The position numbers were made by a program, and so were the translations under genes. 64,000 nucleotides of DNA, from the NCBI RefSeq assembly GCF_022227845.1, contig NZ_JAJNQN010000005.1:1-64000 (forward strand), written 5' to 3'. This stretch comes from Ectothiorhodospira lacustris. Lineage in GTDB: Bacteria > Pseudomonadota > Gammaproteobacteria > Ectothiorhodospirales > Ectothiorhodospiraceae. The notes beneath the pieces were generated by a model that searched no databases, was not told the origin of the DNA, and saw nothing but the letters and a program-made list of their open reading frames with translations. Of the stretch, positions 1 to 64,000 are shown in pieces. Numbering within the stretch: the stretch's first letter is position 1; each line of letters opens with the position of its first letter.

Positions 1-27
1 GGCAGGCAATCCATGAAACACCGCCCC

Positions 28-93
28 CTCTCTCCTTGGAATAGGGAACCACCTTCACGCCTCTCGCCTTGGGATAGGGGGCCACCTTCACTC
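28..93. repeat. Two-copy 33-bp tandem repeat
   Basis: Two imperfect units of about 33 bp, each beginning CTCTC and ending CCACCTTCAC, follow one another directly. The stretch from 1 to 232 holds no gene I can support; it contains this repeat and the palindromic element next to it. Confidence 0.5.
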
Positions 94-135
94 CCTTCTC
101 CCCTCGGGGGAGGAGGGCCGGGGATGAGGGGGAGG
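91..135 (+). repeat. Palindromic intergenic repeat, family A, copy 1
   Basis: A hairpin with arms CCCTTCTCCCC and GGGGGAGGAGGG is followed by CCGGGGATGAGGG. The same hairpin plus tail recurs at 8448-8483 and, inverted, at 52307-52348, so this is a dispersed intergenic repeat family and not a single terminator. It lies downstream of the Fur-family gene. Confidence 0.6.
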
Positions 136-232
136 CACAACCAAGTCACCGTGCCGAAACCTTCCCCTCACCCCGGGGAGGGGCGCTTTTATGCCCGCCC
201 CAACGAACTTCGTATAGAGGTCTTTGCCGCCT

Positions 233-673
233 TCAAACCCGGCGGACCCGGATGACCACATCCACGCCCTCAACCACCATGCCTTCCGGCGCATCAGGCA
301 ACGCCCCCAGCTGCACCTGTCCCGGCGCCACGTCTTCCAGTATGCCGGAGTCGGTGTGGTACATATGATGATGGGGGGTCATATTGGAGTCGTAGAAGAG
401 TCGGGCCGGGTCCACCAAGACCTCCCGAATCAGACCCTTCTTCGCAAACAAGCCCAGCGTGTTATAGACGGTGGCCTTGGACACCAGAGACTCTACTGCG
501 TTGACCTGCACAAGCACCTGATCGGCGCAGACATGCTGCGGCCTCTCGAACAGGGCCATGGCGATGTCCACCCGCTGCTGGGTGGGCGTGATGTGGTGCT
601 CGCGCAGCATCTTTATCACGGCCTCCCGCTCCAGAGCTGCGTTGGGATGTACCTGTCTCATGGGCATAACCAT
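233..673 (-). CDS. Fur-family regulator, Irr/PerR-like
   Basis: 146-residue metal- or haem-responsive repressor of the Fur superfamily. The N-terminal winged helix carries TPTQQRVDIAMALF and the recognition-helix region SKATVYNTL. The dimerisation half contains FYDSNMTPHHHMYH, whose His triplet is typical of Irr-like members. No C-terminal CxxC structural zinc site is present, which also fits Irr/PerR-like proteins better than classical Fur. I chose ATG 673 because a perfect palindrome lies just upstream and the longer frame would run through it; ATG 661 is a possible alternative. It is read divergently from thiS, with tRNA-Gly between. Autoregulation through the palindrome is an inference. 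The regulon cannot be told from sequence. Confidence 0.85.
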   Translation of the reverse strand: MVMPMRQVHPNAALEREAVIKMLREHHITPTQQRVDIAMALFERPQHVCADQVLVQVNAVESLVSKATVYNTLGLFAKKGLIREVLVDPARLFYDSNMTPHHHMYHTDSGILEDVAPGQVQLGALPDAPEGMVVEGVDVVIRVRRV

Positions 674-685
674 CACGATTGCGTT

Positions 686-698
686 TAGACAAAGTCTA
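686..698. promoter_or_regulatory. Candidate autoregulatory operator of the Fur-family gene
   Basis: Perfect inverted repeat TAGAC-AAA-GTCTA centred 19 bp upstream of the chosen start codon. Its place in the leader or promoter of a Fur-superfamily gene suggests the gene's own operator. The sequence is not a canonical Fur box, so the assignment is positional. Confidence 0.45.
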
Positions 699-782
699 GC
701 ACAGAAACCTGGGCGCATCGGCCAGCACAAAGAACGTGAAGGCACTAAAGCCTGAGTCCGGAGGAAGGATACGAAAGGGAAT

Positions 783-856
783 TGGAGCGGGTGATGGGAA
801 TCGAACCCACGTCATCAGCTTGGGAAGCTGAGGTTCTACCATTGAACTACACCCGC
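783..856 (-). tRNA. tRNA-Gly (anticodon CCC)
   Basis: A 74-nt cloverleaf is visible on the minus strand. The acceptor stem is GCGGGTG paired with CACCCGC, the D arm carries GTTCAATGGTAGAAC, the anticodon loop is TTCCCAA giving anticodon CCC, and the T arm carries GGTTCGATTCC. The 3' CCA is encoded. Size and layout match gammaproteobacterial glycine tRNAs that read GGG. Confidence 0.97.
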
Positions 857-867
857 GCAGTGGCCAT

Positions 868-896
868 AGTGTATGCGCTCGGGGTTCGCTTCTCAA
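868..896 (-). promoter_or_regulatory. Sigma-70 promoter of tRNA-Gly
   Basis: On the minus strand, TTGAGA (-35) and TACACT (-10) are separated by exactly 17 nt and end 11 nt before the mature tRNA 5' end. Spacing and position are what a stable-RNA promoter should show. Confidence 0.65.
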
Positions 897-987
897 CGGC
901 TATATGCACGGGGCACTCTGCGCCCCGGAGCTGCTTTACGTTAAGATGTTCGCCCCCAACGATCCGTCTTTTGAAGAACATTCCATA

Positions 988-1188
988 ATGGAAATCATTG
1001 TCAATGGCGAAGCCCGCCAGCTACCGGAGCCGTCCACCGCAGCCACTCTGGTGGAAGCGCTGGGTCTGACCGGACGGCGCCTGGCCATGGAAGTGAACGG
1101 TGAGCTGCTGCCACGCAGCCGGTTCGACACATACCGCTTCAACGCCGGCGATCGCATCGAGATCGTGCAGGCCATCGGTGGCGGTTAA
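988..1188 (+). CDS. thiS: Sulfur-carrier protein ThiS
   Basis: 66-residue ubiquitin-fold protein that carries sulfur as a C-terminal thiocarboxylate for thiazole synthesis in thiamine biosynthesis. The N-terminus [13 protein letters not shown] and the C-terminal ending AIGGG are diagnostic; the terminal glycine is the residue adenylated by ThiF and thiolated. Length is normal for ThiS. The upstream in-frame extension lacks family similarity, so ATG 988 is the start. thiG begins 25 nt downstream, so the two are almost certainly co-transcribed. No TPP riboswitch was recognised upstream. Confidence 0.93.
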
Positions 1189-1213
1189 TCCTCAACACAT
1201 ACACGGTATCCCC

Positions 1214-2026
1214 ATGTCGACCACAAGCCACTCCCCGGATACGGCTACCGATTCCCCCCTGGTGATCGGTGGCACCACCTATCGCTCCCGCCTGCTGGTA
1301 GGGACCGGTAAATACAAGGACCTGGAAGAAACCCGCCAGGCCACCGAGGCCAGCGGTGCCGAGATCGTCACGGTGGCCATCCGCCGCACCAACATCGGCC
1401 AGAATGCGGGCGAACCCAATCTGCTGGATGTGCTCCCGCCGGATCGCTACACCATTCTGCCCAATACGGCCGGCTGCTATACCGCCGAAGATGCCGTGCG
1501 CACCTGCCGCCTGGCGCGGGAACTGCTGGATGGCCACGACCTGGTGAAACTCGAGGTGCTCGGCGACGAAAAGACCCTCTACCCCGACGTGGTACAAACC
1601 CTGAAGGCTGCGGAAACCCTCGTCGCCGAAGGCTTCAAGGTGATGGTCTATACCAGCGATGACCCGATCCTGGCCAAGCACCTGGAAGACATCGGCTGTG
1701 TGGCCGTCATGCCTCTGGCAGCCCCCATCGGCTCGGGCCTGGGCATCCAGAACCGCTACAACGTGCTGGAGATCGTGGAAAACGCCAATGTGCCCATCCT
1801 GGTGGACGCCGGCGTAGGCACGGCCTCGGATGCGGCCATCGCCATGGAACTGGGTTGCGACGGCGTGCTCATGAATACCGCCATCGCCGCCGCCCGCAAC
1901 CCGGTCCTCATGGCCTCGGCCATGAAACACGCCATCCTGGCCGGTCGCGAAGCCTACCTGGCGGGCCGGATGCCGCGCCGGCGCTATGCCTCCGCCTCGT
2001 CCCCCATCGACGGCACCTTCTTCTAA
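1214..2026 (+). CDS. thiG: Thiazole synthase ThiG
   Basis: 270-residue TIM-barrel enzyme that condenses 1-deoxyxylulose-5-phosphate, dehydroglycine and ThiS thiocarboxylate into the thiazole phosphate of thiamine. Visible family signatures are [17 protein letters not shown] near the N-terminus, the Schiff-base lysine region [27 protein letters not shown], and the phosphate-binding [21 protein letters not shown] 1214 was chosen because similarity begins there; a longer frame overlapping thiS has no support. It sits directly behind thiS and ahead of trmB. Confidence 0.96.
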
Positions 2027-2081
2027 TCCATCGTTACTATCGGCGGGCCCACCCGGGTCCGCCATGGCCTGATCCCGCCTC

Positions 2082-2798
2082 ATGACCAACTCACTGCCTT
2101 TCATGCCCACCACTGACGGCCGTCGCCGGATCCGCAGCTTCGTCCGCCGCGAAGGACGACTGACCACCGGTCAGCAGCGCGCCCTGGATGACCTCTGGCC
2201 GCGCTGGGGGCTGGCATTCACGCCGGAACCCCTGGATCTGCCCGCCCTGTTCGGCCGACAAGCACCGGTCACGCTGGAGATCGGGTTCGGTAACGGGGAA
2301 TCGCTGGCACGGATGGCCGCCGAAGACCCGGACCGGAACTTCATCGGCGTGGAAGTCCATCGCCCCGGCGTCGGCCATCTGCTGCAACACATCGAAACCC
2401 TGGGGCTGACCAACCTGCGGGTAGCCTGCCACGATGCGGTGGAAGTCCTGAAGCTGCAGATCCCGGCAGGATCCCTGGACCGGATACAGATCTATTTCCC
2501 CGACCCCTGGCCGAAGAAGCGCCATCACAAACGGCGCCTGGTACAGCCGACCTTCGTGGCATTGCTGGGATCACGCCTGCGGGCAAGCGGCCTGCTGCAC
2601 CTGGCCACCGACTGGGAACCCTACGCCGAACACATGCTGACGGTGATGAATCAGGCCGCCGGATTCCGCAACCTGGCCGGCGAGGGTTTCAGCCCCCGCC
2701 CCGAATACCGCCCGCTGACCAAATTCGAGCAACGAGGGCAACGGCTGGGACACGGCGTGTGGGATGTCATGTTCACCAGGGAACCGGGCGCTACTTGA
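2082..2798 (+). CDS. trmB: tRNA (guanine-N7-)-methyltransferase TrmB
   Basis: 238-residue SAM-dependent enzyme that makes m7G46 in tRNA variable loops. The SAM-binding motif is [11 protein letters not shown] and the substrate/catalytic block is [17 protein letters not shown], both hallmarks of TrmB. The C-terminal [19 protein letters not shown] is also characteristic. Length matches bacterial TrmB. It starts 55 nt after thiG, and its last 8 nt overlap the convergent universal-stress gene. Confidence 0.96.
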
Positions 2799-3645
2799 CC
2801 ACCAGCACCGGACAGGGGGCATGACCGATGACCCGTTCGGAGACACTGCCCATGAACAGGCGCTTGAGACCTGTGCGGCCGTGGCTGCCGACGACGATCA
2901 GATCCGCACCCCGGCCGCGGGCCACATCCACGATCACCGCATCCGGCCGCCCCTGTTCCACCATACCCTCCAGCCCGGCACCCCGCCCCCGACGTTCCCG
3001 CATCAGGGTATCCAGTACGCGCTGCACCGTCTGACCGGCCTCTGCACGGCGCTCCTCGTCCAGATCCGCTGAAGTGACCGTCAGCACCGTCAGCGGCAGT
3101 TCACAAACCTCAGACAGGTGCGCTGCCGCCACGCAGGCGGCATCCCCCAGGCGGGACCCATCCGTCGCCACCAGAATTCGGCGGCGGGGACGATCCGCTC
3201 CCTGGGCGGCCACCAGCACACTGCAGGGGGCATGACCGATGATCCTGGCGGTGGAATCCCCCACCATCAGGCGGGCCAGGTCACTGCGCTGCCGACACCC
3301 CACCACGATGCAGTCCACACGCTTTTCCTCCGCCGCCTGCACCACGGGCAGATAGGCATCCACGCCGTGGCGGATCACAGTTTCGCAGCCAATGCCCATA
3401 TCCACGGCTCGCTTACGCAAGAGTTCCAGATCATCCCGAGCGGCCGCCGTCTCATCCGCCACCCGGTCGGGCGCCATGGATTCGTATTCCGGATTGGTCA
3501 GCACCACCCGCATGAGGATGAGTCGGGACTCGCACCGGGATGCCGCGCCCAGCGCCACGGCCTCGGCACCGGCGCTGCATTCCGTACCGTCGGTTGCCAG
3601 CAGCAGGGTCTGGAACCGCCCCACGGGGGAGAGCTGTGAGTCCAT
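2791..3645 (-). CDS. Tandem universal stress protein (UspA family)
   Basis: 284 residues made of two Usp domains. Domain 1 (about 11-148) ends [12 protein letters not shown] and has the degenerate loop [18 protein letters not shown]. Domain 2 (about 154-284) ends [11 protein letters not shown] and has the full ATP-binding pattern [19 protein letters not shown]. This suggests nucleotide binding by domain 2 and perhaps weaker binding by domain 1. Tandem Usp proteins are cytosolic stress-survival factors with poorly defined biochemistry. The gene is convergent with trmB and divergent from the SLC13 permease. Confidence 0.9.
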
Positions 3646-3822
3646 GGCAGGGGTCTCTTAACAAAGGATTCTGTCAGATGAGCATAGCGAACTTGCAGAC
3701 CTTCGGACCAGAGGCGACGCCGCACCCGAGGCGCCAAGAGAACAGTTGCATTTCGGGAATACAGTGAAATAATGGAAAGGTTTGGCGCATATATACCATA
3801 ATCTAATACGCATATAATCGAT

Positions 3823-5661
3823 ATGGAATCACTGGTTCTAACACCGCAGATGATGGTGGTCCTGGGGCTACTGGGACTCACCGTCGTGCTCTTTGTCACC
3901 GAAGTGGTTCGAGTGGACGTGGCGGCCATCTGCATCATGGTGCTGCTGGGCCTGATGAGCCTGGTACCGGGCCTGCACGACGTCACCGATGTCCAGAACC
4001 TGTTCAACGGGTTTGCCAGCAACGCGGTCATGTCCATCATCGCGGTCATGATCATCGGGGCCGGGCTGGACAAGACCGGCGTCATGACCCATGTAGCCGG
4101 CTTCATCATGAAGATCGGCGGGCACACGGAGCGACGCATCTTGCCCATGGTGTCCGGCGCTGTGGGCGTCATCTCCAGCTTCATGCAGAACGTGGGCGCC
4201 GCCGCCCTGTTCATCCCCGTGGTCTCCCGGATCAGCGCCCGTACCGGGCTAAACATGTCCCGCCTGCTCATGCCCATGGGGTTTTGCGCCATTCTCGGGG
4301 GCACGATCACCATGGTGGGCTCCAGCCCCCTGATCCTGCTCAACGACCTGCTGCCGGAGGGCATGGAGCCCTTCCAGCTCTTTGACGTGACCCCCATCGG
4401 GCTCGCCCTGGTAGCCACCGGGATTCTCTATTTCGTCCTGCTGGGGCGCTACGTCCTGCCTGTCACAAAGGGGGAAAGCACCAACGCGGAAAGTACCGAG
4501 GCCTATTTCCAGCGGGTCTACGGCCTGGACTTCGTGATCCGGGAAATGCGCCTGAGCGACGGTAGCCACCTGGCAGGCCAGACCGTCGGTGATCTGGAAC
4601 GGGAGTTTCCCATCATCATCGTGGCCACGTTCATGAACGGCGAGCGCCGGATCGGCCCCTGGAGCGGCCTGGCCATCGAGCCCAATGCCCATCTGGCCCT
4701 GCTGGGGCGCCATGAGGCGCTGGAGGCCTTTGCCGCCAGGACCGGCAACCGGCTCAGCGACCGACTGGATATCTTCGCCGATGCCCTGGCCCCCAACCGG
4801 TCCGGGATCGGCGAGGTGGTGATCCCGCCCAGTTCCCACCTGGTGGGCCGCTCCGTCACCGACATTGCCATGCGCAAGACCTACGGGCTGTCGGTGCTGG
4901 GCATTCATCGGGGCGAGGAAACCATCCGCCAGGGCCTGCGAGAAGTTCCACTCCAGGCGGGGGATGCCCTGGTCTGCCATTGCCGCTGGGACTCGCTGGC
5001 CCGAATCGAGAAGGACCGGGACTTCGTGGTCATCACCAGCGACTACCCCCACGAGGAGTTGCGCCCCCAGAAGGTGCATTTTGCCCTGACCTTCTTTCTC
5101 ATCACCCTGACCCTGATCCTGTTCACCGAGCTGCGTCTGTCGGTGGCCCTGCTCACGGGGGCCGTGGGCATGATCCTCACCGGCGTGCTGAGCATCGATG
5201 AGGCCTACCGGGCAGTGAGCTGGAAGACGGTCTTCCTGCTGGCCAGCCTCATCCCCCTGGGCGCCGCCGTGGATCAGACCGGTACCGCCGCCTGGATCGC
5301 CCAACAGACCCTGTCTCTGCTCGGCCAGGTATCTCCCTGGATTTTGCAGGCCACCATGGCCATACTGGCCACGTTCTTCACCTTGGTGATGTCCAACGTG
5401 GGAGCCACGGTGCTACTGGTTCCGCTGGCGGTGAGCTTTGCCGTCGCGGCACAAGGCATGGGCATGGACGCGGACCCGAGGGTGTTCGCCCTCACCGTGG
5501 CCATCGCCACCTCCAATTCTTTCCTCATCCCCACGCACCAGGTCAACGCCTTGATCATGGGTCCCGGTGGCTACCGGGTTATGGACTTCGTGAGGGCGGG
5601 GAGCATCATGACGATTCTGTTCCTGATCGTATCGCTGGTGATGCTGAACCTGGTGTTCTAG
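3823..5661 (+). CDS. SLC13-family permease with two TrkA-C (RCK_C) domains
   Basis: 612-residue inner-membrane transporter. Hydrophobic segments occupy about 1-215 and 415-612. The cytosolic middle (about 215-405) holds two RCK_C/TrkA-C-like domains, the second beginning near GEVVIPPSSHLVGRSVTDI. The repeated re-entrant signatures are MQNVGAAALFIPVV in the first half and MSNVGATVLLVPLAVS in the second, with ATSNSFLIPTHQVN near the end. Relatives move sulfate, dicarboxylates or other anions; the substrate is not deducible. The AT-rich region just before the ATG contains TATAAT at 3813-3818, very close to the start codon. prk follows 128 nt later. Confidence 0.88.
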   Translation: MESLVLTPQMMVVLGLLGLTVVLFVTEVVRVDVAAICIMVLLGLMSLVPGLHDVTDVQNLFNGFASNAVMSIIAVMIIGAGLDKTGVMTHVAGFIMKIGGHTERRILPMVSGAVGVISSFMQNVGAAALFIPVVSRISARTGLNMSRLLMPMGFCAILGGTITMVGSSPLILLNDLLPEGMEPFQLFDVTPIGLALVATGILYFVLLGRYVLPVTKGESTNAESTEAYFQRVYGLDFVIREMRLSDGSHLAGQTVGDLEREFPIIIVATFMNGERRIGPWSGLAIEPNAHLALLGRHEALEAFAARTGNRLSDRLDIFADALAPNRSGIGEVVIPPSSHLVGRSVTDIAMRKTYGLSVLGIHRGEETIRQGLREVPLQAGDALVCHCRWDSLARIEKDRDFVVITSDYPHEELRPQKVHFALTFFLITLTLILFTELRLSVALLTGAVGMILTGVLSIDEAYRAVSWKTVFLLASLIPLGAAVDQTGTAAWIAQQTLSLLGQVSPWILQATMAILATFFTLVMSNVGATVLLVPLAVSFAVAAQGMGMDADPRVFALTVAIATSNSFLIPTHQVNALIMGPGGYRVMDFVRAGSIMTILFLIVSLVMLNLVF

Positions 5662-5789
5662 GCGCATCCCGATACGAGGCAGGACTCACGACGTGCACAC
5701 GATAACAAGGCGCACGGCCCCGGCCACTGGTGCGCCGCAAAAAATAATGGGTCGCAGACTTTTACCATCAAGCAAAGAGGAGTCAGAAC

Positions 5790-6680
5790 ATGTCGAAGAA
5801 ACATCCCATCGTGGCCGTCACAGGCTCATCCGGCGCCGGCACTTCCACCGTCAAAAACGCCTTTGAGCACATTTTCCGCCGCGAACACATCAACCCGGTG
5901 GTCATCGAGGGTGACAGTTTCCATCGCTACAACCGGACGGAAATGAAGCAGGCGATGAAAGAGGCGGGCACCCGGGGCAACAATCATTTCAGCCACTTCG
6001 GCCCCGATGCCAACCTGTTCGACAAGCTGGAGGAACTGTTCAAGACCTACGGCGAAACGGGTACCGGCAAAAAGCGCTACTACATCCACAATGATGATGA
6101 GGCCGCCCATCACAATGCCCGCCTCAACAGCAACCTCAAGCCCGGCGAATTCACCTCCTGGGAAGATATTACCGACGGTACGGACCTGATGTTCTATGAG
6201 GGCCTGCACGGCCTGGTGAAGGATGGTGACGTGGACGTATCCCGGCATGTGGACCTGGGCATCGGCGTGGTCCCCATCGTCAATCTGGAGTGGATTCAGA
6301 AGATCTTCCGTGACAACGCGGAACGAGGTTACACCGCCGAGGCCATCGTCGACACCATGCTGCGGCGCATGCCCGACTACGTGAACTTCATCACCCCGCA
6401 GTTCTCCCGCACCGACATCAACTTCCAGCGGGTGCCCACGGTAGACACATCCAACCCGTTCATTGCCCGCGACATCCCCACCCCGGACGAAAGCCTGGTG
6501 GTGATCCGCTTCCGCGATCCCAAGCGCTTCGGGGTGGATTTCGTCTACCTGCTGAACATGATCCATGACTCCTTCATGTCACGGCGCAACACCATCGTGG
6601 TGCCCGGCGGCAAGATGGGGCTGGCCATGGAAATCATCCTGGCCCCCATCATCCGCGACCTGCTGGAAAAACGCAGATAA
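5790..6680 (+). CDS. prk: Phosphoribulokinase
   Basis: 296-residue kinase phosphorylating ribulose-5-phosphate to ribulose-1,5-bisphosphate, the CO2 acceptor of the Calvin-Benson cycle. The N-terminal P-loop is VTGSSGAGTSTVK, followed by VIEGDSFHRYNRTEM with the catalytic Asp. FYEGLHGLV and LEWIQKIFRDN are further family blocks. Length matches the octameric proteobacterial class I enzyme. A good Shine-Dalgarno (AGAGGAG) precedes the ATG. No RuBisCO or other cbb gene is in the window, so prk is unlinked here. Its presence is the main evidence for an autotrophic host. Confidence 0.97.
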   Translation: MSKKHPIVAVTGSSGAGTSTVKNAFEHIFRREHINPVVIEGDSFHRYNRTEMKQAMKEAGTRGNNHFSHFGPDANLFDKLEELFKTYGETGTGKKRYYIHNDDEAAHHNARLNSNLKPGEFTSWEDITDGTDLMFYEGLHGLVKDGDVDVSRHVDLGIGVVPIVNLEWIQKIFRDNAERGYTAEAIVDTMLRRMPDYVNFITPQFSRTDINFQRVPTVDTSNPFIARDIPTPDESLVVIRFRDPKRFGVDFVYLLNMIHDSFMSRRNTIVVPGGKMGLAMEIILAPIIRDLLEKRR

Positions 6681-6703
6681 GTCCCGTCACGCCCGGCATC
6701 GCA

Positions 6704-6727
6704 GGGGACTTCCACGCGGGAGTCCCC
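6704..6727 (+). terminator. Hairpin downstream of prk
   Basis: Inverted repeat GGGGACT/AGTCCCC with a 10-nt loop, 24 nt after the prk stop codon. No U-tract follows, so termination or 3'-end protection is only a suggestion. Confidence 0.35.
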
Positions 6728-6821
6728 GACGAATACCCATCACGGACAGACCCATTGCCGTGTCATTGCGCACATCCTGGATTACCATGCCCTGAACGCT
6801 TGAACCGGACAGGAGAAGATC

Positions 6822-7856
6822 ATGCAATACAGGCCTCTGGGCACCTCGGATATCACGGTGAGCGAACTCTGCCTGGGCACCATGACCTGGGGCGAACAGA
6901 ATACCGAAGCCGAGGCCTACAGCCAGCTGGACATGGCAGTGGACCACGGCATCAACTTCATCGACACGGCGGAACTCTACCCGGTCCCTCCCGGCGCGGA
7001 GACCCAGGGCCGTACCGAAACCTACCTGGGCAACTGGCTGGCCCGGCGGGGAAGCCGTGATGACCTGGTGATCGCCACCAAGGCCGCCGGCCCCGGCAGC
7101 GAGCTGGGGCATATCCGCGGCGGCCCCCGCCATGACCGCGCCCACCTGGAGCAGGCCCTGCACGACAGCCTCCAGCGTCTGCAGACCGACTACGTGGACC
7201 TGTACCAGATCCACTGGCCCATGCGCAGCACCAACTACTTCGGCAAGCTGGCCTATGAGCACCAACCGGAAACGGATGACACTCCCATCGCCGAAACGCT
7301 GGCAGTGCTGGGAGATCTGGTCAAGGCGGGCAAGGTGCGCACCGTCGGCATTTCCAATGAGACACCCTGGGGCCTGATGGAATACCTGCGCGTGGCCGAG
7401 CGCCAGGACTTGCCTCGCGTCGTCTCCATCCAGAACCCCTACAACCTGCTCAACCGCAGTTTCGAAGTGGGGCTGGCGGAAATGGCGCACCGGGAACAAG
7501 TGGGGCTGCTGGCCTATTCACCCATGGCCTTCGGCGCCCTGAGCGGCAAATATCTGGAGTCCCCGCCCGCAGATGGTCGCCTGAGCCTGTTCTCCCGGTT
7601 TTCCCGCTACTCCGGGGAACACGGCGTAGCGGCCATCCGCGCCTATGTGGACATCGCCCGGCGCCACGGGCTGTCACCGGCCCAAATGGCACTGGCCTTC
7701 GTCAACAGCCGCGGCTTTTTGACCAGCAACATCATCGGCGCCACCCGACTGGATCAACTGGAAGAAAACATCGCCAGCCTGGACATCACATTGAGCGAAG
7801 CCGTCCTGGTGGAGATCGAGGCGGTGCACCAGCGCCACACCATCCCCTGCCCATGA
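6822..7856 (+). CDS. tas: NADPH-dependent aldo-keto reductase, Tas family
   Basis: 344-residue cytosolic oxidoreductase of the aldo-keto reductase superfamily, close in length and throughout its sequence to E. coli Tas. Recognisable blocks are LGTMTWGEQNTEAEA, INFIDTAELYPVPP with catalytic Asp and Tyr, ETYLGNWLARRGSRDDL with ATKAAGP (catalytic Lys), QTDYVDLYQIHWP (catalytic His), IQNPYNLLNRSFEVGLAE, and the NADP-binding region near ALAFVNSRGFLTSNIIGATR. A strong ribosome site AGGAG precedes ATG 6822. The physiological substrate is unknown. A thioredoxin-like gene follows 25 nt later, so a two-gene operon is likely. Confidence 0.9.
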   Translation: MQYRPLGTSDITVSELCLGTMTWGEQNTEAEAYSQLDMAVDHGINFIDTAELYPVPPGAETQGRTETYLGNWLARRGSRDDLVIATKAAGPGSELGHIRGGPRHDRAHLEQALHDSLQRLQTDYVDLYQIHWPMRSTNYFGKLAYEHQPETDDTPIAETLAVLGDLVKAGKVRTVGISNETPWGLMEYLRVAERQDLPRVVSIQNPYNLLNRSFEVGLAEMAHREQVGLLAYSPMAFGALSGKYLESPPADGRLSLFSRFSRYSGEHGVAAIRAYVDIARRHGLSPAQMALAFVNSRGFLTSNIIGATRLDQLEENIASLDITLSEAVLVEIEAVHQRHTIPCP

Positions 7857-7881
7857 CGTCATCACGAGGAGGACACACACC

Positions 7882-8439
7882 ATGGCAAGAACAGAATCCA
7901 AGATGCTGGAACTGGGCACCCCGGCCCCGGCATTCCACCTGCCCGACCCGAGCACTGGCCGGCAGGTATCCCTGGATGACTTCCCCGATGCCCGGGGCTA
8001 TGTTATCGCCTTCATCTGCAATCACTGCCCCTTCGTGCAGCTGATCCGTCATGAATTTGCCCGTTTCGGCCGAACCTATACCGACAAGGGGCTGGCGGTC
8101 ATCGCCATCAATGCCAATGATGTCGAGAACTACCCGGAAGACAGCCCGGAGAAGATGCAAGACGAGGCCCGTCGTTTCGGCTACACCTTCCCCTACCTGT
8201 TCGACGAGACCCAGGCGGTGGCCAGGGCCTATGATGCCGCCTGCACGCCGGATTTTTATCTGTTCGACGCAGACCGCCGTCTGTTCTACCGGGGACAGTT
8301 CGATGCCTCCCGCCCCGGCAGCGACATCCCGGTCACCGGCGAAGACCTGCGCGCCGCCGCCGATGCCCTGCTGGCAGGGCAGCCGGCGCCGCAGGAGCAG
8401 AAGCCCAGTCTGGGCTGTAACATCAAGTGGAAGGAATAG
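7882..8439 (+). CDS. Thioredoxin-fold peroxiredoxin-like protein (CNHCP motif)
   Basis: 185-residue AhpC/TSA-Redoxin family protein. The active-site region is FICNHCPFVQL, a CxxC redox pair where peroxiredoxins have one Cys. CTPDFYLFD carries the cis-Pro loop and the conserved C-terminal tail PSLGCNIKWK adds another Cys. No signal peptide is visible, so it is probably cytosolic. Members are common beside oxidoreductases but their reductant and target are undefined. It lies 25 nt behind tas with an AGGAGG-type ribosome site. Confidence 0.85.
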   Translation: MARTESKMLELGTPAPAFHLPDPSTGRQVSLDDFPDARGYVIAFICNHCPFVQLIRHEFARFGRTYTDKGLAVIAINANDVENYPEDSPEKMQDEARRFGYTFPYLFDETQAVARAYDAACTPDFYLFDADRRLFYRGQFDASRPGSDIPVTGEDLRAAADALLAGQPAPQEQKPSLGCNIKWKE

Positions 8440-8447
8440 TACCAGCC

Positions 8448-8483
8448 ACCCTTCTCCCCTTTTGGGGAGAAGGGTCGGGGATG
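8448..8483 (+). repeat. Palindromic intergenic repeat, family A, copy 2
   Basis: Perfect 12-bp stem ACCCTTCTCCCC/GGGGAGAAGGGT with a TTTT loop, followed by CGGGGATGG. It belongs to the same family as the elements at 91-135 and 52307-52348. It may also act as a terminator between the convergent flanking genes. Confidence 0.65.
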
Positions 8484-8491
8484 GAGAGCCG

Positions 8492-9427
8492 TCACGGCCC
8501 GATCAGGGCATCCACGTGCACACAGGCCGACCGCCCCAGGGACGACAGGGCATACCCCCCTTCAAGACAGGACACCACCCGCCCTTCACCATGACGCTGG
8601 GCAATCTCCCGCAGTTTGCGCGTCACCCAGGCGTAGTCGTCCTCAATGAGCATGAAGTCGGCCATGTCCTCCTCCCGATGGGCATCAAAACCGGCTGAGA
8701 TCATCATCAGCTGGGGCCGGAAGGCCTCCAGAGCCGGCAGCCAGTGCTCCGCCACCGCTTCTCGGAAATCCGTACCCGTCGTCCCCTTGGGCAGCGGCAC
8801 ACCGACGATATGCGAGGTATCCGCCTCCGTGCCGGTAAAGGGATAGAAGGGGTGCTGGAAGGTGGAACAGAACATCACCCGTGGCTCATTCCGGAAGATC
8901 TCTTCCGTCCCATTACCGTGGTGGACATCAAAATCCACCACCGCCACTCGCTCCAGACCGTGACGCGCCAAGGCATGGGCGGCCCCTACTGCAATGTTGT
9001 TGAAGATGCAAAAACCCATGGCGCGGGCACGCTCCGCGTGGTGACCCGGGGGGCGCACGCTGCAGAAAGCCGAGTTGGCCTCACCGCCCATGACCAGATC
9101 CACCGCCAGGATGGTCGCCCCCGCCGCGCGCCGGGCCGCCTGCAGGGTATGCTCGGTCATCACCGTGTCCCCCTCATCCAGACAGACCATCCCGCCCACG
9201 CCCGGTGCCGAGGCCTCCACCCAGTCAATATAATCCTCGGCATGGACGCGCAGCAGCTGTTCCCGGGTGACCAGGGGCGCGTCGTAATAGCGCAGCAACA
9301 TACCCAGCCCCGAGGCCAGCATGCGATCATCAATGGCCGCCAGACGCTCAGGCACCTCAGGATGATGTGTGGCAACCCGATGCAGGGTACAGTCATGATG
9401 GGTGATGAATGCGATGGTCATGGTCAT
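8492..9427 (-). CDS. Class II histone-deacetylase-like (AcuC-type) deacetylase
   Basis: 311-residue Zn-dependent deacetylase of the arginase/deacetylase superfamily. The active-site sequence is intact: RPPGHHAERARAMGFCIFNN with the paired His, VDFDVHHGNGTEEIF with the Asp and His zinc ligands, and ISAGFDAHREED with the third ligand Asp; EGGYAL near the C-terminus is the late motif. ATG 9427 was chosen because AAGGAG lies 5 nt upstream; longer frames lack such a site. Substrates in this family are acetyl-lysine proteins, acetylpolyamines or small amides. The divergent neighbour encodes a Pat-like protein acetyltransferase, suggesting reversible protein acetylation (inference). Confidence 0.9.
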   Translation of the reverse strand: MTMTIAFITHHDCTLHRVATHHPEVPERLAAIDDRMLASGLGMLLRYYDAPLVTREQLLRVHAEDYIDWVEASAPGVGGMVCLDEGDTVMTEHTLQAARRAAGATILAVDLVMGGEANSAFCSVRPPGHHAERARAMGFCIFNNIAVGAAHALARHGLERVAVVDFDVHHGNGTEEIFRNEPRVMFCSTFQHPFYPFTGTEADTSHIVGVPLPKGTTGTDFREAVAEHWLPALEAFRPQLMMISAGFDAHREEDMADFMLIEDDYAWVTRKLREIAQRHGEGRVVSCLEGGYALSSLGRSACVHVDALIGP

Positions 9428-9588
9428 GGACTCCTTGATAGTCGTGACCATACTACCGCGAAGCAGTGCAGCAAAAAGAGGCGCGCAAACTGATGAAAGC
9501 CCTACTCGGAAAGCGGTTTCGCCGCACCGCAGCATCCACCGTACTATACTCGGACGAACACTCACTCAGGGGCATCGACCGTCGAATC

Positions 9589-12270
9589 ATGGGACCTCAC
9601 TTTCTCAGCCGCATCTTCACCCCTCGCAGCGTGGCCGTCATCGGCGCCAGCGAGCGGCCCAACGCCCTCGGCACCCTGGTCTTCAGCAACCTCATCGATG
9701 CCGGCTTCAATGGCGAGCTCTACCCGATCAATCCCAAGCATGAGAACGTCCAGGGTCGCAAGGCCTACCCGGATGTGGAAGCCATCGGTCGTCCGGTGGA
9801 CATGGTGGTCGTGGCCACGCCCGCGCGCACGGTGCCCGGCATCCTGCGTCATTGCGGCGAACACGGGGTAAAAGGCGCCGTGGTCCTGTCCGCCGGGTTC
9901 AGCGAGGGTGGCCGGGTGGGCAAGCGCCTGGAACAGGAAGTGATGGAGATCGCCAAGGAGTACGATCTGCGTCTCCTCGGTCCCAACTGCCTGGGCATCA
10001 TGCGTCCCAGCCGGGGCATGAACGCCACTTTCAGCAATAACCGGGCCCAGCCCGGCAACCTGGCCCTGGTCTCCCAGTCCGGCGCCATCTGCACCGGCAT
10101 CCTGGACTGGGCGGAAAGCCAGGAGATCGGCTTTTCCGCCGTGGTCTCCATGGGCGATGCCTCGGACGTGGACTTCGGCGAGGTGCTGGACTACCTGGCC
10201 CTGGACCGGGAGACCCGCAGCATCCTGGTCTATGTGGAAGGGGTCCGCAACGCCCGACGATTCATGAGCGGCCTGAGGGCAGCGGCCCGCATGAAACCGG
10301 TCATTGTCATCAAATCAGGTCGTCATGCGGAAGGCTCAAGGGCGGCCATGTCCCATACCGGCGCCCTGGTCGGGGCCGACGATGTCTTCGACGCCGCCCT
10401 GGAGCGCGCCGGCGCCGTGCGGGCCATGACCATCCAGCAACTGTTCTCCGCGGCCCGCATCCTCTCCAGCGGCTACAAGATCGAAGGCAATCGACTGGCC
10501 ATCGTCACCAACGCGGGCGGCCCCGGCGTGATGGCCACGGACCGGGCCGTGGAACTGGATATCACCATGGCCCAACTCAGCGCCGCCACCATGGAAAAGC
10601 TGAACAAGGCCCTGCCGGACCAGTGGTCCCACGGTAATCCCATTGACCTTCTGGGGGATGCGGATGATGGTCGTTTCGATGCGGCCCTCAAGGCCTGCCT
10701 GGATGATGAAGGCGTGGACGGCACCATCGTCATGCTCACCCCCCAGGCCATGACCGATCCCCTGGGCGTGGCAAAGACCATCACCCCGATGGCCCGCAAG
10801 GCACGGAAACCGGTACTGGCCTGCTGGATGGGAGACAAGCAGGTTCGCGCCGCCCGGGAACACTTCACCCGGGAACGGCTACCCCACTTCACTACCCCGG
10901 AAGCCTCGGTGGAGGCCTTTGCCTATCTGGCCGCCCACAAGCGTAACCAGCGCCTGCTGCTGCAGGTGCCCGGCCCGCTCTCCGACCGCACCCGCACCGA
11001 CGTGCAGGGTGCCCGGCTCATCATCGAAAGCGCCCTGTCCGAAGGCCGCAAGGTCCTGAGCACCATGGAATCCAAGGCGATATTGTCCGCCTTTCGCATT
11101 CCGGTCACCCAGACCATGCGCGCCAACACCGCCAGTGAGGCCCTGGTGGCCGCCGGCACGGTGGGCTATCCCGTGGCCATGAAGATCGACTCCCCGGACA
11201 TCACCCACAAATCCGACGTGCAGGGGGTACGGCTGAACATCGCCAGCGCCGAATCCGTGCGCAGCGCCTTCCAGACCATGATCGAGGACACCCGGCGCCT
11301 GCGCCCCGACGCCCGCATCAACGGCGTCACCATCGAGCGCATGCACAAGAGCACCTATGGTCGAGAACTGATGGTGGGTGTACTTCGGGACCCGGTGTTC
11401 GGCCCGGTGATCAGCTTCGGCGCCGGCGGGACTTCCGTGGAAGTCATCAAGGACCGGGCCGTGGCCCTGCCGCCCCTGAACGAGGTCATCATCGAGGGCA
11501 TGATCGCCCGCACCAAGGTGGCCAAGCTGCTCAAGGAATTCCGCAACATGCCGGCGGTAGACGACGAAGCCCTGGAACAGGTGCTGCTGCGGGTTTCGGA
11601 GATGGTCTGTGAACTACCGGAAATCCAGGACATGGACATCAACCCCCTGATCGCCGATGAGCGGGGACTGGCTGCGGTGGATGCCCGCCTCTCCGTGGAC
11701 TATCCCCCGTCGATGCCGGACCGCTATGCCCACATGGCCATCCACCCCTACCCTGCCCATTTGGTGAACCAGTGGCAACTGCCGGACGGTGTCAACCTGA
11801 CCATTCGCCCGATCCGACCGGAGGATGCCAAGATCGAGCAGGAGTTCGTGCGCAACCTTTCACCGGAGGCGCGCTATTTCCGCTTCATGCAGGCGGTGCA
11901 TGAACTCACCCCCCACATGCTGGTGCGCTTCACCCAGATCGACTATGACCGGGAGATGGCCCTGATCGCCGTACGTGAGCAGCCGGACGGCTCGGAACTG
12001 CAGATCGCCGTGGCCCGTTACACCGCCAACCCGGACCAGCAGAGCTGCGAGTTCGGCCTGGTGGTGGCGGACGAATGGCAGGGCCGGGGCATCGGGTCGC
12101 ACCTGATGAACGAACTCATGGACGTCGCCCGCTCCCGGGGCCTGCGCACCATGGAAGGGGAGGTGCTGTCCCAGAACACCAACATGATCGCCCTCATGCA
12201 CCGGCTGGGCTTCACCTCCCGCAATAGCCACGAGGATGACGGCATCAAGGTGGTGAGCAAGCGGCTCTGA
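9589..12270 (+). CDS. Pat-type protein lysine acetyltransferase (acyl-CoA synthetase-like plus GNAT)
   Basis: 893 residues, close to E. coli PatZ (886). Residues about 1-690 are an NDP-forming acyl-CoA-synthetase-like region: CoA-binding FTPRSVAVIGASERPNALG, succinyl-CoA-ligase-like LVSQSGAICTGILDW and SHTGALVGADDVFDAAL, and an ATP-grasp part with DITHKSDVQGV. The C-terminal 170 residues are a GNAT domain beginning NLTIRPIRPEDAKIEQEF, with acetyl-CoA-binding EWQGRGIGSHLM. Such enzymes acetylate lysines, classically on acetyl-CoA synthetase. The start ATG 9589 is where family similarity begins; longer frames exist. It is divergent from the AcuC-type deacetylase with 161 bp between. Confidence 0.9.
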   Translation: MGPHFLSRIFTPRSVAVIGASERPNALGTLVFSNLIDAGFNGELYPINPKHENVQGRKAYPDVEAIGRPVDMVVVATPARTVPGILRHCGEHGVKGAVVLSAGFSEGGRVGKRLEQEVMEIAKEYDLRLLGPNCLGIMRPSRGMNATFSNNRAQPGNLALVSQSGAICTGILDWAESQEIGFSAVVSMGDASDVDFGEVLDYLALDRETRSILVYVEGVRNARRFMSGLRAAARMKPVIVIKSGRHAEGSRAAMSHTGALVGADDVFDAALERAGAVRAMTIQQLFSAARILSSGYKIEGNRLAIVTNAGGPGVMATDRAVELDITMAQLSAATMEKLNKALPDQWSHGNPIDLLGDADDGRFDAALKACLDDEGVDGTIVMLTPQAMTDPLGVAKTITPMARKARKPVLACWMGDKQVRAAREHFTRERLPHFTTPEASVEAFAYLAAHKRNQRLLLQVPGPLSDRTRTDVQGARLIIESALSEGRKVLSTMESKAILSAFRIPVTQTMRANTASEALVAAGTVGYPVAMKIDSPDITHKSDVQGVRLNIASAESVRSAFQTMIEDTRRLRPDARINGVTIERMHKSTYGRELMVGVLRDPVFGPVISFGAGGTSVEVIKDRAVALPPLNEVIIEGMIARTKVAKLLKEFRNMPAVDDEALEQVLLRVSEMVCELPEIQDMDINPLIADERGLAAVDARLSVDYPPSMPDRYAHMAIHPYPAHLVNQWQLPDGVNLTIRPIRPEDAKIEQEFVRNLSPEARYFRFMQAVHELTPHMLVRFTQIDYDREMALIAVREQPDGSELQIAVARYTANPDQQSCEFGLVVADEWQGRGIGSHLMNELMDVARSRGLRTMEGEVLSQNTNMIALMHRLGFTSRNSHEDDGIKVVSKRL

Positions 12271-12286
12271 ACCTCATCAAGCGCCG

Positions 12287-15200
12287 TCAGCTGCCGAACA
12301 GGACCGCATAGAACAGCGGCACCGCCAACAGGGTCAGCAGAGATGCCAGGGCCAGGCCGAACATGATGGCGATGGCCATGGGGGCCCAGAACGGACCGGA
12401 CAGGGCCAGGGGAATCATGCCCAGCACCGTGGTCAGGGCCGCCAGCATCACCGGGCGGACGCGGCTCACCGCCGCCTCCACCAGGGCTTGGCGCGTATCC
12501 TCCGCCCGCTCCATCTCCAGATCGATCTGCTCCACCATCACGATGGCGTTCTTGATGATCATGCCTGACAGGCTCATCACCCCCAGCAGCGCCATGAAGC
12601 CGAAGGGCTGCTGCAGCAACAGCAGGCCCGCGCTGACGCCCACCACCCCCAAAGGCACGGTCAGCAGGATGATCAGGGAACGGCGGTAGCTGTTGAACTG
12701 GGCCATGAGCACCAACGCCATCAGCCCCAGCACCACCGGCACCGGCTGCAGGACGCCCCGCTGGGCCTCGGCAGACTTGGCCGCCTCCCCGTCCCAGGCC
12801 AAGCGATAGCCCACCGGCAGCGGCAGATCCTCCACCGCACGGGCCAGATCCCGCACCACCTCATGGGCAGTGGCGCCGGGCACCAGATCCATCTGCAGGG
12901 TCAGCGCCCGTTCCCGGTCCAGGCGCCAGATCACGGCGTCTTCCCAAACCACGGAAATATCGGCCACCTGCAGCAGGGGCACCGGCCGGTTTCCCTGTTC
13001 GGGCCAGATCACCATGGTCTCCACCCGGGTGGGATCGGTGCGCTCCTCCAGGGGAAAACGCCAGACAATCGGGATGCGCTTGTCATCTTCCAGATACACG
13101 CCGATGGTCTGGCCGGCAAAGGCCGTGGCCAGGGCCTCGGCCACGGCGGCACTGGTGATATTGGCTCGGCGGGCGCGTTCCTGGTCCACCTGGACCTGGA
13201 TCTGCGGTGTCTTGTCCCGCCAGTTAGGGTACACATGGGCCACCCTGGTATCGGCACGCAGCCGTGTTGCGGCCTCCTCCGCCAGTTCCCGCAGCACCAC
13301 CCGGTCAGGCCCCAGGATGCGCAGCATCACCGGATAGCGCACCGGGTCGCCCAACTGCATGGGCCGCACCCGGGGTTCGGCATCGGGAAAGCCCTCGCGC
13401 ATGAAGCTCAGGGTCCGGGCCATCATCGGCTCCAGGTCCCTGACCTCATGGAGATTGACCAGAATCTGACCAAACGCGGGATTGGGACTTTCGGGCAACA
13501 TGGGCAGATAGAAACGGGGCGTCCCCTCGCCGATGAAGGCCGTCACCGTGTCCACCTCCTCGTGTGAACCCAGCCAGTCCTCAATGGCCGCCATGTCGGC
13601 GGCGGTGTGGGTGATGCGACTGCCCTCCGGCAACCAGTAGTCCACCATGAACTGCGCCCGCTGCGCCGGCGGGAAAAAAATCTGAGGCACCAGCATGAAA
13701 CCCAGCACCGCCACGATCAGCAGACCCACGAAGGTGGCCATAGCCGTGCGCCGCCAGACGAGCAGCTTGTCAAGCAGCCGGCGAAAGCCCCTATACAGAC
13801 GTCCCCCATAGGGGTCCTGACCTTCCCCGCCGGAGCGGACCTTCATCCAGCGATGGCACATCACCGGCGTGACCGTGATGGCCAGCACCCAGCTCAGCAA
13901 CAGACTGAAGCCCACCACCCAGAACAGGGAGCGGGTGAACTCACCGGTGGCCGTATTAGTCAGGGCAATGGGTGAGAAGGCCAGCACCGCGACCAGAGTG
14001 GCCGAAAGTAGCGGCAAGGCCGTCTCGGCCACCGCCTCCCGCGCCGCCTCCAACCGGTCCAGACCCCGCTGCATCTTCACATAGGTGAGTTCCGCCACCA
14101 CGATGGCGTTGTCCACCATCATGCCCAGTACGATCACCAGCGCCCCCAGAGAAACCCGGTGCAGATCGATACCGGCGATCCACATGGCGATAAAAGTGGC
14201 CAGGATGGTGAACGGCACCCCGGAACCCACGATCAGCCCGGTGCGCAACCCCAGGGAAATCAGTAGCACAGCGATGACGATCGCCACCGCCATAGCCAGA
14301 TTGACCATGAATTCGTTGATGGCCGTGCGCACCTCCCGGGGCTGGTCGGCGATGATGCCGAAAGCCATGCCCACCGGCAGGGTACGGGTGATCGCCTCCA
14401 GGCGCTCGTTCACCAGGCGTCCCAGATCCACCACGTTCACCCCCGACGTGGGCACGATGCCGATGGCCAGGGCCGGGGTCCCGTCATAGCGCAGCAGGGC
14501 CTCCGGCGGGTCGGCAAAGCCCCGGCGCACCTCGGCAAAATCCCGCAGATAGACCAGATTGCCGGTAACCGAACTGCGAATGGCCAGGTCCCGGATCTGG
14601 TCCAGAGACTCGAATACTCCGCTGGCAAAGATACGCACCTGCCGAGGCCCCAGTTCCACAAACCCCGCCGGGGCCACCACGTTCTGACGGTTCAGGGCCT
14701 GCACCACCAGATGGGGGGTCAGCCCCATCTCGGCGATCTTGTCCCGGGAGGTCTCCACGAACACCCGCTCCCCCTGGGCACCGAAGATCTCCACCTTGGC
14801 CACCCCGGGTACCCGCAGCAGCTCCCGACGCACGGTATCGGTGATGCGGTCCAGGTCATCGTAGCCGTACCCTTCCCCCGTGAGCGACAGCAGCATGGCG
14901 AAAACATCCCCGTACTCGTCATCCACGAAGGGGCCGACGACACCCTCCGGCAAGGCCAGGGCCGCCTCACTGACCTTGTGGCGCAGTTCATCCCAGATCT
15001 GGCGCAGCTGCTCGGCCCCGTGCCGCTCCTGGATATCGACGAAGATCACCGAGACCCCGTCCCGACTGTAGGACTCCACCTGATCCAGTACCCCCATCTG
15101 CTGGATCTTGAGCTCGATGCGCTCGGTCACCTCCTGCTCCACCCGCACTGCCCGGGCGCCAGGATATTCGGTGTAGACCACGGCGGTACGCACCGTGAAC

Positions 15201-15316
15201 TCCGGGTCTTCCAGCTGCCCCAGCTGGGTGTAGGCGATCATGCCGACCAGCACCAGCAACACCACCACGAAGCCCACGAAACGGCCATTGCGAATGGACC
15301 AGACGGCGGCATTCAT
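12287..15316 (-). CDS. RND efflux permease (HAE-1/AcrB-type)
   Basis: 1009-residue inner-membrane proton-driven pump subunit. The N-terminal helix (about 9-30) is followed by a periplasmic porter domain beginning LEDPEFTVRTAVVYTEYPGA, then a membrane half with the proton-relay helix LGMMVDNAIVVAE, and a second half with SLSGMIIKNAIVMVEQIDLE. Length fits single-polypeptide trimeric RND pumps. Its ATG overlaps the stop of the upstream adaptor gene by 4 nt, so the two are translationally coupled. No outer-membrane channel gene is adjacent, so a separate TolC would be needed. Substrate range cannot be read from the sequence. Confidence 0.93.
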   Translation of the reverse strand: MNAAVWSIRNGRFVGFVVVLLVLVGMIAYTQLGQLEDPEFTVRTAVVYTEYPGARAVRVEQEVTERIELKIQQMGVLDQVESYSRDGVSVIFVDIQERHGAEQLRQIWDELRHKVSEAALALPEGVVGPFVDDEYGDVFAMLLSLTGEGYGYDDLDRITDTVRRELLRVPGVAKVEIFGAQGERVFVETSRDKIAEMGLTPHLVVQALNRQNVVAPAGFVELGPRQVRIFASGVFESLDQIRDLAIRSSVTGNLVYLRDFAEVRRGFADPPEALLRYDGTPALAIGIVPTSGVNVVDLGRLVNERLEAITRTLPVGMAFGIIADQPREVRTAINEFMVNLAMAVAIVIAVLLISLGLRTGLIVGSGVPFTILATFIAMWIAGIDLHRVSLGALVIVLGMMVDNAIVVAELTYVKMQRGLDRLEAAREAVAETALPLLSATLVAVLAFSPIALTNTATGEFTRSLFWVVGFSLLLSWVLAITVTPVMCHRWMKVRSGGEGQDPYGGRLYRGFRRLLDKLLVWRRTAMATFVGLLIVAVLGFMLVPQIFFPPAQRAQFMVDYWLPEGSRITHTAADMAAIEDWLGSHEEVDTVTAFIGEGTPRFYLPMLPESPNPAFGQILVNLHEVRDLEPMMARTLSFMREGFPDAEPRVRPMQLGDPVRYPVMLRILGPDRVVLRELAEEAATRLRADTRVAHVYPNWRDKTPQIQVQVDQERARRANITSAAVAEALATAFAGQTIGVYLEDDKRIPIVWRFPLEERTDPTRVETMVIWPEQGNRPVPLLQVADISVVWEDAVIWRLDRERALTLQMDLVPGATAHEVVRDLARAVEDLPLPVGYRLAWDGEAAKSAEAQRGVLQPVPVVLGLMALVLMAQFNSYRRSLIILLTVPLGVVGVSAGLLLLQQPFGFMALLGVMSLSGMIIKNAIVMVEQIDLEMERAEDTRQALVEAAVSRVRPVMLAALTTVLGMIPLALSGPFWAPMAIAIMFGLALASLLTLLAVPLFYAVLFGS

Positions 15317-16443
15317 CGGCGCGCGCCCCGGATATCATCCTCGGTCAGCAACCGCACCCACTGGCCCTCTTCCAGATGTTGCACCCCGGCCACCACCACC
15401 CGCTGCCCGACCTGCAGGTCCCCCTTGATGCGCATGCCTTCGCGCTCCAGGGGACCCAGGCTCACCGGGACCCGGTGTACCCGCTCATCCGCCTCATCCA
15501 GACGCCAGACATGGTGTTCGCCCTGGTGCTCCAGCACCGCCGTCAGGGGCACCAGGAAATGATCGGCGATGCGCCCTTCCGGCAGGCCTGCGCGAAAATC
15601 CACTCGAGCGGTCATGCCCGGCAGGATCTGCCGGTCCGGGTTAGCCACGGCGATACGCACCGGGTAGGTCTGGGTGTCCTCATCCACATCCACCCCGATG
15701 GCCTTCAGGCGTCCGGGATAGTCGCGGTCCAGAGCGGCAAAATGCACATCTACCGACGTCAGGCGCTCCCGATGCACCACCAGGGTCTCCGGCATACCCA
15801 CCCGAAGCTCGATCACATCCAGGCGATCCAGCACAAAGACCACCCGCTGGGGACTGACCTGCTCGAAAGGCTCAATGGCACGCACCGCCACATGGGCATT
15901 GAAGGGCGACCGCAGCACGGTGTCCTCCAGGGCCGCCCGGGCCGTTGCCAGTCCTTCGGTCAGCGCATCCCGCTGCCCCCGGGCCTGGCGAAAACCGGCC
16001 TGGAGACGATCAAAATCGGCGCGACTGATGGTACCGTCGGCCACCAGAGTCCGACCCCGCTCAAAATTGGCCCGGGCCTCGGCCAGTTGCCCCTCGGCCG
16101 CCGCCAGCTGTCCCTCCAACTCACGCACCTTGAGCCGATAATCCCGGTCATCCAGGCGCGCCAGCTCGGTGCCGGCGAGGACATAATCCCCTAGATCCGC
16201 CCGCACCGAGACCACCTGGCCGGACACCCGGAAGGCCAGGCCGGTTCGTTCCGCCGCCTCGGCCCGGGCGCTGAAACTACGCGCCGCCAGTCCCGTCGGA
16301 CTTTCCAGGGCAACCGCCATCACCGGACGCGCCCGGGGTTCCGGCTCCGGTTCGGGCGGGCCGCCGCAGGCACTGAGCAGGCAGACAGCAAGCAGGGAAG
16401 ACACGAAAGGAAACCAGGGCCGGTTGGGAGCAAGAGGAGGCAT
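15313..16443 (-). CDS. RND periplasmic adaptor (membrane fusion lipoprotein)
   Basis: 376 residues from ATG 16443, which has an AAAGGA ribosome site 7 nt upstream. The N-terminus is a lipoprotein signal peptide ending LLSAC, so the mature protein is anchored by a lipidated Cys; a Pro-Glu repeat follows. Residues about 50-200 form the lipoyl and alpha-helical hairpin (SGQVVSVRADLGDYVLAGTE then a long coiled coil), followed by beta-barrel and membrane-proximal domains. It bridges the RND permease and an outer-membrane channel. It is first in the two-gene operon with the permease. Confidence 0.9.
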   Translation of the reverse strand: MPPLAPNRPWFPFVSSLLAVCLLSACGGPPEPEPEPRARPVMAVALESPTGLAARSFSARAEAAERTGLAFRVSGQVVSVRADLGDYVLAGTELARLDDRDYRLKVRELEGQLAAAEGQLAEARANFERGRTLVADGTISRADFDRLQAGFRQARGQRDALTEGLATARAALEDTVLRSPFNAHVAVRAIEPFEQVSPQRVVFVLDRLDVIELRVGMPETLVVHRERLTSVDVHFAALDRDYPGRLKAIGVDVDEDTQTYPVRIAVANPDRQILPGMTARVDFRAGLPEGRIADHFLVPLTAVLEHQGEHHVWRLDEADERVHRVPVSLGPLEREGMRIKGDLQVGQRVVVAGVQHLEEGQWVRLLTEDDIRGARR

Positions 16444-16609
16444 CCGTTCTTTCCTTTGGCAGATCGACATGGAGGTCAAACCGGGATATGGGGCCAGAAT
16501 AACAGGGATGGCAGGCGCTTCGAGACGGCTACAAAATCGAATTGACAGGAAAGGCCTGATTTGGGCGTTATCAATGACACGGCCGGGGCCGATGCATTAG
16601 TATGCGCTT

Positions 16610-17005
16610 ATGAATGACTCAGGCTCCTGGACACTCTGGCTGCTCGTACCCATGGCGTTGGTTGCAGGTATCGGCATCACCCTCTGGGCCACCACCCCGG
16701 AGCTATCCCTGCCCGAGCGTTCCATCATCGTGCATGTGCAGAACCGCACCGACGAGACCATCCCCACGGTGGAAATCGGTTACGCCAACGTCGATACCGA
16801 GCAGCACACCACCCTCCTGCAGTTACGGGCCGGAGAGACCCGCACCATCACCCTCAATCATGAACCGGGCCTGGGCTACAACATCGAGGCCCACCTGGCT
16901 GACGGCAGGGTGCTGGATATCTGTGGCGGCCGGCATCCCGAAAGCCGCGTGATGCGGGAAGTGATCACTCGGGATTCCATCCTCTCGGGCATCGGCCAAC
17001 CCTGA
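16610..17005 (+). CDS. Small membrane-anchored protein of unknown function
   Basis: 131 residues. A single hydrophobic segment (about 8-27, LWLLVPMALVAGIGITLWA) is followed by a soluble domain of about 100 residues, predicted to be extracytoplasmic and rich in beta-strand-like alternation (SIIVHVQNRTDETIPTVEIGY). One Cys lies in LDICGG. I do not recognise a family. It stands alone, divergent from the RND operon and convergent with the acuI/yhdH-like gene 8 nt away. Codon use and GC resemble the neighbours, which supports a real gene. Confidence 0.65.
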   Translation: MNDSGSWTLWLLVPMALVAGIGITLWATTPELSLPERSIIVHVQNRTDETIPTVEIGYANVDTEQHTTLLQLRAGETRTITLNHEPGLGYNIEAHLADGRVLDICGGRHPESRVMREVITRDSILSGIGQP

Positions 17006-17013
17006 TCGCCGAA

Positions 17014-18018
17014 TCAGGTTTCGGAGCGAAGATTCACCAGGATTCGCCCCCAGGTCCTACCCGCCAGCATGCGGCGGCTGAACTCGGGCAGCTGCGACAG
17101 GACAATCTCCTCACTCAAGATGGAATCCAGATGAGGAATCGCCCAGTCACTGCCCAGCCGCTCCCACAGGGGACCTCGCATGGGCAGGGGACAGTTGGCG
17201 GACGTCACCCCCAGCAGTGACACGCCCCGCAGGATGAAGGGCATGACCGTGGTGCGCAGATCCGCGCCACCGGCCAGCCCCACCACCACGATATTGCCCC
17301 AGTCATCCACGGTGCGAGCCAACCAGCCCAGGACTTCACCACCCAGCACGTCCACGGCGCCCGCCCAGCGGGCCGTCTCCAGCGGGCGAAAACCCATGGA
17401 CACACCATGCCGGTCCAGCACCTCCGACGCCCCCAACGACCTGAGCCAGGGGGCCATCTCCGGCTTCCCGGTGAGGGCCACCACCTCGTAGCCCTGGGCG
17501 GCCAGCAGGCTGATCGTCAGGGCGCCGACCCCGCCGCTGGCGCCGGTGACCAGGATCGGACCCATTTCAGGGCGCTGATGGTTTTCCTGAAAACGCTTGA
17601 AAATCAGGGCGGTGGTTAGCCCCGCCGTGCCCAGGATCATGGCCTGACGGCAATCCATTCCGGCAGGCAGGGGCACCACCCAGTCGGCGGGCACCCGGAT
17701 GCGACCGGCGAACCCCCCGTGGTGATACTCCCCCAGGCCCGCCCCGGTGACCAGTACCGGATCACCGGGCTTGAAGCGGGTATCCGAAGAAGCGATTACT
17801 TCACCGGCCGCATCGACGCCGCCCACAATGGGAGAACGACGCAGCACCCGACCGCTGCCGGTAATACCCAGGGCGTCCTTGTAGTTGAGCGAGGAATAAT
17901 GAACCGCCACCTCCACGTCCCCGGGCATGAGATCGGCCTCATCCATACGGATGAAATCGATGCGCTCAGGCCCTTGAGCCTGGTCACGTATCAGCAGGGC
18001 CGGGAAGGTGGCGTCCAT
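17014..18018 (-). CDS. Acryloyl-CoA reductase-like MDR oxidoreductase (AcuI/YhdH family)
   Basis: 334-residue NADPH-dependent medium-chain dehydrogenase/reductase without structural zinc ligands. The block SSLNYKDALGITGSGRVLR and PIVGGVDAAGEV are typical of AcuI/YhdH, as is YHHGGFAGRIRVP. The nucleotide-binding motif is VTGASGGVGALTISLLA. AcuI reduces toxic acryloyl-CoA to propionyl-CoA. Gene order here (fadL directly upstream, acyl-CoA ligase before that) is consistent with acyl-CoA detoxification during fatty-acid use. Its start lies 6 nt after the fadL stop codon, so co-transcription is likely. Confidence 0.9.
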   Translation of the reverse strand: MDATFPALLIRDQAQGPERIDFIRMDEADLMPGDVEVAVHYSSLNYKDALGITGSGRVLRRSPIVGGVDAAGEVIASSDTRFKPGDPVLVTGAGLGEYHHGGFAGRIRVPADWVVPLPAGMDCRQAMILGTAGLTTALIFKRFQENHQRPEMGPILVTGASGGVGALTISLLAAQGYEVVALTGKPEMAPWLRSLGASEVLDRHGVSMGFRPLETARWAGAVDVLGGEVLGWLARTVDDWGNIVVVGLAGGADLRTTVMPFILRGVSLLGVTSANCPLPMRGPLWERLGSDWAIPHLDSILSEEIVLSQLPEFSRRMLAGRTWGRILVNLRSET

Positions 18019-18024
18019 GAGACC

Positions 18025-19392
18025 TCAGAAGTTGTAGCGCATGGCAGCAGCCAGGATGTGGACGTGGCCGCGGGTGGTGCCGTTGATGTTGACTTCACTG
18101 GCGACGGGCGTGTTTTCGAAGAAGGGCCGCGTCAAAACCAGAGACTCTTTGCTGATATCGATATAGGTATAGGCCAGATCAAAGCCCCAGTGGGATCCTT
18201 GCTGGTAACTGGCACCGAAGGAGAACCAGGTCCGATCACCATCCGGGGTCCGGGTGGTGCGGAAATCGTCCTGGGTCGGGGTACGGTCATACTGCATGCC
18301 CCCACGCAGGGTCCAGCGATCATCCAGGCGGTATTCGGCACCGATGGACAGCGCCCAGGTATCCTTATAGTTCTGCAGAGTTTCGCTATCATTGCGGTCA
18401 GTATCGAACTTCACCCGGATCTCGTCGAAGTTGGACCACTTGAACCAGCTGTACTGACCCAGCAACGTCCAGCGGTCATTCAGCCGGTGCATCACACCCA
18501 GGGTCACGATGTCGGGAAGACGCAGGGCCGCCTCCCCACCTTCACTGGTCACAGAACCCGGATCGGGAAGAAGGGGGTTCGGGCTGGAAAAATTCGGGGC
18601 GGTAATGCGCGCCTTGCCATCGAGGGTGTGCTTGATGCCCTGGCGGTAGTGAATGCCCAGGCGCGTGTCCTGCGTGGGTTGGAACATCACCCCCAGATTG
18701 AAACCATAATCCCAGCTGTCGGCCTCAAGACTGACTTCGCCATCGGTATCCACCGAGGGACCACCAGGGCGGGTCGGATCCGGCACGGCATTCTTCAAGG
18801 TGGCATCCGCATACTGGATGTCCAAGCCAAAACCCACGGAAAACCGCTCATTGACCTGGTAGGCAATGGAAGGCTGGAAGTTGATGACCTTCAGCTCCGT
18901 CTCCGTGGAATCGTAGCGGGCGAAAAAGTCCTTGTCGTAGGTATTGGCCAGACCGAATGGCGCGGTGATGCCGAAGCCATACCAGAGCTGATCATTAAAG
19001 GGTCTGGCATAAAAGAAATTGGGCACCGGCGTCGGATCATAGGGATTTCCGCCGTTGCCGCCCCCATAGGGCAACGGATTATCCAACGTCCCCGGCGTGG
19101 CGGCCGTGGAATTGCTGTTCCGGGCATCCGCCTTCGGCACCAGCAGATGCGCCGCAACCTGGACCTCCGGCCCCGACAGATACGTCATGCCCGCCGGATT
19201 GAAGAAGATGGTACTGGCATCGGAGGCGATGGCGGCATCCCCGGCAAAGGCCCGCCCCAAGCCACTGACACTCTGCTCCTGAATATAGAACCCGGCCGCC
19301 TTGACCGGCTCGGACCACATGGCGCCACCCGCCAACGCCAGTGAAACGGCCGCCCCCAGTGAAAGGCCGTTACGAATACGAACTGCCTGCAT
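18025..19392 (-). CDS. fadL: FadL-type outer-membrane long-chain fatty-acid transporter
   Basis: About 455-residue outer-membrane beta-barrel (OmpP1/FadL/TodX family) that admits hydrophobic compounds. A signal peptide ends AWSEPVKA-like before the mature N-terminus AGFYIQEQSVSGLGRAFAG, which matches the FadL hatch. DASTIFFNPAGMTYL is the classic NPA motif, and the protein ends in an aromatic residue (MRYNF) as outer-membrane barrels do. Three in-frame ATGs occur (19407, 19398, 19392); I chose 19392 because an AGGGG site sits 6 nt before it. It is followed closely by the acuI/yhdH-like gene. Confidence 0.9.
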   Translation of the reverse strand: MQAVRIRNGLSLGAAVSLALAGGAMWSEPVKAAGFYIQEQSVSGLGRAFAGDAAIASDASTIFFNPAGMTYLSGPEVQVAAHLLVPKADARNSNSTAATPGTLDNPLPYGGGNGGNPYDPTPVPNFFYARPFNDQLWYGFGITAPFGLANTYDKDFFARYDSTETELKVINFQPSIAYQVNERFSVGFGLDIQYADATLKNAVPDPTRPGGPSVDTDGEVSLEADSWDYGFNLGVMFQPTQDTRLGIHYRQGIKHTLDGKARITAPNFSSPNPLLPDPGSVTSEGGEAALRLPDIVTLGVMHRLNDRWTLLGQYSWFKWSNFDEIRVKFDTDRNDSETLQNYKDTWALSIGAEYRLDDRWTLRGGMQYDRTPTQDDFRTTRTPDGDRTWFSFGASYQQGSHWGFDLAYTYIDISKESLVLTRPFFENTPVASEVNINGTTRGHVHILAAAMRYNF

Positions 19393-19665
19393 CGTCATCC
19401 CCTGCATCCCCTATTTTTAATGTCGTCTTTGTAGTGTCGTCGATATTATTAAACCGGCAATTAAACAAGCATGACCATTTTCAACTTTAAACGATTGAAA
19501 TCAATGGCTTGAGATTTTAAGTCAAAGACTTTTGATTGCCGGGTTAATACGTTCTGAAAAGCCCCCTACCACCACTCCCGTCCCTTGCTACCACACCTGC
19601 TTTCGCCATCACTCCTGCCCTTTGTCGTCACCCATGCCCCTTGCCGTCACTCCCGCCCCCTTGAC

Positions 19666-19735
19666 GTCACTCCCGCGAAAGCGGGAGCCCAGAACTGTCA
19701 ATCCATGACTGGATTCCCGCTTTCGCGGGAATGAC
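19666..19735. repeat. Inverted pair of REP-like elements (family B)
   Basis: Two copies of a 27-bp unit face each other: one begins GTCACTCCCGCGAAAGCGGG and the other ends CCCGCTTTCGCGGGAATGAC. Together they form a BIME-like structure. Family members recur at 42743-42772 and 44674-44779. They lie in the 528-bp gap upstream of fadL. Confidence 0.75.
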
Positions 19736-19738
19736 AAA

Positions 19739-19838
19739 CTCAGTACATCACTTTGGTGAAAAACTCAGTGCATCACTTTGGTGAAAAACTCAGTGCATCA
19801 CTTTGGTGAAAAACTCAATACATCGCTTTGAGGAAGTC
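19739..19838. repeat. 25-bp tandem repeat, four copies
   Basis: Exact 25-bp period. The first three units are nearly identical (CTCAGTGCATCACTTTGGTG followed by five A); the fourth is degenerate. Each unit contains the small palindrome CACTTTGGTG. There are no spacers, so this is not a CRISPR array. It lies in the gap between fadL and the upstream acyl-CoA ligase; the rest of that gap (19393-19665) is pyrimidine-rich with an AT-rich stretch near fadL and no gene. Confidence 0.85.
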
Positions 19839-19920
19839 CTCTCCCCCCCTTACCGTCAATCGCTTCAATCGCACCGCCGAATCATTCCAATCGCAGCCGC
19901 AGATCGCTCCAGCACAGGTC

Positions 19921-21741
19921 TCAGCGATTGCTGTGCGCCTCGTACATCTGCTCGATCTCCCGCTGGAACTGGGCCATGATCAGGTTGCGCTTCATCTTCA
20001 TGGTGGGCGTGAGCAACCCGCCATCCACTTCCCATGGCTCCAGAGAGGCGGTCAGACGCCGCACCTGGGCATAGCCGTGGAACTCCTTGAGCTGAACGCC
20101 CACCCGCTCCAGCAAGGCCTTTTCCACCTTGCGGCTGCGCAGGGCCTCGGCATCCCGAGGGTCCACCTCCAGCGTCTTGGCCAGTTTCTCCCATTCTTCG
20201 GGGTTGAGCACCACCAGGGCACTCAGATAGGCCTTACCCTCCCCCAGCACCAGGGCCTGTTCGAACACCGGGTCCAGGGTGATGGCCATTTCCATGTCGG
20301 CGGGCGGCACCTTTTCCCCATTGCCCAGCACCAGAATTTCCTTGATGCGGCCGATGATGAAGATATGGCCCTGCTCGTCGAACCGGGCCTTGTCGCCGCT
20401 GTGCAGCCAGCCATCGGCATCAATGGTCTCCCGGGTGGCCTCCTCGTTATTCCAATACCCCTGCATCACCGAAGGACCACGCACCAGCAGCTCGTCATCG
20501 GCGCCGATCTTCACCTCCACTCCGGGCAAGGGCGCGCCCACACTGGCGGGGAGATTGTCATCGGGGCGGTTCACGCTCACCACGGGGCTGGACTCGGTCA
20601 TGCCGAAGCCATGGAAGACCGGCAGCCCCAGGCCGATGAAGAAACGAGCAATGGGCGGCGGCAGCGGCGCACCACCACAGACCGCATAGCGCAGGCGGCC
20701 GCCCAGGCGAGAAGTGACCTTGTCGGCCACGATCTTCTTCAGGATCGGCCAGAGCAGCAGACCGGGATGCCAGCCGGCACGCCCCTGCTGATGTTCGAAC
20801 CGCCGCCAGCCGATATTCACCGTGGTCAGGAACAGTTTGCGGGCCAAGGGCGACTTTTCCTCCAACCCGGCGTTGATGCGCCCGTAGATGCGTTCATAGA
20901 TACGCGGCACCGAGATCATCACCGTGGGACGCAAGGTGAGCAGATCCTCCCCCAGCCCCTGAATAGAGCGGGCGTAGGCCACCTGGGCGCCCACCATCAT
21001 GGGCATGTAGCAACCGGCAGTACGCTCCAGGGTGTGGGAGAGCGGCAGAAAGGAGAGGAACAGGTCATCCGCGCCCATGGGCGCGCACTGCTGGGAGGCG
21101 TAGGCGTTGGAGAGGATATTGTGATGAGAAAGCATCACACCCTTGGAACGTCCGGTGGTGCCGGAGGTATAGACAATAGTAGCCAGGCCGTGAGGGTCCG
21201 CCTCGTGGGTGATCAGTTCCCCTTCCAGTCCCTGGGTCCAGTCATCCAGGGAAACCAGGCGCTCTTCTTCGGGGAAATCCCCCTTGGGAACAGCCTCCAC
21301 CGAGACGATGCGCTGTACCGTCTCCAGACGATTCCGCACCTCCTGCAGCCGCCGCCACTGGGCCTTGCCCCCCAGGAGCAGCATCCGGGCACCGGCGTCC
21401 TGAAGGATATAGGCGATATTATCGGGCCGGTCGTCGGTATAGAGCGGGATGGTAATCAACCCCAGCCCCATGGAAGCCTGATCGAAGACGACCCATTCCC
21501 GGCAGTTGCGCAGCATGACCGCAACCCGGTCGCCGGGCTTGAACCCCTCCTTGAGCAGTGCCGCCTGCCAACGGGCCACCTCTTTGGCCACTTCGTCCCA
21601 GGTTCGGGTTTGCCAGCTGGCAGAAACCGTGTCGTACTGACGATAGGCCACCGCTCCTGGTGTTCTCTTGACTCGCTCCCTGAACAGTCCCGCCAGGCTG
21701 CCCGCGGTCTCCGGCGAAACGACGTCTTTGGGCTCGTGCAT
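19921..21741 (-). CDS. Long-chain acyl-CoA synthetase (AMP-forming)
   Basis: 606-residue adenylate-forming ligase that activates fatty acids as acyl-CoA. The ATP/AMP signature is IVYTSGTTGRSKGVMLSHHN, with GFGMTESSPVVSVN, the hinge region GWLHSGDKARFDEQGHIFIIGR and KEILVLGNGEKVPP toward the C-terminus. The arrangement matches FAA1/LC-FACS types. ATG 21741 has GAGGAG 6 nt upstream, so the longer frame to 21774 is not used. It is the upstream member of a minus-strand fatty-acid cluster with fadL and the acuI/yhdH-like gene, though 528 bp separate it from fadL. Confidence 0.93.
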   Translation of the reverse strand: MHEPKDVVSPETAGSLAGLFRERVKRTPGAVAYRQYDTVSASWQTRTWDEVAKEVARWQAALLKEGFKPGDRVAVMLRNCREWVVFDQASMGLGLITIPLYTDDRPDNIAYILQDAGARMLLLGGKAQWRRLQEVRNRLETVQRIVSVEAVPKGDFPEEERLVSLDDWTQGLEGELITHEADPHGLATIVYTSGTTGRSKGVMLSHHNILSNAYASQQCAPMGADDLFLSFLPLSHTLERTAGCYMPMMVGAQVAYARSIQGLGEDLLTLRPTVMISVPRIYERIYGRINAGLEEKSPLARKLFLTTVNIGWRRFEHQQGRAGWHPGLLLWPILKKIVADKVTSRLGGRLRYAVCGGAPLPPPIARFFIGLGLPVFHGFGMTESSPVVSVNRPDDNLPASVGAPLPGVEVKIGADDELLVRGPSVMQGYWNNEEATRETIDADGWLHSGDKARFDEQGHIFIIGRIKEILVLGNGEKVPPADMEMAITLDPVFEQALVLGEGKAYLSALVVLNPEEWEKLAKTLEVDPRDAEALRSRKVEKALLERVGVQLKEFHGYAQVRRLTASLEPWEVDGGLLTPTMKMKRNLIMAQFQREIEQMYEAHSNR

Positions 21742-21937
21742 GTCTACTCCTCTTGCAGGGGTCTGACGCCCCATCTCATTCAGCGCTCACAGGCGCATCG
21801 CCGGGCCGGCCCCGGAGGAGCAGTGTCCCGGATCTTTTGGGGGTGAATATAACGTGATTAAAGCCCCGCAGCCCAGCTACCGGATTAAAATTCCATGACA
21901 GGGCGCACAGCTGTTACGGATTTACCGTTCCATCACC

Positions 21938-22459
21938 TCAGAGCAACCGGGCCATCCACAGCCGTGCACGCAAGCCCCAGCCGGTGGTGAACCCTCGCTC
22001 CCGGAACCGGATATTGCCGTCGGCATCCAGCACAAAGCTGGCCGGTACGGCCCCCACGCCGAAACGGGCCGCCAGGGCACCGTCTTCGTCGGCGATCACC
22101 GCCTGAGCATAACCATGCTCCGCCATATAAGCTGCCAGCGCTTGGGCATCCCCGGACTGCATGGCCACGGTCAGTACCGGCCATGCCTGGCTGATCGTCT
22201 CAATACTGCCCTGCTCCAGACGACAGATCCCGCACCAGGTAGCCCAGAAATGCACCAGTACCGGCGCCCCCTGGTAATCGGCCAGGCTCACCGGGGTTCC
22301 GTCCAGTAGCCGGGCCTGAAAGTCGGGTGCCTCGCCACTGATCATGTCCCGCTGCAGCCAGGCCTTCAAGGCCAGGAAGATCAGCAGCACAACCAGCAGT
22401 TCGACGGCCGGCCGCCACCAGCGGCGCCCCTTGGCGGGAGACAACTGCGGCTTACTCAT
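21938..22459 (-). CDS. Membrane-anchored thioredoxin-like protein (ScsD/DsbE type)
   Basis: 173 residues. One transmembrane helix (about 19-34, VELLVVLLIFLALKAW) anchors a periplasmic thioredoxin fold. The redox motif is HFWATWCGICRLEQG, and GVGAVPASFVLD supplies the cis-Pro loop. The WCxxC pattern and size fit protein disulfide oxidoreductases such as ScsD or TlpA/DsbE relatives. It stands alone between the acyl-CoA ligase and divergent nadA. Partner proteins (DsbD, CcdA) are not in the window. Confidence 0.87.
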   Translation of the reverse strand: MSKPQLSPAKGRRWWRPAVELLVVLLIFLALKAWLQRDMISGEAPDFQARLLDGTPVSLADYQGAPVLVHFWATWCGICRLEQGSIETISQAWPVLTVAMQSGDAQALAAYMAEHGYAQAVIADEDGALAARFGVGAVPASFVLDADGNIRFRERGFTTGWGLRARLWMARLL

Positions 22460-22683
22460 ATGGGCAACCTATTGTTTTTGATTAACAACATTAAGAGACA
22501 CCGCCACGGATTCAGCAGACAACGCCACTGAACGGGCATAATATCTTCCGGTCCAAACACAATGACCGTAAACAAACACACCCGATTTCCGCACCCGAGG
22601 GGCGCTTCGGGCCTCCAGTCGGGCCAGGATCGATTAAGATCAATTAAGGTAGCACCCTGCATGCCCAAGGGGATTCAAGATTC

Positions 22684-23763
22684 ATGACCGCAGTCACCGC
22701 ACAACCCCTCCACCGCTTCCAGGTCCCTGAAACCGCCTGGGTGGAGAGTCACATGCCCCGCTTCACCGGCGCCGAGCGCGACGCAGTGATCGAGCGGATC
22801 AAAACCCTACTCAAGGAACGGGATGCCGTGCTGGTCGCCCATTACTATGTCCATGAAGACCTGCAGCGGATCGCCGAAGAGACCGGCGGCTGCGTCTCCG
22901 ACTCCCTGGACATGGCCCGCTTCGGCCAGGAACACCCGGCCTCCACCCTGGTGGTGGCGGGGGTACGCTTCATGGGCGAGACCGCCAAGATCCTCAGCCC
23001 CGAAAAGACCGTGCTCATGCCCACCCTGGAAGCGGAATGCTCCCTGGACCTGGGCTGCCCGGCGGATGAGTTCGAGGTCTTCTGCGACGCCCACCCCGAC
23101 CGCACCGTGGTGGTCTACTCCAACACCTCCGCCCGGGTAAAGGCCCGCGCCGACTACGTGGTCACCTCCAGCATCGCCGTGAAGCTGGTGGAACACCTCA
23201 AGGTTCAGGGCAAGAAGATCCTGTGGGCACCGGACCGCCACCTGGGGCACTACATCCGTGAAACCACCGGTGCCGACATGGTGCTGTGGGACACCGCCTG
23301 CGTGGTCCACGACGAATTCCGTACCCGCGGCCTGGATGACCTCAAAAAGGCCCACCCGGAAGCCGCCGTGCTGGTCCATCCGGAATCCCCCGCCGGCGTC
23401 ATCGCCCAGGCAGATGCGGTGGGCTCCACCTCCCAACTGATCAAGGCGGCCCGGGAACTGCCCCACCCCACCCTGATCGTCGCCACCGACAGCGGCATCT
23501 TCTACAAGATGCGCCAGGCGGCCCCGCACAAAACCTTCATCGAAGCCCCTACCGGCGGCCATAGTGCCACCTGTCGCAGCTGCGCCCATTGCCCCTGGAT
23601 GGCCATGAACGGCCTGCACAACCTGCTCCAAGTGCTGGAAGAAGGGGGCAACGAAGTGCAAGTGGACGAGTCCGTGCGCGAGGGCGCCCTGCGCTCCACC
23701 CAACGCATGCTGGACTTTGCCAAGCAACTGCAGACACCCGTCCTGGGACGCGGGGACGCCTAG
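22684..23763 (+). CDS. nadA: Quinolinate synthase NadA
   Basis: 359-residue 4Fe-4S enzyme condensing iminoaspartate and dihydroxyacetone phosphate to quinolinate in NAD biosynthesis. Motifs include [58 protein letters not shown], and the cluster ligands in [19 protein letters not shown] and [17 protein letters not shown]. Length and Cys distribution match the proteobacterial form. nadB and nadC are not in the window. The next gene begins 28 nt downstream. Confidence 0.97.
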
Positions 23764-23791
23764 GCGCCCTCTCCCACCAGCGGCCCGCGCC

Positions 23792-24982
23792 ATGACACCT
23801 CCGGCAGCGCATCAACCGGCCATCCCCATGGGAGTGTTCAGGAAACTGGTGGCCACGCTGACGCCGGAGGAACTCGCCCGCCTGCCCCCGGACAAGCTGC
23901 CCGAAAACATCCCCCTGGATCTGGTGGAAGACGCCCCGCTCTACTCCAGGCGCACCTTGGAAAGCCTCATTCTGGCGGCCAACGCCTATCATCTGGGACG
24001 TCGGCTGGACCTCCAGGACCGCTATGGCGACGAAGTGATGGCCGCACTGGACAAGTCCAAGGTGACGGGCAACACCGCCAACGTGAAGATATTCCACTAC
24101 AAACTGGAAGACCTGGAACGCCTCCATAGCCAATGGCGGGCGGACGAGGAACCAATCATTCTGGAGCGACTGGGCAACGGTATCCGCACGCTGAACGCCC
24201 TGCTGCTGGACGTAAGGGCGGAAAACAGCGATACCAGCATGGCCGCCCAGCTGCTGCGGACCCGGACCGTCGACGCTGAACACACCGAAACGATCCAGCA
24301 GGCGATCACCGAACTCCGCACCCATAGCGAACGCATCGAAGGCCTGCTCGGTCGTTACTTTCGCCTGCGGCTGGACATCGTTCGGCATGAAATGCACGGC
24401 AAGCTCCAGCAGATCAGCCGCCTGGATCAGCAAGCCGAGGTACTCAGGGAACAGATCGAACACCTGCGCACGGAACTGGAACAGACCCAGACCCTGTGGC
24501 GCCGTACGCTCAAGAAAAACCAGACCAATCATCAGGCGGACCACCTGCAGTCCCGCATCAGCGCCCTGGTGGCGGAGCAACGCGCCCGCGAGGTGAGCAT
24601 TTCGGAAAACCAGCTGACCCTGTGGCTGGACGCCCTGGTGGACGCCGCGCTGCACCCGAAAACCCGCCAGGCCATGTCCGGCCATCAGTCCGACGCCCGC
24701 GTGGCCCTTTACGCCCTGCTCAACCGCTACTGTCAGCAGCAGGAGGCCTCCGCCATGCAGATCGCCCGCAACCCGTTCCTGCAGGTCGACCCGGCCCAGG
24801 CGATCCGCTTCATGCTCCTGTCGGAGCAGTTCATCCTCGATTACTTCAGCAAGAAACGAAACGAGACCACCGCCTGGATCAGCGACGTGGCCCAGGTACG
24901 CAGCGAAGACCTGGACGGACTGGAGCGGATGATCCTCGGCGAACTCAAGAAATCCAGCCGGTTCCGGCGCCGGGGCGGCTGA
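23792..24982 (+). CDS. Coiled-coil protein of unknown function
   Basis: About 396 residues, hydrophilic, with no membrane segment. Residues about 170-275 are heptad-like and charged (HGKLQQISRLDQQAEVLREQ, then EHLRTELEQTQTLWRR), indicating a long coiled coil. The remaining parts look helical. I do not recognise a family. ATG 23792 is the first start after nadA; ATG 23828 is an equally plausible alternative, and neither has a clear ribosome site. The 28-nt gap suggests transcription with nadA. The C-terminus ends in a basic cluster RFRRRGG. Confidence 0.7.
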   Translation: MTPPAAHQPAIPMGVFRKLVATLTPEELARLPPDKLPENIPLDLVEDAPLYSRRTLESLILAANAYHLGRRLDLQDRYGDEVMAALDKSKVTGNTANVKIFHYKLEDLERLHSQWRADEEPIILERLGNGIRTLNALLLDVRAENSDTSMAAQLLRTRTVDAEHTETIQQAITELRTHSERIEGLLGRYFRLRLDIVRHEMHGKLQQISRLDQQAEVLREQIEHLRTELEQTQTLWRRTLKKNQTNHQADHLQSRISALVAEQRAREVSISENQLTLWLDALVDAALHPKTRQAMSGHQSDARVALYALLNRYCQQQEASAMQIARNPFLQVDPAQAIRFMLLSEQFILDYFSKKRNETTAWISDVAQVRSEDLDGLERMILGELKKSSRFRRRGG

Positions 24983-25000
24983 AGCACTCGGTCCGGCCCA

Positions 25001-25028
25001 GTTAAAAACCGACCAGTCGGTTTTTAAC
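25001..25028. promoter_or_regulatory. 28-bp perfect palindrome, candidate TetR operator
   Basis: Two 13-bp arms, GTTAAAAACCGAC and its exact complement, flank a CA spacer. The core ACCGACC-AGTCGGT resembles operators of TetR/AcrR repressors. It lies 85 bp before the yhiI-like gene, whose operon is followed by a tetR gene. It could also help terminate the upstream gene, but the 2-nt loop argues against a simple terminator. Confidence 0.6.
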
Positions 25029-25112
25029 GTGATACAGATCAAGACCCGGGGGCAACGCAGCGTGCCACACTGACCACAGCATCCCCCCTGCAACGCCACA
25101 CAGGTCTGCATC

Positions 25113-26186
25113 ATGCACCCCCCACTCAAGACACTGAGCATTGTCGCCACCCTGCTGGTGGTTGCCGCCGGCACGTTCTACGCCTGGATGCAGTTTCAGG
25201 ACGGCGCTGTCCACCCGGGTCTTGCCTCGGGTAACGGCCGCATCGAGGCCACCGAGGTCGACGTGGCCACCAAGCTGCCGGGTCGGGTGGCGGAGATCTT
25301 CGTGGACGAAGGGGATTTCGTCACCACCGGACAGGTACTGGCGCAGATGGACACCCGCTCCCTGGAGGCCCAACTGGCCGAGGCCCGCGCCCAGCACCAG
25401 CAGGCCCTCACCACGGTGCTCAGCGCCAGGGCCCAGGTGGCCCTGCGCCGCAGCGACCTGGCCGCCGCCCAGGCCCTGGTGGTGCAGCGGGAAAGCGAGT
25501 TGGACGCCGCCCAGCGCCGGCTGGTCCGTTCGGAGAGCCTGTCCCAGCGGGGCGCCATCTCCGAACAGATCCTGGATGACGACCGCGCACGCACCCAGAG
25601 CACCCGCGCGGCGGTGGATGCGGCCAAGGCCCAGGCGGAAGCCGTACGTGCCGCCATCGCCGCTGCCGAGGCCCAGGTCACCGGCGCCGAGTCCGGCGTG
25701 ACCGCCGCCGCCGCCACCATCACTCGCATCGAGGCAGACATTCTGGACAGCCGGCTCACCGCCCCCCGGGACGCCCGGGTACAGTTCCGGGTGGCCCAGC
25801 CGGGCGAGGTGCTGGGAGCCGGTGGCCGCGTGCTCAACCTGGTGGACCTGAGCGACGTATACATGACCTTCTTCCTGCCCACCGAGCAGGCCGGCCGGGT
25901 GGCCCTGGGCAGCGAGGCCCGCATCATTCTGGACGCTGCCCCCCAATATGTGATTCCCGCCCGCATCTCCTTCGTGGCCAGCACCGCCCAGTTCACCCCC
26001 AAAACCGTGGAAACCGCCTCCGAACGCCAGAAACTCATGTTCCGGGTCAGGGCCCAGATCGACCGGGAACTGCTGCAACAGCACCTCACCCAGGTGAAGA
26101 CCGGCCTGCCCGGCGTGGTCTGGGTGAAACTGGACCCGCAAACCCCCTGGCCTGACGCCCTCGCTGCCCGGGTACCCCGCGGATGA
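25113..26186 (+). CDS. HlyD-family membrane fusion protein (YhiI-like)
   Basis: 357-residue periplasmic adaptor. An N-terminal signal anchor (about 6-26) is followed by a lipoyl half-motif [20 protein letters not shown], a long Ala/Gln/Glu-rich coiled coil (about 85-200), the second lipoyl half [15 protein letters not shown] and a beta-barrel domain. Together with the two following genes it reproduces the E. coli yhiI-rbbA-yhhJ arrangement. Its last 4 nt overlap the start of the RbbA-like gene, so translation is coupled. Its likely role is to link the ABC exporter to an outer-membrane channel. Confidence 0.9.
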
Positions 26187-28939
26187 ACGCCGCCCCCGTG
26201 GTCGCCCGACTGCAAGGGGTGGGACTGCGCTACGGCCCGGTCATCGCCCTGCGGGATATCGACCTGGATATCCCCGCCGGCCGCATGGTGGGCCTGATCG
26301 GGCCGGACGGGGTGGGCAAGTCCAGCCTGCTGGCCCTGCTGGCCGGCGCCCGGGCCATGCAGACAGGACAGATCACGGTCCTGGACGGCGACATGGCAGA
26401 CCGCCGTCACCGTGAGGCGGTCTGCCCCCGCATCGCCTACATGCCCCAGGGACTGGGGCGCAACCTCTACCCCACCCTGTCGGTGGAAGAAAACCTGCAG
26501 TTCTTCGCCCGCCTGTTCGGCCACGACGCCCCCGAACGCCGCCGCCGCATCGACGACCTCACCGGCAGCACCGGCCTGCAGCCCTTCCTGAGCCGTCCGG
26601 TGGGCAAGCTCTCCGGCGGCATGAAACAGAAACTGGGCCTGTGCTGCGCCCTGATCCACGATCCCGACCTGTTGATCCTGGACGAGCCCACCACCGGCGT
26701 CGATCCCCTGGCCCGCGCCCAGTTCTGGGACCTGATCACCCGCATCCGCGGGGATCGCCCGCAGATGAGCGTGCTGGTGGCCACCGCCTACATGGACGAA
26801 GCCCAGCGTTTCGACTGGCTGGTGGCCATGGACGAGGGCCGGGTTCTGGCCACGGACACCCCGGCGGCCCTGCTGGCCAATACCGGCAGCCGGCACCTGG
26901 AAGAGGCCTTCATCAAGCTGTTGCCGGAGGAAAAGACACGGGGCCACGAACCGGTACGCATCCCGCCCCTGGAGGATGGCGAGGCCCGCGACGTGGCCAT
27001 CGAGGCCCGGGACCTGACCATGCGCTTTGGTGATTTCGTCGCGGTGAACCGAGTGAGCCTGCGCATCCGCCGGGGGGAGATCTTCGGCTTTCTGGGCTCC
27101 AACGGCTGCGGCAAGACCACCACCATGAAAATGCTCACCGGCCTGCTCCCCCCCAGCGAGGGTCAGGCCTGGCTGTTCGGACACGAGGTAGACCCGCGGG
27201 ACATCGACACCCGCCGCCGGGTGGGCTACATGTCCCAGGCCTTCTCCCTGTATGGGGAACTGACGGTGCAGCAGAACCTGGTGCTGCACGCCCGTCTGTT
27301 CCAGGTGCCCGAAACGGAGATACCGGCCCGGGTGGACGAGATGGTCCGGCGCTTTGACCTGGAAGACGTGCGCAACAGCCTGCCCGATAGACTGCCCCTG
27401 GGGATGCGCCAGCGGCTTTCCCTGGCGGTGGCCATGGTCCATCGCCCCGAACTGCTGATCCTGGACGAACCCACCTCCGGGGTGGACCCCGTCGCCCGGG
27501 ACAACTTCTGGCGCCTGCTCATCGACCTGTCCCGGCGGGACAGGGTGACCATCTTCATCTCCACCCACTTCATGAACGAGGCCGAACGCTGCGACCGCAT
27601 GTCCATGATGCACGCCGGCCAGGTGCTGGACAGCGATGTCCCCGCCAGACTGGTGGAAAAACGCGGTGCCGACACCCTGGAGCAGGCCTTCATCGACTAC
27701 CTGATCGAGGCCGGCGCGGGCACCGATCAGGCCGTGGCGGACGACGGCCACAAACCCCAGGCCACGCCCCAGACGCCCCCCGCCCCCACCCGCGGTCACA
27801 GCCGCAGCCCCCAGTTCAGCCCGCAACGGCTACTCAGCTACCTGTGGCGGGAGACCCTGGAACTGCGCCGCGATCCGGTCCGCGCCTCCCTGGCCCTGCT
27901 GGGTTCGCTGATCCTCATGGTGATCATGGGGTTCGGCATCAGCCTGGACGTGGAAGACCTGCAGTACGCCGTCCTCGACCATGATCAGAGCACCCTCAGC
28001 CAGCACTACACCCTGAGCCTGGCGGGTTCCCGCTACTTCAACGAACGGCCCCCGATCCGGGACTACGCCGACCTGGACCGGCGCATGGTCAACGGCGAAC
28101 TGACCCTTGCCATCGAGATTCCGCCCGGCTTCGGGCGTGACCTGCTGCGGGGTCATCCGGTGGAGATCGGCATGTGGATCGACGGCGCCATGCCGCGACG
28201 GGCGGAGACCGTCCGCGGCTATGTCCAGGGCATCCACCGGCAATGGTTGCTGGAACAGCAGGCCCTGCGCCTGGGCACCGCCGCGGCCACCCCCGTCGCC
28301 GGGATCGAAACCCGCTTCCGCTACAACCCGGACGTGCGCAGCCTGCCCGCCATGGTGCCGGCGGTCATCCCCCTGCTGCTGCTCATGCTGCCGGCCATGC
28401 TCACCGCCCTGTCGGTGGTGCGGGAAAAGGAAATGGGCTCCATCACCAACCTCTACGTCACCCCGGTCACCCGCGTCGAATTCCTGCTGGGCAAGCAGAT
28501 CCCCTATGTGGCCCTGGCCATGATCAACTTCCTGCTCATGGCCCTGCTGGCAGTGACCCTGTTCGGCGTGCCCGTCACCGGCAGTTTCCCCACCCTGCTG
28601 CTGGCGGTGCTCATCTTCAGCATCATCTCCACCGGCATGGGCCTGCTGGCCTCCACCGTCACCCGCAGCCAGGTGGCCGCCATGTTCCTGGCCATGATCG
28701 GCACCCTGATCCCCGCCATCCAGTTTGCCGGCATGATCCACCCGGTGAGTTCCCTGGAAGGCGCCGGCCGCCTCGTCGGTGAAATCTACCCGGCCACCCA
28801 CATGCTCCTCATCACCCGGGGCATCTTCAGCAAGGGCCTGGGCCTGAGCGACCTGTACACCATCTTCTGGCCCATGCTGCTGGCGGTGCCGGTGATCATG
28901 GGACTGTCCATCCTGCTGCTGAAAAAGCAGGAGCGCTGA
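26183..28939 (+). CDS. rbbA: RbbA-type double ABC ATPase fused to ABC-2 permease
   Basis: 918 residues, matching E. coli RbbA/YhiH (911). First ABC domain: Walker [15 protein letters not shown], signature [11 protein letters not shown], Walker [14 protein letters not shown]. Second ABC domain (about 272-505): [14 protein letters not shown], the signature region [12 protein letters not shown] where LSGGQ has become LGMRQ, and [13 protein letters not shown]. The C-terminal part (about 560-918) is an ABC-2 permease with six hydrophobic segments and one large extracytoplasmic loop. E. coli RbbA was described as a ribosome-associated ATPase, yet the architecture is that of an exporter. It sits between the adaptor and the second permease gene. 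Confidence 0.9.
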
Positions 28940-28941
28940 CC

Positions 28942-30066
28942 ATGCGCCGCCTCATGAACATTCATCGCCTGGGCGTCAAGGAACTGTGGAGCCTCTTGCG
29001 GGACCCGATCATGCTGGTCCTGATCCTCTACACCGTCACCATCTCGGTGTACACCGCCGCCACCGCCCTCCCCTCCGGCATCAACATGGCCGCCATCGCC
29101 ATCGTCGACGAGGACCAGTCCCCCCTGTCCGCCCGCATCGCCTCGGCCTTCTATCCGCCCATGTTCGAGCGACCGGCGCTGATTACCTGGGCCGAGATGG
29201 ACCCGGGCCTGGACGCCGGACGCTACACCTTCGTGCTCAACATCCCGCCCAACTTCCAGCGGGACGTGCTGGCCGGACGCTCGCCGGACATCCAGCTCAA
29301 CGTGGACGCCACCCGCATGAGCCAGGCGTTCATCGGCAACACCTACATCCAGCAGATCGTCATGGCGGAGGTGCAGGAATTCGTGCAGCGCTACCGTGAC
29401 GCCACGGGGCCACCGGTGGATCTGGCACTGCGCGCCCGCTTCAACCCCGGCCTTGACGAGGTCTGGTTCGGCGCCCTGATGCAGATCATCAACAACGTCA
29501 CCCTGCTCTCCATCATCCTCACCGGCGCCGCCCTGATCCGGGAGCGGGAGCACGGCACGGTGGAACACCTGCTGGTGATGCCGGTCACCCCCGGTGAAAT
29601 CATGCTGGCCAAGATCTGGTCCATGGGCCTGGTGGTCCTGCTGGCCGCCACGGCGTCCCTGTTCCTGGTGGTGCGGGGCCTGCTGGGCGTGCCCATCCAG
29701 GGCTCGGTGTCCCTGTTCCTGCTGGGCGCAGCCCTGCACCTGTTCGCCACCACCTCCATGGGCATCTTCATGGCTACCCTGGCCCGCAACATGCCCCAGT
29801 TCGGGATGCTGATGGTACTGGTGCTGCTGCCCCTGCAGATGCTCTCCGGCGGCATCACGCCACGGGAAAGCATGCCCGAGCTGGTGCAGCAAGTGATGCT
29901 GGTGGCCCCCACCACCCACTTCGTGGAACTGGGCCAGGCCATCCTCTACCGGGGCGCCGGCCTGGACGTGATCTGGCCCCAGTGCCTGTTCCTGCTCCTG
30001 ATCGGTACGGTACTCTTCAGCGTTTCCCTGGCCCGCTTCCGCAAGACCCTGGGACGCATGGGCTGA
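28942..30066 (+). CDS. ABC-2 type transport permease (YhhJ-like)
   Basis: 374-residue inner-membrane subunit. One helix at about 26-46 precedes a large periplasmic domain (about 50-185), then five hydrophobic segments to the C-terminus. REREHGTVEHLLVMPVTPGEIMLA split over about residues 200-222 is the conserved cytosolic loop of ABC-2 permeases, and LSGGITPRESMPE follows later. It starts 2 nt after the RbbA-like stop. With the fused permease of RbbA it probably forms the heterodimeric membrane part of one exporter. Confidence 0.9.
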   Translation: MRRLMNIHRLGVKELWSLLRDPIMLVLILYTVTISVYTAATALPSGINMAAIAIVDEDQSPLSARIASAFYPPMFERPALITWAEMDPGLDAGRYTFVLNIPPNFQRDVLAGRSPDIQLNVDATRMSQAFIGNTYIQQIVMAEVQEFVQRYRDATGPPVDLALRARFNPGLDEVWFGALMQIINNVTLLSIILTGAALIREREHGTVEHLLVMPVTPGEIMLAKIWSMGLVVLLAATASLFLVVRGLLGVPIQGSVSLFLLGAALHLFATTSMGIFMATLARNMPQFGMLMVLVLLPLQMLSGGITPRESMPELVQQVMLVAPTTHFVELGQAILYRGAGLDVIWPQCLFLLLIGTVLFSVSLARFRKTLGRMG

Positions 30067-30105
30067 AGAACGCGCGCCACCCATACCGGCAACCGGAAAG
30101 TCATC

Positions 30106-30750
30106 ATGTCCAGCACCGTCGCCCCCCGGCCTCCCGCCAGACGCCGCCGCCTCGCCGCCGAAGAACGCATGCGGCAGATCATCGAGGCAGCCCTGATCGA
30201 GTTTTCGGAGAAAGGCTTCACCGCCACCCGGATGGATGACATCGCCGCCCGGGCCGGCCTGTCCAAGGGCGGCCTCTACGCCCACTTCAAGAGCAAGGAC
30301 CAGATTTTCGAGAGCCTACTGTTCAAGGTGCTCAGCCCCAGTTTCAACAACCGCAAATGGATGCTGGACGATGGCGACACCCTGGCAGAGGTGGTGGACG
30401 CCTTCATTACACACACCTACGACCGGGTTACCGACCCGGATTTCATCGCCGCCCTGCGCCTGCTCATCACCGAGAGCCACCGCGCCCCCCACCTGGTGGA
30501 CTACTGGCGCCGCGAGGTGCTGGACATCTATCTGAAGGAACAGAAGACCATGCTGGAGCACTGCCGCGCCCGGGGCCTCGTACGCCACAGCCCCCTCACC
30601 CAACAGGCGGAACTACTCATGGCCCCGGCCCTGTATGCCGCCATCACACGGATGATCTTTGGAGAAGAAGCCACCCAGGCCAGCCTGAAAGACCTCAGAC
30701 GCGCCCATGCACAACTGCTGATGGAATTGCTGGAGCCGGTGGAGGCGTGA
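30106..30750 (+). CDS. TetR/AcrR-family repressor
   Basis: 214-residue regulator. The N-terminal helix-turn-helix is clear: MRQIIEAALIEFSEKGFTAT, MDDIAARAGLSKGGLYAHFK and SKDQIFESLL. The C-terminal ligand-binding domain is of the YbiH/TetR_C type with YWRREVLDIYLKEQK. It lies 39 nt downstream of the exporter operon and is probably part of it, giving feedback control through the palindrome at 25001-25028 (inference). Its last 20 bp recur at 37219-37238 inside the accessory island. It is the last core gene before the cassette array. Confidence 0.9.
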   Translation: MSSTVAPRPPARRRRLAAEERMRQIIEAALIEFSEKGFTATRMDDIAARAGLSKGGLYAHFKSKDQIFESLLFKVLSPSFNNRKWMLDDGDTLAEVVDAFITHTYDRVTDPDFIAALRLLITESHRAPHLVDYWRREVLDIYLKEQKTMLEHCRARGLVRHSPLTQQAELLMAPALYAAITRMIFGEEATQASLKDLRRAHAQLLMELLEPVEA

Positions 30751-30826
30751 AAATCGTCACAAAATGAACTAGCCTTGGTAGCAGTGTGGATTTTCGGCAA
30801 GGAGCCGGAGACATGGAGATCAACAG

Positions 30827-30889
30827 GGCCGGTGCAATACCGGCCAACTGTGTGCTGACGCATCTTCCCGCCACCCGCCCCGGGTGGCG
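30827..30889 (+). ncRNA. Candidate structured RNA downstream of tetR
   Basis: Two strong hairpins in a row: GGCCGGT-GCAAT-ACCGGCC (30827-30845) and CGCCACCC-GCCCC-GGGTGGCG (30869-30889), directly followed by a rho-independent terminator. This arrangement looks like a small RNA or a structured 3' UTR of tetR. I do not match it to a named RNA family. The remainder of the gap to 31073 holds no convincing gene; an 83-codon frame over the hairpins is not supported. Confidence 0.4.
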
Positions 30890-30893
30890 ATGG

Positions 30894-30936
30894 AACCGTG
30901 CCGGTGAAGCGGGTGGGCTTCGGCGGCGGTTTTTTT
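30894..30936 (+). terminator. Rho-independent terminator after tetR
   Basis: Interrupted stem AACCG.GCCG..GAAG paired with CTTCGGCGGCGGTT, followed by seven T. It marks the end of the exporter-tetR transcription unit and of the structured RNA candidate. Confidence 0.7.
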
Positions 30937-31041
30937 CTTTGGGTTTCCTTTCATTGAGTCATGAGTTTACCGGCGGGACTGGCTGGGGCCAGGGGGTGTC
31001 CGGTGCCCGGATGGGGGAGGCAGATGGCGGGGATTGATTCT

Positions 31042-31048
31042 GTTAGGT
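31042..31048 (+). other. Integron simple site (possible attI or upstream attC end)
   Basis: GTTAGGT fits the core site GTTRRRY and lies 25 nt before the first cassette gene. No palindromic attC stem is seen before it, so it could be an attI-type or degenerate site marking the left edge of the cassette array. Base composition turns AT-rich immediately after it. Confidence 0.35.
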
Positions 31049-31073
31049 TCGGACGCATTTTAATAAATGGAGA

Positions 31074-32018
31074 ATGGTTTTGTCACGAAGGTTTAATTTT
31101 GACCTCTACAGGTTGAATGTCGTTGATTTCGAGGATCTTTTTCTAGAAGACGCGGATCAGTCGAGAATAAGGTCTGACACTGAAATAAAGCGGGTGCTCG
31201 AGGCGTCTTGCGATTCAAAACGTGACCAAACCCAAGAGACACGGACGGCGGAGTTTCTTTGGAGCGTCAGAGAGTTCCATTGTTATCCGTTAATTCATGG
31301 GCGTGCGTTTTGTTCACTAATTTTGGCCCGAAGCACAATAAGCAAGGATGGCCTCATAGTAACTGAAGAAGGCCTATCGGCAGGAAAATCGGCCGCGACC
31401 CCTCCGTTGGCTTCTGCGGCGACGGTTTTCTTCGATCTATCCAGACATTTGGTGGCGGTTGAACATACAGGTGAGTTGAGTCAGACGGCGTGGAAGGATT
31501 TTTTTGAGCAGATTATATCTGAAACTGCTTTATCTCTGGGGTTTACTTCCTCTTTTGAGCTAGAGCCTGTATCCGAAAAGCATGGAATAATCGGGCTCTT
31601 CAGGTCTTTTGATAAGCTCACACGCATGAAGGTTACTTTGCGCATACCAAATCCCGAACTAACACGTTACACCAAATCTTTGTATGACGATTTAGTAAAA
31701 AGTGGGGTTCGTGAATATACGCAAGATATGAAGAGTCCGAATGGGCTATCTAAATCTGAAGACGCACGACCGTATGCATCTGCTTACCTTGCAGAGCAAG
31801 GTTATAAAAAAGGAGATGTTCAATTTACTGGTATTCGAAATGACGCAGAAGAAACTGTGTGGTCGGGTTCGGTCTCGGCCAGGGGATCAATAAAGCAAGT
31901 GCGGGATTTCGTGCGAGGAATGCATACTACTGCCAAGACAAAAGAAGCTCAGGCAGCACTATCTGCGATCATAAATGAAATTGACAAGCTCCACCCGAAA
32001 GGCGAGATGGATGAGTAA
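31074..32018 (+). CDS. Cassette gene A, cytosolic protein of unknown function
   Basis: 314 residues, no membrane segment. Two parts are suggested: an N-terminal domain ending near FFDLSRHLVAVEHTGEL (about 120-137) with alternating hydrophobic strands, and a C-terminal part with MKVTLRIPNPELTRY and SGSVSARGSIKQVRDFV. The layout recalls DUF4747-type proteins, but I cannot assign it. GC is clearly lower than in the core genome. ATG 31074 lies only 2 nt after GGAGA; a TTG two codons later has better spacing. Its end overlaps gene B by 8 nt. Both share one attC, so this is a two-gene cassette with coupled translation. Confidence 0.72.
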   Translation: MVLSRRFNFDLYRLNVVDFEDLFLEDADQSRIRSDTEIKRVLEASCDSKRDQTQETRTAEFLWSVREFHCYPLIHGRAFCSLILARSTISKDGLIVTEEGLSAGKSAATPPLASAATVFFDLSRHLVAVEHTGELSQTAWKDFFEQIISETALSLGFTSSFELEPVSEKHGIIGLFRSFDKLTRMKVTLRIPNPELTRYTKSLYDDLVKSGVREYTQDMKSPNGLSKSEDARPYASAYLAEQGYKKGDVQFTGIRNDAEETVWSGSVSARGSIKQVRDFVRGMHTTAKTKEAQAALSAIINEIDKLHPKGEMDE

Positions 32019-32472
32019 AAACTTACTCGTTTTCTGGGCCTATCTCGTTGAGATTATCGCATCAACGGTTATAGTTATTTTGACATTCTCTGTCTTCGAA
32101 TTCTCAGAAATTATCAGATTTATTAACTCTTCCTCCAAGGACGTTGCAAGCAATTTCGCGGTAGTTTTGTTGGCGGCCTCATTGGGGCTTTTTTGGACTT
32201 TTTATTCTAAATCTGACTCTCCTTTTGTGCAGTGGCTGCATGAAAAAGAGGCATTTGAAATTTATGCGCGCTCATTCTTATTTTCTATCGGAGTTTACGT
32301 CCTCCTGGTTGTGTCATTAATATTAGTGATGAATATCACAAGTAGCTTAGTGTCAATTTTATCACTATGGCTATCTGTTTTGGGATTGATTAATGTTTAC
32401 AGCCTAATAAAAAACACATACGACCTGATGAAACTAAATGCATTATTTAATCGCAAGAAAGAGAAACACTAA
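32011..32472 (+). CDS. Cassette gene B, four-helix membrane protein of unknown function
   Basis: 153 residues from ATG 32011. Hydrophobic segments lie at about 4-24, 43-63, 86-107 and 109-130, with the short charged loop QWLHEKEAFEIYARS between the second and third. The C-terminus is basic (NRKKEKH). No family was recognised. The ATG lies inside the end of gene A, and its stop codon TAA is part of the R'' box of the attC that follows, as is common in cassettes. Pairing of a soluble protein with a small membrane protein recalls sensor-effector pairs of phage-defence or toxin systems; this is only an analogy. Confidence 0.7.
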   Translation: MSKNLLVFWAYLVEIIASTVIVILTFSVFEFSEIIRFINSSSKDVASNFAVVLLAASLGLFWTFYSKSDSPFVQWLHEKEAFEIYARSFLFSIGVYVLLVVSLILVMNITSSLVSILSLWLSVLGLINVYSLIKNTYDLMKLNALFNRKKEKH

Positions 32473-32514
32473 CCATGCAATGCACGCGACAAGCGCGTGA
32501 TTGCGGCGTTAGAT
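32467..32514 (+). other. attC recombination site 1
   Basis: R'' box CACTAAC and R' box GTTAGAT flank an 11-bp hairpin GCAAT(G)CACGCG/CGCGTGATTGC. The single unpaired G is the extrahelical base expected for integrase strand choice. Size is 48 bp. The next gene begins 22 nt after the site. This is the cleanest attC in the array. Confidence 0.85.
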
Positions 32515-32536
32515 GCAAAAGAAGGGAGTTCCATAG

Positions 32537-33613
32537 ATGGGATTTTATATTCGCAAAGCAATTAGTGTCGGACCCTTCAGGTTCAATTTATCGAAATCCG
32601 GCGTTGGCGTATCAGCTGGAGTCAAAGGGTTACGTTTTGGAACTGGGCCTCGGGGTAACTACGTCCATATGGGAAGGGGAGTTTTGTATTACAGAAAAAC
32701 CTTACCCTCTGGTTCCACTGGAGGAAATCAAGCTCCAAATAGCCCTGAATTGCAGCAAAGTAACACCGAGATTGGGCATGAACCATTAAGAGAAATAGAG
32801 AGCGCGCATATCACACAGATGGTTGACTCATCATCGGCTGATCTCGTCGCTGAAATGAATGCCAATAGAAAGAAGGTAAGAATCTGGCCGTTTGTAGCAG
32901 TGCTTGGTGCTATTTTAACCTTCATCGCCTTTAAGAATTCAGAAACACCAACTCTTGCTCTTGTTATAGCAGCCGTTTCAGTCGCGCTCACTGTTTTTGC
33001 ATCGGTCAAAGACAATTTAAGAAAAACCACGGTTTTATTCTTTGATCTTGAGCCAGAAATAGAATCGCTTTATCAGAAACTTCATCATTCTTTCGAGCAG
33101 CTTTCATCATCGTCTAGCAAATGGCATATAGAGGCGGAGGGGGCTATCAAAGACAGAAAGCGTAATGCTGGCGCAACGAACGTAATCAAACGAACCTCAA
33201 TATCACTGGGCATAGGGAATCCTCCGTATGTAAAAACCAATGTATCAATTCCATCCATACCAGTTGGCAGGCAAACCTTATATTTTTTCCCTGATAAGGT
33301 GCTTATTTTTGAGCCAAATGGTGTTGGCGCTGTGAGTTATCCAAATCTTCGAATATCGGTGGAAAGCACACGGTTTATCGAGGATGGAAGTGTCCCAAAA
33401 GATGCAAAGGTTGTTGATAGAACTTGGAAATATGTTAATAAGCGAGGCGGCCCAGATAAACGCTTCAAAGATAATCTTGAATTGCCAATAACCTTATACG
33501 AAGACCTGAACTTCACAAGTGATACAGGGTTAAATGAACGAATTGAAATATCAAGGGTTGGTCATGGGGACGGCTTCTCAAGTGCTATCGCCATGTTGGC
33601 AAAAAGCATCTAA
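32537..33613 (+). CDS. DUF4236-type membrane protein in cassette 2
   Basis: 358 residues. The N-terminus MGFYIRKAISVGPFRFNLSK with the following Gly-rich SGVGVSAGVKG is characteristic of DUF4236, a short beta-rich domain at the start of many uncharacterised proteins. Two hydrophobic segments (about 116-131 and 136-152) make it a membrane protein with both large parts on the same side. The C-terminal 200 residues (beginning KDNLRKTTVLFFDLEPEIES) are unassigned. ATG 32537 follows GGGAG by 8 nt and lies 22 nt after attC 1. The stop TAA uses the intron boundary: TA is exon and the last A is supplied by intron or, after splicing, by attC. Confidence 0.8.
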   Translation: MGFYIRKAISVGPFRFNLSKSGVGVSAGVKGLRFGTGPRGNYVHMGRGVLYYRKTLPSGSTGGNQAPNSPELQQSNTEIGHEPLREIESAHITQMVDSSSADLVAEMNANRKKVRIWPFVAVLGAILTFIAFKNSETPTLALVIAAVSVALTVFASVKDNLRKTTVLFFDLEPEIESLYQKLHHSFEQLSSSSSKWHIEAEGAIKDRKRNAGATNVIKRTSISLGIGNPPYVKTNVSIPSIPVGRQTLYFFPDKVLIFEPNGVGAVSYPNLRISVESTRFIEDGSVPKDAKVVDRTWKYVNKRGGPDKRFKDNLELPITLYEDLNFTSDTGLNERIEISRVGHGDGFSSAIAMLAKSI

Positions 33614-34441
33614 TCGGATAGCCGGGGGTTTTTCTCCGCCGGCCTTCACAACACCCCGCATGCGGGTCCGCACGGGGCGTTTCCTCCGGAGTTCAAAGGA
33701 CCATGCAACCATGGTGACCTTCAACGCTGGTTACCCAACGAATCGCCAAGGCCGTTTCACCCGGTCGGGCGCATTACGGCCGTTGAGACACGCGGGTCTC
33801 TCTCGTTGCCGGAGGTTCGGGCCTTCACCGTGTCTCACCCATTACGGTGAGCATTTGGCTACTATGCCGTCTGCTGACTTCTGCCTCATCACGCCAAGCG
33901 TTGCCGATTGGCGCGCTGTCCGGGTCACGGTAGGGTCCGGTGGTGATTCCAGTCCTTTCGGGCTGGCCCTCAGTCCGGCTCCCATGGCGACCACAGCCCC
34001 GGTAGGGTTCGATGGTTATTCCGGCCCTTTCGAGCCGGCCCTCAGTTCGACTCCCATAGGGACACGGACCGCAAGTGAGACAGATCTCCCCGAATAAGAA
34101 CATGAACTTTCAGTGCACAACCGCCGCATTTACCCTATCCCCTGCACCTGATGGGCTTTGTCACCTTGTGCTGACTCGCCCGGGGACTAAGCCTTCTATG
34201 CGATTTACTCGCCCCATCCCTGGGGCTCGCCCTTCGGGCCAGCCTGCGGCTGTTCAAAATCGCTCCCGGCGATTTTGTCTGTCCGTCGGCTCGCACCTTT
34301 GCGCTCGGGCTTCCTTCAGACATTCCCTCACGGGTTTGCCCTGGCCGTCGGCTAGTAGTTACAGTCGTTCACAGTGTGGACATCACAGGTACTCCTACAG
34401 GGGACTTTCACCCCATCAGTTCATGCCCGTGTCGGGCGTAC
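33613..34441 (-). mobile_element. Group IIC-attC intron copy 1 (ORF-less, both ends present)
   Basis: 829 bp on the minus strand. The 5' end reads GTACGCCCGACACGGGC and soon GGGGTGAAAGTCCCC, typical of group II domain I. The 3' end has domain V (33650-33683) and a domain VI hairpin with an A seven nt before the terminal CCGAT. It sits between GCATCTA and ACAAGC of an attC; joining these restores R'' ATCTAAC. No reverse-transcriptase frame remains, so mobility would need help in trans. A 72-bp segment is tandemly duplicated at 33929-34072. Two conserved frames inside (33534-34097 and 34075-34518) follow intron homology and are not taken as genes. Confidence 0.85.
33650..33683 (-). ncRNA. Group II intron domain V, copy 1
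   Basis: 34 nt on the minus strand. Lower stem A-A-A-C-G-C-C-C-C-G pairs with the 3' arm, with triad C-G-C containing the expected G.U wobble, a two-nt TG bulge, and the upper stem TGCG/CGCA. Compared with 35316-35349, three stem positions change in a compensatory way, supporting an RNA fold. Confidence 0.8.
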
Positions 34442-34520
34442 ACAAGCAAAGTCACAGCGACAGCTTTTCCGTTGCGGCTATCGATTCCACTTCAAAGCTG
34501 CGCGTGCTTTGGTGTTAGCC
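34442..34520 (+). other. attC recombination site 2 (right part, split by intron 1)
   Basis: The right part runs from ACAAGC through an imperfect palindrome (arms around ACAGCTTT and AAAGCTGC) to R' GTTAGCC at 34514-34520. The left R'' half, ATCTA, lies at 33608-33612 on the other side of the intron. Joined, the site has R'' ATCTAAC. The PIN gene starts 2 nt after it. Confidence 0.8.
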
Positions 34521-34521
34521 T

Positions 34522-35274
34522 ATGAAAAAGACCGCAATCTTTTTGGATACGAACGTACTACTTTCTATATTTGGCCGTTACCGGAATGGGTGCAAAGAGT
34601 CGTTCATAATGGACTCCCAAGACTTTAAACGGATTACCTTTGAGAAATGTACTTACGAATCATATTTAGCATTCAGAGGGATTGGAGGGAAAAAACCAGA
34701 TGAAGGGAGGCAGGATTGGGCAAATAGATTTCTAAAGAAAGAATCAGACCCCATTCCGTTAGGAGATGCAGCAGGGAAGCTTCATCAAGGTTCCATCTTT
34801 CATGCCCACTATTGGGTTGGTCAGGCTGACGAAACTCAATATGTGCTGCCAGAGAATTATGACCAGTACATGGAAAGAGTGAAAAGATATGTGCGTAAAG
34901 AAGATTGGGATGCGGCTTCGCTAGACTGGGAGAAATATCAACTGATATTTCAAAATCACAGAAAGTACCAGTTATTATTTTCAGAGTTCAGGGGCTTCCT
35001 TGAAACCATTCAATGCGCGGTTACTTCGTATGAAGAGCTGTACAGGCAATCTGAATATTTGCGCAGGCTTGAAATTATGGAAGGCATAAGCCAGCGCTCA
35101 ACGATTCCAAATGAAGATTTTGAAATCGTTGTGGCAGCTCTTCTTTCAGAGTGCAATGCATTCGTAACGATGGATCACCGCTTATTAAAAGCGGCAGCGA
35201 GTATTGAAGCAAATATCAAGACTTGTGTTTTTATACATTTAGACGAGGTTAAAGAGTATGCAAAATCAAAATAG
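34522..35274 (+). CDS. PIN-domain protein in cassette 3
   Basis: 250 residues. The N-terminus FLDTNVLLSIFG holds the first acidic PIN residue. Near the C-terminus, IPNEDFEIVVAALLSECNAF and VTMDHRLL supply the remaining metal-binding acids. The middle (about 60-190) is longer than in VapC toxins and is mostly charged helix. PIN domains are Mg-dependent RNases. No antitoxin-like gene is adjacent, so it is either a stand-alone nuclease or an orphan toxin. The ATG is 2 nt after the attC R' box and lacks a Shine-Dalgarno. GC is low, as for the other cassettes. Confidence 0.8.
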   Translation: MKKTAIFLDTNVLLSIFGRYRNGCKESFIMDSQDFKRITFEKCTYESYLAFRGIGGKKPDEGRQDWANRFLKKESDPIPLGDAAGKLHQGSIFHAHYWVGQADETQYVLPENYDQYMERVKRYVRKEDWDAASLDWEKYQLIFQNHRKYQLLFSEFRGFLETIQCAVTSYEELYRQSEYLRRLEIMEGISQRSTIPNEDFEIVVAALLSECNAFVTMDHRLLKAAASIEANIKTCVFIHLDEVKEYAKSK

Positions 35275-35315
35275 GCTAATCGGGTAAGGGTAGGTGTTTA
35301 GCCCGCCCTCCCCAC

Positions 35316-35349
35316 ACCACCTAGCATGCGGGTCCGCACTAGGCGGTTC
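35316..35349 (-). ncRNA. Group II intron domain V, copy 2
   Basis: 34 nt on the minus strand beginning GAACCGCCTAG. The CGC triad pairs with a G.U wobble, the TG bulge and TGCG/CGCA upper stem are kept, and stem changes relative to the copy at 33650-33683 are compensatory (C-G for A-T, T-A for C-G, A-T for C-G). This copy pairs best and lies next to a maturase remnant. Confidence 0.85.
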
Positions 35350-35373
35350 ATAAGAAGGGAGCACACGACGATT

Positions 35374-35619
35374 TCAGGCGCAACCATGCGCTTTCATCCA
35401 TTGATCGCGGATGCTGATCAAGCCCTGGCATTGCAGCCAGTCATTGGTCATCCCGGTCTGGGTGCCGAGGGATCGGGACAGGTGCCAGTAGCTTTTGGAA
35501 CTCATGCCTGTCCAGATGGCGTGGCGAGAAATCCAGCCGGTTCCGGCGCCGGGGTAGTTAACGGCCGAAGTGCGCAATTCAGTGATGACCAGCCATCCTT
35601 CGTGGGGATTCCCCGCGGT
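35374..35619 (-). pseudogene. Group II intron reverse transcriptase/maturase, C-terminal remnant
   Basis: An open frame running from the 446-codon gene's stop to 35374 encodes about 80 residues. It includes ELRTSAVNYPGAGTGWISRH, SKSYWHLSRSLGTQTGMTND and QGLISIRDQWMKAHG, which resemble the maturase C-terminus of intron-encoded reverse transcriptases. It lies just upstream of domain V in the expected orientation and place. Everything N-terminal has been lost at the junction near 35601-35620, where an IS-end-like repeat occurs. Confidence 0.75.
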
Positions 35620-36960
35620 CTATGGCAGCACTTGGGGCGTTAGCAGGAAGGTCAGCACAAACAAGGCCAACGCACCACCGGCACGGATCGCAAGACCCGA
35701 ACCATTCCAGCCCACCTGGAGAAACCCAGGTATCACGGCGCCGACCACGGATACCGCCAAGCTGAGTAGAATCCGTAGCATGACTACAAAGTTCTGGTCG
35801 GCAAAAGGCTCGTTGCGAATCACGAGATATCCCACCAGGCCGACGATGAACAGGGCTGTGATCGCGCCCAACATGCGCTCCCAAGGCTTAGCATGCCACC
35901 TTTCCTGCATGATTTTTTCCGCCTCTTCCTGTTTTTTGAGATCACCTAACAGTCCTTCGGAGGCCGTGAGCAAGCTTGTCAGCTCTCCAGTCCAGGCCGT
36001 GCTATGGGACTCATACGCCACGTCGAGGATGTTCCGCTGTCTGGTGCCATAGCGCTTCTCCTTTCCGAGCAGCTTCGACAGCGTCTCCAGATACGTGATC
36101 AGATGATTTGCCGCATCGGAAAGTGGCGCGGGTCTGAGATTCGTTTGGGTAGCCTGGACAACGCGTTGAAGACATTGCACTTCGCTATGGACACGTATCA
36201 AATGCATGCGTAGCTGACGTGCCTGATCCCTCCGAGCCCCCCTGCCAATCTGCAAGACCCAGCAACCGATTGGCGTGGAACATTTCGGCAAGGTCTTGCG
36301 AAAAAAACGCAAATTGCTACCGGGGTCGGGAATGGCATCCACACCGACACTGTATTCCGGCAGCACAAGCACCTCCGAGGCATCGAGTTCGATGACGACC
36401 AAGGGTTCCCCGGCCGCACACCACCAACGTTCGGTAGGATAGGGTTGGCCGCTGCGATCCTGTCGAGTGGTGGCGATCCGAAAATGGTCAGCCAAGGCAT
36501 CAGCGGCTGCAGCCAGTGCAACATTGCGTCTGCCGTCACGTCCTGTCGATACCCTGACCGGTAGGACCGCCAAGGCTTTAACAAGCTCTATTGCCGGCAG
36601 ATGCGTGCAGCCAGCTGCGTCACCAGTGGCAACGCGAAAACCGATTTCGAAGCGGGATGTTGCCTTTCCGGTACGAAAATAGCGCCGAAACAGATGGTAA
36701 AACCGCACCTGACAGCCATTCCACGACAGATAGCTCCAGGCAGCGTCCCGCGGCAGCAGGCAAGCACCGCGGGCGCGACAGAACATATCCTCCCCCTGAG
36801 CAACCTGGCTGCCGCCCTGCAGACGCACATGCACCATGCCGGTATCACGGATGAAGTGCTTTCCCGGTTGCGCGGGAACCGTCGGTTTGGGCAGGCGATA
36901 GGTTTTGGATGTCGTAAAGGATCGCAAGTCCGTGATGGGGAAGGCGAAAAGGATCAGCAT
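35620..36960 (-). CDS. Membrane-tethered protein of unknown function, passenger between IS-like ends
   Basis: 446 residues. About 1-350 is soluble, including LFRRYFRTGKATSRFEIGFR and WWCAAGEPLVVIELDASEVL, and a charged helical stretch (about 318-350, GLLGDLKKQEEAEKIMQERW). Two or three hydrophobic segments close the protein: ITALFIVGLVGYLVI, ILLSLAVSVVGAVIPGFL and GGALALFVLTFLL. I recognise no catalytic motif. The strong ribosome site GGAGGG is 6 nt before ATG 36960, so it is probably expressed. It runs opposite to the cassette genes and lies between CGTGGGGAT at 35601 and the inverted ATCCCCACG at 37278, suggesting movement as an IS passenger. Confidence 0.75.
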   Translation of the reverse strand: MLILFAFPITDLRSFTTSKTYRLPKPTVPAQPGKHFIRDTGMVHVRLQGGSQVAQGEDMFCRARGACLLPRDAAWSYLSWNGCQVRFYHLFRRYFRTGKATSRFEIGFRVATGDAAGCTHLPAIELVKALAVLPVRVSTGRDGRRNVALAAAADALADHFRIATTRQDRSGQPYPTERWWCAAGEPLVVIELDASEVLVLPEYSVGVDAIPDPGSNLRFFRKTLPKCSTPIGCWVLQIGRGARRDQARQLRMHLIRVHSEVQCLQRVVQATQTNLRPAPLSDAANHLITYLETLSKLLGKEKRYGTRQRNILDVAYESHSTAWTGELTSLLTASEGLLGDLKKQEEAEKIMQERWHAKPWERMLGAITALFIVGLVGYLVIRNEPFADQNFVVMLRILLSLAVSVVGAVIPGFLQVGWNGSGLAIRAGGALALFVLTFLLTPQVLP

Positions 36961-37000
36961 CGAATCCCTCCGAGACTATCAATCACGGACGCGGAATAAA

Positions 37001-37030
37001 GCGGCCGGAAGGTCGAACCTTACCGGCCGC
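37001..37030. promoter_or_regulatory. Strong inverted repeat upstream of the 446-codon gene
   Basis: GCGGCCGG-A-AGGT and ACCT-TA-CCGGCCGC flank a CGA loop, 41 bp upstream of ATG 36960. It may be an operator, an attenuator-like leader hairpin, or the terminator of a lost neighbour. No T-run follows on either strand. Confidence 0.4.
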
Positions 37031-37203
37031 ACGCGGCTCTGCGCTTTCACGCACTGCCATGAGGTCGTTCGCCGAAGCAAATCGACACTCGGGCCAAGCA
37101 GACCGAGTATAGATCGAAATAAAGAGCTTGGCAGGCGGATGATCCTGAGAGAAAAAACCACCCCAGGCCGGCCTGAACCACCACATTGGACACGCCCATC
37201 CCG

Positions 37204-37242
37204 ATTTTGCTGATTGAGTTGCTGGAGCCGGTGGAGGCATAA
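37204..37242 (+). pseudogene. Fragment of a TetR-type gene 3' end
   Basis: Twelve codons ending in a stop encode ILLIELLEPVEA, nearly the same as the last residues of the TetR at 30106-30750 (AQLLMELLEPVEA). The 20-bp core TTGCTGGAGCCGGTGGAGGC is identical in both. No upstream part of the gene is present. It lies between the 446-codon gene and the IS4 left end. Confidence 0.6.
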
Positions 37243-37276
37243 ATACCCCCTGGTGGCTGCAGCTCTGAGCCTGGGC

Positions 37277-38616
37277 TATCCCCACGTTTTTGCGGGCGGA
37301 ATTCCTTGTGAAACAGGGGGATAAGGGGAGATGGGGGTGGACATGCACCGGCAAGATCGTGATTCTTTAAGGTGACGAAGCCAAAAAAGAGCCACGAAAC
37401 ACACCGATGCGCGCCACGGACCTGATTCACGCAAACTTGGGGGTTGCTTGTCAATCCATTCACCGCACCCGCTTCAACGCGCTGCTGATCGCCACGGCGG
37501 CGGCTCTGGACGGGCAGACCACCTCGGTCACCGGTCTTGGCCGGGCATCGCAGCGAAAGATCACCGAAAAGGCGAACATCAAGCAGATGGATCGGCTTGT
37601 CGGTAACCCCAGGATGCATCGGGAGGCAACGACGGTTTATCAGGCCATGACCCACTGGCTGGTGGGGCAGGAAGGGCGCCCGGTGATTCTGGTGGATTGG
37701 TCGCCGGTGGCGGTGAATGAGAGCATTCACGTGCTGCGCGCATCGCTGCCCGTGGGCGGCCAGGGAAGAACCCTGTACCAGGAGTGTCACCCTCAGGCCA
37801 AGTACGCTAACCGAGAGATCCAGGAGGACTTTTTGAAGCGCCTCTCGGAGGTTTTGCCCACCGGAGTCTGCCCGGTGATCGTCACGGACGCCGGTTTCAA
37901 GAAACCCTGGTTCCGCGCCGTGGAAGCCTTGGGCTGGGACTGGGTGGGCCGAGCGCGAGGCTTGGTCCAGATGACGCGGCCGGGCGAGGATACTTGGCTC
38001 AATACCCGCCAGCTGGGGAGCTTGCTGGATGAGAATCAGCCGACCTTCATGGGTGCCTTTGCCATGACCCGCAACGATTCGCTGGTGTGCCAGGTGTATG
38101 GCCTGCGCAAGACTCTCCAGGGGCGTATTCATGCGACCCGGTCTGGCCAGCGGTCCCAGAGCAGTAAAAGTCGTGCGCATGCCGCTGGCAAACGGGAACC
38201 CTGGGTGATTGCCACCTCCCTGCCTGGAGGGTCGAAGATCACCGAACGGGTGACAGAGCTCTATTCGTTGAGGATGCAGATTGAGGAGGATTTCAGATCC
38301 AGCAAGAACGAGCATTATGGACTTGGCGTGAATCGTTCCCGTTCCCGCTCTGCGCAACGATTTGACGTGCTGCTGCTGATTGCTGCCCTGGCCAGCTTCG
38401 CGGCCTGGTTGGTGGGTCTGGCAGCAGGGCATGAGGGGCGCCATCGACATTACCAACCGAACACTGCCAAGCGACGGGTGCTATCCCATTTTTTCCTGGG
38501 CTTGAGGGTATTGCGGCGAGAATCCGCCAACATCCTCGACGACACCTTACACCGCATCAGATCGGCCATACGATCCGTGTTTGCCGCCGGGATCCCTGCA
38601 TGATTTCGTGGGGATA
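37277..38616 (+). mobile_element. IS4-family insertion sequence
   Basis: About 1340 bp. Terminal inverted repeats begin TATCCCCACG at the left and end CGTGGGGATA at the right (10 of 10), with weaker matches inside. It encodes one DDE transposase. It interrupts group IIC intron copy 2. I see no clear target-site duplication, possibly because the flank was rearranged together with the neighbouring passenger gene. Confidence 0.8.
37407..38603 (+). CDS. IS4-family transposase
   Basis: 398 residues, apparently full length. The DDE residues lie in VILVDWSPVAVNES (first Asp), PVIVTDAGFKKPWFR (second Asp) and the IS4 signature Y-2-R-3-E-6-K in ELYSLRMQIEEDFRSSK. It fills the IS between its inverted repeats. 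GC is near that of the core, unlike the cassettes around it. The frame is uninterrupted, so the element may still be active. A long opposite-strand frame over the same bases is a shadow. Confidence 0.92.
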   Translation: MRATDLIHANLGVACQSIHRTRFNALLIATAAALDGQTTSVTGLGRASQRKITEKANIKQMDRLVGNPRMHREATTVYQAMTHWLVGQEGRPVILVDWSPVAVNESIHVLRASLPVGGQGRTLYQECHPQAKYANREIQEDFLKRLSEVLPTGVCPVIVTDAGFKKPWFRAVEALGWDWVGRARGLVQMTRPGEDTWLNTRQLGSLLDENQPTFMGAFAMTRNDSLVCQVYGLRKTLQGRIHATRSGQRSQSSKSRAHAAGKREPWVIATSLPGGSKITERVTELYSLRMQIEEDFRSSKNEHYGLGVNRSRSRSAQRFDVLLLIAALASFAAWLVGLAAGHEGRHRHYQPNTAKRRVLSHFFLGLRVLRRESANILDDTLHRIRSAIRSVFAAGIPA

Positions 38617-39123
38617 CTCCAGCGTCTGCTGGCTTCTGCCTCATCACGCCAAGCGTTGCCGATTGGCGCGCTGCCCGGGTCACGGTAGGGTCCGGTGGTG
38701 ATTCCAGCTCTTTCGGGCTGGCCCTCAGTTCGACTCCCATAGGGACACGGACCGCAAGTGAGACAGATCTCCCCGAATAAAAACATGAACTTTCAGTGCA
38801 CAACCGCCGCATTTACCCTATCCCCTGCACCTGATGGGCTTCGTCACCTTGTGCTGACTTGCCCGGGGACTGAGCCTTATATGCGATTTACTCGCCCCAT
38901 CCCTGGGGCTCGCCCTTCGGGCCAGGCTGCGGCTGTCCAAAATCGCTCCCGGCGATTTTGTCTGTCCGTCGGCTCACACCTTTGCGCTCGGGCTTCCTTC
39001 AGACATTCCCTCACGGGTTTGCCCTTGCCGTCGGCTAGTAGTTACAGTCGTCCGCAGTGTGGACATCACAGGTACTCCACGGGGGACTTTCACCCCATCA
39101 GTTCATGCCCATGTCGGGCGTAC

Positions 39124-39180
39124 ACAAATCAAGGCAGCAGGACGCCAGCGGAGCTGGCGCCTCTGCTTGAAGCGTTAAGA
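39124..39180 (+). other. attC recombination site 3 (right part, split by intron 2)
   Basis: From ACAAATC through the stem CAAG(G)CAG.. CGCCAGC / GCTGGCG..CTGCTTG to R' GTTAAGA at 39174-39180. The left half GGCTA is at 35274-35278. The extra G in one arm is the expected extrahelical base. Reconstituted R'' is GGCTAAC. Confidence 0.75.
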
Positions 39181-39190
39181 GACAAAGACT

Positions 39191-39655
39191 GTGGAAATCG
39201 TTCCTCTGGCTGACAAGAAAGAGTTCATTACGGAGTTGGCGAAGCTCCACCATTCAGAGTGGAGGCATTTGAACCCCTCGCTTACACTGGAAGGTCGAAC
39301 CGAAGCAATTTCCAAAGCTGCAAGACGAGAGGGTATTCCTTCAATCTTTGTTGCTGTTTCAGGGAGTCAGCTTATTGGTTCGGCTGCTCTAGTACAGAAC
39401 GACATGGACACTAAACCGGATTTATCCCCTTGGCTGGCTGCCGTTTATGTCAAAGAGTCTTTCCGGCATCACGGAATAGCAACTGGATTGATCGCTCGGT
39501 GCGAAGCTGAGGCAGTTCGCTCCAGTGCTGATACTTGGTACCTCTATACTGAATTCGCCTCGAAAATTTATGAGAAGCTTGGGTGGCGCCATCTAGAAAG
39601 ATGCAAATATAAAGGAGTCGCGGTCGATGTTATGTGCAAGCAGATTACCTCTTAA
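39191..39655 (+). CDS. GNAT-family N-acetyltransferase in cassette 4
   Basis: 154 residues starting at GTG 39191, 10 nt after the attC R' box. GNAT features: strand LIGSAALVQNDMD, then LAAVYVKESFRHHGIATGLI with the acetyl-CoA pyrophosphate loop HHGIAT, and the C-terminal KIYEKLGWRH. The substrate is unknown; cassette GNATs often modify antibiotics or small amines, but nothing here identifies one. The stop codon lies in the R'' box of the next attC, so this is a compact, intact cassette. Confidence 0.88.
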   Translation: MEIVPLADKKEFITELAKLHHSEWRHLNPSLTLEGRTEAISKAARREGIPSIFVAVSGSQLIGSAALVQNDMDTKPDLSPWLAAVYVKESFRHHGIATGLIARCEAEAVRSSADTWYLYTEFASKIYEKLGWRHLERCKYKGVAVDVMCKQITS

Positions 39656-39733
39656 CCGGCGCAGGCACAGCGACGGCCTTTTCGTTGCGGCTGCGCCTCC
39701 ACTACAAGGCCGCGCGTGCTACGGGCGTTAGGC
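39650..39733 (+). other. attC recombination site 4 (intact)
   Basis: R'' TCTTAAC (39650-39656) and R' GTTAGGC (39727-39733) flank an imperfect palindrome whose arms include GCACAGCGACGGCCTT and AAGGCCGCGCGTGC with unpaired bases. At 84 bp it is longer than attC 1 and resembles the stem in attC 2, suggesting a shared attC lineage. No intron is inserted here. Confidence 0.82.
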
Positions 39734-39766
39734 ACCGCCCAATATTGCAAACTATGGGAGTTGTAA

Positions 39767-40129
39767 ATGAATGTAGAAATTCTAAGAATTCGGGAGAGAA
39801 CCCTTGATGGAATGCGCAGTTATATGGAGGCGGTTCTTGAGGATAAAGGCGATCCTGGCTACACCGAGGCGGATATAGAAAAGTGTGGTGAGATACTTGA
39901 TTCATACATTCAAAGAGTCTCATCCAGTGACCATGGAGACGAACAAGCCGTAATGTCAGTAGTCAAGGACACGGTCTTAGCACTAAACATATTAAATTTG
40001 GAGTCTGGCGAATCTCTCATCGAAACAGATCAACGCGAAGACTTGGCTGAATTGATTATCAAAGCAGCTGCTGATGTAGGGGTTGGCAATGGTAAAGATG
40101 ATCTAACTGAGGAATGGCGCGAGTGGTAA
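39767..40129 (+). CDS. Small acidic protein of unknown function in cassette 5
   Basis: 120 residues, strongly acidic and helical, with no membrane segment. Notable stretches are YTEADIEKCGEILDSYIQRV and ESLIETDQREDLAELIIKAA. A ribosome site GGGAG lies 6 nt before ATG 39767, 34 nt after the attC. No family assigned. Its attC has been replaced by a heavily deleted group IIC intron remnant. Confidence 0.72.
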   Translation: MNVEILRIRERTLDGMRSYMEAVLEDKGDPGYTEADIEKCGEILDSYIQRVSSSDHGDEQAVMSVVKDTVLALNILNLESGESLIETDQREDLAELIIKAAADVGVGNGKDDLTEEWREW

Positions 40130-40141
40130 CACATCAGCCTA

Positions 40142-40307
40142 ATCGGATAGCCGGGGGTTTTTCTCCCCCGGCCTCCACAACACCCCGCATGCGGGTCCGC
40201 ACGGGGCGTTTCCTCCGGAGTTCAAAGGACCATGCAACCATGGTGACCTTCAACGCCATAGGTACGTTGGTCCACACTGTGGACATCTCAGATGCTCCAG
40301 CAGGAAG
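40142..40307 (-). mobile_element. Group IIC-attC intron copy 3 (heavily deleted)
   Basis: The 3' end is nearly identical to copy 1: domain VI (GCCGGGGG/CCCCCGGC, branch A at -7) and domain V at 40179-40212, entering after GCCTA of an attC R''. After about 110 bp the match breaks, and a short piece like domain I (around CACTGTGGACATC) follows. The 5' end and the right half of the attC are not recognisable. The deletion joined the acidic-protein cassette to the higBA promoter. Confidence 0.75.
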
Positions 40308-40312
40308 CCTTA

Positions 40313-40341
40313 TTGTTGCGTGATGCGCAACGTGCTAGCAT
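40313..40341 (+). promoter_or_regulatory. higBA promoter with operator in the spacer
   Basis: TTGTTG (-35) and TAGCAT (-10) are 17 nt apart. A perfect inverted repeat GTTGCG-TGATG-CGCAAC (40315-40331) overlaps the -35 and fills most of the spacer, as expected for an autorepressed toxin-antitoxin promoter. The higB ATG is only 7 nt after the -10, which predicts a leaderless transcript. Confidence 0.65.
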
Positions 40342-40347
40342 TGCCTC

Positions 40348-40626
40348 ATGATCAAATCATTCCGTCACAAAGGACTGAAGCGGTTCTACGCGACTGGCAG
40401 TACGTCTGGCATACAGCCGGATCATGCCAAGAAGCTGCGTATGCAGCTGGCTGCTCTGGATACTGCTACTTCGGTGGAAGACATGGACATCCCTGGTTTT
40501 CGGCTTCATTCATTGAAGGGAAAGGACAAAGGCCGGTGGTCGATTCGGGTTGACGGAAATTGGCGCATAACGTTCGAATTTCAGGACGGCAACGCCTACA
40601 TTCTTGATTATGAGGATTATCACTAA
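40348..40626 (+). CDS. higB: HigB/RelE-family toxin
   Basis: 92-residue mRNA interferase of the HigB group (RelE superfamily) that cuts translated mRNA on the ribosome. Typical blocks are MIKSFRHKGLKRFY at the N-terminus, HSLKGKDKGRWSIRVDGNWR in the middle and ITFEFQDGNAYILDYEDYH at the end, with conserved Arg and Trp residues. Length matches HigB. Toxin-first order and the 1-nt overlap with the downstream antitoxin are classic for higBA. No Shine-Dalgarno is present, matching a leaderless start. Confidence 0.93.
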   Translation: MIKSFRHKGLKRFYATGSTSGIQPDHAKKLRMQLAALDTATSVEDMDIPGFRLHSLKGKDKGRWSIRVDGNWRITFEFQDGNAYILDYEDYH

Positions 40627-40919
40627 TGACTATGCATAATCCGCCGCATCCTGGTGAGTTCATTCGCCAGGTGTATCTGGAGCCTTTCGGTATTAGCTCT
40701 CGTCAGCTTGCTTCAAGTCTGGGTGTTTCCCCCTCCACGTTGTCCAGGCTGCTCAAAGGAGACAGTGGTATCAGTCCCGAAATGTCTCTGCGGTTATCCA
40801 AGGTTCTTGGGCGTACTCCTGAAAGTTGGCTCGCGATGCAGGATATGTACGATCTTTGGGTGGCCCGCAAAACGGTCAACCTGGATGACATTCACCCTCT
40901 GAACTTTGAAGCAGCCTAA
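40626..40919 (+). CDS. higA: HigA-family antitoxin
   Basis: 97-residue XRE-type helix-turn-helix protein. HPGEFIRQVYLEPFGISSRQ and LGVSPSTLSRLLKGDSGI carry the HTH, and RTPESWLAMQDMYDLW is the HigA family block. It neutralises HigB and should repress the operon through the palindrome at 40315-40331. Its ATG overlaps the higB stop by one base. The stop TAA lies at the junction with the next intron remnant (GCCTA then ATCG), as in other cassettes. Confidence 0.93.
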   Translation: MTMHNPPHPGEFIRQVYLEPFGISSRQLASSLGVSPSTLSRLLKGDSGISPEMSLRLSKVLGRTPESWLAMQDMYDLWVARKTVNLDDIHPLNFEAA

Positions 40920-41098
40920 TCGTATAACCGGGGTTTTTTCTCCCCAGACTTCCACAATACCCGCACGCGGGTCTCTCTCGTTGCCGGAGGTTCGGGCCTT
41001 CACCGTGTCTCAGCCATTACGGAGCATTGGTCATTCCGGCTCTTTCAGTAAGACCTCAGTTCGACTACCATTCAGTTCGATTCTCGCAGAGACACCAA
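40919..41098 (-). mobile_element. Group IIC-attC intron copy 4 (degenerate, domain V deleted)
   Basis: The entry sequence GCCTA then ATCGTATAACCGGGG and a domain VI-like hairpin show the same insertion point as the other copies. The sequence then jumps from the domain V region into internal intron sequence also found in copy 1, near the shared GCGGGTC, so domain V is gone. The right boundary is uncertain. A weak R'-like GTTGAAC occurs near 41140. Confidence 0.6.
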
Positions 41099-41189
41099 TC
41101 CAGGTTGCAGCACCCCTTCGGTACCCCCGCTCCCACTGGCGTTGAACCATGCCGGCATCCATTCATGTTCGTTAAAGAGGCTTTCCACA

Positions 41190-41936
41190 TTGGATATCCC
41201 ACGTATCTTTAACATTACCGAAAGTGCTCACCGCATTCATAATCCTTTCACGCCAGAAAAGTTCGCCACCCTCGGCGCCGTGTTGCGCCTTGAACCCGGA
41301 ACTCGTCTGCTCGATCTCGGCAGCGGTTCGGGCGAAATGCTCTGCACCTGGGCACGGGATTTCGGGATTACCGGCATCGGTGTCGATATGAGTCAGTTGT
41401 TCAGCCAGCAAGCGAAACTCCGCGCTGAAGAACTCGGTGTCACCGATAAAGTGGAATTCATTCATGGCGATGCTGCCGGCTATGTCGCCGACATCAAGTG
41501 CGATGTGGCTGCATGTGTCGGTGCCACATGGATTGGTGGCGGAGTTGCCGGCACCATTGAGCTTTTGGAAAAGAGTCTCAACAGCAACGGGATCATCCTC
41601 ATCGGTGAACCCTACTGGCGTCAGTTACCGCCGTCGGAAGAGGTTGCCAAGAAGTGCTTTGCCAATTCCATCTCGGACTTTCATGGGCTTCCGGAGCTGG
41701 TTGCGTCTTTTGACGAGCTCGGCTACGACGTTGTGGAAATGGTTCTGGCGGATCAGGAAGGTTGGGACCGATACGAGGCGGCCAAATGGCTCACCATGCG
41801 CCGGTGGCTTGAAGCGAATCCCGATGACGACTTTGCACAAGAGATTCGATCCCAGCTGAATGACGCCCCCAGGCGCCACGTCGCATACACGCGTGAGTAC
41901 CTTGGATGGGGGGTATTCGCTCTGATGGCGCGGTGA
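41190..41936 (+). CDS. SAM-dependent methyltransferase in last cassette
   Basis: 248 residues. Motif I is LLDLGSGSGEMLCTW; VDMSQLFSQQ and DVAACVGATWIGG correspond to motifs II and III of class I methyltransferases. The N-terminus LDIPRIFNITESAHRIHNPF is where the family usually starts, so TTG 41190, preceded by AAAGAGG, is preferred over upstream ATG 41142 (a frame through intron-derived sequence). Substrate unknown. No clear attC follows, so it may mark the right edge of the array. GC is intermediate between cassettes and core. Confidence 0.82.
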   Translation: MDIPRIFNITESAHRIHNPFTPEKFATLGAVLRLEPGTRLLDLGSGSGEMLCTWARDFGITGIGVDMSQLFSQQAKLRAEELGVTDKVEFIHGDAAGYVADIKCDVAACVGATWIGGGVAGTIELLEKSLNSNGIILIGEPYWRQLPPSEEVAKKCFANSISDFHGLPELVASFDELGYDVVEMVLADQEGWDRYEAAKWLTMRRWLEANPDDDFAQEIRSQLNDAPRRHVAYTREYLGWGVFALMAR

Positions 41937-41976
41937 TGAGGGTCCGGCAATCCGGATAGTTTGAGGAACCTCGGGA

Positions 41977-42001
41977 GCACATGGCGATCATGGCCATGTG
42001 C
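41977..42001. terminator. Hairpin after the methyltransferase gene
   Basis: GCACATGGC and GGCCATGTGC form a stem about 40 bp after the stop codon. A T-run is short (TTT), so its terminator role is tentative. It also marks the return to core-like composition. Confidence 0.35.
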
Positions 42002-42098
42002 TTTCGGCAGCTGGAGAGTGGGCTGCCGATATCCCGAAAGCATGTTTGTCGGTAATCTTTTTTCCGAGCCTCATCCCACGCCTCCGATCCGGTGCCTC

Positions 42099-42713
42099 AT
42101 GCTCTTCACCTGCCCTGCCTGCAAGCGGAAGACCATCTTTTTCCCCACCGTGCTATTGCATGTCTGGGGCAGGTGGCCCCACTCCGCGGCCAACCGGTTC
42201 GAGTGTACCCATTGCCACGCGGAACTGGCCTGCCACTACTCGCCGGTACCCTTCCTTTTGCTCGGCGCCATCCTGCAGATCCTGATTCTGCAAAGCGGCG
42301 CAATCAGGGATCTCTGGATGGGGGCGCTGATCGCGGCCGGGCTGGCGTTGTTCTTCTTCCCCATCCGGGATGCGTTGAACATGTCGCTTCTTTTCCATCG
42401 TTTTCCGGTGCGCCGGTTCAAAAATCCCTTCGATCAGGGCTTTTACTACATTGAGAGCAGGTTGCTGTCGCAGTGGGTGTTCGTGCTGGTGGCCGGGCTC
42501 ACGCTGAAGTCGCTGGTTCAGGCCAACCCCGGGGCCCAGGCCCATGCGGGGTCGATGGTGTTTCTGCTGTTGGCGGGGGTGGTGGGTCTGGCTGCCGCCA
42601 TTGCCTATGGCTTTGCCATCTATCGTATCGGTCGGCATGGCACGCTGCCGCGGGTCGGTGTGAATGTGGCGCTGATGATCGGGGGGGTGGTGATGGTTTA
42701 TTTCTGGCGTTAG
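42099..42713 (+). CDS. Zinc-ribbon membrane protein of unknown function
   Basis: 204 residues from ATG 42099. The N-terminus MLFTCPACKRKTIFFP plus FECTHCHAEL forms a four-Cys zinc ribbon. Four hydrophobic segments follow (about 48-63, 66-83, 120-138, 146-165) with a fifth at the C-terminus (about 180-200). The cytosolic zinc ribbon on a polytopic membrane protein is seen in several uncharacterised families. I cannot name the function. Longer frames upstream start in non-conserved sequence and are not used. Confidence 0.65.
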   Translation: MLFTCPACKRKTIFFPTVLLHVWGRWPHSAANRFECTHCHAELACHYSPVPFLLLGAILQILILQSGAIRDLWMGALIAAGLALFFFPIRDALNMSLLFHRFPVRRFKNPFDQGFYYIESRLLSQWVFVLVAGLTLKSLVQANPGAQAHAGSMVFLLLAGVVGLAAAIAYGFAIYRIGRHGTLPRVGVNVALMIGGVVMVYFWR

Positions 42714-42742
42714 GGTGGCGGCCCCTTTCACATCGTGGCCAC

Positions 42743-42772
42743 TGGATGGATTCCCGCTTTCGCGGGAATGAC
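42743..42772. repeat. REP-like element (family B), single
   Basis: TTCCCGCTTTCGCGGGAA palindrome with ATGAC tail, same unit as 19666-19735 and 44674-44779. It lies 30 bp after the zinc-ribbon gene. A short direct repeat with the core GCCTGTGAT follows. Confidence 0.7.
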
Positions 42773-42949
42773 GCGTGTGCCTGTGATGCTTCAGCGCATG
42801 CCTGTGATTCTCCAGGCTGAATGACCCGGGAGAAGCCGGCTGAAAGATGCCCTTGATCAGAGCCAAAGGAAAATTCATGCGCCGGCAACCTGGTTTCCGG
42901 ATCGGAGGGATTATACTTCCGATATAACCCACAGCTTGGATGTATCGTC

Positions 42950-44581
42950 ATGCCCTTGCTCCGCTCCCTTCGTGCACAGCTGGTCGGCCTCCTGGGTGGC
43001 GGTCTGTTGCTGGTGCTGATCGTGGCCGCCGCCTGCTTCGTGGCCTTGGGGCAAGGGTTGGGCCAGTACCGGTCCCTGGTGGAAGAAACCATTCGGGTTG
43101 CCACCCAGGTGGACGCCGCCAATGTGGAGTTCAAGGTACAGGTGCAGGAATGGAAAAACGTCCTGATCCGAGGGGCCAATCCCGCCGACCATGACCGTTA
43201 CTGGCGCAGCTTCCAGAACCACGAAACCCAGGTACAGCAGCGCCTGGAAGCGGCGGCGGCCACCGCCCGGCAGATGGGCGACACGGAACTTCTGCGCCAG
43301 ATCGAGACGCTGCGAACCGAGCACCAGCGCATGGGGCAGGCGTATCGCCAGGGCAATGAGCGTTTCCTGGCCGCGGGCGCGAATCCCGCCATTGGCGATG
43401 CCGCCGTGCGGGGTATCGACCGGGCGGCCTCCGAGCAGATGACCGCGCTGGTGGAGACCCTGCATCGGCGGGCCACCCAGGAATCAGGGAGGATCAGCGA
43501 TGCCGCCGGCCGGACCCTGATGCTGGGCTGGATCATCCTGATCGCGGGCATTGCCGGGGTGGCCGCCTTCAGCCTGTGGATGGTGAACCGGGCCATCGTC
43601 CTGCCCATCAATCACCTCGTCGATCATATCGACGAACTCAGTCATGGGCGGGTGGCCCGGCGGGTGGAGGTCAGGCGCAAGGACGAACTCGGGCGTCTGG
43701 CCTCGGCCGCCAATCTGCTGCGGGATTTTCTGGCCGAGACCTTTCAGAGCCTCAAAGAAAGCACCAGTGCCCTGGACAGCGCCAGTTCCGAACTCAATAC
43801 CATTGCCGGACGCATGGCCCAGGGCACCCGGGATCAGTTTGACCGTACCGACCAGGTGGCCACTGCCATGCACGAAATGTCCGCCACCGCCCAGGAGGTG
43901 GCTCGCCACGCGGCCGAGGCCGCCGACGCCGCCGATGAGGCCGACCGTGCCGCCGGCGAGGGGCACCGGGTGATGCAGACCACCATTGAACGAATCACCA
44001 CCATGAGCGGGGAGATCGGCAACACCGCCGAGGTGATCCGCCGCCTGCAGGAGGACAGTGCCCGCATCGGCAAGGTGCTGGAGGTGATCCGGGGCATCGC
44101 TGAACAGACCAACCTGTTGGCCTTGAACGCCGCCATTGAGGCGGCCCGGGCCGGGGAACAGGGCCGGGGCTTTGCGGTGGTGGCCGACGAGGTCCGCACC
44201 CTGGCCCGGCGCACGGCGGAATCCACCGCCGAGATCCATCAGATCATCGATACGGTGCAGAACGGCGCTCTGGATGCCGTGAGCGCCATCGAGACAGGCC
44301 AACGCAGCAGCACCGCGGGACTGGAGCAGGTGCATGCGGCCGGAGCGATGCTGGAGCGGATCACCGCCGCCGTGGAAGCCATCCGGGACATGAACCGACA
44401 GATCGCCACGGCGGCCGAGGAGCAGACCTCGGTGGCGGAGGATATCTCCCGCAATCTGGTGGAGATCACCGACATCGCCACCACCAACCAGGACAGCGTG
44501 CAGCGTACCGAGCAGGCCAGCCGGCATCTGCATACCCTCTCCGGGCGTCTTGGACAGGTGTCGTCAAAACTGTCGGCCTGA
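42950..44581 (+). CDS. Methyl-accepting chemotaxis protein
   Basis: 543-residue transmembrane chemoreceptor. The first helix is at about 13-33, a periplasmic four-helix-bundle ligand domain follows (about 34-185), then the second helix (about 188-209, [21 protein letters not shown]). HAMP spans about 210-265, and the signalling domain contains the hairpin tip [20 protein letters not shown] and [17 protein letters not shown]. It binds CheW and CheA to control flagellar rotation. No che gene is nearby. The ligand is unknown. Confidence 0.95.
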
Positions 44582-44673
44582 GGCGCCTTGCCGAAGCGGG
44601 TATTTCAGGAGGTCGCTGCCCTGGTCATGCGGGGGCGGGCGGGGGCATACCCCCTTTTGAATGCTCCGGGCCC

Positions 44674-44779
44674 GTCATTCCCGCGTAAGCGGGAATCCAG
44701 ACGCACACAGTCATTCCCGCGCAGGCGGGAATCCAGTGATCCACTGAAAGTCCTTGACTCCCGCTTTCGCGGGAGTGAC
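44674..44779. repeat. Three REP-like elements (family B)
   Basis: Units at 44674-44700 and 44710-44736 are direct copies of GTCATTCCCGCG..CGGGAATCCAG; the third at 44758-44779 is inverted. Their loops differ (TAA, CAG), showing compensated variation of a hairpin. They fill most of the 328-bp gap between the chemoreceptor and the SLC13 permease; I see no gene there. Confidence 0.8.
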
Positions 44780-44909
44780 GGTAGGGGGGCGCCCCGGAAC
44801 ATGGTGGGCGTGCTCCCCAGCACAGGACGTACCCCCCAACACACATTTGCCCTCCGCCCGCGGGCAATGCTGAGTTGATTCATCCCGGACACCAGGGACC
44901 TGACGCGCG

Positions 44910-46811
44910 ATGACACAGGATCAATGGCTCATTCTGACCATCCTGACCGCAACGGTCGCCATGTTCCTGTGGGAACGCTGGCGCCACGACATGGTGGCGG
45001 CCGGTGCCCTGCTGGCCTGCGTAGTGGTGGGCCTGGTGCCCGCCCGCGAGGCCTTCGCCGGGTTCGGCCACCCGGCGGTGATCACGGTTGCCTGCGTGCT
45101 GGTGCTCAGTCGCGGCCTGCAAACCTCGGGGGCCGTCGACGTGCTGGCGCGCACCGTGTTGCCGGCCCAGTCCGGACGCATGCTCAGTCTCATGGCGCTG
45201 ATGGGCCTGGGGGCCTTCCTGTCGGGGTTCATGAATAATGTGGGGGCCATGGCCTTGCTCATGCCGGTGGCGATCCATCTGTCCCAGCGACTCGAACTCA
45301 CCCCCGGTCAGGTACTCATGCCGCTGGCCTTCGGCACCATTCTCGGCGGCATGACCACGCTGATCGGCACCCCACCCAACCTCATCGTCTCCGGTTTTCG
45401 CGCCGAAACCGGGCCGGGCAGTTTTGCCATGTTCGACTTCACCCCGATCGGCCTGGCCGTCGCGCTGGCGGGTGTGCTGTTCGTTGCCCTGATCGGCTGG
45501 CGACTGGTGCCGGCGCGCAAGCAATCAGGCATCGAGGGCTTCGAATCCGGCGCCTATATCACCGAGGTACGCGTCATGGAAGACAGCAAGGCCGCGGGCA
45601 TGCGGCTACGGGAGATCGAGAATGCGCTTGCCGATGTCGATGCCCAGATCATCGGCCTGGTACAGAGGGAAGTGCGCATCATCGCCGCCAATTCAGGGCG
45701 CAAGGTGCATGCCGGCGACATCCTGATGATCGAGGCCGAGGCCGATGCGTTGACCGATGTGCTGTCCATCCTCGGTCTCAAGCTGGAAGAGGAGGTCAAG
45801 CCCGAGAAGGACGCCCTCCCCGAAGCGGATGCAAAGGCCGATGCCGCCGCGGCCAAGGACAAAAAAGGCAAGGATGCGGACACGGCCGGCAAACGGGACA
45901 ACGGCGACGGCGACGGCGATGACATCGAGGCCGCCGAAGCCCCGCTGAAATCCGGTGACATCGTGCTGATGGAACTGGCGGTACTGCCCAACTCGCCCCT
46001 GTCCGGACGCTCGGCCAGCGACATCCTTCTGCGCACACGCTATGGGGTGAACCTGCTGGCCTTGTCCCGGGAGGGCAAGCGTTCGATGAAGCGGCTGCGT
46101 TCGATGGCGATCCAGTCGGGCGATCTGCTGCTGATGCAGGGTCCCCCCGAGTCCATCTCGGAGTTCGCTTCCGACAATGCCTGTGTACCCCTGGCCCAGC
46201 GGGAGCTGCGCATCCCCAACAAGCGCAAGATTTGGGAGGCCAGTCTGATCATGTTGTTTGCGATCGGTGGTGCCGCCTTCGGGCTGCTGCCGGCGGCGGT
46301 GTCCTTCGCCATTGGGGTGCTTGCTTCCATGGCCCTGCGCACCGTGCCGCCGCGAGCGGTGTACGATGCCATCGACTGGCCGGTGATCGTGCTGCTGGGC
46401 GCCCTGATCCCGGTAGCTGGCGCCATGGAGGCCACCGGCACGGCGGACCTGATAGCCCGCCTTCTGATCGAGAACGTGGCGCAGGGTCATGCCGTTGTCG
46501 GGCTGGCGCTGATCCTGGTGGTCACCATGTTCCTGTCCGACCTGATGAACAATGCCGCCACCGCCGCCGTGATGTGCCCCATTGCCATCGGCACCGCCGC
46601 CGCGCTGGGCGTGAGCCCCGACTCCTTCCTGATGGCGGTGGCCATCGGTGCCTCCTGCGCCTTCCTCACCCCGATCGGCCATCAGAACAACACCCTGATA
46701 CTCGGTCCCGGCGGTTTTCGCTTCAGCGACTACTGGAAGCTGGGCCTGCCCCTGGAGATCATCGTGGTGGCGGTCTCGATACCCCTGCTGCTGGTGGTGT
46801 GGCCGCTTTGA
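44910..46811 (+). CDS. SLC13-family permease with split TrkA-C region and charged linker
   Basis: 633-residue inner-membrane anion transporter. Membrane parts are about 1-200 and 440-633, with the paired signatures MNNVGAMALLMPVAIH and MNNAATAAVMCPIAIG. The cytosolic middle has two TrkA-C-like domains (about 215-292 and 350-430). Between them, about 295-345 is an Asp/Glu/Lys/Ala-rich linker (EKDALPEADAKADAAAAKDK and a GDGDGDD run) not expected in the family. The second permease of the type in this window lacks it. The substrate is unknown. It stands alone. Confidence 0.88.
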   Translation: MTQDQWLILTILTATVAMFLWERWRHDMVAAGALLACVVVGLVPAREAFAGFGHPAVITVACVLVLSRGLQTSGAVDVLARTVLPAQSGRMLSLMALMGLGAFLSGFMNNVGAMALLMPVAIHLSQRLELTPGQVLMPLAFGTILGGMTTLIGTPPNLIVSGFRAETGPGSFAMFDFTPIGLAVALAGVLFVALIGWRLVPARKQSGIEGFESGAYITEVRVMEDSKAAGMRLREIENALADVDAQIIGLVQREVRIIAANSGRKVHAGDILMIEAEADALTDVLSILGLKLEEEVKPEKDALPEADAKADAAAAKDKKGKDADTAGKRDNGDGDGDDIEAAEAPLKSGDIVLMELAVLPNSPLSGRSASDILLRTRYGVNLLALSREGKRSMKRLRSMAIQSGDLLLMQGPPESISEFASDNACVPLAQRELRIPNKRKIWEASLIMLFAIGGAAFGLLPAAVSFAIGVLASMALRTVPPRAVYDAIDWPVIVLLGALIPVAGAMEATGTADLIARLLIENVAQGHAVVGLALILVVTMFLSDLMNNAATAAVMCPIAIGTAAALGVSPDSFLMAVAIGASCAFLTPIGHQNNTLILGPGGFRFSDYWKLGLPLEIIVVAVSIPLLLVVWPL

Positions 46812-46824
46812 GAGATCGCCTTCC

Positions 46825-47538
46825 CTACGCCAGCCGCAGCGCCTGGCGGAACAGTCCCTTCAACGGGGGCTCCAGAAAGGATCTGGCCTCGCCGGGCGCA
46901 ATCTTCCTGTCGCGGCAGAAACAGGCCAGGGCATAGACGATCTCCGGGCGCCCCAGCGAGGCGGACCGGTCGATGGCCGGGCCGGCGCATTTGCCGCATC
47001 CGCCCACCCGGCTGATGAAGGCGGTGTTGGCCATAAAAATCCCGAATCCCATCCAGACCGCGATCAGCTCCGCCACATGGGTCTCGTTGCCCGCCTGGGC
47101 CGGTGCCGGTCGGGAGCGCGTGTACATCCACCAGCCGGCCAGGTCCCGGGCCAACTGGGCCACCAGGGCCTGACGGTTCGTCCACAGCAACGGGTCGTAC
47201 TCAAGCACCAGCGGCTCCGTCTCGCTGGGTACCGCCGGAAACCGTGTGCCGTCACCGGCCGGCACCAGCTGCATCGGTACCGCTTCAAGCCCGGCATGGC
47301 GGCGAATGGCGGCAAAGGTGGCCACGGCGGCCTCGTGGGGTGACTGTACCTGGGCCGGGAAATGTTCGCGGATAGGCATGACCAGGTGGGCCTGGTCCAG
47401 GGGACGCAGGTCATCCTGCTGTGCCATGGCCCACGCGTGAACGTCCCGGATCCAGGCGCAGGTGGTGTCGTCGACGATGGGGGCACGGCGAAACAGGTTC
47501 AGCCAGGCGGGAACGGCGGGATTCAAGATTGAACTCAT
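46825..47538 (-). CDS. Conserved-looking protein of unknown function
   Basis: 237 residues, soluble. The central part has LARDLAGWWMYTRSRP and NETHVAELIAVWMGFGIFMANTAF, a His/Glu pattern within a hydrophobic helix that could bind metal but is not a canonical HExxH. GGCGKCAG nearby holds two Cys. The family is unfamiliar to me. It is downstream of, and in the same direction as, the DUF393 gene, 27 nt apart, so both may form an operon. Confidence 0.7.
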   Translation of the reverse strand: MSSILNPAVPAWLNLFRRAPIVDDTTCAWIRDVHAWAMAQQDDLRPLDQAHLVMPIREHFPAQVQSPHEAAVATFAAIRRHAGLEAVPMQLVPAGDGTRFPAVPSETEPLVLEYDPLLWTNRQALVAQLARDLAGWWMYTRSRPAPAQAGNETHVAELIAVWMGFGIFMANTAFISRVGGCGKCAGPAIDRSASLGRPEIVYALACFCRDRKIAPGEARSFLEPPLKGLFRQALRLA

Positions 47539-47565
47539 GGGAGGAACCGGGTGCGGGCATGATCT

Positions 47566-47940
47566 TCAGATCGTACACTGACTGCTGTGTCTACGGCGCC
47601 ATTTGGCCCACTGGTTGTAGGCAAAGTCACCGCAATGGAAAAGCCCCGGCAGACTCAACAGGGCGGCGGTCCTGCCCATGCCCGCCGCGCGCCAGTAACC
47701 CAGGGTGGCGGCAAAGCCCACCCGCATCCGTTCACCGTCGAAATAATGGATGCGGGTCAGCAGGGCTTCCAGTGAATAGCCCTCGGGCGGCCGGAAATCG
47801 GCGGCACTGATGTCTATCAGACTGACCCGTGGCTCCAGACGGGGACGCAGCTTGTTGATTTCCTTCCGGCACAGCCCGCAGGAGGCGTCATAGTAAAGAC
47901 GAGGTTGCGATTCGGTCGACACGGTCACCTCCGGATTCAT
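47566..47940 (-). CDS. DCC-family thiol-disulfide oxidoreductase-like protein (DUF393)
   Basis: 124 residues. The N-terminal motif YYDASCGLCRKEINKLRPR contains the CxxC expected in the DCC/DUF393 family, thought to have a thioredoxin-like fold. LIDISAADFRPPEGYSLEAL and the late AYNQWAKWRRRH complete the pattern. No signal peptide. Its function is not established. It is divergent from the carotenoid oxygenase gene. Confidence 0.85.
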   Translation of the reverse strand: MNPEVTVSTESQPRLYYDASCGLCRKEINKLRPRLEPRVSLIDISAADFRPPEGYSLEALLTRIHYFDGERMRVGFAATLGYWRAAGMGRTAALLSLPGLFHCGDFAYNQWAKWRRRHSSQCTI

Positions 47941-48129
47941 TCATTTGCGGAAATCCTGTAGAACCATTCTAACCCTCATATATCCTGATGGCGATGTACC
48001 CTTGATGAAAGAAGACAACAGGGTTGCTGCACCAAGCCCCTCGGGGAGAGGGGCGTATCTGCGATGGAATCCGGGTTCTTTCGCGTTGACTCTCATGCAT
48101 CTTGACAGTTGGCGGAACGGGAGCTTGAT

Positions 48130-49557
48130 ATGACGGCAGCAAGGGTTGGCTATCACCTGGGTGTCACGTCCCAGGGCCGGGAGGTGGATCAGGACGCCCT
48201 GCCCCTGCGCGGGCACCTGCCCGACTGGCTGAAGGGGGTACTGCTGCGCAACGGTCCAGGCCTGTTCGAGACCGGCGACTACCACTGCCGTCACTGGTTC
48301 GACGGGCTGGCCATGCTGCAGTCCTTCACCCTGCGGGGCGGGCGCGTGGGGTTTCGCAACCGGCATCTGGCCACTCGCACCCTGGAACAGGCCCGGCACA
48401 ACGGACGTATCCAGGGCTCGGGATTCGCCACCGACACCCATCATTCCCTGCTCAAGCGCCTGCGGGGTCTGGTGCGGCCCGTCCTCACGGACAACGCCAA
48501 CGTGAACATTGCCCATCTGGCCGGCCAGGTCGTATGCCTGACCGAAACGCCCCTCCCCATGGCCTTCGACCCGGACACCCTGGAGACCCGGGGCCCCCTG
48601 CCCTTCACCGACACCACCGAGTTGCACCTGAGCACGGCCCACCCCATGGCAGACAGCCACAGCGGGGATCTCTACGGCTTCGGGATACGGTTCGGCCTCA
48701 ACAGTGAATACCTGCTGTTCCGCATCCCCGCCGGCACACGGCGGCGCCGGATCATCGCCCGGTTGCCGGTGAAGACCCCCGCCTACATGCACAGCTTTGC
48801 CCTCACCCGTCACCACCTGGTATTGAGCGAATTTCCGCTGGTGGTCACGCCCCTGGACATGCTGATCACGGGCCGGCCGTTCATCGAAAACTTCCGCTGG
48901 CTACCGGAGCTTGGCACCCGCTTCCAGGTCTTCGACCGGCAGCGCGGCACCCACCTGGCCACCTGCGTGGGTGAGCCCTGCTTTGCCTTTCATCACATCA
49001 ACGCCTTTGAGGACCAGGCCGGTCGGCTGCAGGTGGATCTGGCCGCCTATCCGGATGCCGACGTCATCCGCCGCCTGTACCTGGAACCCCTGCGCCGGGG
49101 CTGGACGGAGCCGGCCTGCGGCGAGGCCTGGCGCTTCACGCTGGATGTCCGCCGGGGCACCGCGACCCGCACCGTGCTCGGTGAACGCGGTCTGGAGTTA
49201 CCCCGCATCCATGCCACCCGATGCAGTGGCCGGGACTATCGTTACGTCTACGGAACCGGCAACCATGTCCCCGGGGCGCTGATGGATGAACTGGTGAAGC
49301 TAGATGTCGGACGCGGCACGCACCTGACCTGGAGCGAGGCCGACGGCTACCCCGGCGAACCGGTGTTCGTGCCCAGACCCGGCGCCACCGAGGAGGACGA
49401 TGGCGTGCTGCTGAGCGTGGTCCTGGATGCCGCCGCCGGCACCAGTCACCTGCTGATCCTGGATGCCCGCACCCTGGAGGAACGGGCGCGGGCCACCCTG
49501 CCCATCCCCCTGCCCTTCGGCTTTCACGGAGCGTTCCTGCCCGATCATGCCGGGTAG
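48130..49557 (+). CDS. Carotenoid cleavage oxygenase family protein
   Basis: 475 residues from ATG 48130, which has GGGAG 7 nt upstream; a TTG frame start at 48109 is less likely. The RPE65/CCD family is a seven-bladed propeller with four His iron ligands. Candidate ligands lie in STAHPMADSHSGDLY, YMHSFALTRHHLVL, FHHINAFED and the C-terminal GFHGAFLPDH. LRNGPGLFETGD and HWFDGLAMLQSF near the N-terminus are the usual opening blocks. The enzymes cleave carotenoids or stilbenes with O2. Carotenoid biosynthesis genes are not in the window. Confidence 0.9.
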   Translation: MTAARVGYHLGVTSQGREVDQDALPLRGHLPDWLKGVLLRNGPGLFETGDYHCRHWFDGLAMLQSFTLRGGRVGFRNRHLATRTLEQARHNGRIQGSGFATDTHHSLLKRLRGLVRPVLTDNANVNIAHLAGQVVCLTETPLPMAFDPDTLETRGPLPFTDTTELHLSTAHPMADSHSGDLYGFGIRFGLNSEYLLFRIPAGTRRRRIIARLPVKTPAYMHSFALTRHHLVLSEFPLVVTPLDMLITGRPFIENFRWLPELGTRFQVFDRQRGTHLATCVGEPCFAFHHINAFEDQAGRLQVDLAAYPDADVIRRLYLEPLRRGWTEPACGEAWRFTLDVRRGTATRTVLGERGLELPRIHATRCSGRDYRYVYGTGNHVPGALMDELVKLDVGRGTHLTWSEADGYPGEPVFVPRPGATEEDDGVLLSVVLDAAAGTSHLLILDARTLEERARATLPIPLPFGFHGAFLPDHAG

Positions 49558-49576
49558 GTGGCGTTTGCAAACGGGG

Positions 49577-49939
49577 TCAGGAAACGAATTTCTCAATCAC
49601 GCTGTCCGCCCCGATCAGGGGGAGAATGCGGACCAGCACCTGATCCATTACGCCGTTCTCGGCCTTGGTGATGAAATCGGCTTTCCGGTCTTTCCAGGAC
49701 AGGGTCTGGATCAGGCTTGACGCGACTACGGAAGGCTTGTCCAGATTACTCACGGGAACCTCGGTGGCAGTACCGCGAATGCTTGTGCTGATTGGGCAGC
49801 AGATCAGCAATCCAGTCTGCCCGTTGTACTGCCTGGATGACAATACCAGCGCTGGTCGGTATTTTCCGATCTCCTTGCCCTTGGTGGGCTCGAAGTCCAG
49901 CCAGACAATATCGTTTCGATCAGGAACGTACTGAACCAT
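49577..49939 (-). CDS. mazF: MazF/PemK-type toxin
   Basis: 120-residue sequence-specific mRNA interferase. The opening VPDRNDIVWLDFEPTKGKEI and the block YRPALVLSSRQYNGQTGL are the MazF signature, followed by CCPISTSIRG and a late VRILPLIG. Length is normal. The start ATG 49939 overlaps the mazE stop codon by one base (TGATG), the classic coupling of antitoxin-toxin operons. The system sits between the carotenoid oxygenase and glmS. Confidence 0.93.
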   Translation of the reverse strand: MVQYVPDRNDIVWLDFEPTKGKEIGKYRPALVLSSRQYNGQTGLLICCPISTSIRGTATEVPVSNLDKPSVVASSLIQTLSWKDRKADFITKAENGVMDQVLVRILPLIGADSVIEKFVS

Positions 49940-50199
49940 CAATCCCCCACCTCGGCCGAGGAGGGTCGGGCAAGCTCGTCCGCGTGAGCACCATGGGCAT
50001 CAAGCCCTTTCAGCAGCTCGGCTTCCGAGAAGGGAAGGTTGACCTTGCGCGGCGCCTTTTCGGCAGCCTCGATCACAATTTTTCCGGCCTTCACATCAAT
50101 GGTGATCGGGCTGGAAATGTCCAGTTTGGCTTGAGCCAAAATCTTGCTGGACAGGCGCACAGCCGCGCTGTTTCCCCAACGCTTGATTTGGCTTTGCAT
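49939..50199 (-). CDS. mazE: MazE-type antitoxin (AbrB/SpoVT fold)
   Basis: 86 residues. The swapped-hairpin DNA-binding domain MQSQIKRWGNSAAVRLSSKI is unmistakable. The C-terminal half is acidic and disordered-looking, as needed for binding MazF. ATG 50199 was chosen because the MazE motif begins there and a G-rich ribosome site precedes it. It should repress its own promoter at 50243-50271. Confidence 0.92.
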   Translation of the reverse strand: MQSQIKRWGNSAAVRLSSKILAQAKLDISSPITIDVKAGKIVIEAAEKAPRKVNLPFSEAELLKGLDAHGAHADELARPSSAEVGD

Positions 50200-50242
50200 A
50201 TCCCCCCCCCCCGGCCAACCGCCATGGACGCACAATGCGCCT

Positions 50243-50271
50243 ACCATAGTCGGCATGAAAACAGGTGTCAA
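50243..50271 (-). promoter_or_regulatory. Sigma-70 promoter of mazEF
   Basis: On the minus strand, TTGACA (-35, exact consensus) and TATGGT (-10) are 17 nt apart. Transcription would start about 37 nt before the mazE ATG. Confidence 0.7.
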
Positions 50272-50324
50272 CATATGTATCTACCTGCCAGACAGATTTC
50301 AATTCCCGCAATCCTGACAACGGT

Positions 50325-50354
50325 TGTGGGATGAAAATAAAGTTTCATCCCACA
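50325..50354. terminator. Perfect 12-bp inverted repeat between glmS and mazEF
   Basis: TGTGGGATGAAA and its exact complement flank a 6-nt loop, 26 bp after the glmS stop codon. No long T-run follows, but the position fits a terminator that insulates glmS from the mazEF promoter. Confidence 0.55.
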
Positions 50355-50379
50355 CAAATAGGACCGAAGACGTCGCCCC

Positions 50380-52212
50380 CTACTCCACCGTGACTGACTT
50401 GGCCAGGTTACGGGGCTGGTCCACGTCGGTGCCCTTGAGCACGGCGGTATGATAGGCCAGCAGTTGCAGGGGGATGGTGTGGATGATGGGAGAAAGCCAA
50501 TCGTCCACCGGCGGCACCGCCAGGCTCTGGATGGCGCCATCGTGGCCCAGGGCTTCCACGTCGTCGGTGAAGACCAGCAAATGCCCACCCCTGGCCCGGA
50601 CTTCTTCCAGGTTGGACTTGAGCTTTTCCAGCAGGGGGTTGTTGGGGGCGACCACCACCACGGGCATGTCCGCGTCCACCAGGGCCAGGGGGCCATGCTT
50701 GAGTTCGCCGGCGGGATAGGCCTCGGCGTGGATGTAGGAGATTTCCTTGAGCTTGAGGGCGCCTTCCAGGGCGATGGGGTAATGACAGCCCCGGCCCAGG
50801 AACAGGGCGTGCTGCTTTTCCACCAGGGTCATGGCCAGGCGTTCGATGGGGCCGTCCAGGTGGAGTACCTTTTCCATCACCGCCGGAAGGGCGCGTAGCT
50901 GTTCCACGAAGTGGCGGATGCGGGCGGCATCCAGGCCGTGGTGGCGACCCAGGGCCAGGACCAGCAGGAACAAGGCCACCAGTTGGGTGGTGAAGGCCTT
51001 GGTGGAGGCCACGCCGATCTCCGGCCCGGCATGGGTCATGAGGACCATGTCGGACTCCCGCACCAGGGAGCTTTCCGGCACGTTGCAGATGGCCAAAGAA
51101 CCCAGGTAGTCATCTTCCCGCGCCTGCCGCAGGGCGGCCAGGGAGTCGGCGGTTTCGCCGGACTGGGAGATGGTCAGCAGCAGGCAGTCGGGCAGTACGG
51201 CATGGCGGCGATAGCGGAATTCGCTGGCCACTTCCACCCGGCAGGGCAGACCCAGCAGACCCTCGATCCAGTAAGCGGCCACCATACCCGCATGGTAGCT
51301 GGTGCCGCAGGCCAGGATCTGGACCGACCTCACCCGCTTGAGCAGGGCCTCGGAGTCGGGACCCAGGATACCTTCCAGCACCCCGTCACCGGACAGGCGG
51401 CCCTCCAGGGTCTCGGCCACGGCCCGGGGCTGTTCGTGGATCTCCTTGAGCATGAAGTGCCGGTAGCGGCCCCGGTCGGCGGCGTTGGCAGTGAGGCTGC
51501 TTTCGGTGACCGGACGTTCCACGGGACGCAGTTCGGCATCAAAAAGCTGCACCTGGTCCCGGCGCAGTTCCGCCAGATCGCCGTTTTCCAGGTAGATGAA
51601 GCGCTGGGTCACCGGCAGCATGGCCTGGATGTCGGAGGCGATGAAGTGTTCGCCGATGCCCACCCCGATGATCAGGGGGCTGCCCTGGCGCACGGCGATG
51701 AGGCGGTCGGGCTGGTCGCGGGCAATCACGCCCAGGGCATAGGCGCCGGTGAAGTGGGTCACCGCCCGCTGCACTGATTCCAGCAGGTCCAGCCCCTGGA
51801 GGCAGTAATCCATGATCTGGTGGGCGATCACCTCGGTGTCGGTGTCCGAGGTAAAGGTGTAGCCCTTGGCCTTGAGTTCGCCGCGGATCTCGGCGTAGTT
51901 CTCGATGATGCCGTTGTGGACCACGGCGATGTGGTCCCGGCTCATGTGGGGGTGGGCGTTGTATTCGGTGGGGCTGCCGTGGGTGGCCCAGCGGGTGTGG
52001 GCGATGCCCAGGGTGCCGCGCAGGCCGGCTCCGGCCAGGCGCTGGGCGAGGGCTTCCACCTTGCCGACGGCCCGCTCCCGCTGCAGGCCGGCATCCGGGT
52101 TCAGGACCACCAGGCCGGCGGAGTCGTAGCCGCGGTATTCCAGGCGGCGCAGGCCTTCGATAAGGATGGGTTCTACGTCACGCTGGGCGATGGCGCCGAT
52201 GATTCCGCACAT
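50380..52212 (-). CDS. glmS: Glutamine-fructose-6-phosphate aminotransferase
   Basis: 610-residue enzyme forming glucosamine-6-phosphate, first step toward UDP-GlcNAc for peptidoglycan and LPS. The N-terminal glutaminase has catalytic Cys2 (MCGIIGAIAQRDVEPILIEG) and HTRWATHG. The isomerase half has two SIS domains with ACGTSYHAG and SQSGETADSLAAL. The C-terminus ends NLAKSVTVE as usual. It is downstream of glmU in the same direction, a common pairing next to the ATP synthase operon. Confidence 0.98.
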   Translation of the reverse strand: MCGIIGAIAQRDVEPILIEGLRRLEYRGYDSAGLVVLNPDAGLQRERAVGKVEALAQRLAGAGLRGTLGIAHTRWATHGSPTEYNAHPHMSRDHIAVVHNGIIENYAEIRGELKAKGYTFTSDTDTEVIAHQIMDYCLQGLDLLESVQRAVTHFTGAYALGVIARDQPDRLIAVRQGSPLIIGVGIGEHFIASDIQAMLPVTQRFIYLENGDLAELRRDQVQLFDAELRPVERPVTESSLTANAADRGRYRHFMLKEIHEQPRAVAETLEGRLSGDGVLEGILGPDSEALLKRVRSVQILACGTSYHAGMVAAYWIEGLLGLPCRVEVASEFRYRRHAVLPDCLLLTISQSGETADSLAALRQAREDDYLGSLAICNVPESSLVRESDMVLMTHAGPEIGVASTKAFTTQLVALFLLVLALGRHHGLDAARIRHFVEQLRALPAVMEKVLHLDGPIERLAMTLVEKQHALFLGRGCHYPIALEGALKLKEISYIHAEAYPAGELKHGPLALVDADMPVVVVAPNNPLLEKLKSNLEEVRARGGHLLVFTDDVEALGHDGAIQSLAVPPVDDWLSPIIHTIPLQLLAYHTAVLKGTDVDQPRNLAKSVTVE

Positions 52213-52241
52213 GGTTTGCTGGCCTCTGCTGGTCTTCGGGT

Positions 52242-52348
52242 CCCTCTCGCTCTTCGGGAGGGGTTGGGGTGAGGGATGGGTTTGACCGGGTGGCTGGGTT
52301 TGGCTTCCCCCCTCATCCCCGGCCCTTCTCCCACGAGGGGAGAAGGGC
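52242..52348 (-). repeat. Palindromic intergenic repeat, family A, copy 3 (with extra hairpin)
   Basis: On the minus strand the hairpin GCCCTTCTCCCC/GGGAGAAGGGC is followed by CGGGGATGAGGGG, as in copies at 91-135 and 8448-8483. A second, related hairpin (CCCTCTCG..CGGGAGGGG) lies at its far end, giving a paired structure. It occupies the glmU-glmS gap. Confidence 0.65.
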
Positions 52349-52358
52349 GTTTTCTACC

Positions 52359-53723
52359 TCAGCGCTTTTTCACCGGTCGCTGCCAGTCCGGGCGGGTCTC
52401 CTGGGGGGCGCGGGTCAGGGTGAGCCGGCCCGGCGGAGCCGGCTGGTTGATGGTGGAGCCGGCACCAATGGTGGCGCCCTCGCCGATGGTGACCGGGGCC
52501 ACCAGGGCGGTGTTGGAGCCGATGAAGGCGTGGTCGCCGATCACCGTCTGGTGCTTGTTCACCCCGTCGTAGTTGCAGGTGATGGTGCCGGCGCCGATAT
52601 TGACCTGACGGCCCACCCGGGTGTCACCCACGTAGCTCAGGTGGTTGATCTTGCTGCCCTGCCCCACCCGGCTCTTCTTGATCTCCACGAAGTTGCCTAC
52701 ATGCACACCGTCGTCCAGTTCGGTGCCGGGGCGCAGGCGGGCGAAGGGGCCGATGGTACAGCCGGGGCCGATGCGGGCGTCTTCGATCACACTGTGGGCG
52801 CGGATCACCGCGCCGGGACCCACGTGGGCATTGGTCAGCACGCAGTGGGGACCGATATGCGCCCCCTCCCCCAGCACCACATGGCCTTCCAGGATCACGT
52901 TCACATCCAGGGTGACATCCCGGGCGGCGGTGACGGTACCGCGGATGTCCAGCCGGGCGGGGTCCATGACGGTGATACCGGCGCGCATCAGGGCCTCGGC
53001 CTGACGACGCTGATACAGGCGTTCCATGGCTGCCAGTTGCACCCGGTCGTTGATGCCCATGAACTCATCGGCATCCGTGGCCGGGATCACGGTCACCGGG
53101 ACCTCTTCGGCCACCGCCAGACCAATGCAATCGGTGAGATACAACTCACCCTGGGCGTTGTCCGGCGAGAGCTGGTCCAGCCAGCTCGCCAGGGCGGTGC
53201 GACGGGCCGCCATGAAACCGGTGTTGACCTCATTCACGGCCCGCTCTCCGGCATCGGCATCCTTTTGTTCGACAATGCGCAGGGGCCTGCCCCGGTCGTC
53301 GCGAATGATGCGTCCGTAGCCGGCGGGGTCCGGCAGGATCATGGATTGCACGGCCAGGGCATGGTCGTTCAGGCCGTCCAGCAGGGCCTGCAGACTCGCG
53401 GCACTCACCAGGGGGACATCGCCGTAGAGGATCAGCACCCGGTCATCGGGACCGGCCACCGGCAGGGCCTGGGCCACGGCATGACCGGTGCCCCGCTGCT
53501 CCCGCTGTTCCACCCAGGTGACGGGGGCATCGGTCAGTCGCTCACGGACCTGGTCGCCGCCATGGCCATAGACCACCGCAAGCCGCTCGGGCCTGAGTGA
53601 GTGCGCGGTTTCGATGACGTGAGAAAGGAGTGGGCGTCCGCCCAACGGATGCAGCACCTTGGGCAGTGCCGATCGCATACGTGTCCCTTGCCCGGCGGCA
53701 AGGATGATGATGGTGGTTTCCAT
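52359..53723 (-). CDS. glmU: Bifunctional UDP-GlcNAc pyrophosphorylase / GlcN-1-P acetyltransferase
   Basis: 454 residues from ATG 53723. The N-terminal uridyltransferase opens [20 protein letters not shown], with [15 protein letters not shown] and LYGDVPLVS. The C-terminal left-handed beta-helix has hexapeptide repeats and the acetyltransferase block [20 protein letters not shown] with YVGDTRVG. It makes UDP-GlcNAc in two steps after GlmM. Upstream lies the ATP synthase operon terminator; glmS follows. Confidence 0.97.
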
Positions 53724-53765
53724 AGTCACCCGCAGTCCTGCCTTGGGTTGTGCGCGGAAACGGAA

Positions 53766-53794
53766 ACACGGTCATGCCGTCGGCATGACCGTGT
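53766..53794 (-). terminator. Terminator of the ATP synthase operon
   Basis: Perfect 13-bp stem ACACGGTCATGCC/GGCATGACCGTGT with a 3-nt loop, 15 bp after the atpC stop. On the minus strand TTTCCGTTTCC follows. Confidence 0.75.
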
Positions 53795-53809
53795 GTTCCC
53801 GGGTACTGC

Positions 53810-54238
53810 TTACTGGTTGGTGCTCTTGCGCAACTTCTGGATCATGCGCAGGCGCGCCGCAGCCTCAATCAACTCCGACTGTGCCTTGGCATAGTCGAAG
53901 TCGGACCGGCGGTTGGCCAGGGCATCTTCCGCCCGCTGCTTGGCCTCCAGGGCCTCGGCCTCGTCCAAGTCCTTGGCGCGGATGGCCGTATCCGCCAGTA
54001 CAGTCACCACATGGGGCTGCACTTCCAGCAGACCACCGGAGATGAAGATGTGATGCTCTTCTCCGGACTCGGACACCTTCACCCGGATTTCGCCGGGTTT
54101 GAGCAATGCCACGAACTGGGAGTGACGAGGCAGAATACCCACCTCGCCCTGTTCTGCCGGCGCCACCAGCATGTGAGCCGTACCGGAGTAGATGGACTCC
54201 TCCGCGCTCACAATGTCGACGTGAAACGTCATAGCCAT
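53810..54238 (-). CDS. atpC: ATP synthase F1 subunit epsilon
   Basis: 142 residues. The N-terminal beta-sandwich starts MAMTFHVDIVSAEESIYSG and the C-terminal helical hairpin has the Ala/Glu-rich KDLDEAEALEAKQRAEDALA. It belongs to the central rotor stalk and inhibits ATP hydrolysis. Last gene of the atp operon, 12 nt after atpD. Confidence 0.97.
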   Translation of the reverse strand: MAMTFHVDIVSAEESIYSGTAHMLVAPAEQGEVGILPRHSQFVALLKPGEIRVKVSESGEEHHIFISGGLLEVQPHVVTVLADTAIRAKDLDEAEALEAKQRAEDALANRRSDFDYAKAQSELIEAAARLRMIQKLRKSTNQ

Positions 54239-54250
54239 GGGTGCCCCCGA

Positions 54251-55645
<1,395 letters not shown>

Positions 55646-55677
55646 CTAGTCTCTCAAATCTTGAACCGGGGTCGGCC

Positions 55678-56538
55678 TCAGACCGCTGCGGCGCCGCCGA
55701 CGATCTCGGAGATCTCTTGGGTAATGGCTGCCTGGCGGGCCTTGTTGTAGACCAGCTGCAGCTCATGGATGAGATCTCCGGCGTTGTCGGTGGCGGACTT
55801 CATGGCCACCATGCGGGCAGCCATCTCACAGGCAACGTTCTCGACCACCGCCTGGTAGATCACCGACTCGATGTACCGGGTCAGCAGCGTATCCAGCACC
55901 GGCACGGTGTCCGGTTCGTAGATGTAATCCCAGTGATGCTTGAGCTCCTGCTCGCCGGTCGGCACGATGGGCAGCAGGGTGGTGGCCTTGGGCTGCTGGC
56001 TCATGGTGTTGACGAACTCGTTTTCCATCAGGATCAGCCGGTCGATACGACCTTCGTCGTAGTGGTTCAGCATGACCTTGACGCTGCCGATGAGGTCATT
56101 CAACCGGGGCCGGTCGCCCAGGTTGCCCACATTGGCCACGACTTCGCCGCCAAGGCGCCGGAAGAATCCGAGCGCCTTGTTGCCGATCAGGCACAACTCG
56201 ATCTCCGCGCCTTGGTTGCGCCATTCGGTCATGGTCTGCACGGTCTTCTTGAACAGGTTGATGTTCAAGCCGCCGCACAGGCCGCGATCGGTGGAGACGA
56301 CGATGATGCCCACCCGCTTGACCTCGCGTTCCTCCAGGTAGGGGTGCCGATATTCGGCATGGGCCATCGCCACGTGCCCCATCACCTGACGGATCTTGTC
56401 GGCATAGGGGCGGGTCGCCAGCATGCGGTCCTGCGCCTTGCGCATCTTGCTGGCGGCCACCATCTCCATGGCCTTGGTGATCTTCTGAGTATTCTTGATA
56501 CTCTTGATCTGGCCGCGGATCTCTTTTGCGCCTGCCAT
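55678..56538 (-). CDS. atpG: ATP synthase F1 subunit gamma
   Basis: 286-residue rotor shaft. The N-terminal coiled coil opens [20 protein letters not shown] with [15 protein letters not shown], and the C-terminal helix includes [19 protein letters not shown] and [20 protein letters not shown], both highly conserved. It lies between atpA and atpD in the standard order. Confidence 0.98.
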
Positions 56539-56552
56539 AAGTCAGCTCCCGG

Positions 56553-58094
56553 TTACCAGCTGTGGTTTGCCTTGAAGTCTTCCAGGGCAGCCTTCATGCC
56601 GGCCTGGATCTCATCGCTGTAGTCGCCCTTCTCATTGATCTTGGCGAGCAGTTCCGCCTGGCTGGAGCGCAGATAGTCGTGCAGGGCGTGCTCAAAATCC
56701 ACCACCTTCTTCACGTCAACATCGTCCAGGAAGCCTTGTTCGGCGGCATACAGGGAGAAGGCCATCTCGGCAATGGACAGCGGGGCATACTGCTTCTGCT
56801 TCATGAGTTCCATGACGCGCTGACCACGCTCCAGCTGTTTGCGGGTGGCCTCGTCCAGATCGGAGGCGAACTGCGAGAACGCAGCCAGCTCACGGTACTG
56901 GGCCAGGGCCAGACGCACACCGCCGCCCAGCTTCTTGATGATCTTGGTCTGAGCCGCACCACCCACACGGGACACGGACAGACCGGCGTTGATGGCCGGA
57001 CGGATACCCGAGTTGAAGAGGTCGGTTTCGAGGAAGATCTGACCGTCGGTGATGGAGATCACGTTGGTGGGCACGAAGGCCGACACGTCACCCGCCTGGG
57101 TCTCGATGATGGGCAGGGCGGTCAGGGAGCCGGTCTTGCCTTTCACTTCACCGTTGGTGAAGGCTTCCACGTACTCGGCGTTGACGCGGGAGGCGCGCTC
57201 CAGCAGACGGGAGTGCAGATAGAAGACGTCACCCGGATAGGCTTCGCGGCCCGGCGGGCGGCGCAGCAGCAGGGAGACCTGACGGTAAGCCCAGGCCTGC
57301 TTGGTGAGGTCGTCATAGATGATCAGGGCGTCTTCGCCGCGGTCACGGAAGTACTCACCCATGGCGCAACCGGCGTAGGGGGCGATGTACTGCATGGCGG
57401 CGGAGTCGGAGGCGGTGGCAGCGACGATGATGGTGTGATCCATCGCGCCGTGCTCTTCCAGCTTGCGCACCACGTTGGCAATGGAGGAGGCCTTCTGGCC
57501 CACTGCCACGTAGATACACTTGATGCCGGTACCCTTCTGGTTGATGATCGCGTCGACCGCTACGGCGGTCTTGCCGGTCTGGCGGTCGCCGATGATCAGC
57601 TCACGCTGACCGCGGCCGATCGGCACCATGGCGTCGATGGCCTTCAGACCGGTCTGCACCGGCTGATCCACGGACTTGCGCTCGATCACGCCCGGCGCGA
57701 TCTTTTCGATGGGGGAGCTGTGCTTGGTCTCGATGGCACCCTTGCCGTCGATGGCCACGCCCAGGGAGTTCACCACGCGACCCAGCAGGGCCTCGCCCAC
57801 CGGGACTTCAAGAATGCGACCGGTGCAGCGGGCGGTGTCGCCTTCCGTGATGTGCTTGTAGTCACCCAGCACCACGGCGCCCACGGAGTCGCGCTCCAGG
57901 TTCAGGGCCATGCCGAAGGTGTTGCCGGGGAACTCGATCATTTCACCCTGCATGACATCGGCCAGACCGTGCAGGCGGACGATACCATCGGACAGGCTGA
58001 CCACGGTGCCCTCGGTGCGTGCTTCCGCCGCGGACTCGTAGTTCTTGATGCGCTGGCTGATCAGTTCACTGATTTCAGACGGGTTGAGTTGCAT
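56553..58094 (-). CDS. atpA: ATP synthase F1 subunit alpha
   Basis: 513-residue regulatory nucleotide-binding subunit. The P-loop is [32 protein letters not shown] and [16 protein letters not shown] carry the arginine-finger region. N-terminal [15 protein letters not shown] binds delta. Length equals E. coli AtpA. Confidence 0.99.
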
Positions 58095-58107
58095 ATTTCG
58101 AATCCTC

Positions 58108-58644
58108 TTAGCGGCTCAGATTGGAGGCCAGGCGCGTCAGGCGCCCACGGACTGAGCCATCGATGACCAGATCTCCCGCGCGGATGATGGCGCCGCCGAT
58201 GAGGCTGTCGTCCACTTCGCAGACCAAATCCACTTCCTTGCCGAGCCGCTTTTTCAGGGCTGCGGCGATGGACTTCTGCTGCTCCGCGTCCACCGCCTGG
58301 GCGGAGATCACGGTGGCTTCCACCTTGTTCTCGGCATCGGCACGCATCACCTCGAACAGGGCGGTGATCTCCGGCAGCAACGCAAGCCGGCCATTCTCAG
58401 CCAGCAGACGGATGAAGTTGCGTCCGCCATCATCCACCTTGCCCTCGCACACTTCGGTGAAGGCCTTGGCGATCGTCTCGCGGGTGAGTTTGGGGCTGTC
58501 GAGTAAGGCACGCATGTTCGGATCGTGCGCAACCGCCGACATGAAGGCCAGCTGGTCAGACCAGCCGGCCAGATTACCGGCATCACGAGCGACTTCGAAC
58601 ACCGCCTTGGCATAAGGCCTTGCGGCCGTCGTGTTTTCAGACAT
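58108..58644 (-). CDS. atpH: ATP synthase F1 subunit delta
   Basis: 178-residue peripheral-stalk protein (OSCP homologue). [20 protein letters not shown] opens the N-terminal helical domain, and the C-terminus [20 protein letters not shown] is the conserved signature. AGGTGA lies 6 nt before the ATG. It joins alpha to the b subunit. Confidence 0.97.
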
Positions 58645-58654
58645 GGCGGCTCAC

Positions 58655-59125
58655 CTAGATCTGGCTCACCAGGTCTTTGATCACCTGATTGTGGGCCTTG
58701 GCGTCGATTTCCTTCTTCAGGATGCGTTCAGCACCGGAGATGGCCAGGGTACCCACCTGCTTGCGCAGTTCTTCGCGCGCACGGGTGACTTCCTGTTCGA
58801 TCTCGGACTGGGCAGCCGCCTTGATGCGATCACCTTCCTGACGCGCGGTGTCCTTGGAGGACTCCACGATCTCGTTGGCCCGCTTCTGGGCCATGGCGAC
58901 GATATCTGCGGCCTGCTGCTTGGCCTCCTGAAGAACCTTTTTGGCTCTTTCTTCGGCAAGCTGTTGCTCATGCTTGCCACGCTCGGCAGCGGCGAGGCCA
59001 TCGGCAATCTGCTTCTGACGCTCCTGCATCGCCTTGATGATGGGGGGCCACACATATTTCATGGTGACCCACACCAGCAGGGCGAAGGTGATCATCTGGC
59101 CGAGCAGCGTGAGATTGATATTCAC
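58655..59125 (-). CDS. atpF: ATP synthase Fo subunit b
   Basis: 156 residues, equal to E. coli. A membrane anchor (about 5-23, [18 protein letters not shown]) precedes a long charged coiled coil. [20 protein letters not shown] is the conserved boundary region. The start is GTG 59125 with GGGAGG upstream. It dimerises as the stator arm. Confidence 0.97.
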
Positions 59126-59183
59126 GTTGCTACCTCCCCTTGAGACGGTTTAACGGATGGCATGTGCGGGAAAGATCCGCGCC

Positions 59184-59552
<369 letters not shown>

Positions 59553-59555
59553 TCA

Positions 59556-60344
<789 letters not shown>

Positions 60345-60716
60345 TTACTCGTTCGCGCCGGACAGCATCGGCAGCAGTGCCAGCCAGAAGGCCAAGAGAC
60401 CGGCCATGTAAGTCAGGAACATGGGCAGGAAGTCCACTTTCAGCCACACGATTGCAACCACAAACAGGATGACGGTCAGGAGGATCTTCTGTGCCTCCCC
60501 GACATAAAAACTTCTCACGATGATCTTCGCCGGCTTCCCTCTCCGGCCAGAAAAGACGCGCAGGGCAAAATAGGCCGTCGAAATAAAACTGATCATGCCC
60601 CCCGTCAGTGCAGCCCAGGCGGCCTGTGGTCCGGCCAGCCCGTAGGCGATCAGCCATCCGGCGATCGCCACGATCATCTGCAGCCCGAGGACCGTTCCGG
60701 CAGTCCGATTAATCAT
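60345..60716 (-). CDS. atpI: ATP synthase accessory protein AtpI
   Basis: 123-residue protein with four hydrophobic segments (about 8-28, 33-52, 73-93, 97-117). The stretch ISFISTAYFALRVFSGRRGK between helices 2 and 3 is typical. AtpI assists c-ring assembly and is not essential in E. coli. It is the first gene behind the operon promoter at 60812-60840. Confidence 0.92.
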   Translation of the reverse strand: MINRTAGTVLGLQMIVAIAGWLIAYGLAGPQAAWAALTGGMISFISTAYFALRVFSGRRGKPAKIIVRSFYVGEAQKILLTVILFVVAIVWLKVDFLPMFLTYMAGLLAFWLALLPMLSGANE

Positions 60717-60811
60717 GACTGCTCCGGGCGAACTGATTGTCTGACTCGCTGATGAAGTTCACCCATTCTTCCCGGCGCCGGACAGGCGCCCACGGTCGAC
60801 GGCAGCCGCGG

Positions 60812-60840
60812 ATTATAAGAGTCCATGGACGGGGGGTCAA
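60812..60840 (-). promoter_or_regulatory. Sigma-70 promoter of the atp operon
   Basis: On the minus strand TTGACC (-35) and TATAAT (-10, exact consensus) are 17 nt apart. The predicted start is about 90 nt before atpI. It is the strongest promoter match noticed in the window. Confidence 0.8.
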
Positions 60841-60881
60841 TGTATCAGTGACTGTTAATGATCTCATATGGAAGTCCGGGG

Positions 60882-61760
60882 TCAGCGGATGTGGCCTAGA
60901 ATCCCGTCCAACTCGTCCAGGCTGTTGTACTGGATCACCAGCCGCCCTTTGCCCTTGGTGTTGTACTGAATATTCACCCGCGCCCCCAGCCGATCAGATA
61001 GATCGCTCTCCAACCGGGCCACATCCGGGTTGCGCGGCGGCGGAGGCGCTGCCTCCTGCTGCGCGCTTTTCTGCAGCGACTGCACCAGGCGCTCCGTCTC
61101 CCGTACCGACAAGCCCTTCTCCGCCACCTCCCGGGCCGCCGTCACCTGCTCACCCTCAACCAAGGCCAGTAGTGCACGGGCATGGCCCATCTCCAGACGC
61201 CCCTCGTCCAGCAGCGCCTTCACGGGCCCTTCCAGGTCCAGCAAACGCAGCAGATTGGTGACGCCGACCCGGGAACGCCCCACCGCCTCGGCGGCCTGCT
61301 GGTGGGTCATGCCGAATTCGTGAATCAGCCGCTGCAGGGCATTGGCCTCTTCCAAGGGATTGAGATCCTCCCGCTGGATGTTTTCGATCAGGGCCATGGC
61401 GGCGGCCGCCTGATCCGGCACCTCCCGCACCACGGCCGGGATCTCCCGCAACCCGGCCATCTGCGCCGCCCGCCAGCGCCGCTCACCGGCCACCAGCTCG
61501 TAGCCGCCGGCCACCGAGCGTACCACCACCGGCTGCACCACGCCCTGAGCACGAATGGACTCGGCCAATTCCTCCAGTGCCTCGGGGCGCATGTTCATCC
61601 GGGGCTGATAACGCCCGCGGCTGACCTGCTCCACGGGAATATGACGCAGGCCGTTACCGCCCTCTTCGCGGGCCTCCGACTCGGACCGGGTGCCGGCGGC
61701 ACCGGCACTGGACAGCAGGACGTCCAGACCACGCCCCAGCCCTGTCTTTCTCTTTGTCAT
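60882..61760 (-). CDS. parB: Chromosome-partitioning protein ParB
   Basis: 292-residue CTPase/DNA-clamp protein that binds parS sites. The N-terminus KRKTGLGRGLDVLLSS, the CTP-binding block AGERRWRAAQMAGL with ENIQREDLNPLEEANALQRL, and the helix-turn-helix MTHQQAAEAVGRSRVGVTNL are all clear. The C-terminal dimer domain closes with GKGRLVIQYNSLDELDGIL. It follows parA by 3 nt. No parS site was found by eye in the window. Confidence 0.97.
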   Translation of the reverse strand: MTKRKTGLGRGLDVLLSSAGAAGTRSESEAREEGGNGLRHIPVEQVSRGRYQPRMNMRPEALEELAESIRAQGVVQPVVVRSVAGGYELVAGERRWRAAQMAGLREIPAVVREVPDQAAAAMALIENIQREDLNPLEEANALQRLIHEFGMTHQQAAEAVGRSRVGVTNLLRLLDLEGPVKALLDEGRLEMGHARALLALVEGEQVTAAREVAEKGLSVRETERLVQSLQKSAQQEAAPPPPRNPDVARLESDLSDRLGARVNIQYNTKGKGRLVIQYNSLDELDGILGHIR

Positions 61761-61763
61761 GAC

Positions 61764-62582
61764 TTACTGCTCTCCAGAAACGGACACTGCCTCGACCGCC
61801 CCTTCCGGTGCGGCTCCGCGACCCTCGCGGCGCAGGATCTCCCCCGCCAGCGCCAGGTAGGCCAGGGCGCCCCGGGAGGATTTGTCATAAAGGATCACCG
61901 GCAGACCATGACTGGGCGCCTCGGCCAGGCGGATATTGCGGGGAATGACGGTGCGATAGACCTTGTCACCGAAATGGCGGGTGAGCTGCTCGGACACCTC
62001 GGTGGTCAGGTTGTTGCGCGGATCGAACATGGTGCGCAGCAGACCGTGGATGTGCAACTCGTGATTGACCGACTCACGGATGCTGTCGACGGTCTGCACC
62101 AGGGCCGACAGCCCCTCCAGGGCGTAGTACTCGCACTGCATGGGGATGATCACCCCATGGGCCGCCACCAGGGCGTTCACCGTGAGCATGTTCAGGGCGG
62201 GAGGGCAGTCAATGAAGATGAAATCGTACTGATCCCGGATCGGCGCCAAGGCCTCCTGCAGCCGGTATTCCCGGCGCAGGGCCGTCATCAGGCTCACCTC
62301 CGCCACTGTCAGATCCCCGTTGGCGGGCATCAGGCTGTAACCCACCGGGTCCAGCTTCAGAATGGCCTGTTCCGCGCTGACGCGTTTCATGAGCACATCG
62401 CAGGCGCTGTGGGTGAGGTCGTACTTGTCGGCCCCGCTGCCCATGGTGGCATTGCCCTGGGGATCCAGATCGATCAGGAGAACGCGGCGTCGGGTAGCGG
62501 CCAGGGAGGCGGCCAGATTGATGCTGGTGGTGGTCTTGCCCACCCCGCCTTTCTGGTTGGCCACGGCGATGATTCTGACCAT
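61764..62582 (-). CDS. parA: Chromosome-partitioning ATPase ParA (Soj)
   Basis: 272-residue deviant-Walker ATPase. The motif is VANQKGGVGKTTTSINLA; LLIDLDPQGNATMGSG and FIFIDCPPALNMLTVNAL complete the active site. It moves ParB-parS complexes. Standard order rsmG-parA-parB near the origin. Confidence 0.98.
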   Translation of the reverse strand: MVRIIAVANQKGGVGKTTTSINLAASLAATRRRVLLIDLDPQGNATMGSGADKYDLTHSACDVLMKRVSAEQAILKLDPVGYSLMPANGDLTVAEVSLMTALRREYRLQEALAPIRDQYDFIFIDCPPALNMLTVNALVAAHGVIIPMQCEYYALEGLSALVQTVDSIRESVNHELHIHGLLRTMFDPRNNLTTEVSEQLTRHFGDKVYRTVIPRNIRLAEAPSHGLPVILYDKSSRGALAYLALAGEILRREGRGAAPEGAVEAVSVSGEQ

Positions 62583-62587
62583 GTGTG

Positions 62588-63235
62588 CTAGTCCTTGGTG
62601 ATCTCGACGAGATGCCGCACGGCCTCAAGGCCCGGCACCCGGAGCGAATGGGTGGCCACCACGCGCCAGCCGGCAGGCAGCGCCTCGGGATCGTCGTCCG
62701 CATCCCGCCCCTTCATGGCCAGCAGCTGGCCCCCGGGGGCGCACAGGTGCCCGGCCAGACGGGTAAAGGTGGTGGTAGCGGCGAACGCACGGCTGACGAC
62801 TGTATCAAAGCCCCCGTCGGGGCGATAGCTTTCCACCCGCGCCTGGACCACGACGGCGTTGGACAGCCCCAGTTCCATCACCGCCTGGCGCAGGAAGCGG
62901 GTCTTCTTGCCGCCGGAGTCCAGCAACACCACCTGCCAGTCGGGACGCGCCAGGGCCAGGGGAATCCCGGGCAGACCGGGGCCGGTCCCGATATCGGCGA
63001 TGCGCGGCCCCTTCACCCGGGGCAGGGCCGCCAGACTGTCCAGCAGATGCAGCCGGACCATGTCCTCGAAATCCCGGACCGCCGTGAGATTGTAGGCCCG
63101 GTTCCAGCGCTCCATCAGGCGCAGGTAGCGGCTCAAAGGCCCGGCCAGGGTCAGATCCAGGGACAGTTCGTTCAGGCCACGGTGAAGCAGATCGGCCGCG
63201 CCGAACGGCAGGGTATGGGACATGGTGTCGGACAT
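62588..63235 (-). CDS. rsmG: 16S rRNA (guanine-N7-)-methyltransferase RsmG
   Basis: 215 residues from ATG 63235. It makes m7G527 in 16S rRNA. Motifs: RWNRAYNLTAVRDFEDMVRL, HLLDSLAALP and SAM motif IADIGTGPGLPGIPLALA. A GTG at 63250 overlapping mnmG is possible but the family usually starts near MSDT. It lies directly behind mnmG. Confidence 0.95.
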   Translation of the reverse strand: MSDTMSHTLPFGAADLLHRGLNELSLDLTLAGPLSRYLRLMERWNRAYNLTAVRDFEDMVRLHLLDSLAALPRVKGPRIADIGTGPGLPGIPLALARPDWQVVLLDSGGKKTRFLRQAVMELGLSNAVVVQARVESYRPDGGFDTVVSRAFAATTTFTRLAGHLCAPGGQLLAMKGRDADDDPEALPAGWRVVATHSLRVPGLEAVRHLVEITKD

Positions 63236-63242
63236 CCGGGGA

Positions 63243-64000
63243 TCAAGCACTGCGCTTCAGGCTCAGGGCCTGCTTCTTCAGGTGCACCAGCAACAGGGAA
63301 ACGGCGGCGGGGGTCACACCGGGGATGCGGAAAGCCTGCCCCACGGTATGGGGGCGATGGTCCGCCAGCTTCTGACGGACCTCGTGGGACAGGCCACTGA
63401 CGGCACCGTAGTCCAGATCATCGGGCAGCACTGTGTCTTCCAGGCGCCGGGTCCGGTCCACCTCGTCCTGCTGGCGTTGGATATAGCCGGCATACTTGGC
63501 CTGGATCTCCACCTGCTCCGCCACCCGGCCATCCGCCACGGCCGGCCCCGCACCGGGCAGGGACATGAGGTCTTCGTAGCCCACCCCGGGGCGCCGCAGC
63601 AGATCCATCAGGGCATAATCCCGACTCAGGGGACCGCCGAACAGGCGCTCGCCATCCTCCGGCGCCAGATCACCGGGGCGCATCGTCACGGTCTCAAGAC
63701 GCAGGGTTTCCTGCTCGATCGCTTCCCGCTTACGTTCGAAGGCCGTCCAGCGTGCGTCATCCACCACACCCAGCTCCCGGCCCACGGGGGTCAGGCGCAG
63801 GTCGGCGTTATCTTCCCGCAAGGTGAGGCGATACTCGGCCCGGCTGGTGAACATGCGGTAGGGTTCCCGGGTGCCCTGGGTGATGAGATCGTCGATCATC
63901 ACGCCCAGGTAGGACGTCTCCCGACGCGGATGCCAGGGTTCGCGCCCCTGCACCCGCAGGGCGGCATTGATCCCGGCCACCAGGCCCTGGGCCGCGGCCT
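63243..64000 (-). CDS. mnmG: tRNA uridine modification enzyme MnmG (C-terminal part, cut by window edge)
   Basis: The C-terminal 252 codons of this FAD protein, which with MnmE makes cmnm5U34 in tRNAs. The 5' part lies beyond 64000. Visible are [54 protein letters not shown] and [17 protein letters not shown], all characteristic. In this lineage mnmG is usually next to the replication origin. Confidence 0.97.

What the first reader, a model, noticed from the sequence alone, without database searches (positions are those of the whole stretch)
33613..34441. An 829-bp group IIC-attC intron whose removal regenerates an attC site
Minus-strand sequence from GTACGCCC to CCGAT splits an attC exactly in R''. 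Joining GCATCTA to ACAAGC gives R'' ATCTAAC, then the palindrome and R' GTTAGCC. This fits the known habit of group IIC-attC introns to enter the bottom strand of attC sites opposite to the cassette genes. It lacks any reverse-transcriptase frame, so it would be a small non-autonomous intron.
Basis: partly seen in the sequence, partly recalled or inferred. Interest (0 to 1): 0.8.

Follow-up and report, generated by a model that had tools for sequence, protein, structure and literature searches.

The report
RT-less group IIC intron in integron
The 829-base insert looks like a mobile intron that has lost its own reverse-transcriptase gene, sits inside an integron recombination site, and belongs to a family of such stripped-down introns that appears to have spread through several bacterial genera by borrowing the enzyme of full-length relatives.

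Summary
Window 33613-34441 (minus strand) is a group IIC-attC intron with both ends and no reverse-transcriptase domain. Rfam finds D1-D4; a D5/D6 model built without this copy scores it 86 bits. Removal gives an attC that aligns gap-free across the junction with two intact attCs of the same genome. EBS1 pairs 5/5 with its exon; TTGT precedes 34 of 42 distinct intron starts found.

It is not a one-off. The same compact, RT-less domain IV occurs in 12 genomes of eight genera, with compensatory changes supporting its fold. Copies 96-99% identical to this one have flanks no more alike than shuffled sequence. The same genome has a 2002-nt relative with an open 548-codon RT frame. New here: the family is mosaic. 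Up to position ~550 this intron matches the local RT-bearing intron; beyond it, it matches another IIC clade, and trees of the two halves conflict at 100/100. A 71-nt palindromic repeat sits in domain I.

Best reading: a non-autonomous IIC-attC lineage mobilised in trans. This copy has two broken D6 pairs, so its present activity is uncertain. Splicing and mobility are inferred, and no empty allele was found.

The parts
33613..34441 (-). RT-less group IIC-attC intron with both ends, 829 nt (copy A)
   Evidence: Ends shared with relatives; Rfam D1-D4 hits; D5/D6 model 86 bits
33608..33612 (+). Left part of attC R'' (ATCTA). The TAA stop of the upstream cassette gene (32537-33613) uses the first intron base and reads TAA with or without the intron
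   Evidence: Sequence, ORF list
34442..34520 (+). Rest of the attC: AC of R'' at 34442-34443, palindrome, R' GTTAGCC at 34514-34520. On the minus strand 34446-34442 is IBS1 CTTGT
34098..34441 (-). Domain I (3' limit approximate); Rfam D1D4-3 covers 34098-34337
34165..34169 (-). EBS1 loop ACAAG, pairs 5 of 5 with the exon CTTGT
   Evidence: place read from the sequence
34207..34277 (-). 71-nt three-hairpin palindromic repeat (REP/MITE-like, name by resemblance) inside domain I
33820..33915 (-). End of domain II plus domain III (Rfam D1D4-1)
33683..33815 (-). Compact domain IV without RT (limits approximate); its first part aligns with the start of the RT frame of other IIC introns
33650..33681 (-). 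Domain V, all model pairs intact
33613..33647 (-). Domain VI and 3' end; bulged A (candidate branch point) at 33619; two of 12 pairs broken in this copy
35279..39123 (-). Copy B: A-type domains I-III at the 5' end (about 38612-39123), RT-type 3' end with an RT C-terminal remnant (35279-35538), about 3 kb of other DNA with a DDE transposase between them; same attC logic (GGCTA|ACAAATC)
40142..40305 (-). Copy C: A-type 3' end with a large internal deletion and a lost 5' end (outer limit approximate, read from the sequence)
40919..41071 (-). Copy D: degraded A-type 3' part

Best explanation
Copy A is a non-autonomous group IIC-attC intron. An ancestral IIC intron lost the RT gene from domain IV but kept the ribozyme domains and the attC-targeting loop. 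Its RNA would be spliced and reverse-spliced into the bottom strand of single-stranded attC hairpins at TTGT|T in R'', with reverse transcription by the RT of full-length relatives in the same cell (for example C49:2330-4331). At this site the insertion splits R'' from the rest of the attC and so probably blocks excision of the upstream cassette, while keeping that gene's stop codon. SHOWN by sequence: ends, target, EBS1/IBS1 pairing, RT loss, shared domain IV, copies at sites with unrelated flanks, an open RT-bearing relative in the same genome, mosaic structure. INFERRED: splicing, trans-mobilisation, the cassette-locking effect.
For: Rfam D1-D4 hits and D5/D6 at 86 bits. D5/D6 covariation over 19 distinct sequences: 57 cells changed on both sides against 18.2 +- 2.9 in shuffles and at most 7 in slid versions. 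Domains IV-VI over 10 sequences: 19 pairs with double change against 5.0 +- 1.7, slid at most 6. EBS1 was found at 25 of 42 starts; 23 of the 25 pair at all four positions next to the intron, including a compensated T. drewsii pair, ACGA with TCGT. Nine copies with this domain IV have both ends and no N run. Copy A against the G003 and G002 copies: introns 98.8 and 96.4% identical, 57-nt 5' flanks 54.4 and 50.9%, 150-nt 3' flanks 54.7 and 52.0%; shuffled 57-nt flanks 49.6 +- 4.3. For eight copies (28 pairs), introns average 82.5%, flanks 54.1 and 53.3%, shuffled flanks 51.4 and 51.8%. RT relative in the genome: open 548-codon frame, PF00078 4e-39, TIGR04416 403 bits, best solved relative GsI-IIC RT 7.7e-131. 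Model R1 (domains IV-V) gives near-full-span hits above 60 bits in 7 of 369 class genomes and 7 of 144 relatives, two overlapping draws: 12 genomes, of which G123, G246 and G294 were not used to build it; domain IV homology is visible in their alignments.
Against: No RNA or mobility data. Copy A has two broken D6 pairs. The driver may not recognise domains III-VI, which differ strongly from its own (A against the own RT intron: D3 63%, D4 49%, D5D6 49%). Not every copy is an independent insertion: the 5' flanks of the G003 and G002 copies are 78.9% identical (shuffled maximum 64.9), though their 3' flanks are not (50.0%), and an 837-bp higBA stretch with intron ends is 96.3% identical in Thiorhodospira. 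Of 20 further domain IV-V hits examined, none had both ends by my motifs. In the D5/D6 count the number of further pair types does not exceed the shuffles (269 of 500 reach it).
Confidence: 0.8

Rival explanations
1. Dead remnant: copy A is a fossil deletion derivative, and copies spread only with cassettes or by homologous recombination between introns.
For: Two broken D6 pairs; many truncated copies; higBA with intron ends shared between genera at 96.3%; related 5' flanks of the G003 and G002 copies; chimeric copy B and a chimera in G003; an RT-bearing intron with the same 71-nt repeat.
Against: Copy A and its 96-99% identical relatives have unrelated flanks, whereas a cassette move would carry the attC along. 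Domain IV keeps compensatory changes across genera. EBS1 pairs with different exons.
Confidence: 0.25
2. Independent recent RT losses in several genomes, with no lasting RT-less lineage.
For: L060 (730 nt) and L048 6294-5926 (369 nt) are separate internal deletions of the RT-type intron.
Against: The nine A-type copies share one homologous compact domain IV, found by one model in 12 genomes. In the D3+D5/D6 tree the RT-less rows fall on one side of a branch, though weakly (61/71, 62% of bootstrap trees).
Confidence: 0.1
3. The 829 nt are an ORF-less gene cassette or another mobile element, not an intron.
For: It lies in a cassette array and has no long frame.
Against: Domains I-VI, EBS/IBS pairing, antisense orientation and RT-bearing homologues.
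Confidence: 0.01

Closest known systems
Group IIC-attC introns (S.ma.I2 and relatives; PMC7923331, PMC8876359, PMC9229058, passages read)
   Same: Bottom strand of attC, TTGT/T inside R'', opposite to the cassettes
   Different: No RT; compact domain IV; mosaic of two IIC clades; starts GUACG instead of the GUGYG consensus
Thermosynechococcus elongatus TeI3 ORF-less introns (PMC2882425, passages read)
   Different: Another intron class (class of TeI3 recalled, not read); one genome there, eight genera here; targets are integron attC sites; 5' half exchanged with the RT-bearing type
Truncated IIC-attC intron UHB.F1 (PMC7923331, passages read)
   Same: Defective IIC-attC intron in a cassette array, from a soda-lake metagenome
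   Different: 5'-truncated with frameshifts, not an RT-less ribozyme with both ends

Membership tests
Group IIC-attC intron | Group II domain fold D1-D6 | tested here: met
   covariation; no full tertiary model was made
Group IIC-attC intron | Insertion at TTGT/T in R'' on the attC bottom strand, opposite to the cassettes | tested here: met
   rule as stated in PMC7923331
Group IIC-attC intron | Consensus ends 5' GUGYG ... AY 3' (quoted in PMC7923331) | tested here: inconclusive
   Ends AU as expected but starts GUACG; the RT-bearing relatives listed start the same way, so it looks like a family variant
Group IIC-attC intron | Class C RT | tested here: inconclusive
   Absent from this copy; the C49 relative has an RT nearest to GsI-IIC among solved structures; no RT class tree was built
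Group IIC-attC intron | Splicing and retrohoming activity | not testable with these tools
   Needs RNA or mobility assays
Trans-mobilised ORF-less group II introns (TeI3 type) | One shared ORF deletion in domain IV | tested here: met
   Homologous compact domain IV in the aligned copies; exact deletion end points not established; its start resembles the RT frame of G101 and G404 (no statistical test)
Trans-mobilised ORF-less group II introns (TeI3 type) | Copies at several sites with good EBS/IBS pairing | tested here: met
Trans-mobilised ORF-less group II introns (TeI3 type) | Driver RT in the same genome | tested here: met
   G000 C49, open 548-codon frame. In G007 and G013 the best matches are only 36% (residues 135-481) and 35% (315-543); G007 also has 89% fragments
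Trans-mobilised ORF-less group II introns (TeI3 type) | Driver RT acts on the ORF-less RNA | not testable with these tools
   Assay needed

The most novel reading that the evidence does not exclude
A long-lived non-autonomous intron lineage of integrons that stays mobile by module exchange: the RT-less core (domains III-VI) arose in one IIC clade and took over domains I-II, with EBS1, from the RT-bearing intron of its new hosts, so that it can follow the resident driver RT. G246 would show the form before the swap (D1 of the G101/G404 clade) and Ectothiorhodospira the form after it. The many RT-less copies would also seed recombination that reshapes cassette arrays.
Probability: 0.3. Interest if true: 0.75.

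Novelty: new variant of a known kind. Interest (0 to 1): 0.6.

Why it matters
A review (PMC4424553, passages read) calls ORF-less group II introns rare in bacteria, describes introns without IEPs as splicing-only, and notes that those known nearly always share a genome with a related RT-bearing intron. PMC2882425 (passages) shows mobility in trans in T. elongatus. Here a compact RT-less IIC type recurs in 12 genomes of eight genera and is tied to integron attC sites. Surveys that look for the RT would miss it. It offers a natural test of which intron domains such an RT needs in trans, and of the proposal (reported in PMC7923331) that IIC-attC introns take part in cassette formation.

Tried and rejected
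Rfam RF00029 does not report D5/D6 of copy A even at E up to 1; two broken D6 pairs are the likely reason, and the family model R2 does find it. An outward promoter inside the intron, as described for S.ma.I2 (PMC8876359): the simple scan found one promoter-like site, outside the intron at 34544-34571; not supported, not excluded. Tandem repeats: none by TRF, although domain II holds two diverged copies of about 64 nt (cross-hits). Empty allele at the locus: not found. The viral-contig scan gave three RT-encoding loci; L093 was used in trees. Plasmids: 348 records match, none with one place over 80% of the query; whether those hits lack an RT was not followed up. The D1 tree kept the repeat in four rows and lacked G101 and G404, so one search replaced it. 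Flank identities counted only aligned columns, gave high values also for shuffled flanks (mean 70.5 and 69.9) and 90 for the 57-nt G003 flank; others (eight copies, G003 left out; G003 at 57 nt) replaced them. The first EBS1 motif found nothing and was corrected. The tenth two-ended copy (G013, 400 nt, with a run of N) was dropped from counts.

Literature limits: searches listed no paper that I could recognise as reporting an RT-less IIC-attC lineage; I read passages of eight papers, not every paper listed. The primary papers PMC2747902, PMC2525955 and PMC2714756 are not held, so absence from print is not established.

Full report
Observation. The minus-strand segment 34441-33613 starts GTACGCCC and ends CCGAT. 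Its + strand neighbours are GCATCTA and ACAAGC; joined they give R'' ATCTAAC, and R' GTTAGCC follows at 34514-34520. Two intact attCs of the same genome (L011 11081-11168 and window 39646-39740) align with the joined site without a gap at the junction; two other stretches that I cut around the G007 and G004 hits did not align usefully. The bottom strand folds as an attC hairpin, z -3.17. Among 144 genomes no other carries both flanks, so no true empty allele was seen; short attC hits in G004 and G007 cover only three bases to the left of the junction.

Fold. Rfam places D1D4-3 and D1D4-1 on this strand. D5/D6 is missed by RF00029 but found by model R2, built from 21 other copies, at 86.0 bits, E 1e-16 (E-values of such models are rough); domain V is intact and two of 12 domain VI pairs are broken. 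The D5/D6 structure has 57 double-changed cells against 18.2 +- 2.9 in shuffles and at most 7 in slid versions, and 10 double-changed pairs against 7.6 +- 0.8 (3 of 500 shuffles reach it); the number of further pair types does not exceed the shuffles (269 of 500). The compact domain IV with V and VI shows 19 double-changed pairs against 5.0 +- 1.7, slid at most 6; that structure was predicted on the same alignment, which favours it.

Target recognition. Among 42 sequence-distinct intron starts in all fetched loci (RT-bearing and RT-less, some of them the same site in two genomes), 34 have TTGT before the intron. An EBS1 loop was found for 25; 23 of these pair at all four positions next to the junction, and copy A pairs 5 of 5. 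T. drewsii has changed both partners (ACGA with TCGT).

No RT in this copy, but one in the genome. The longest frame in copy A is 94 codons; it corresponds to residues 2-84 of the long frame of the RT-bearing intron, before the RT homology from residue 131. The genome has one PF00078 match, in a 2002-nt intron at C49:2330-4331 in another attC; its 548-codon frame is open and matches TIGR04416 at 403 bits and the GsI-IIC RT structure at 7.7e-131.

Family. Copies with both ends and the same compact domain IV: window A 829, G003 828, G002 828, G007 643, G013 651 and 685, T. drewsii 751, G241 673, G219 758 nt. They are not all sound: G007 has lost part of domain I and the 685-nt G013 copy part of domain V. 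A tenth (G013, 400 nt) contains N and was dropped. Names by equal contig length: G003 Ectothiorhodospira shaposhnikovii beta1, G002 E. shaposhnikovii DSM 243, G004 E. magna, G013 Thiorhodospira sibirica; T. drewsii AZ1 by record title. Ectothiorhodospira and Thiorhodococcus are Gammaproteobacteria of two families. Model R1 (domains IV-V) passes 60 bits over nearly its whole span in G000, G123, G147, G219, G241, G246 and G294 of 369 class genomes, and in G000, G002, G003, G004, G007, G013 and G123 of 144 relatives; the draws overlap. Together 12 genomes with eight genus labels. At E 0.001 the tallies are 31 of 369 and 18 of 144, but many of those hits are short D5 matches that RT-bearing introns also give. 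G123, G246 and G294 were not in the training set; alignments of eight loci confirm domain IV homology, weakest in two G219 copies and one of G123 (64-74 bits), and the G294 copy is a short derivative in which the 5' end runs almost straight into domain IV. Of 20 further hits in 19 loci, none had both ends by my motifs; two had a 5' end only.

Dispersal. Copy A against G003 and G002: introns 98.8 and 96.4% identical, flanks 50.9-54.7%, shuffled 57-nt flanks 49.6 +- 4.3. G003 against G002 is different: 5' flanks 78.9% (shuffled maximum 64.9), 3' flanks 50.0%, so their attCs are related. For eight copies (28 pairs), introns 82.5% on average; 150-nt flanks 54.1% (48.0-60.0) and 53.3% (47.3-62.0), against shuffled 51.4 and 51.8%. 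Shared site: window 40139-40974 (higBA with intron ends) is 96.3% identical to Thiorhodospira. G002:C59 is 98.4% identical to window 38977-42099 and has an A-type domain IV at the copy B site.

Mosaic. Against copy A, the own-genome RT intron is 91, 97 and 84% identical in D1a, D1b and D2 but 63, 49 and 49% in D3, D4 and D5D6; RT introns of G101 and G404 show the reverse (75, 62-66, 36-37% then 86, 51-52, 82%). In 50-nt windows the change falls near position 550: RT_G000 78 to 60, RT_G101 54 to 92, RT-less G246 62 to 92, T. drewsii 80 to 92. In the D1 tree a 100/100 branch separates G246, G101 and G404 from the other 13 rows, the local RT introns among them. In the D3+D5/D6 tree a 100/100 branch separates five RT introns of the local type from all nine RT-less rows plus G101 and G404 (G246 not included, its 3' end being absent). 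The two splits conflict, which supports recombination. The direction is inferred. The start of domain IV of G147 and G246 resembles the beginning of the RT frame of G101 and G404 (no statistical test), which fits an origin by RT deletion in that clade.

Repeat in domain I. Positions 34207-34277 form a 71-nt three-hairpin palindrome also found in A-type copies of G002, G003 and G013 and in one RT-bearing intron of G006, but absent from another A-type copy of G002 (L055), from T. drewsii, G241 and G219 and from the own RT intron. In the own genome it was found only in copies A and B, while related repeats are scattered in other genera. It suggests spread after its gain and passage through another host (inference).

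RT status elsewhere (13 genomes chosen by me; T. drewsii not tested by name): matches of 97% identity or more in G000, G002, G003 (one TAG), G004 (residues 34-445) and G006. In G007 and G013 the best matches are 36% (135-481) and 35% (315-543), with 89% fragments in G007, and their two-ended copies carry internal deletions. Suggestive, with few cases.

Mechanism and limits. Splicing, reverse splicing into single-stranded attC, reverse transcription in trans and blocked cassette excision follow from knowledge of IIC introns (PMC7923331, PMC2882425; passages), not from data here. Papers of which I saw passages: PMC7923331, PMC4424553, PMC8919778, PMC2882425, PMC12350094, PMC8876359, PMC3552965, PMC9229058.

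Noticed in passing
window 35279-39123: Copy B joins an A-type 5' half to an RT-type 3' half with about 3 kb of other DNA between, including a DDE transposase (37407-38603) and a 446-aa minus-strand frame (35620-36960) without a Pfam match.
   Followed up: partly
window 40139-40974: higBA toxin-antitoxin cassette between two intron remnants, 96.3% identical in Thiorhodospira sibirica, where the downstream intron has both ends (L051 2796-3446).
   Followed up: partly
window 34207-34277 and 38890-38960: 71-nt three-hairpin repeat found in this genome only inside introns but scattered in many related genomes.
   Followed up: partly
L069 4930-5168 (E. shaposhnikovii beta1): A-type 3' half joined to an RT fragment (91% identical to RT residues 411-445): another recombinant between RT-less and RT-bearing introns.
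   Followed up: no
own genome C9:92005-93750 (L096, L102, L103): Integron integrase (425 bits) at a contig end, next to a split Y1-type transposase; the window array is on another contig.
   Followed up: no
own genome C12:183688-184012: Two D5/D6-like hits 242 bases apart, start to start, below the Rfam cut-off.
   Followed up: no
own genome C49:9996-10070 (L013): A D5/D6 hit above the Rfam cut-off, after a frame that I read as RT-like without a search; apparently another group II intron.
   Followed up: no
L154 3168-3402 (G294): A very short intron derivative of about 235 nt: intron 5' start, domain IV remainder, D5 and D6, with most of D1-D3 gone.
   Followed up: no
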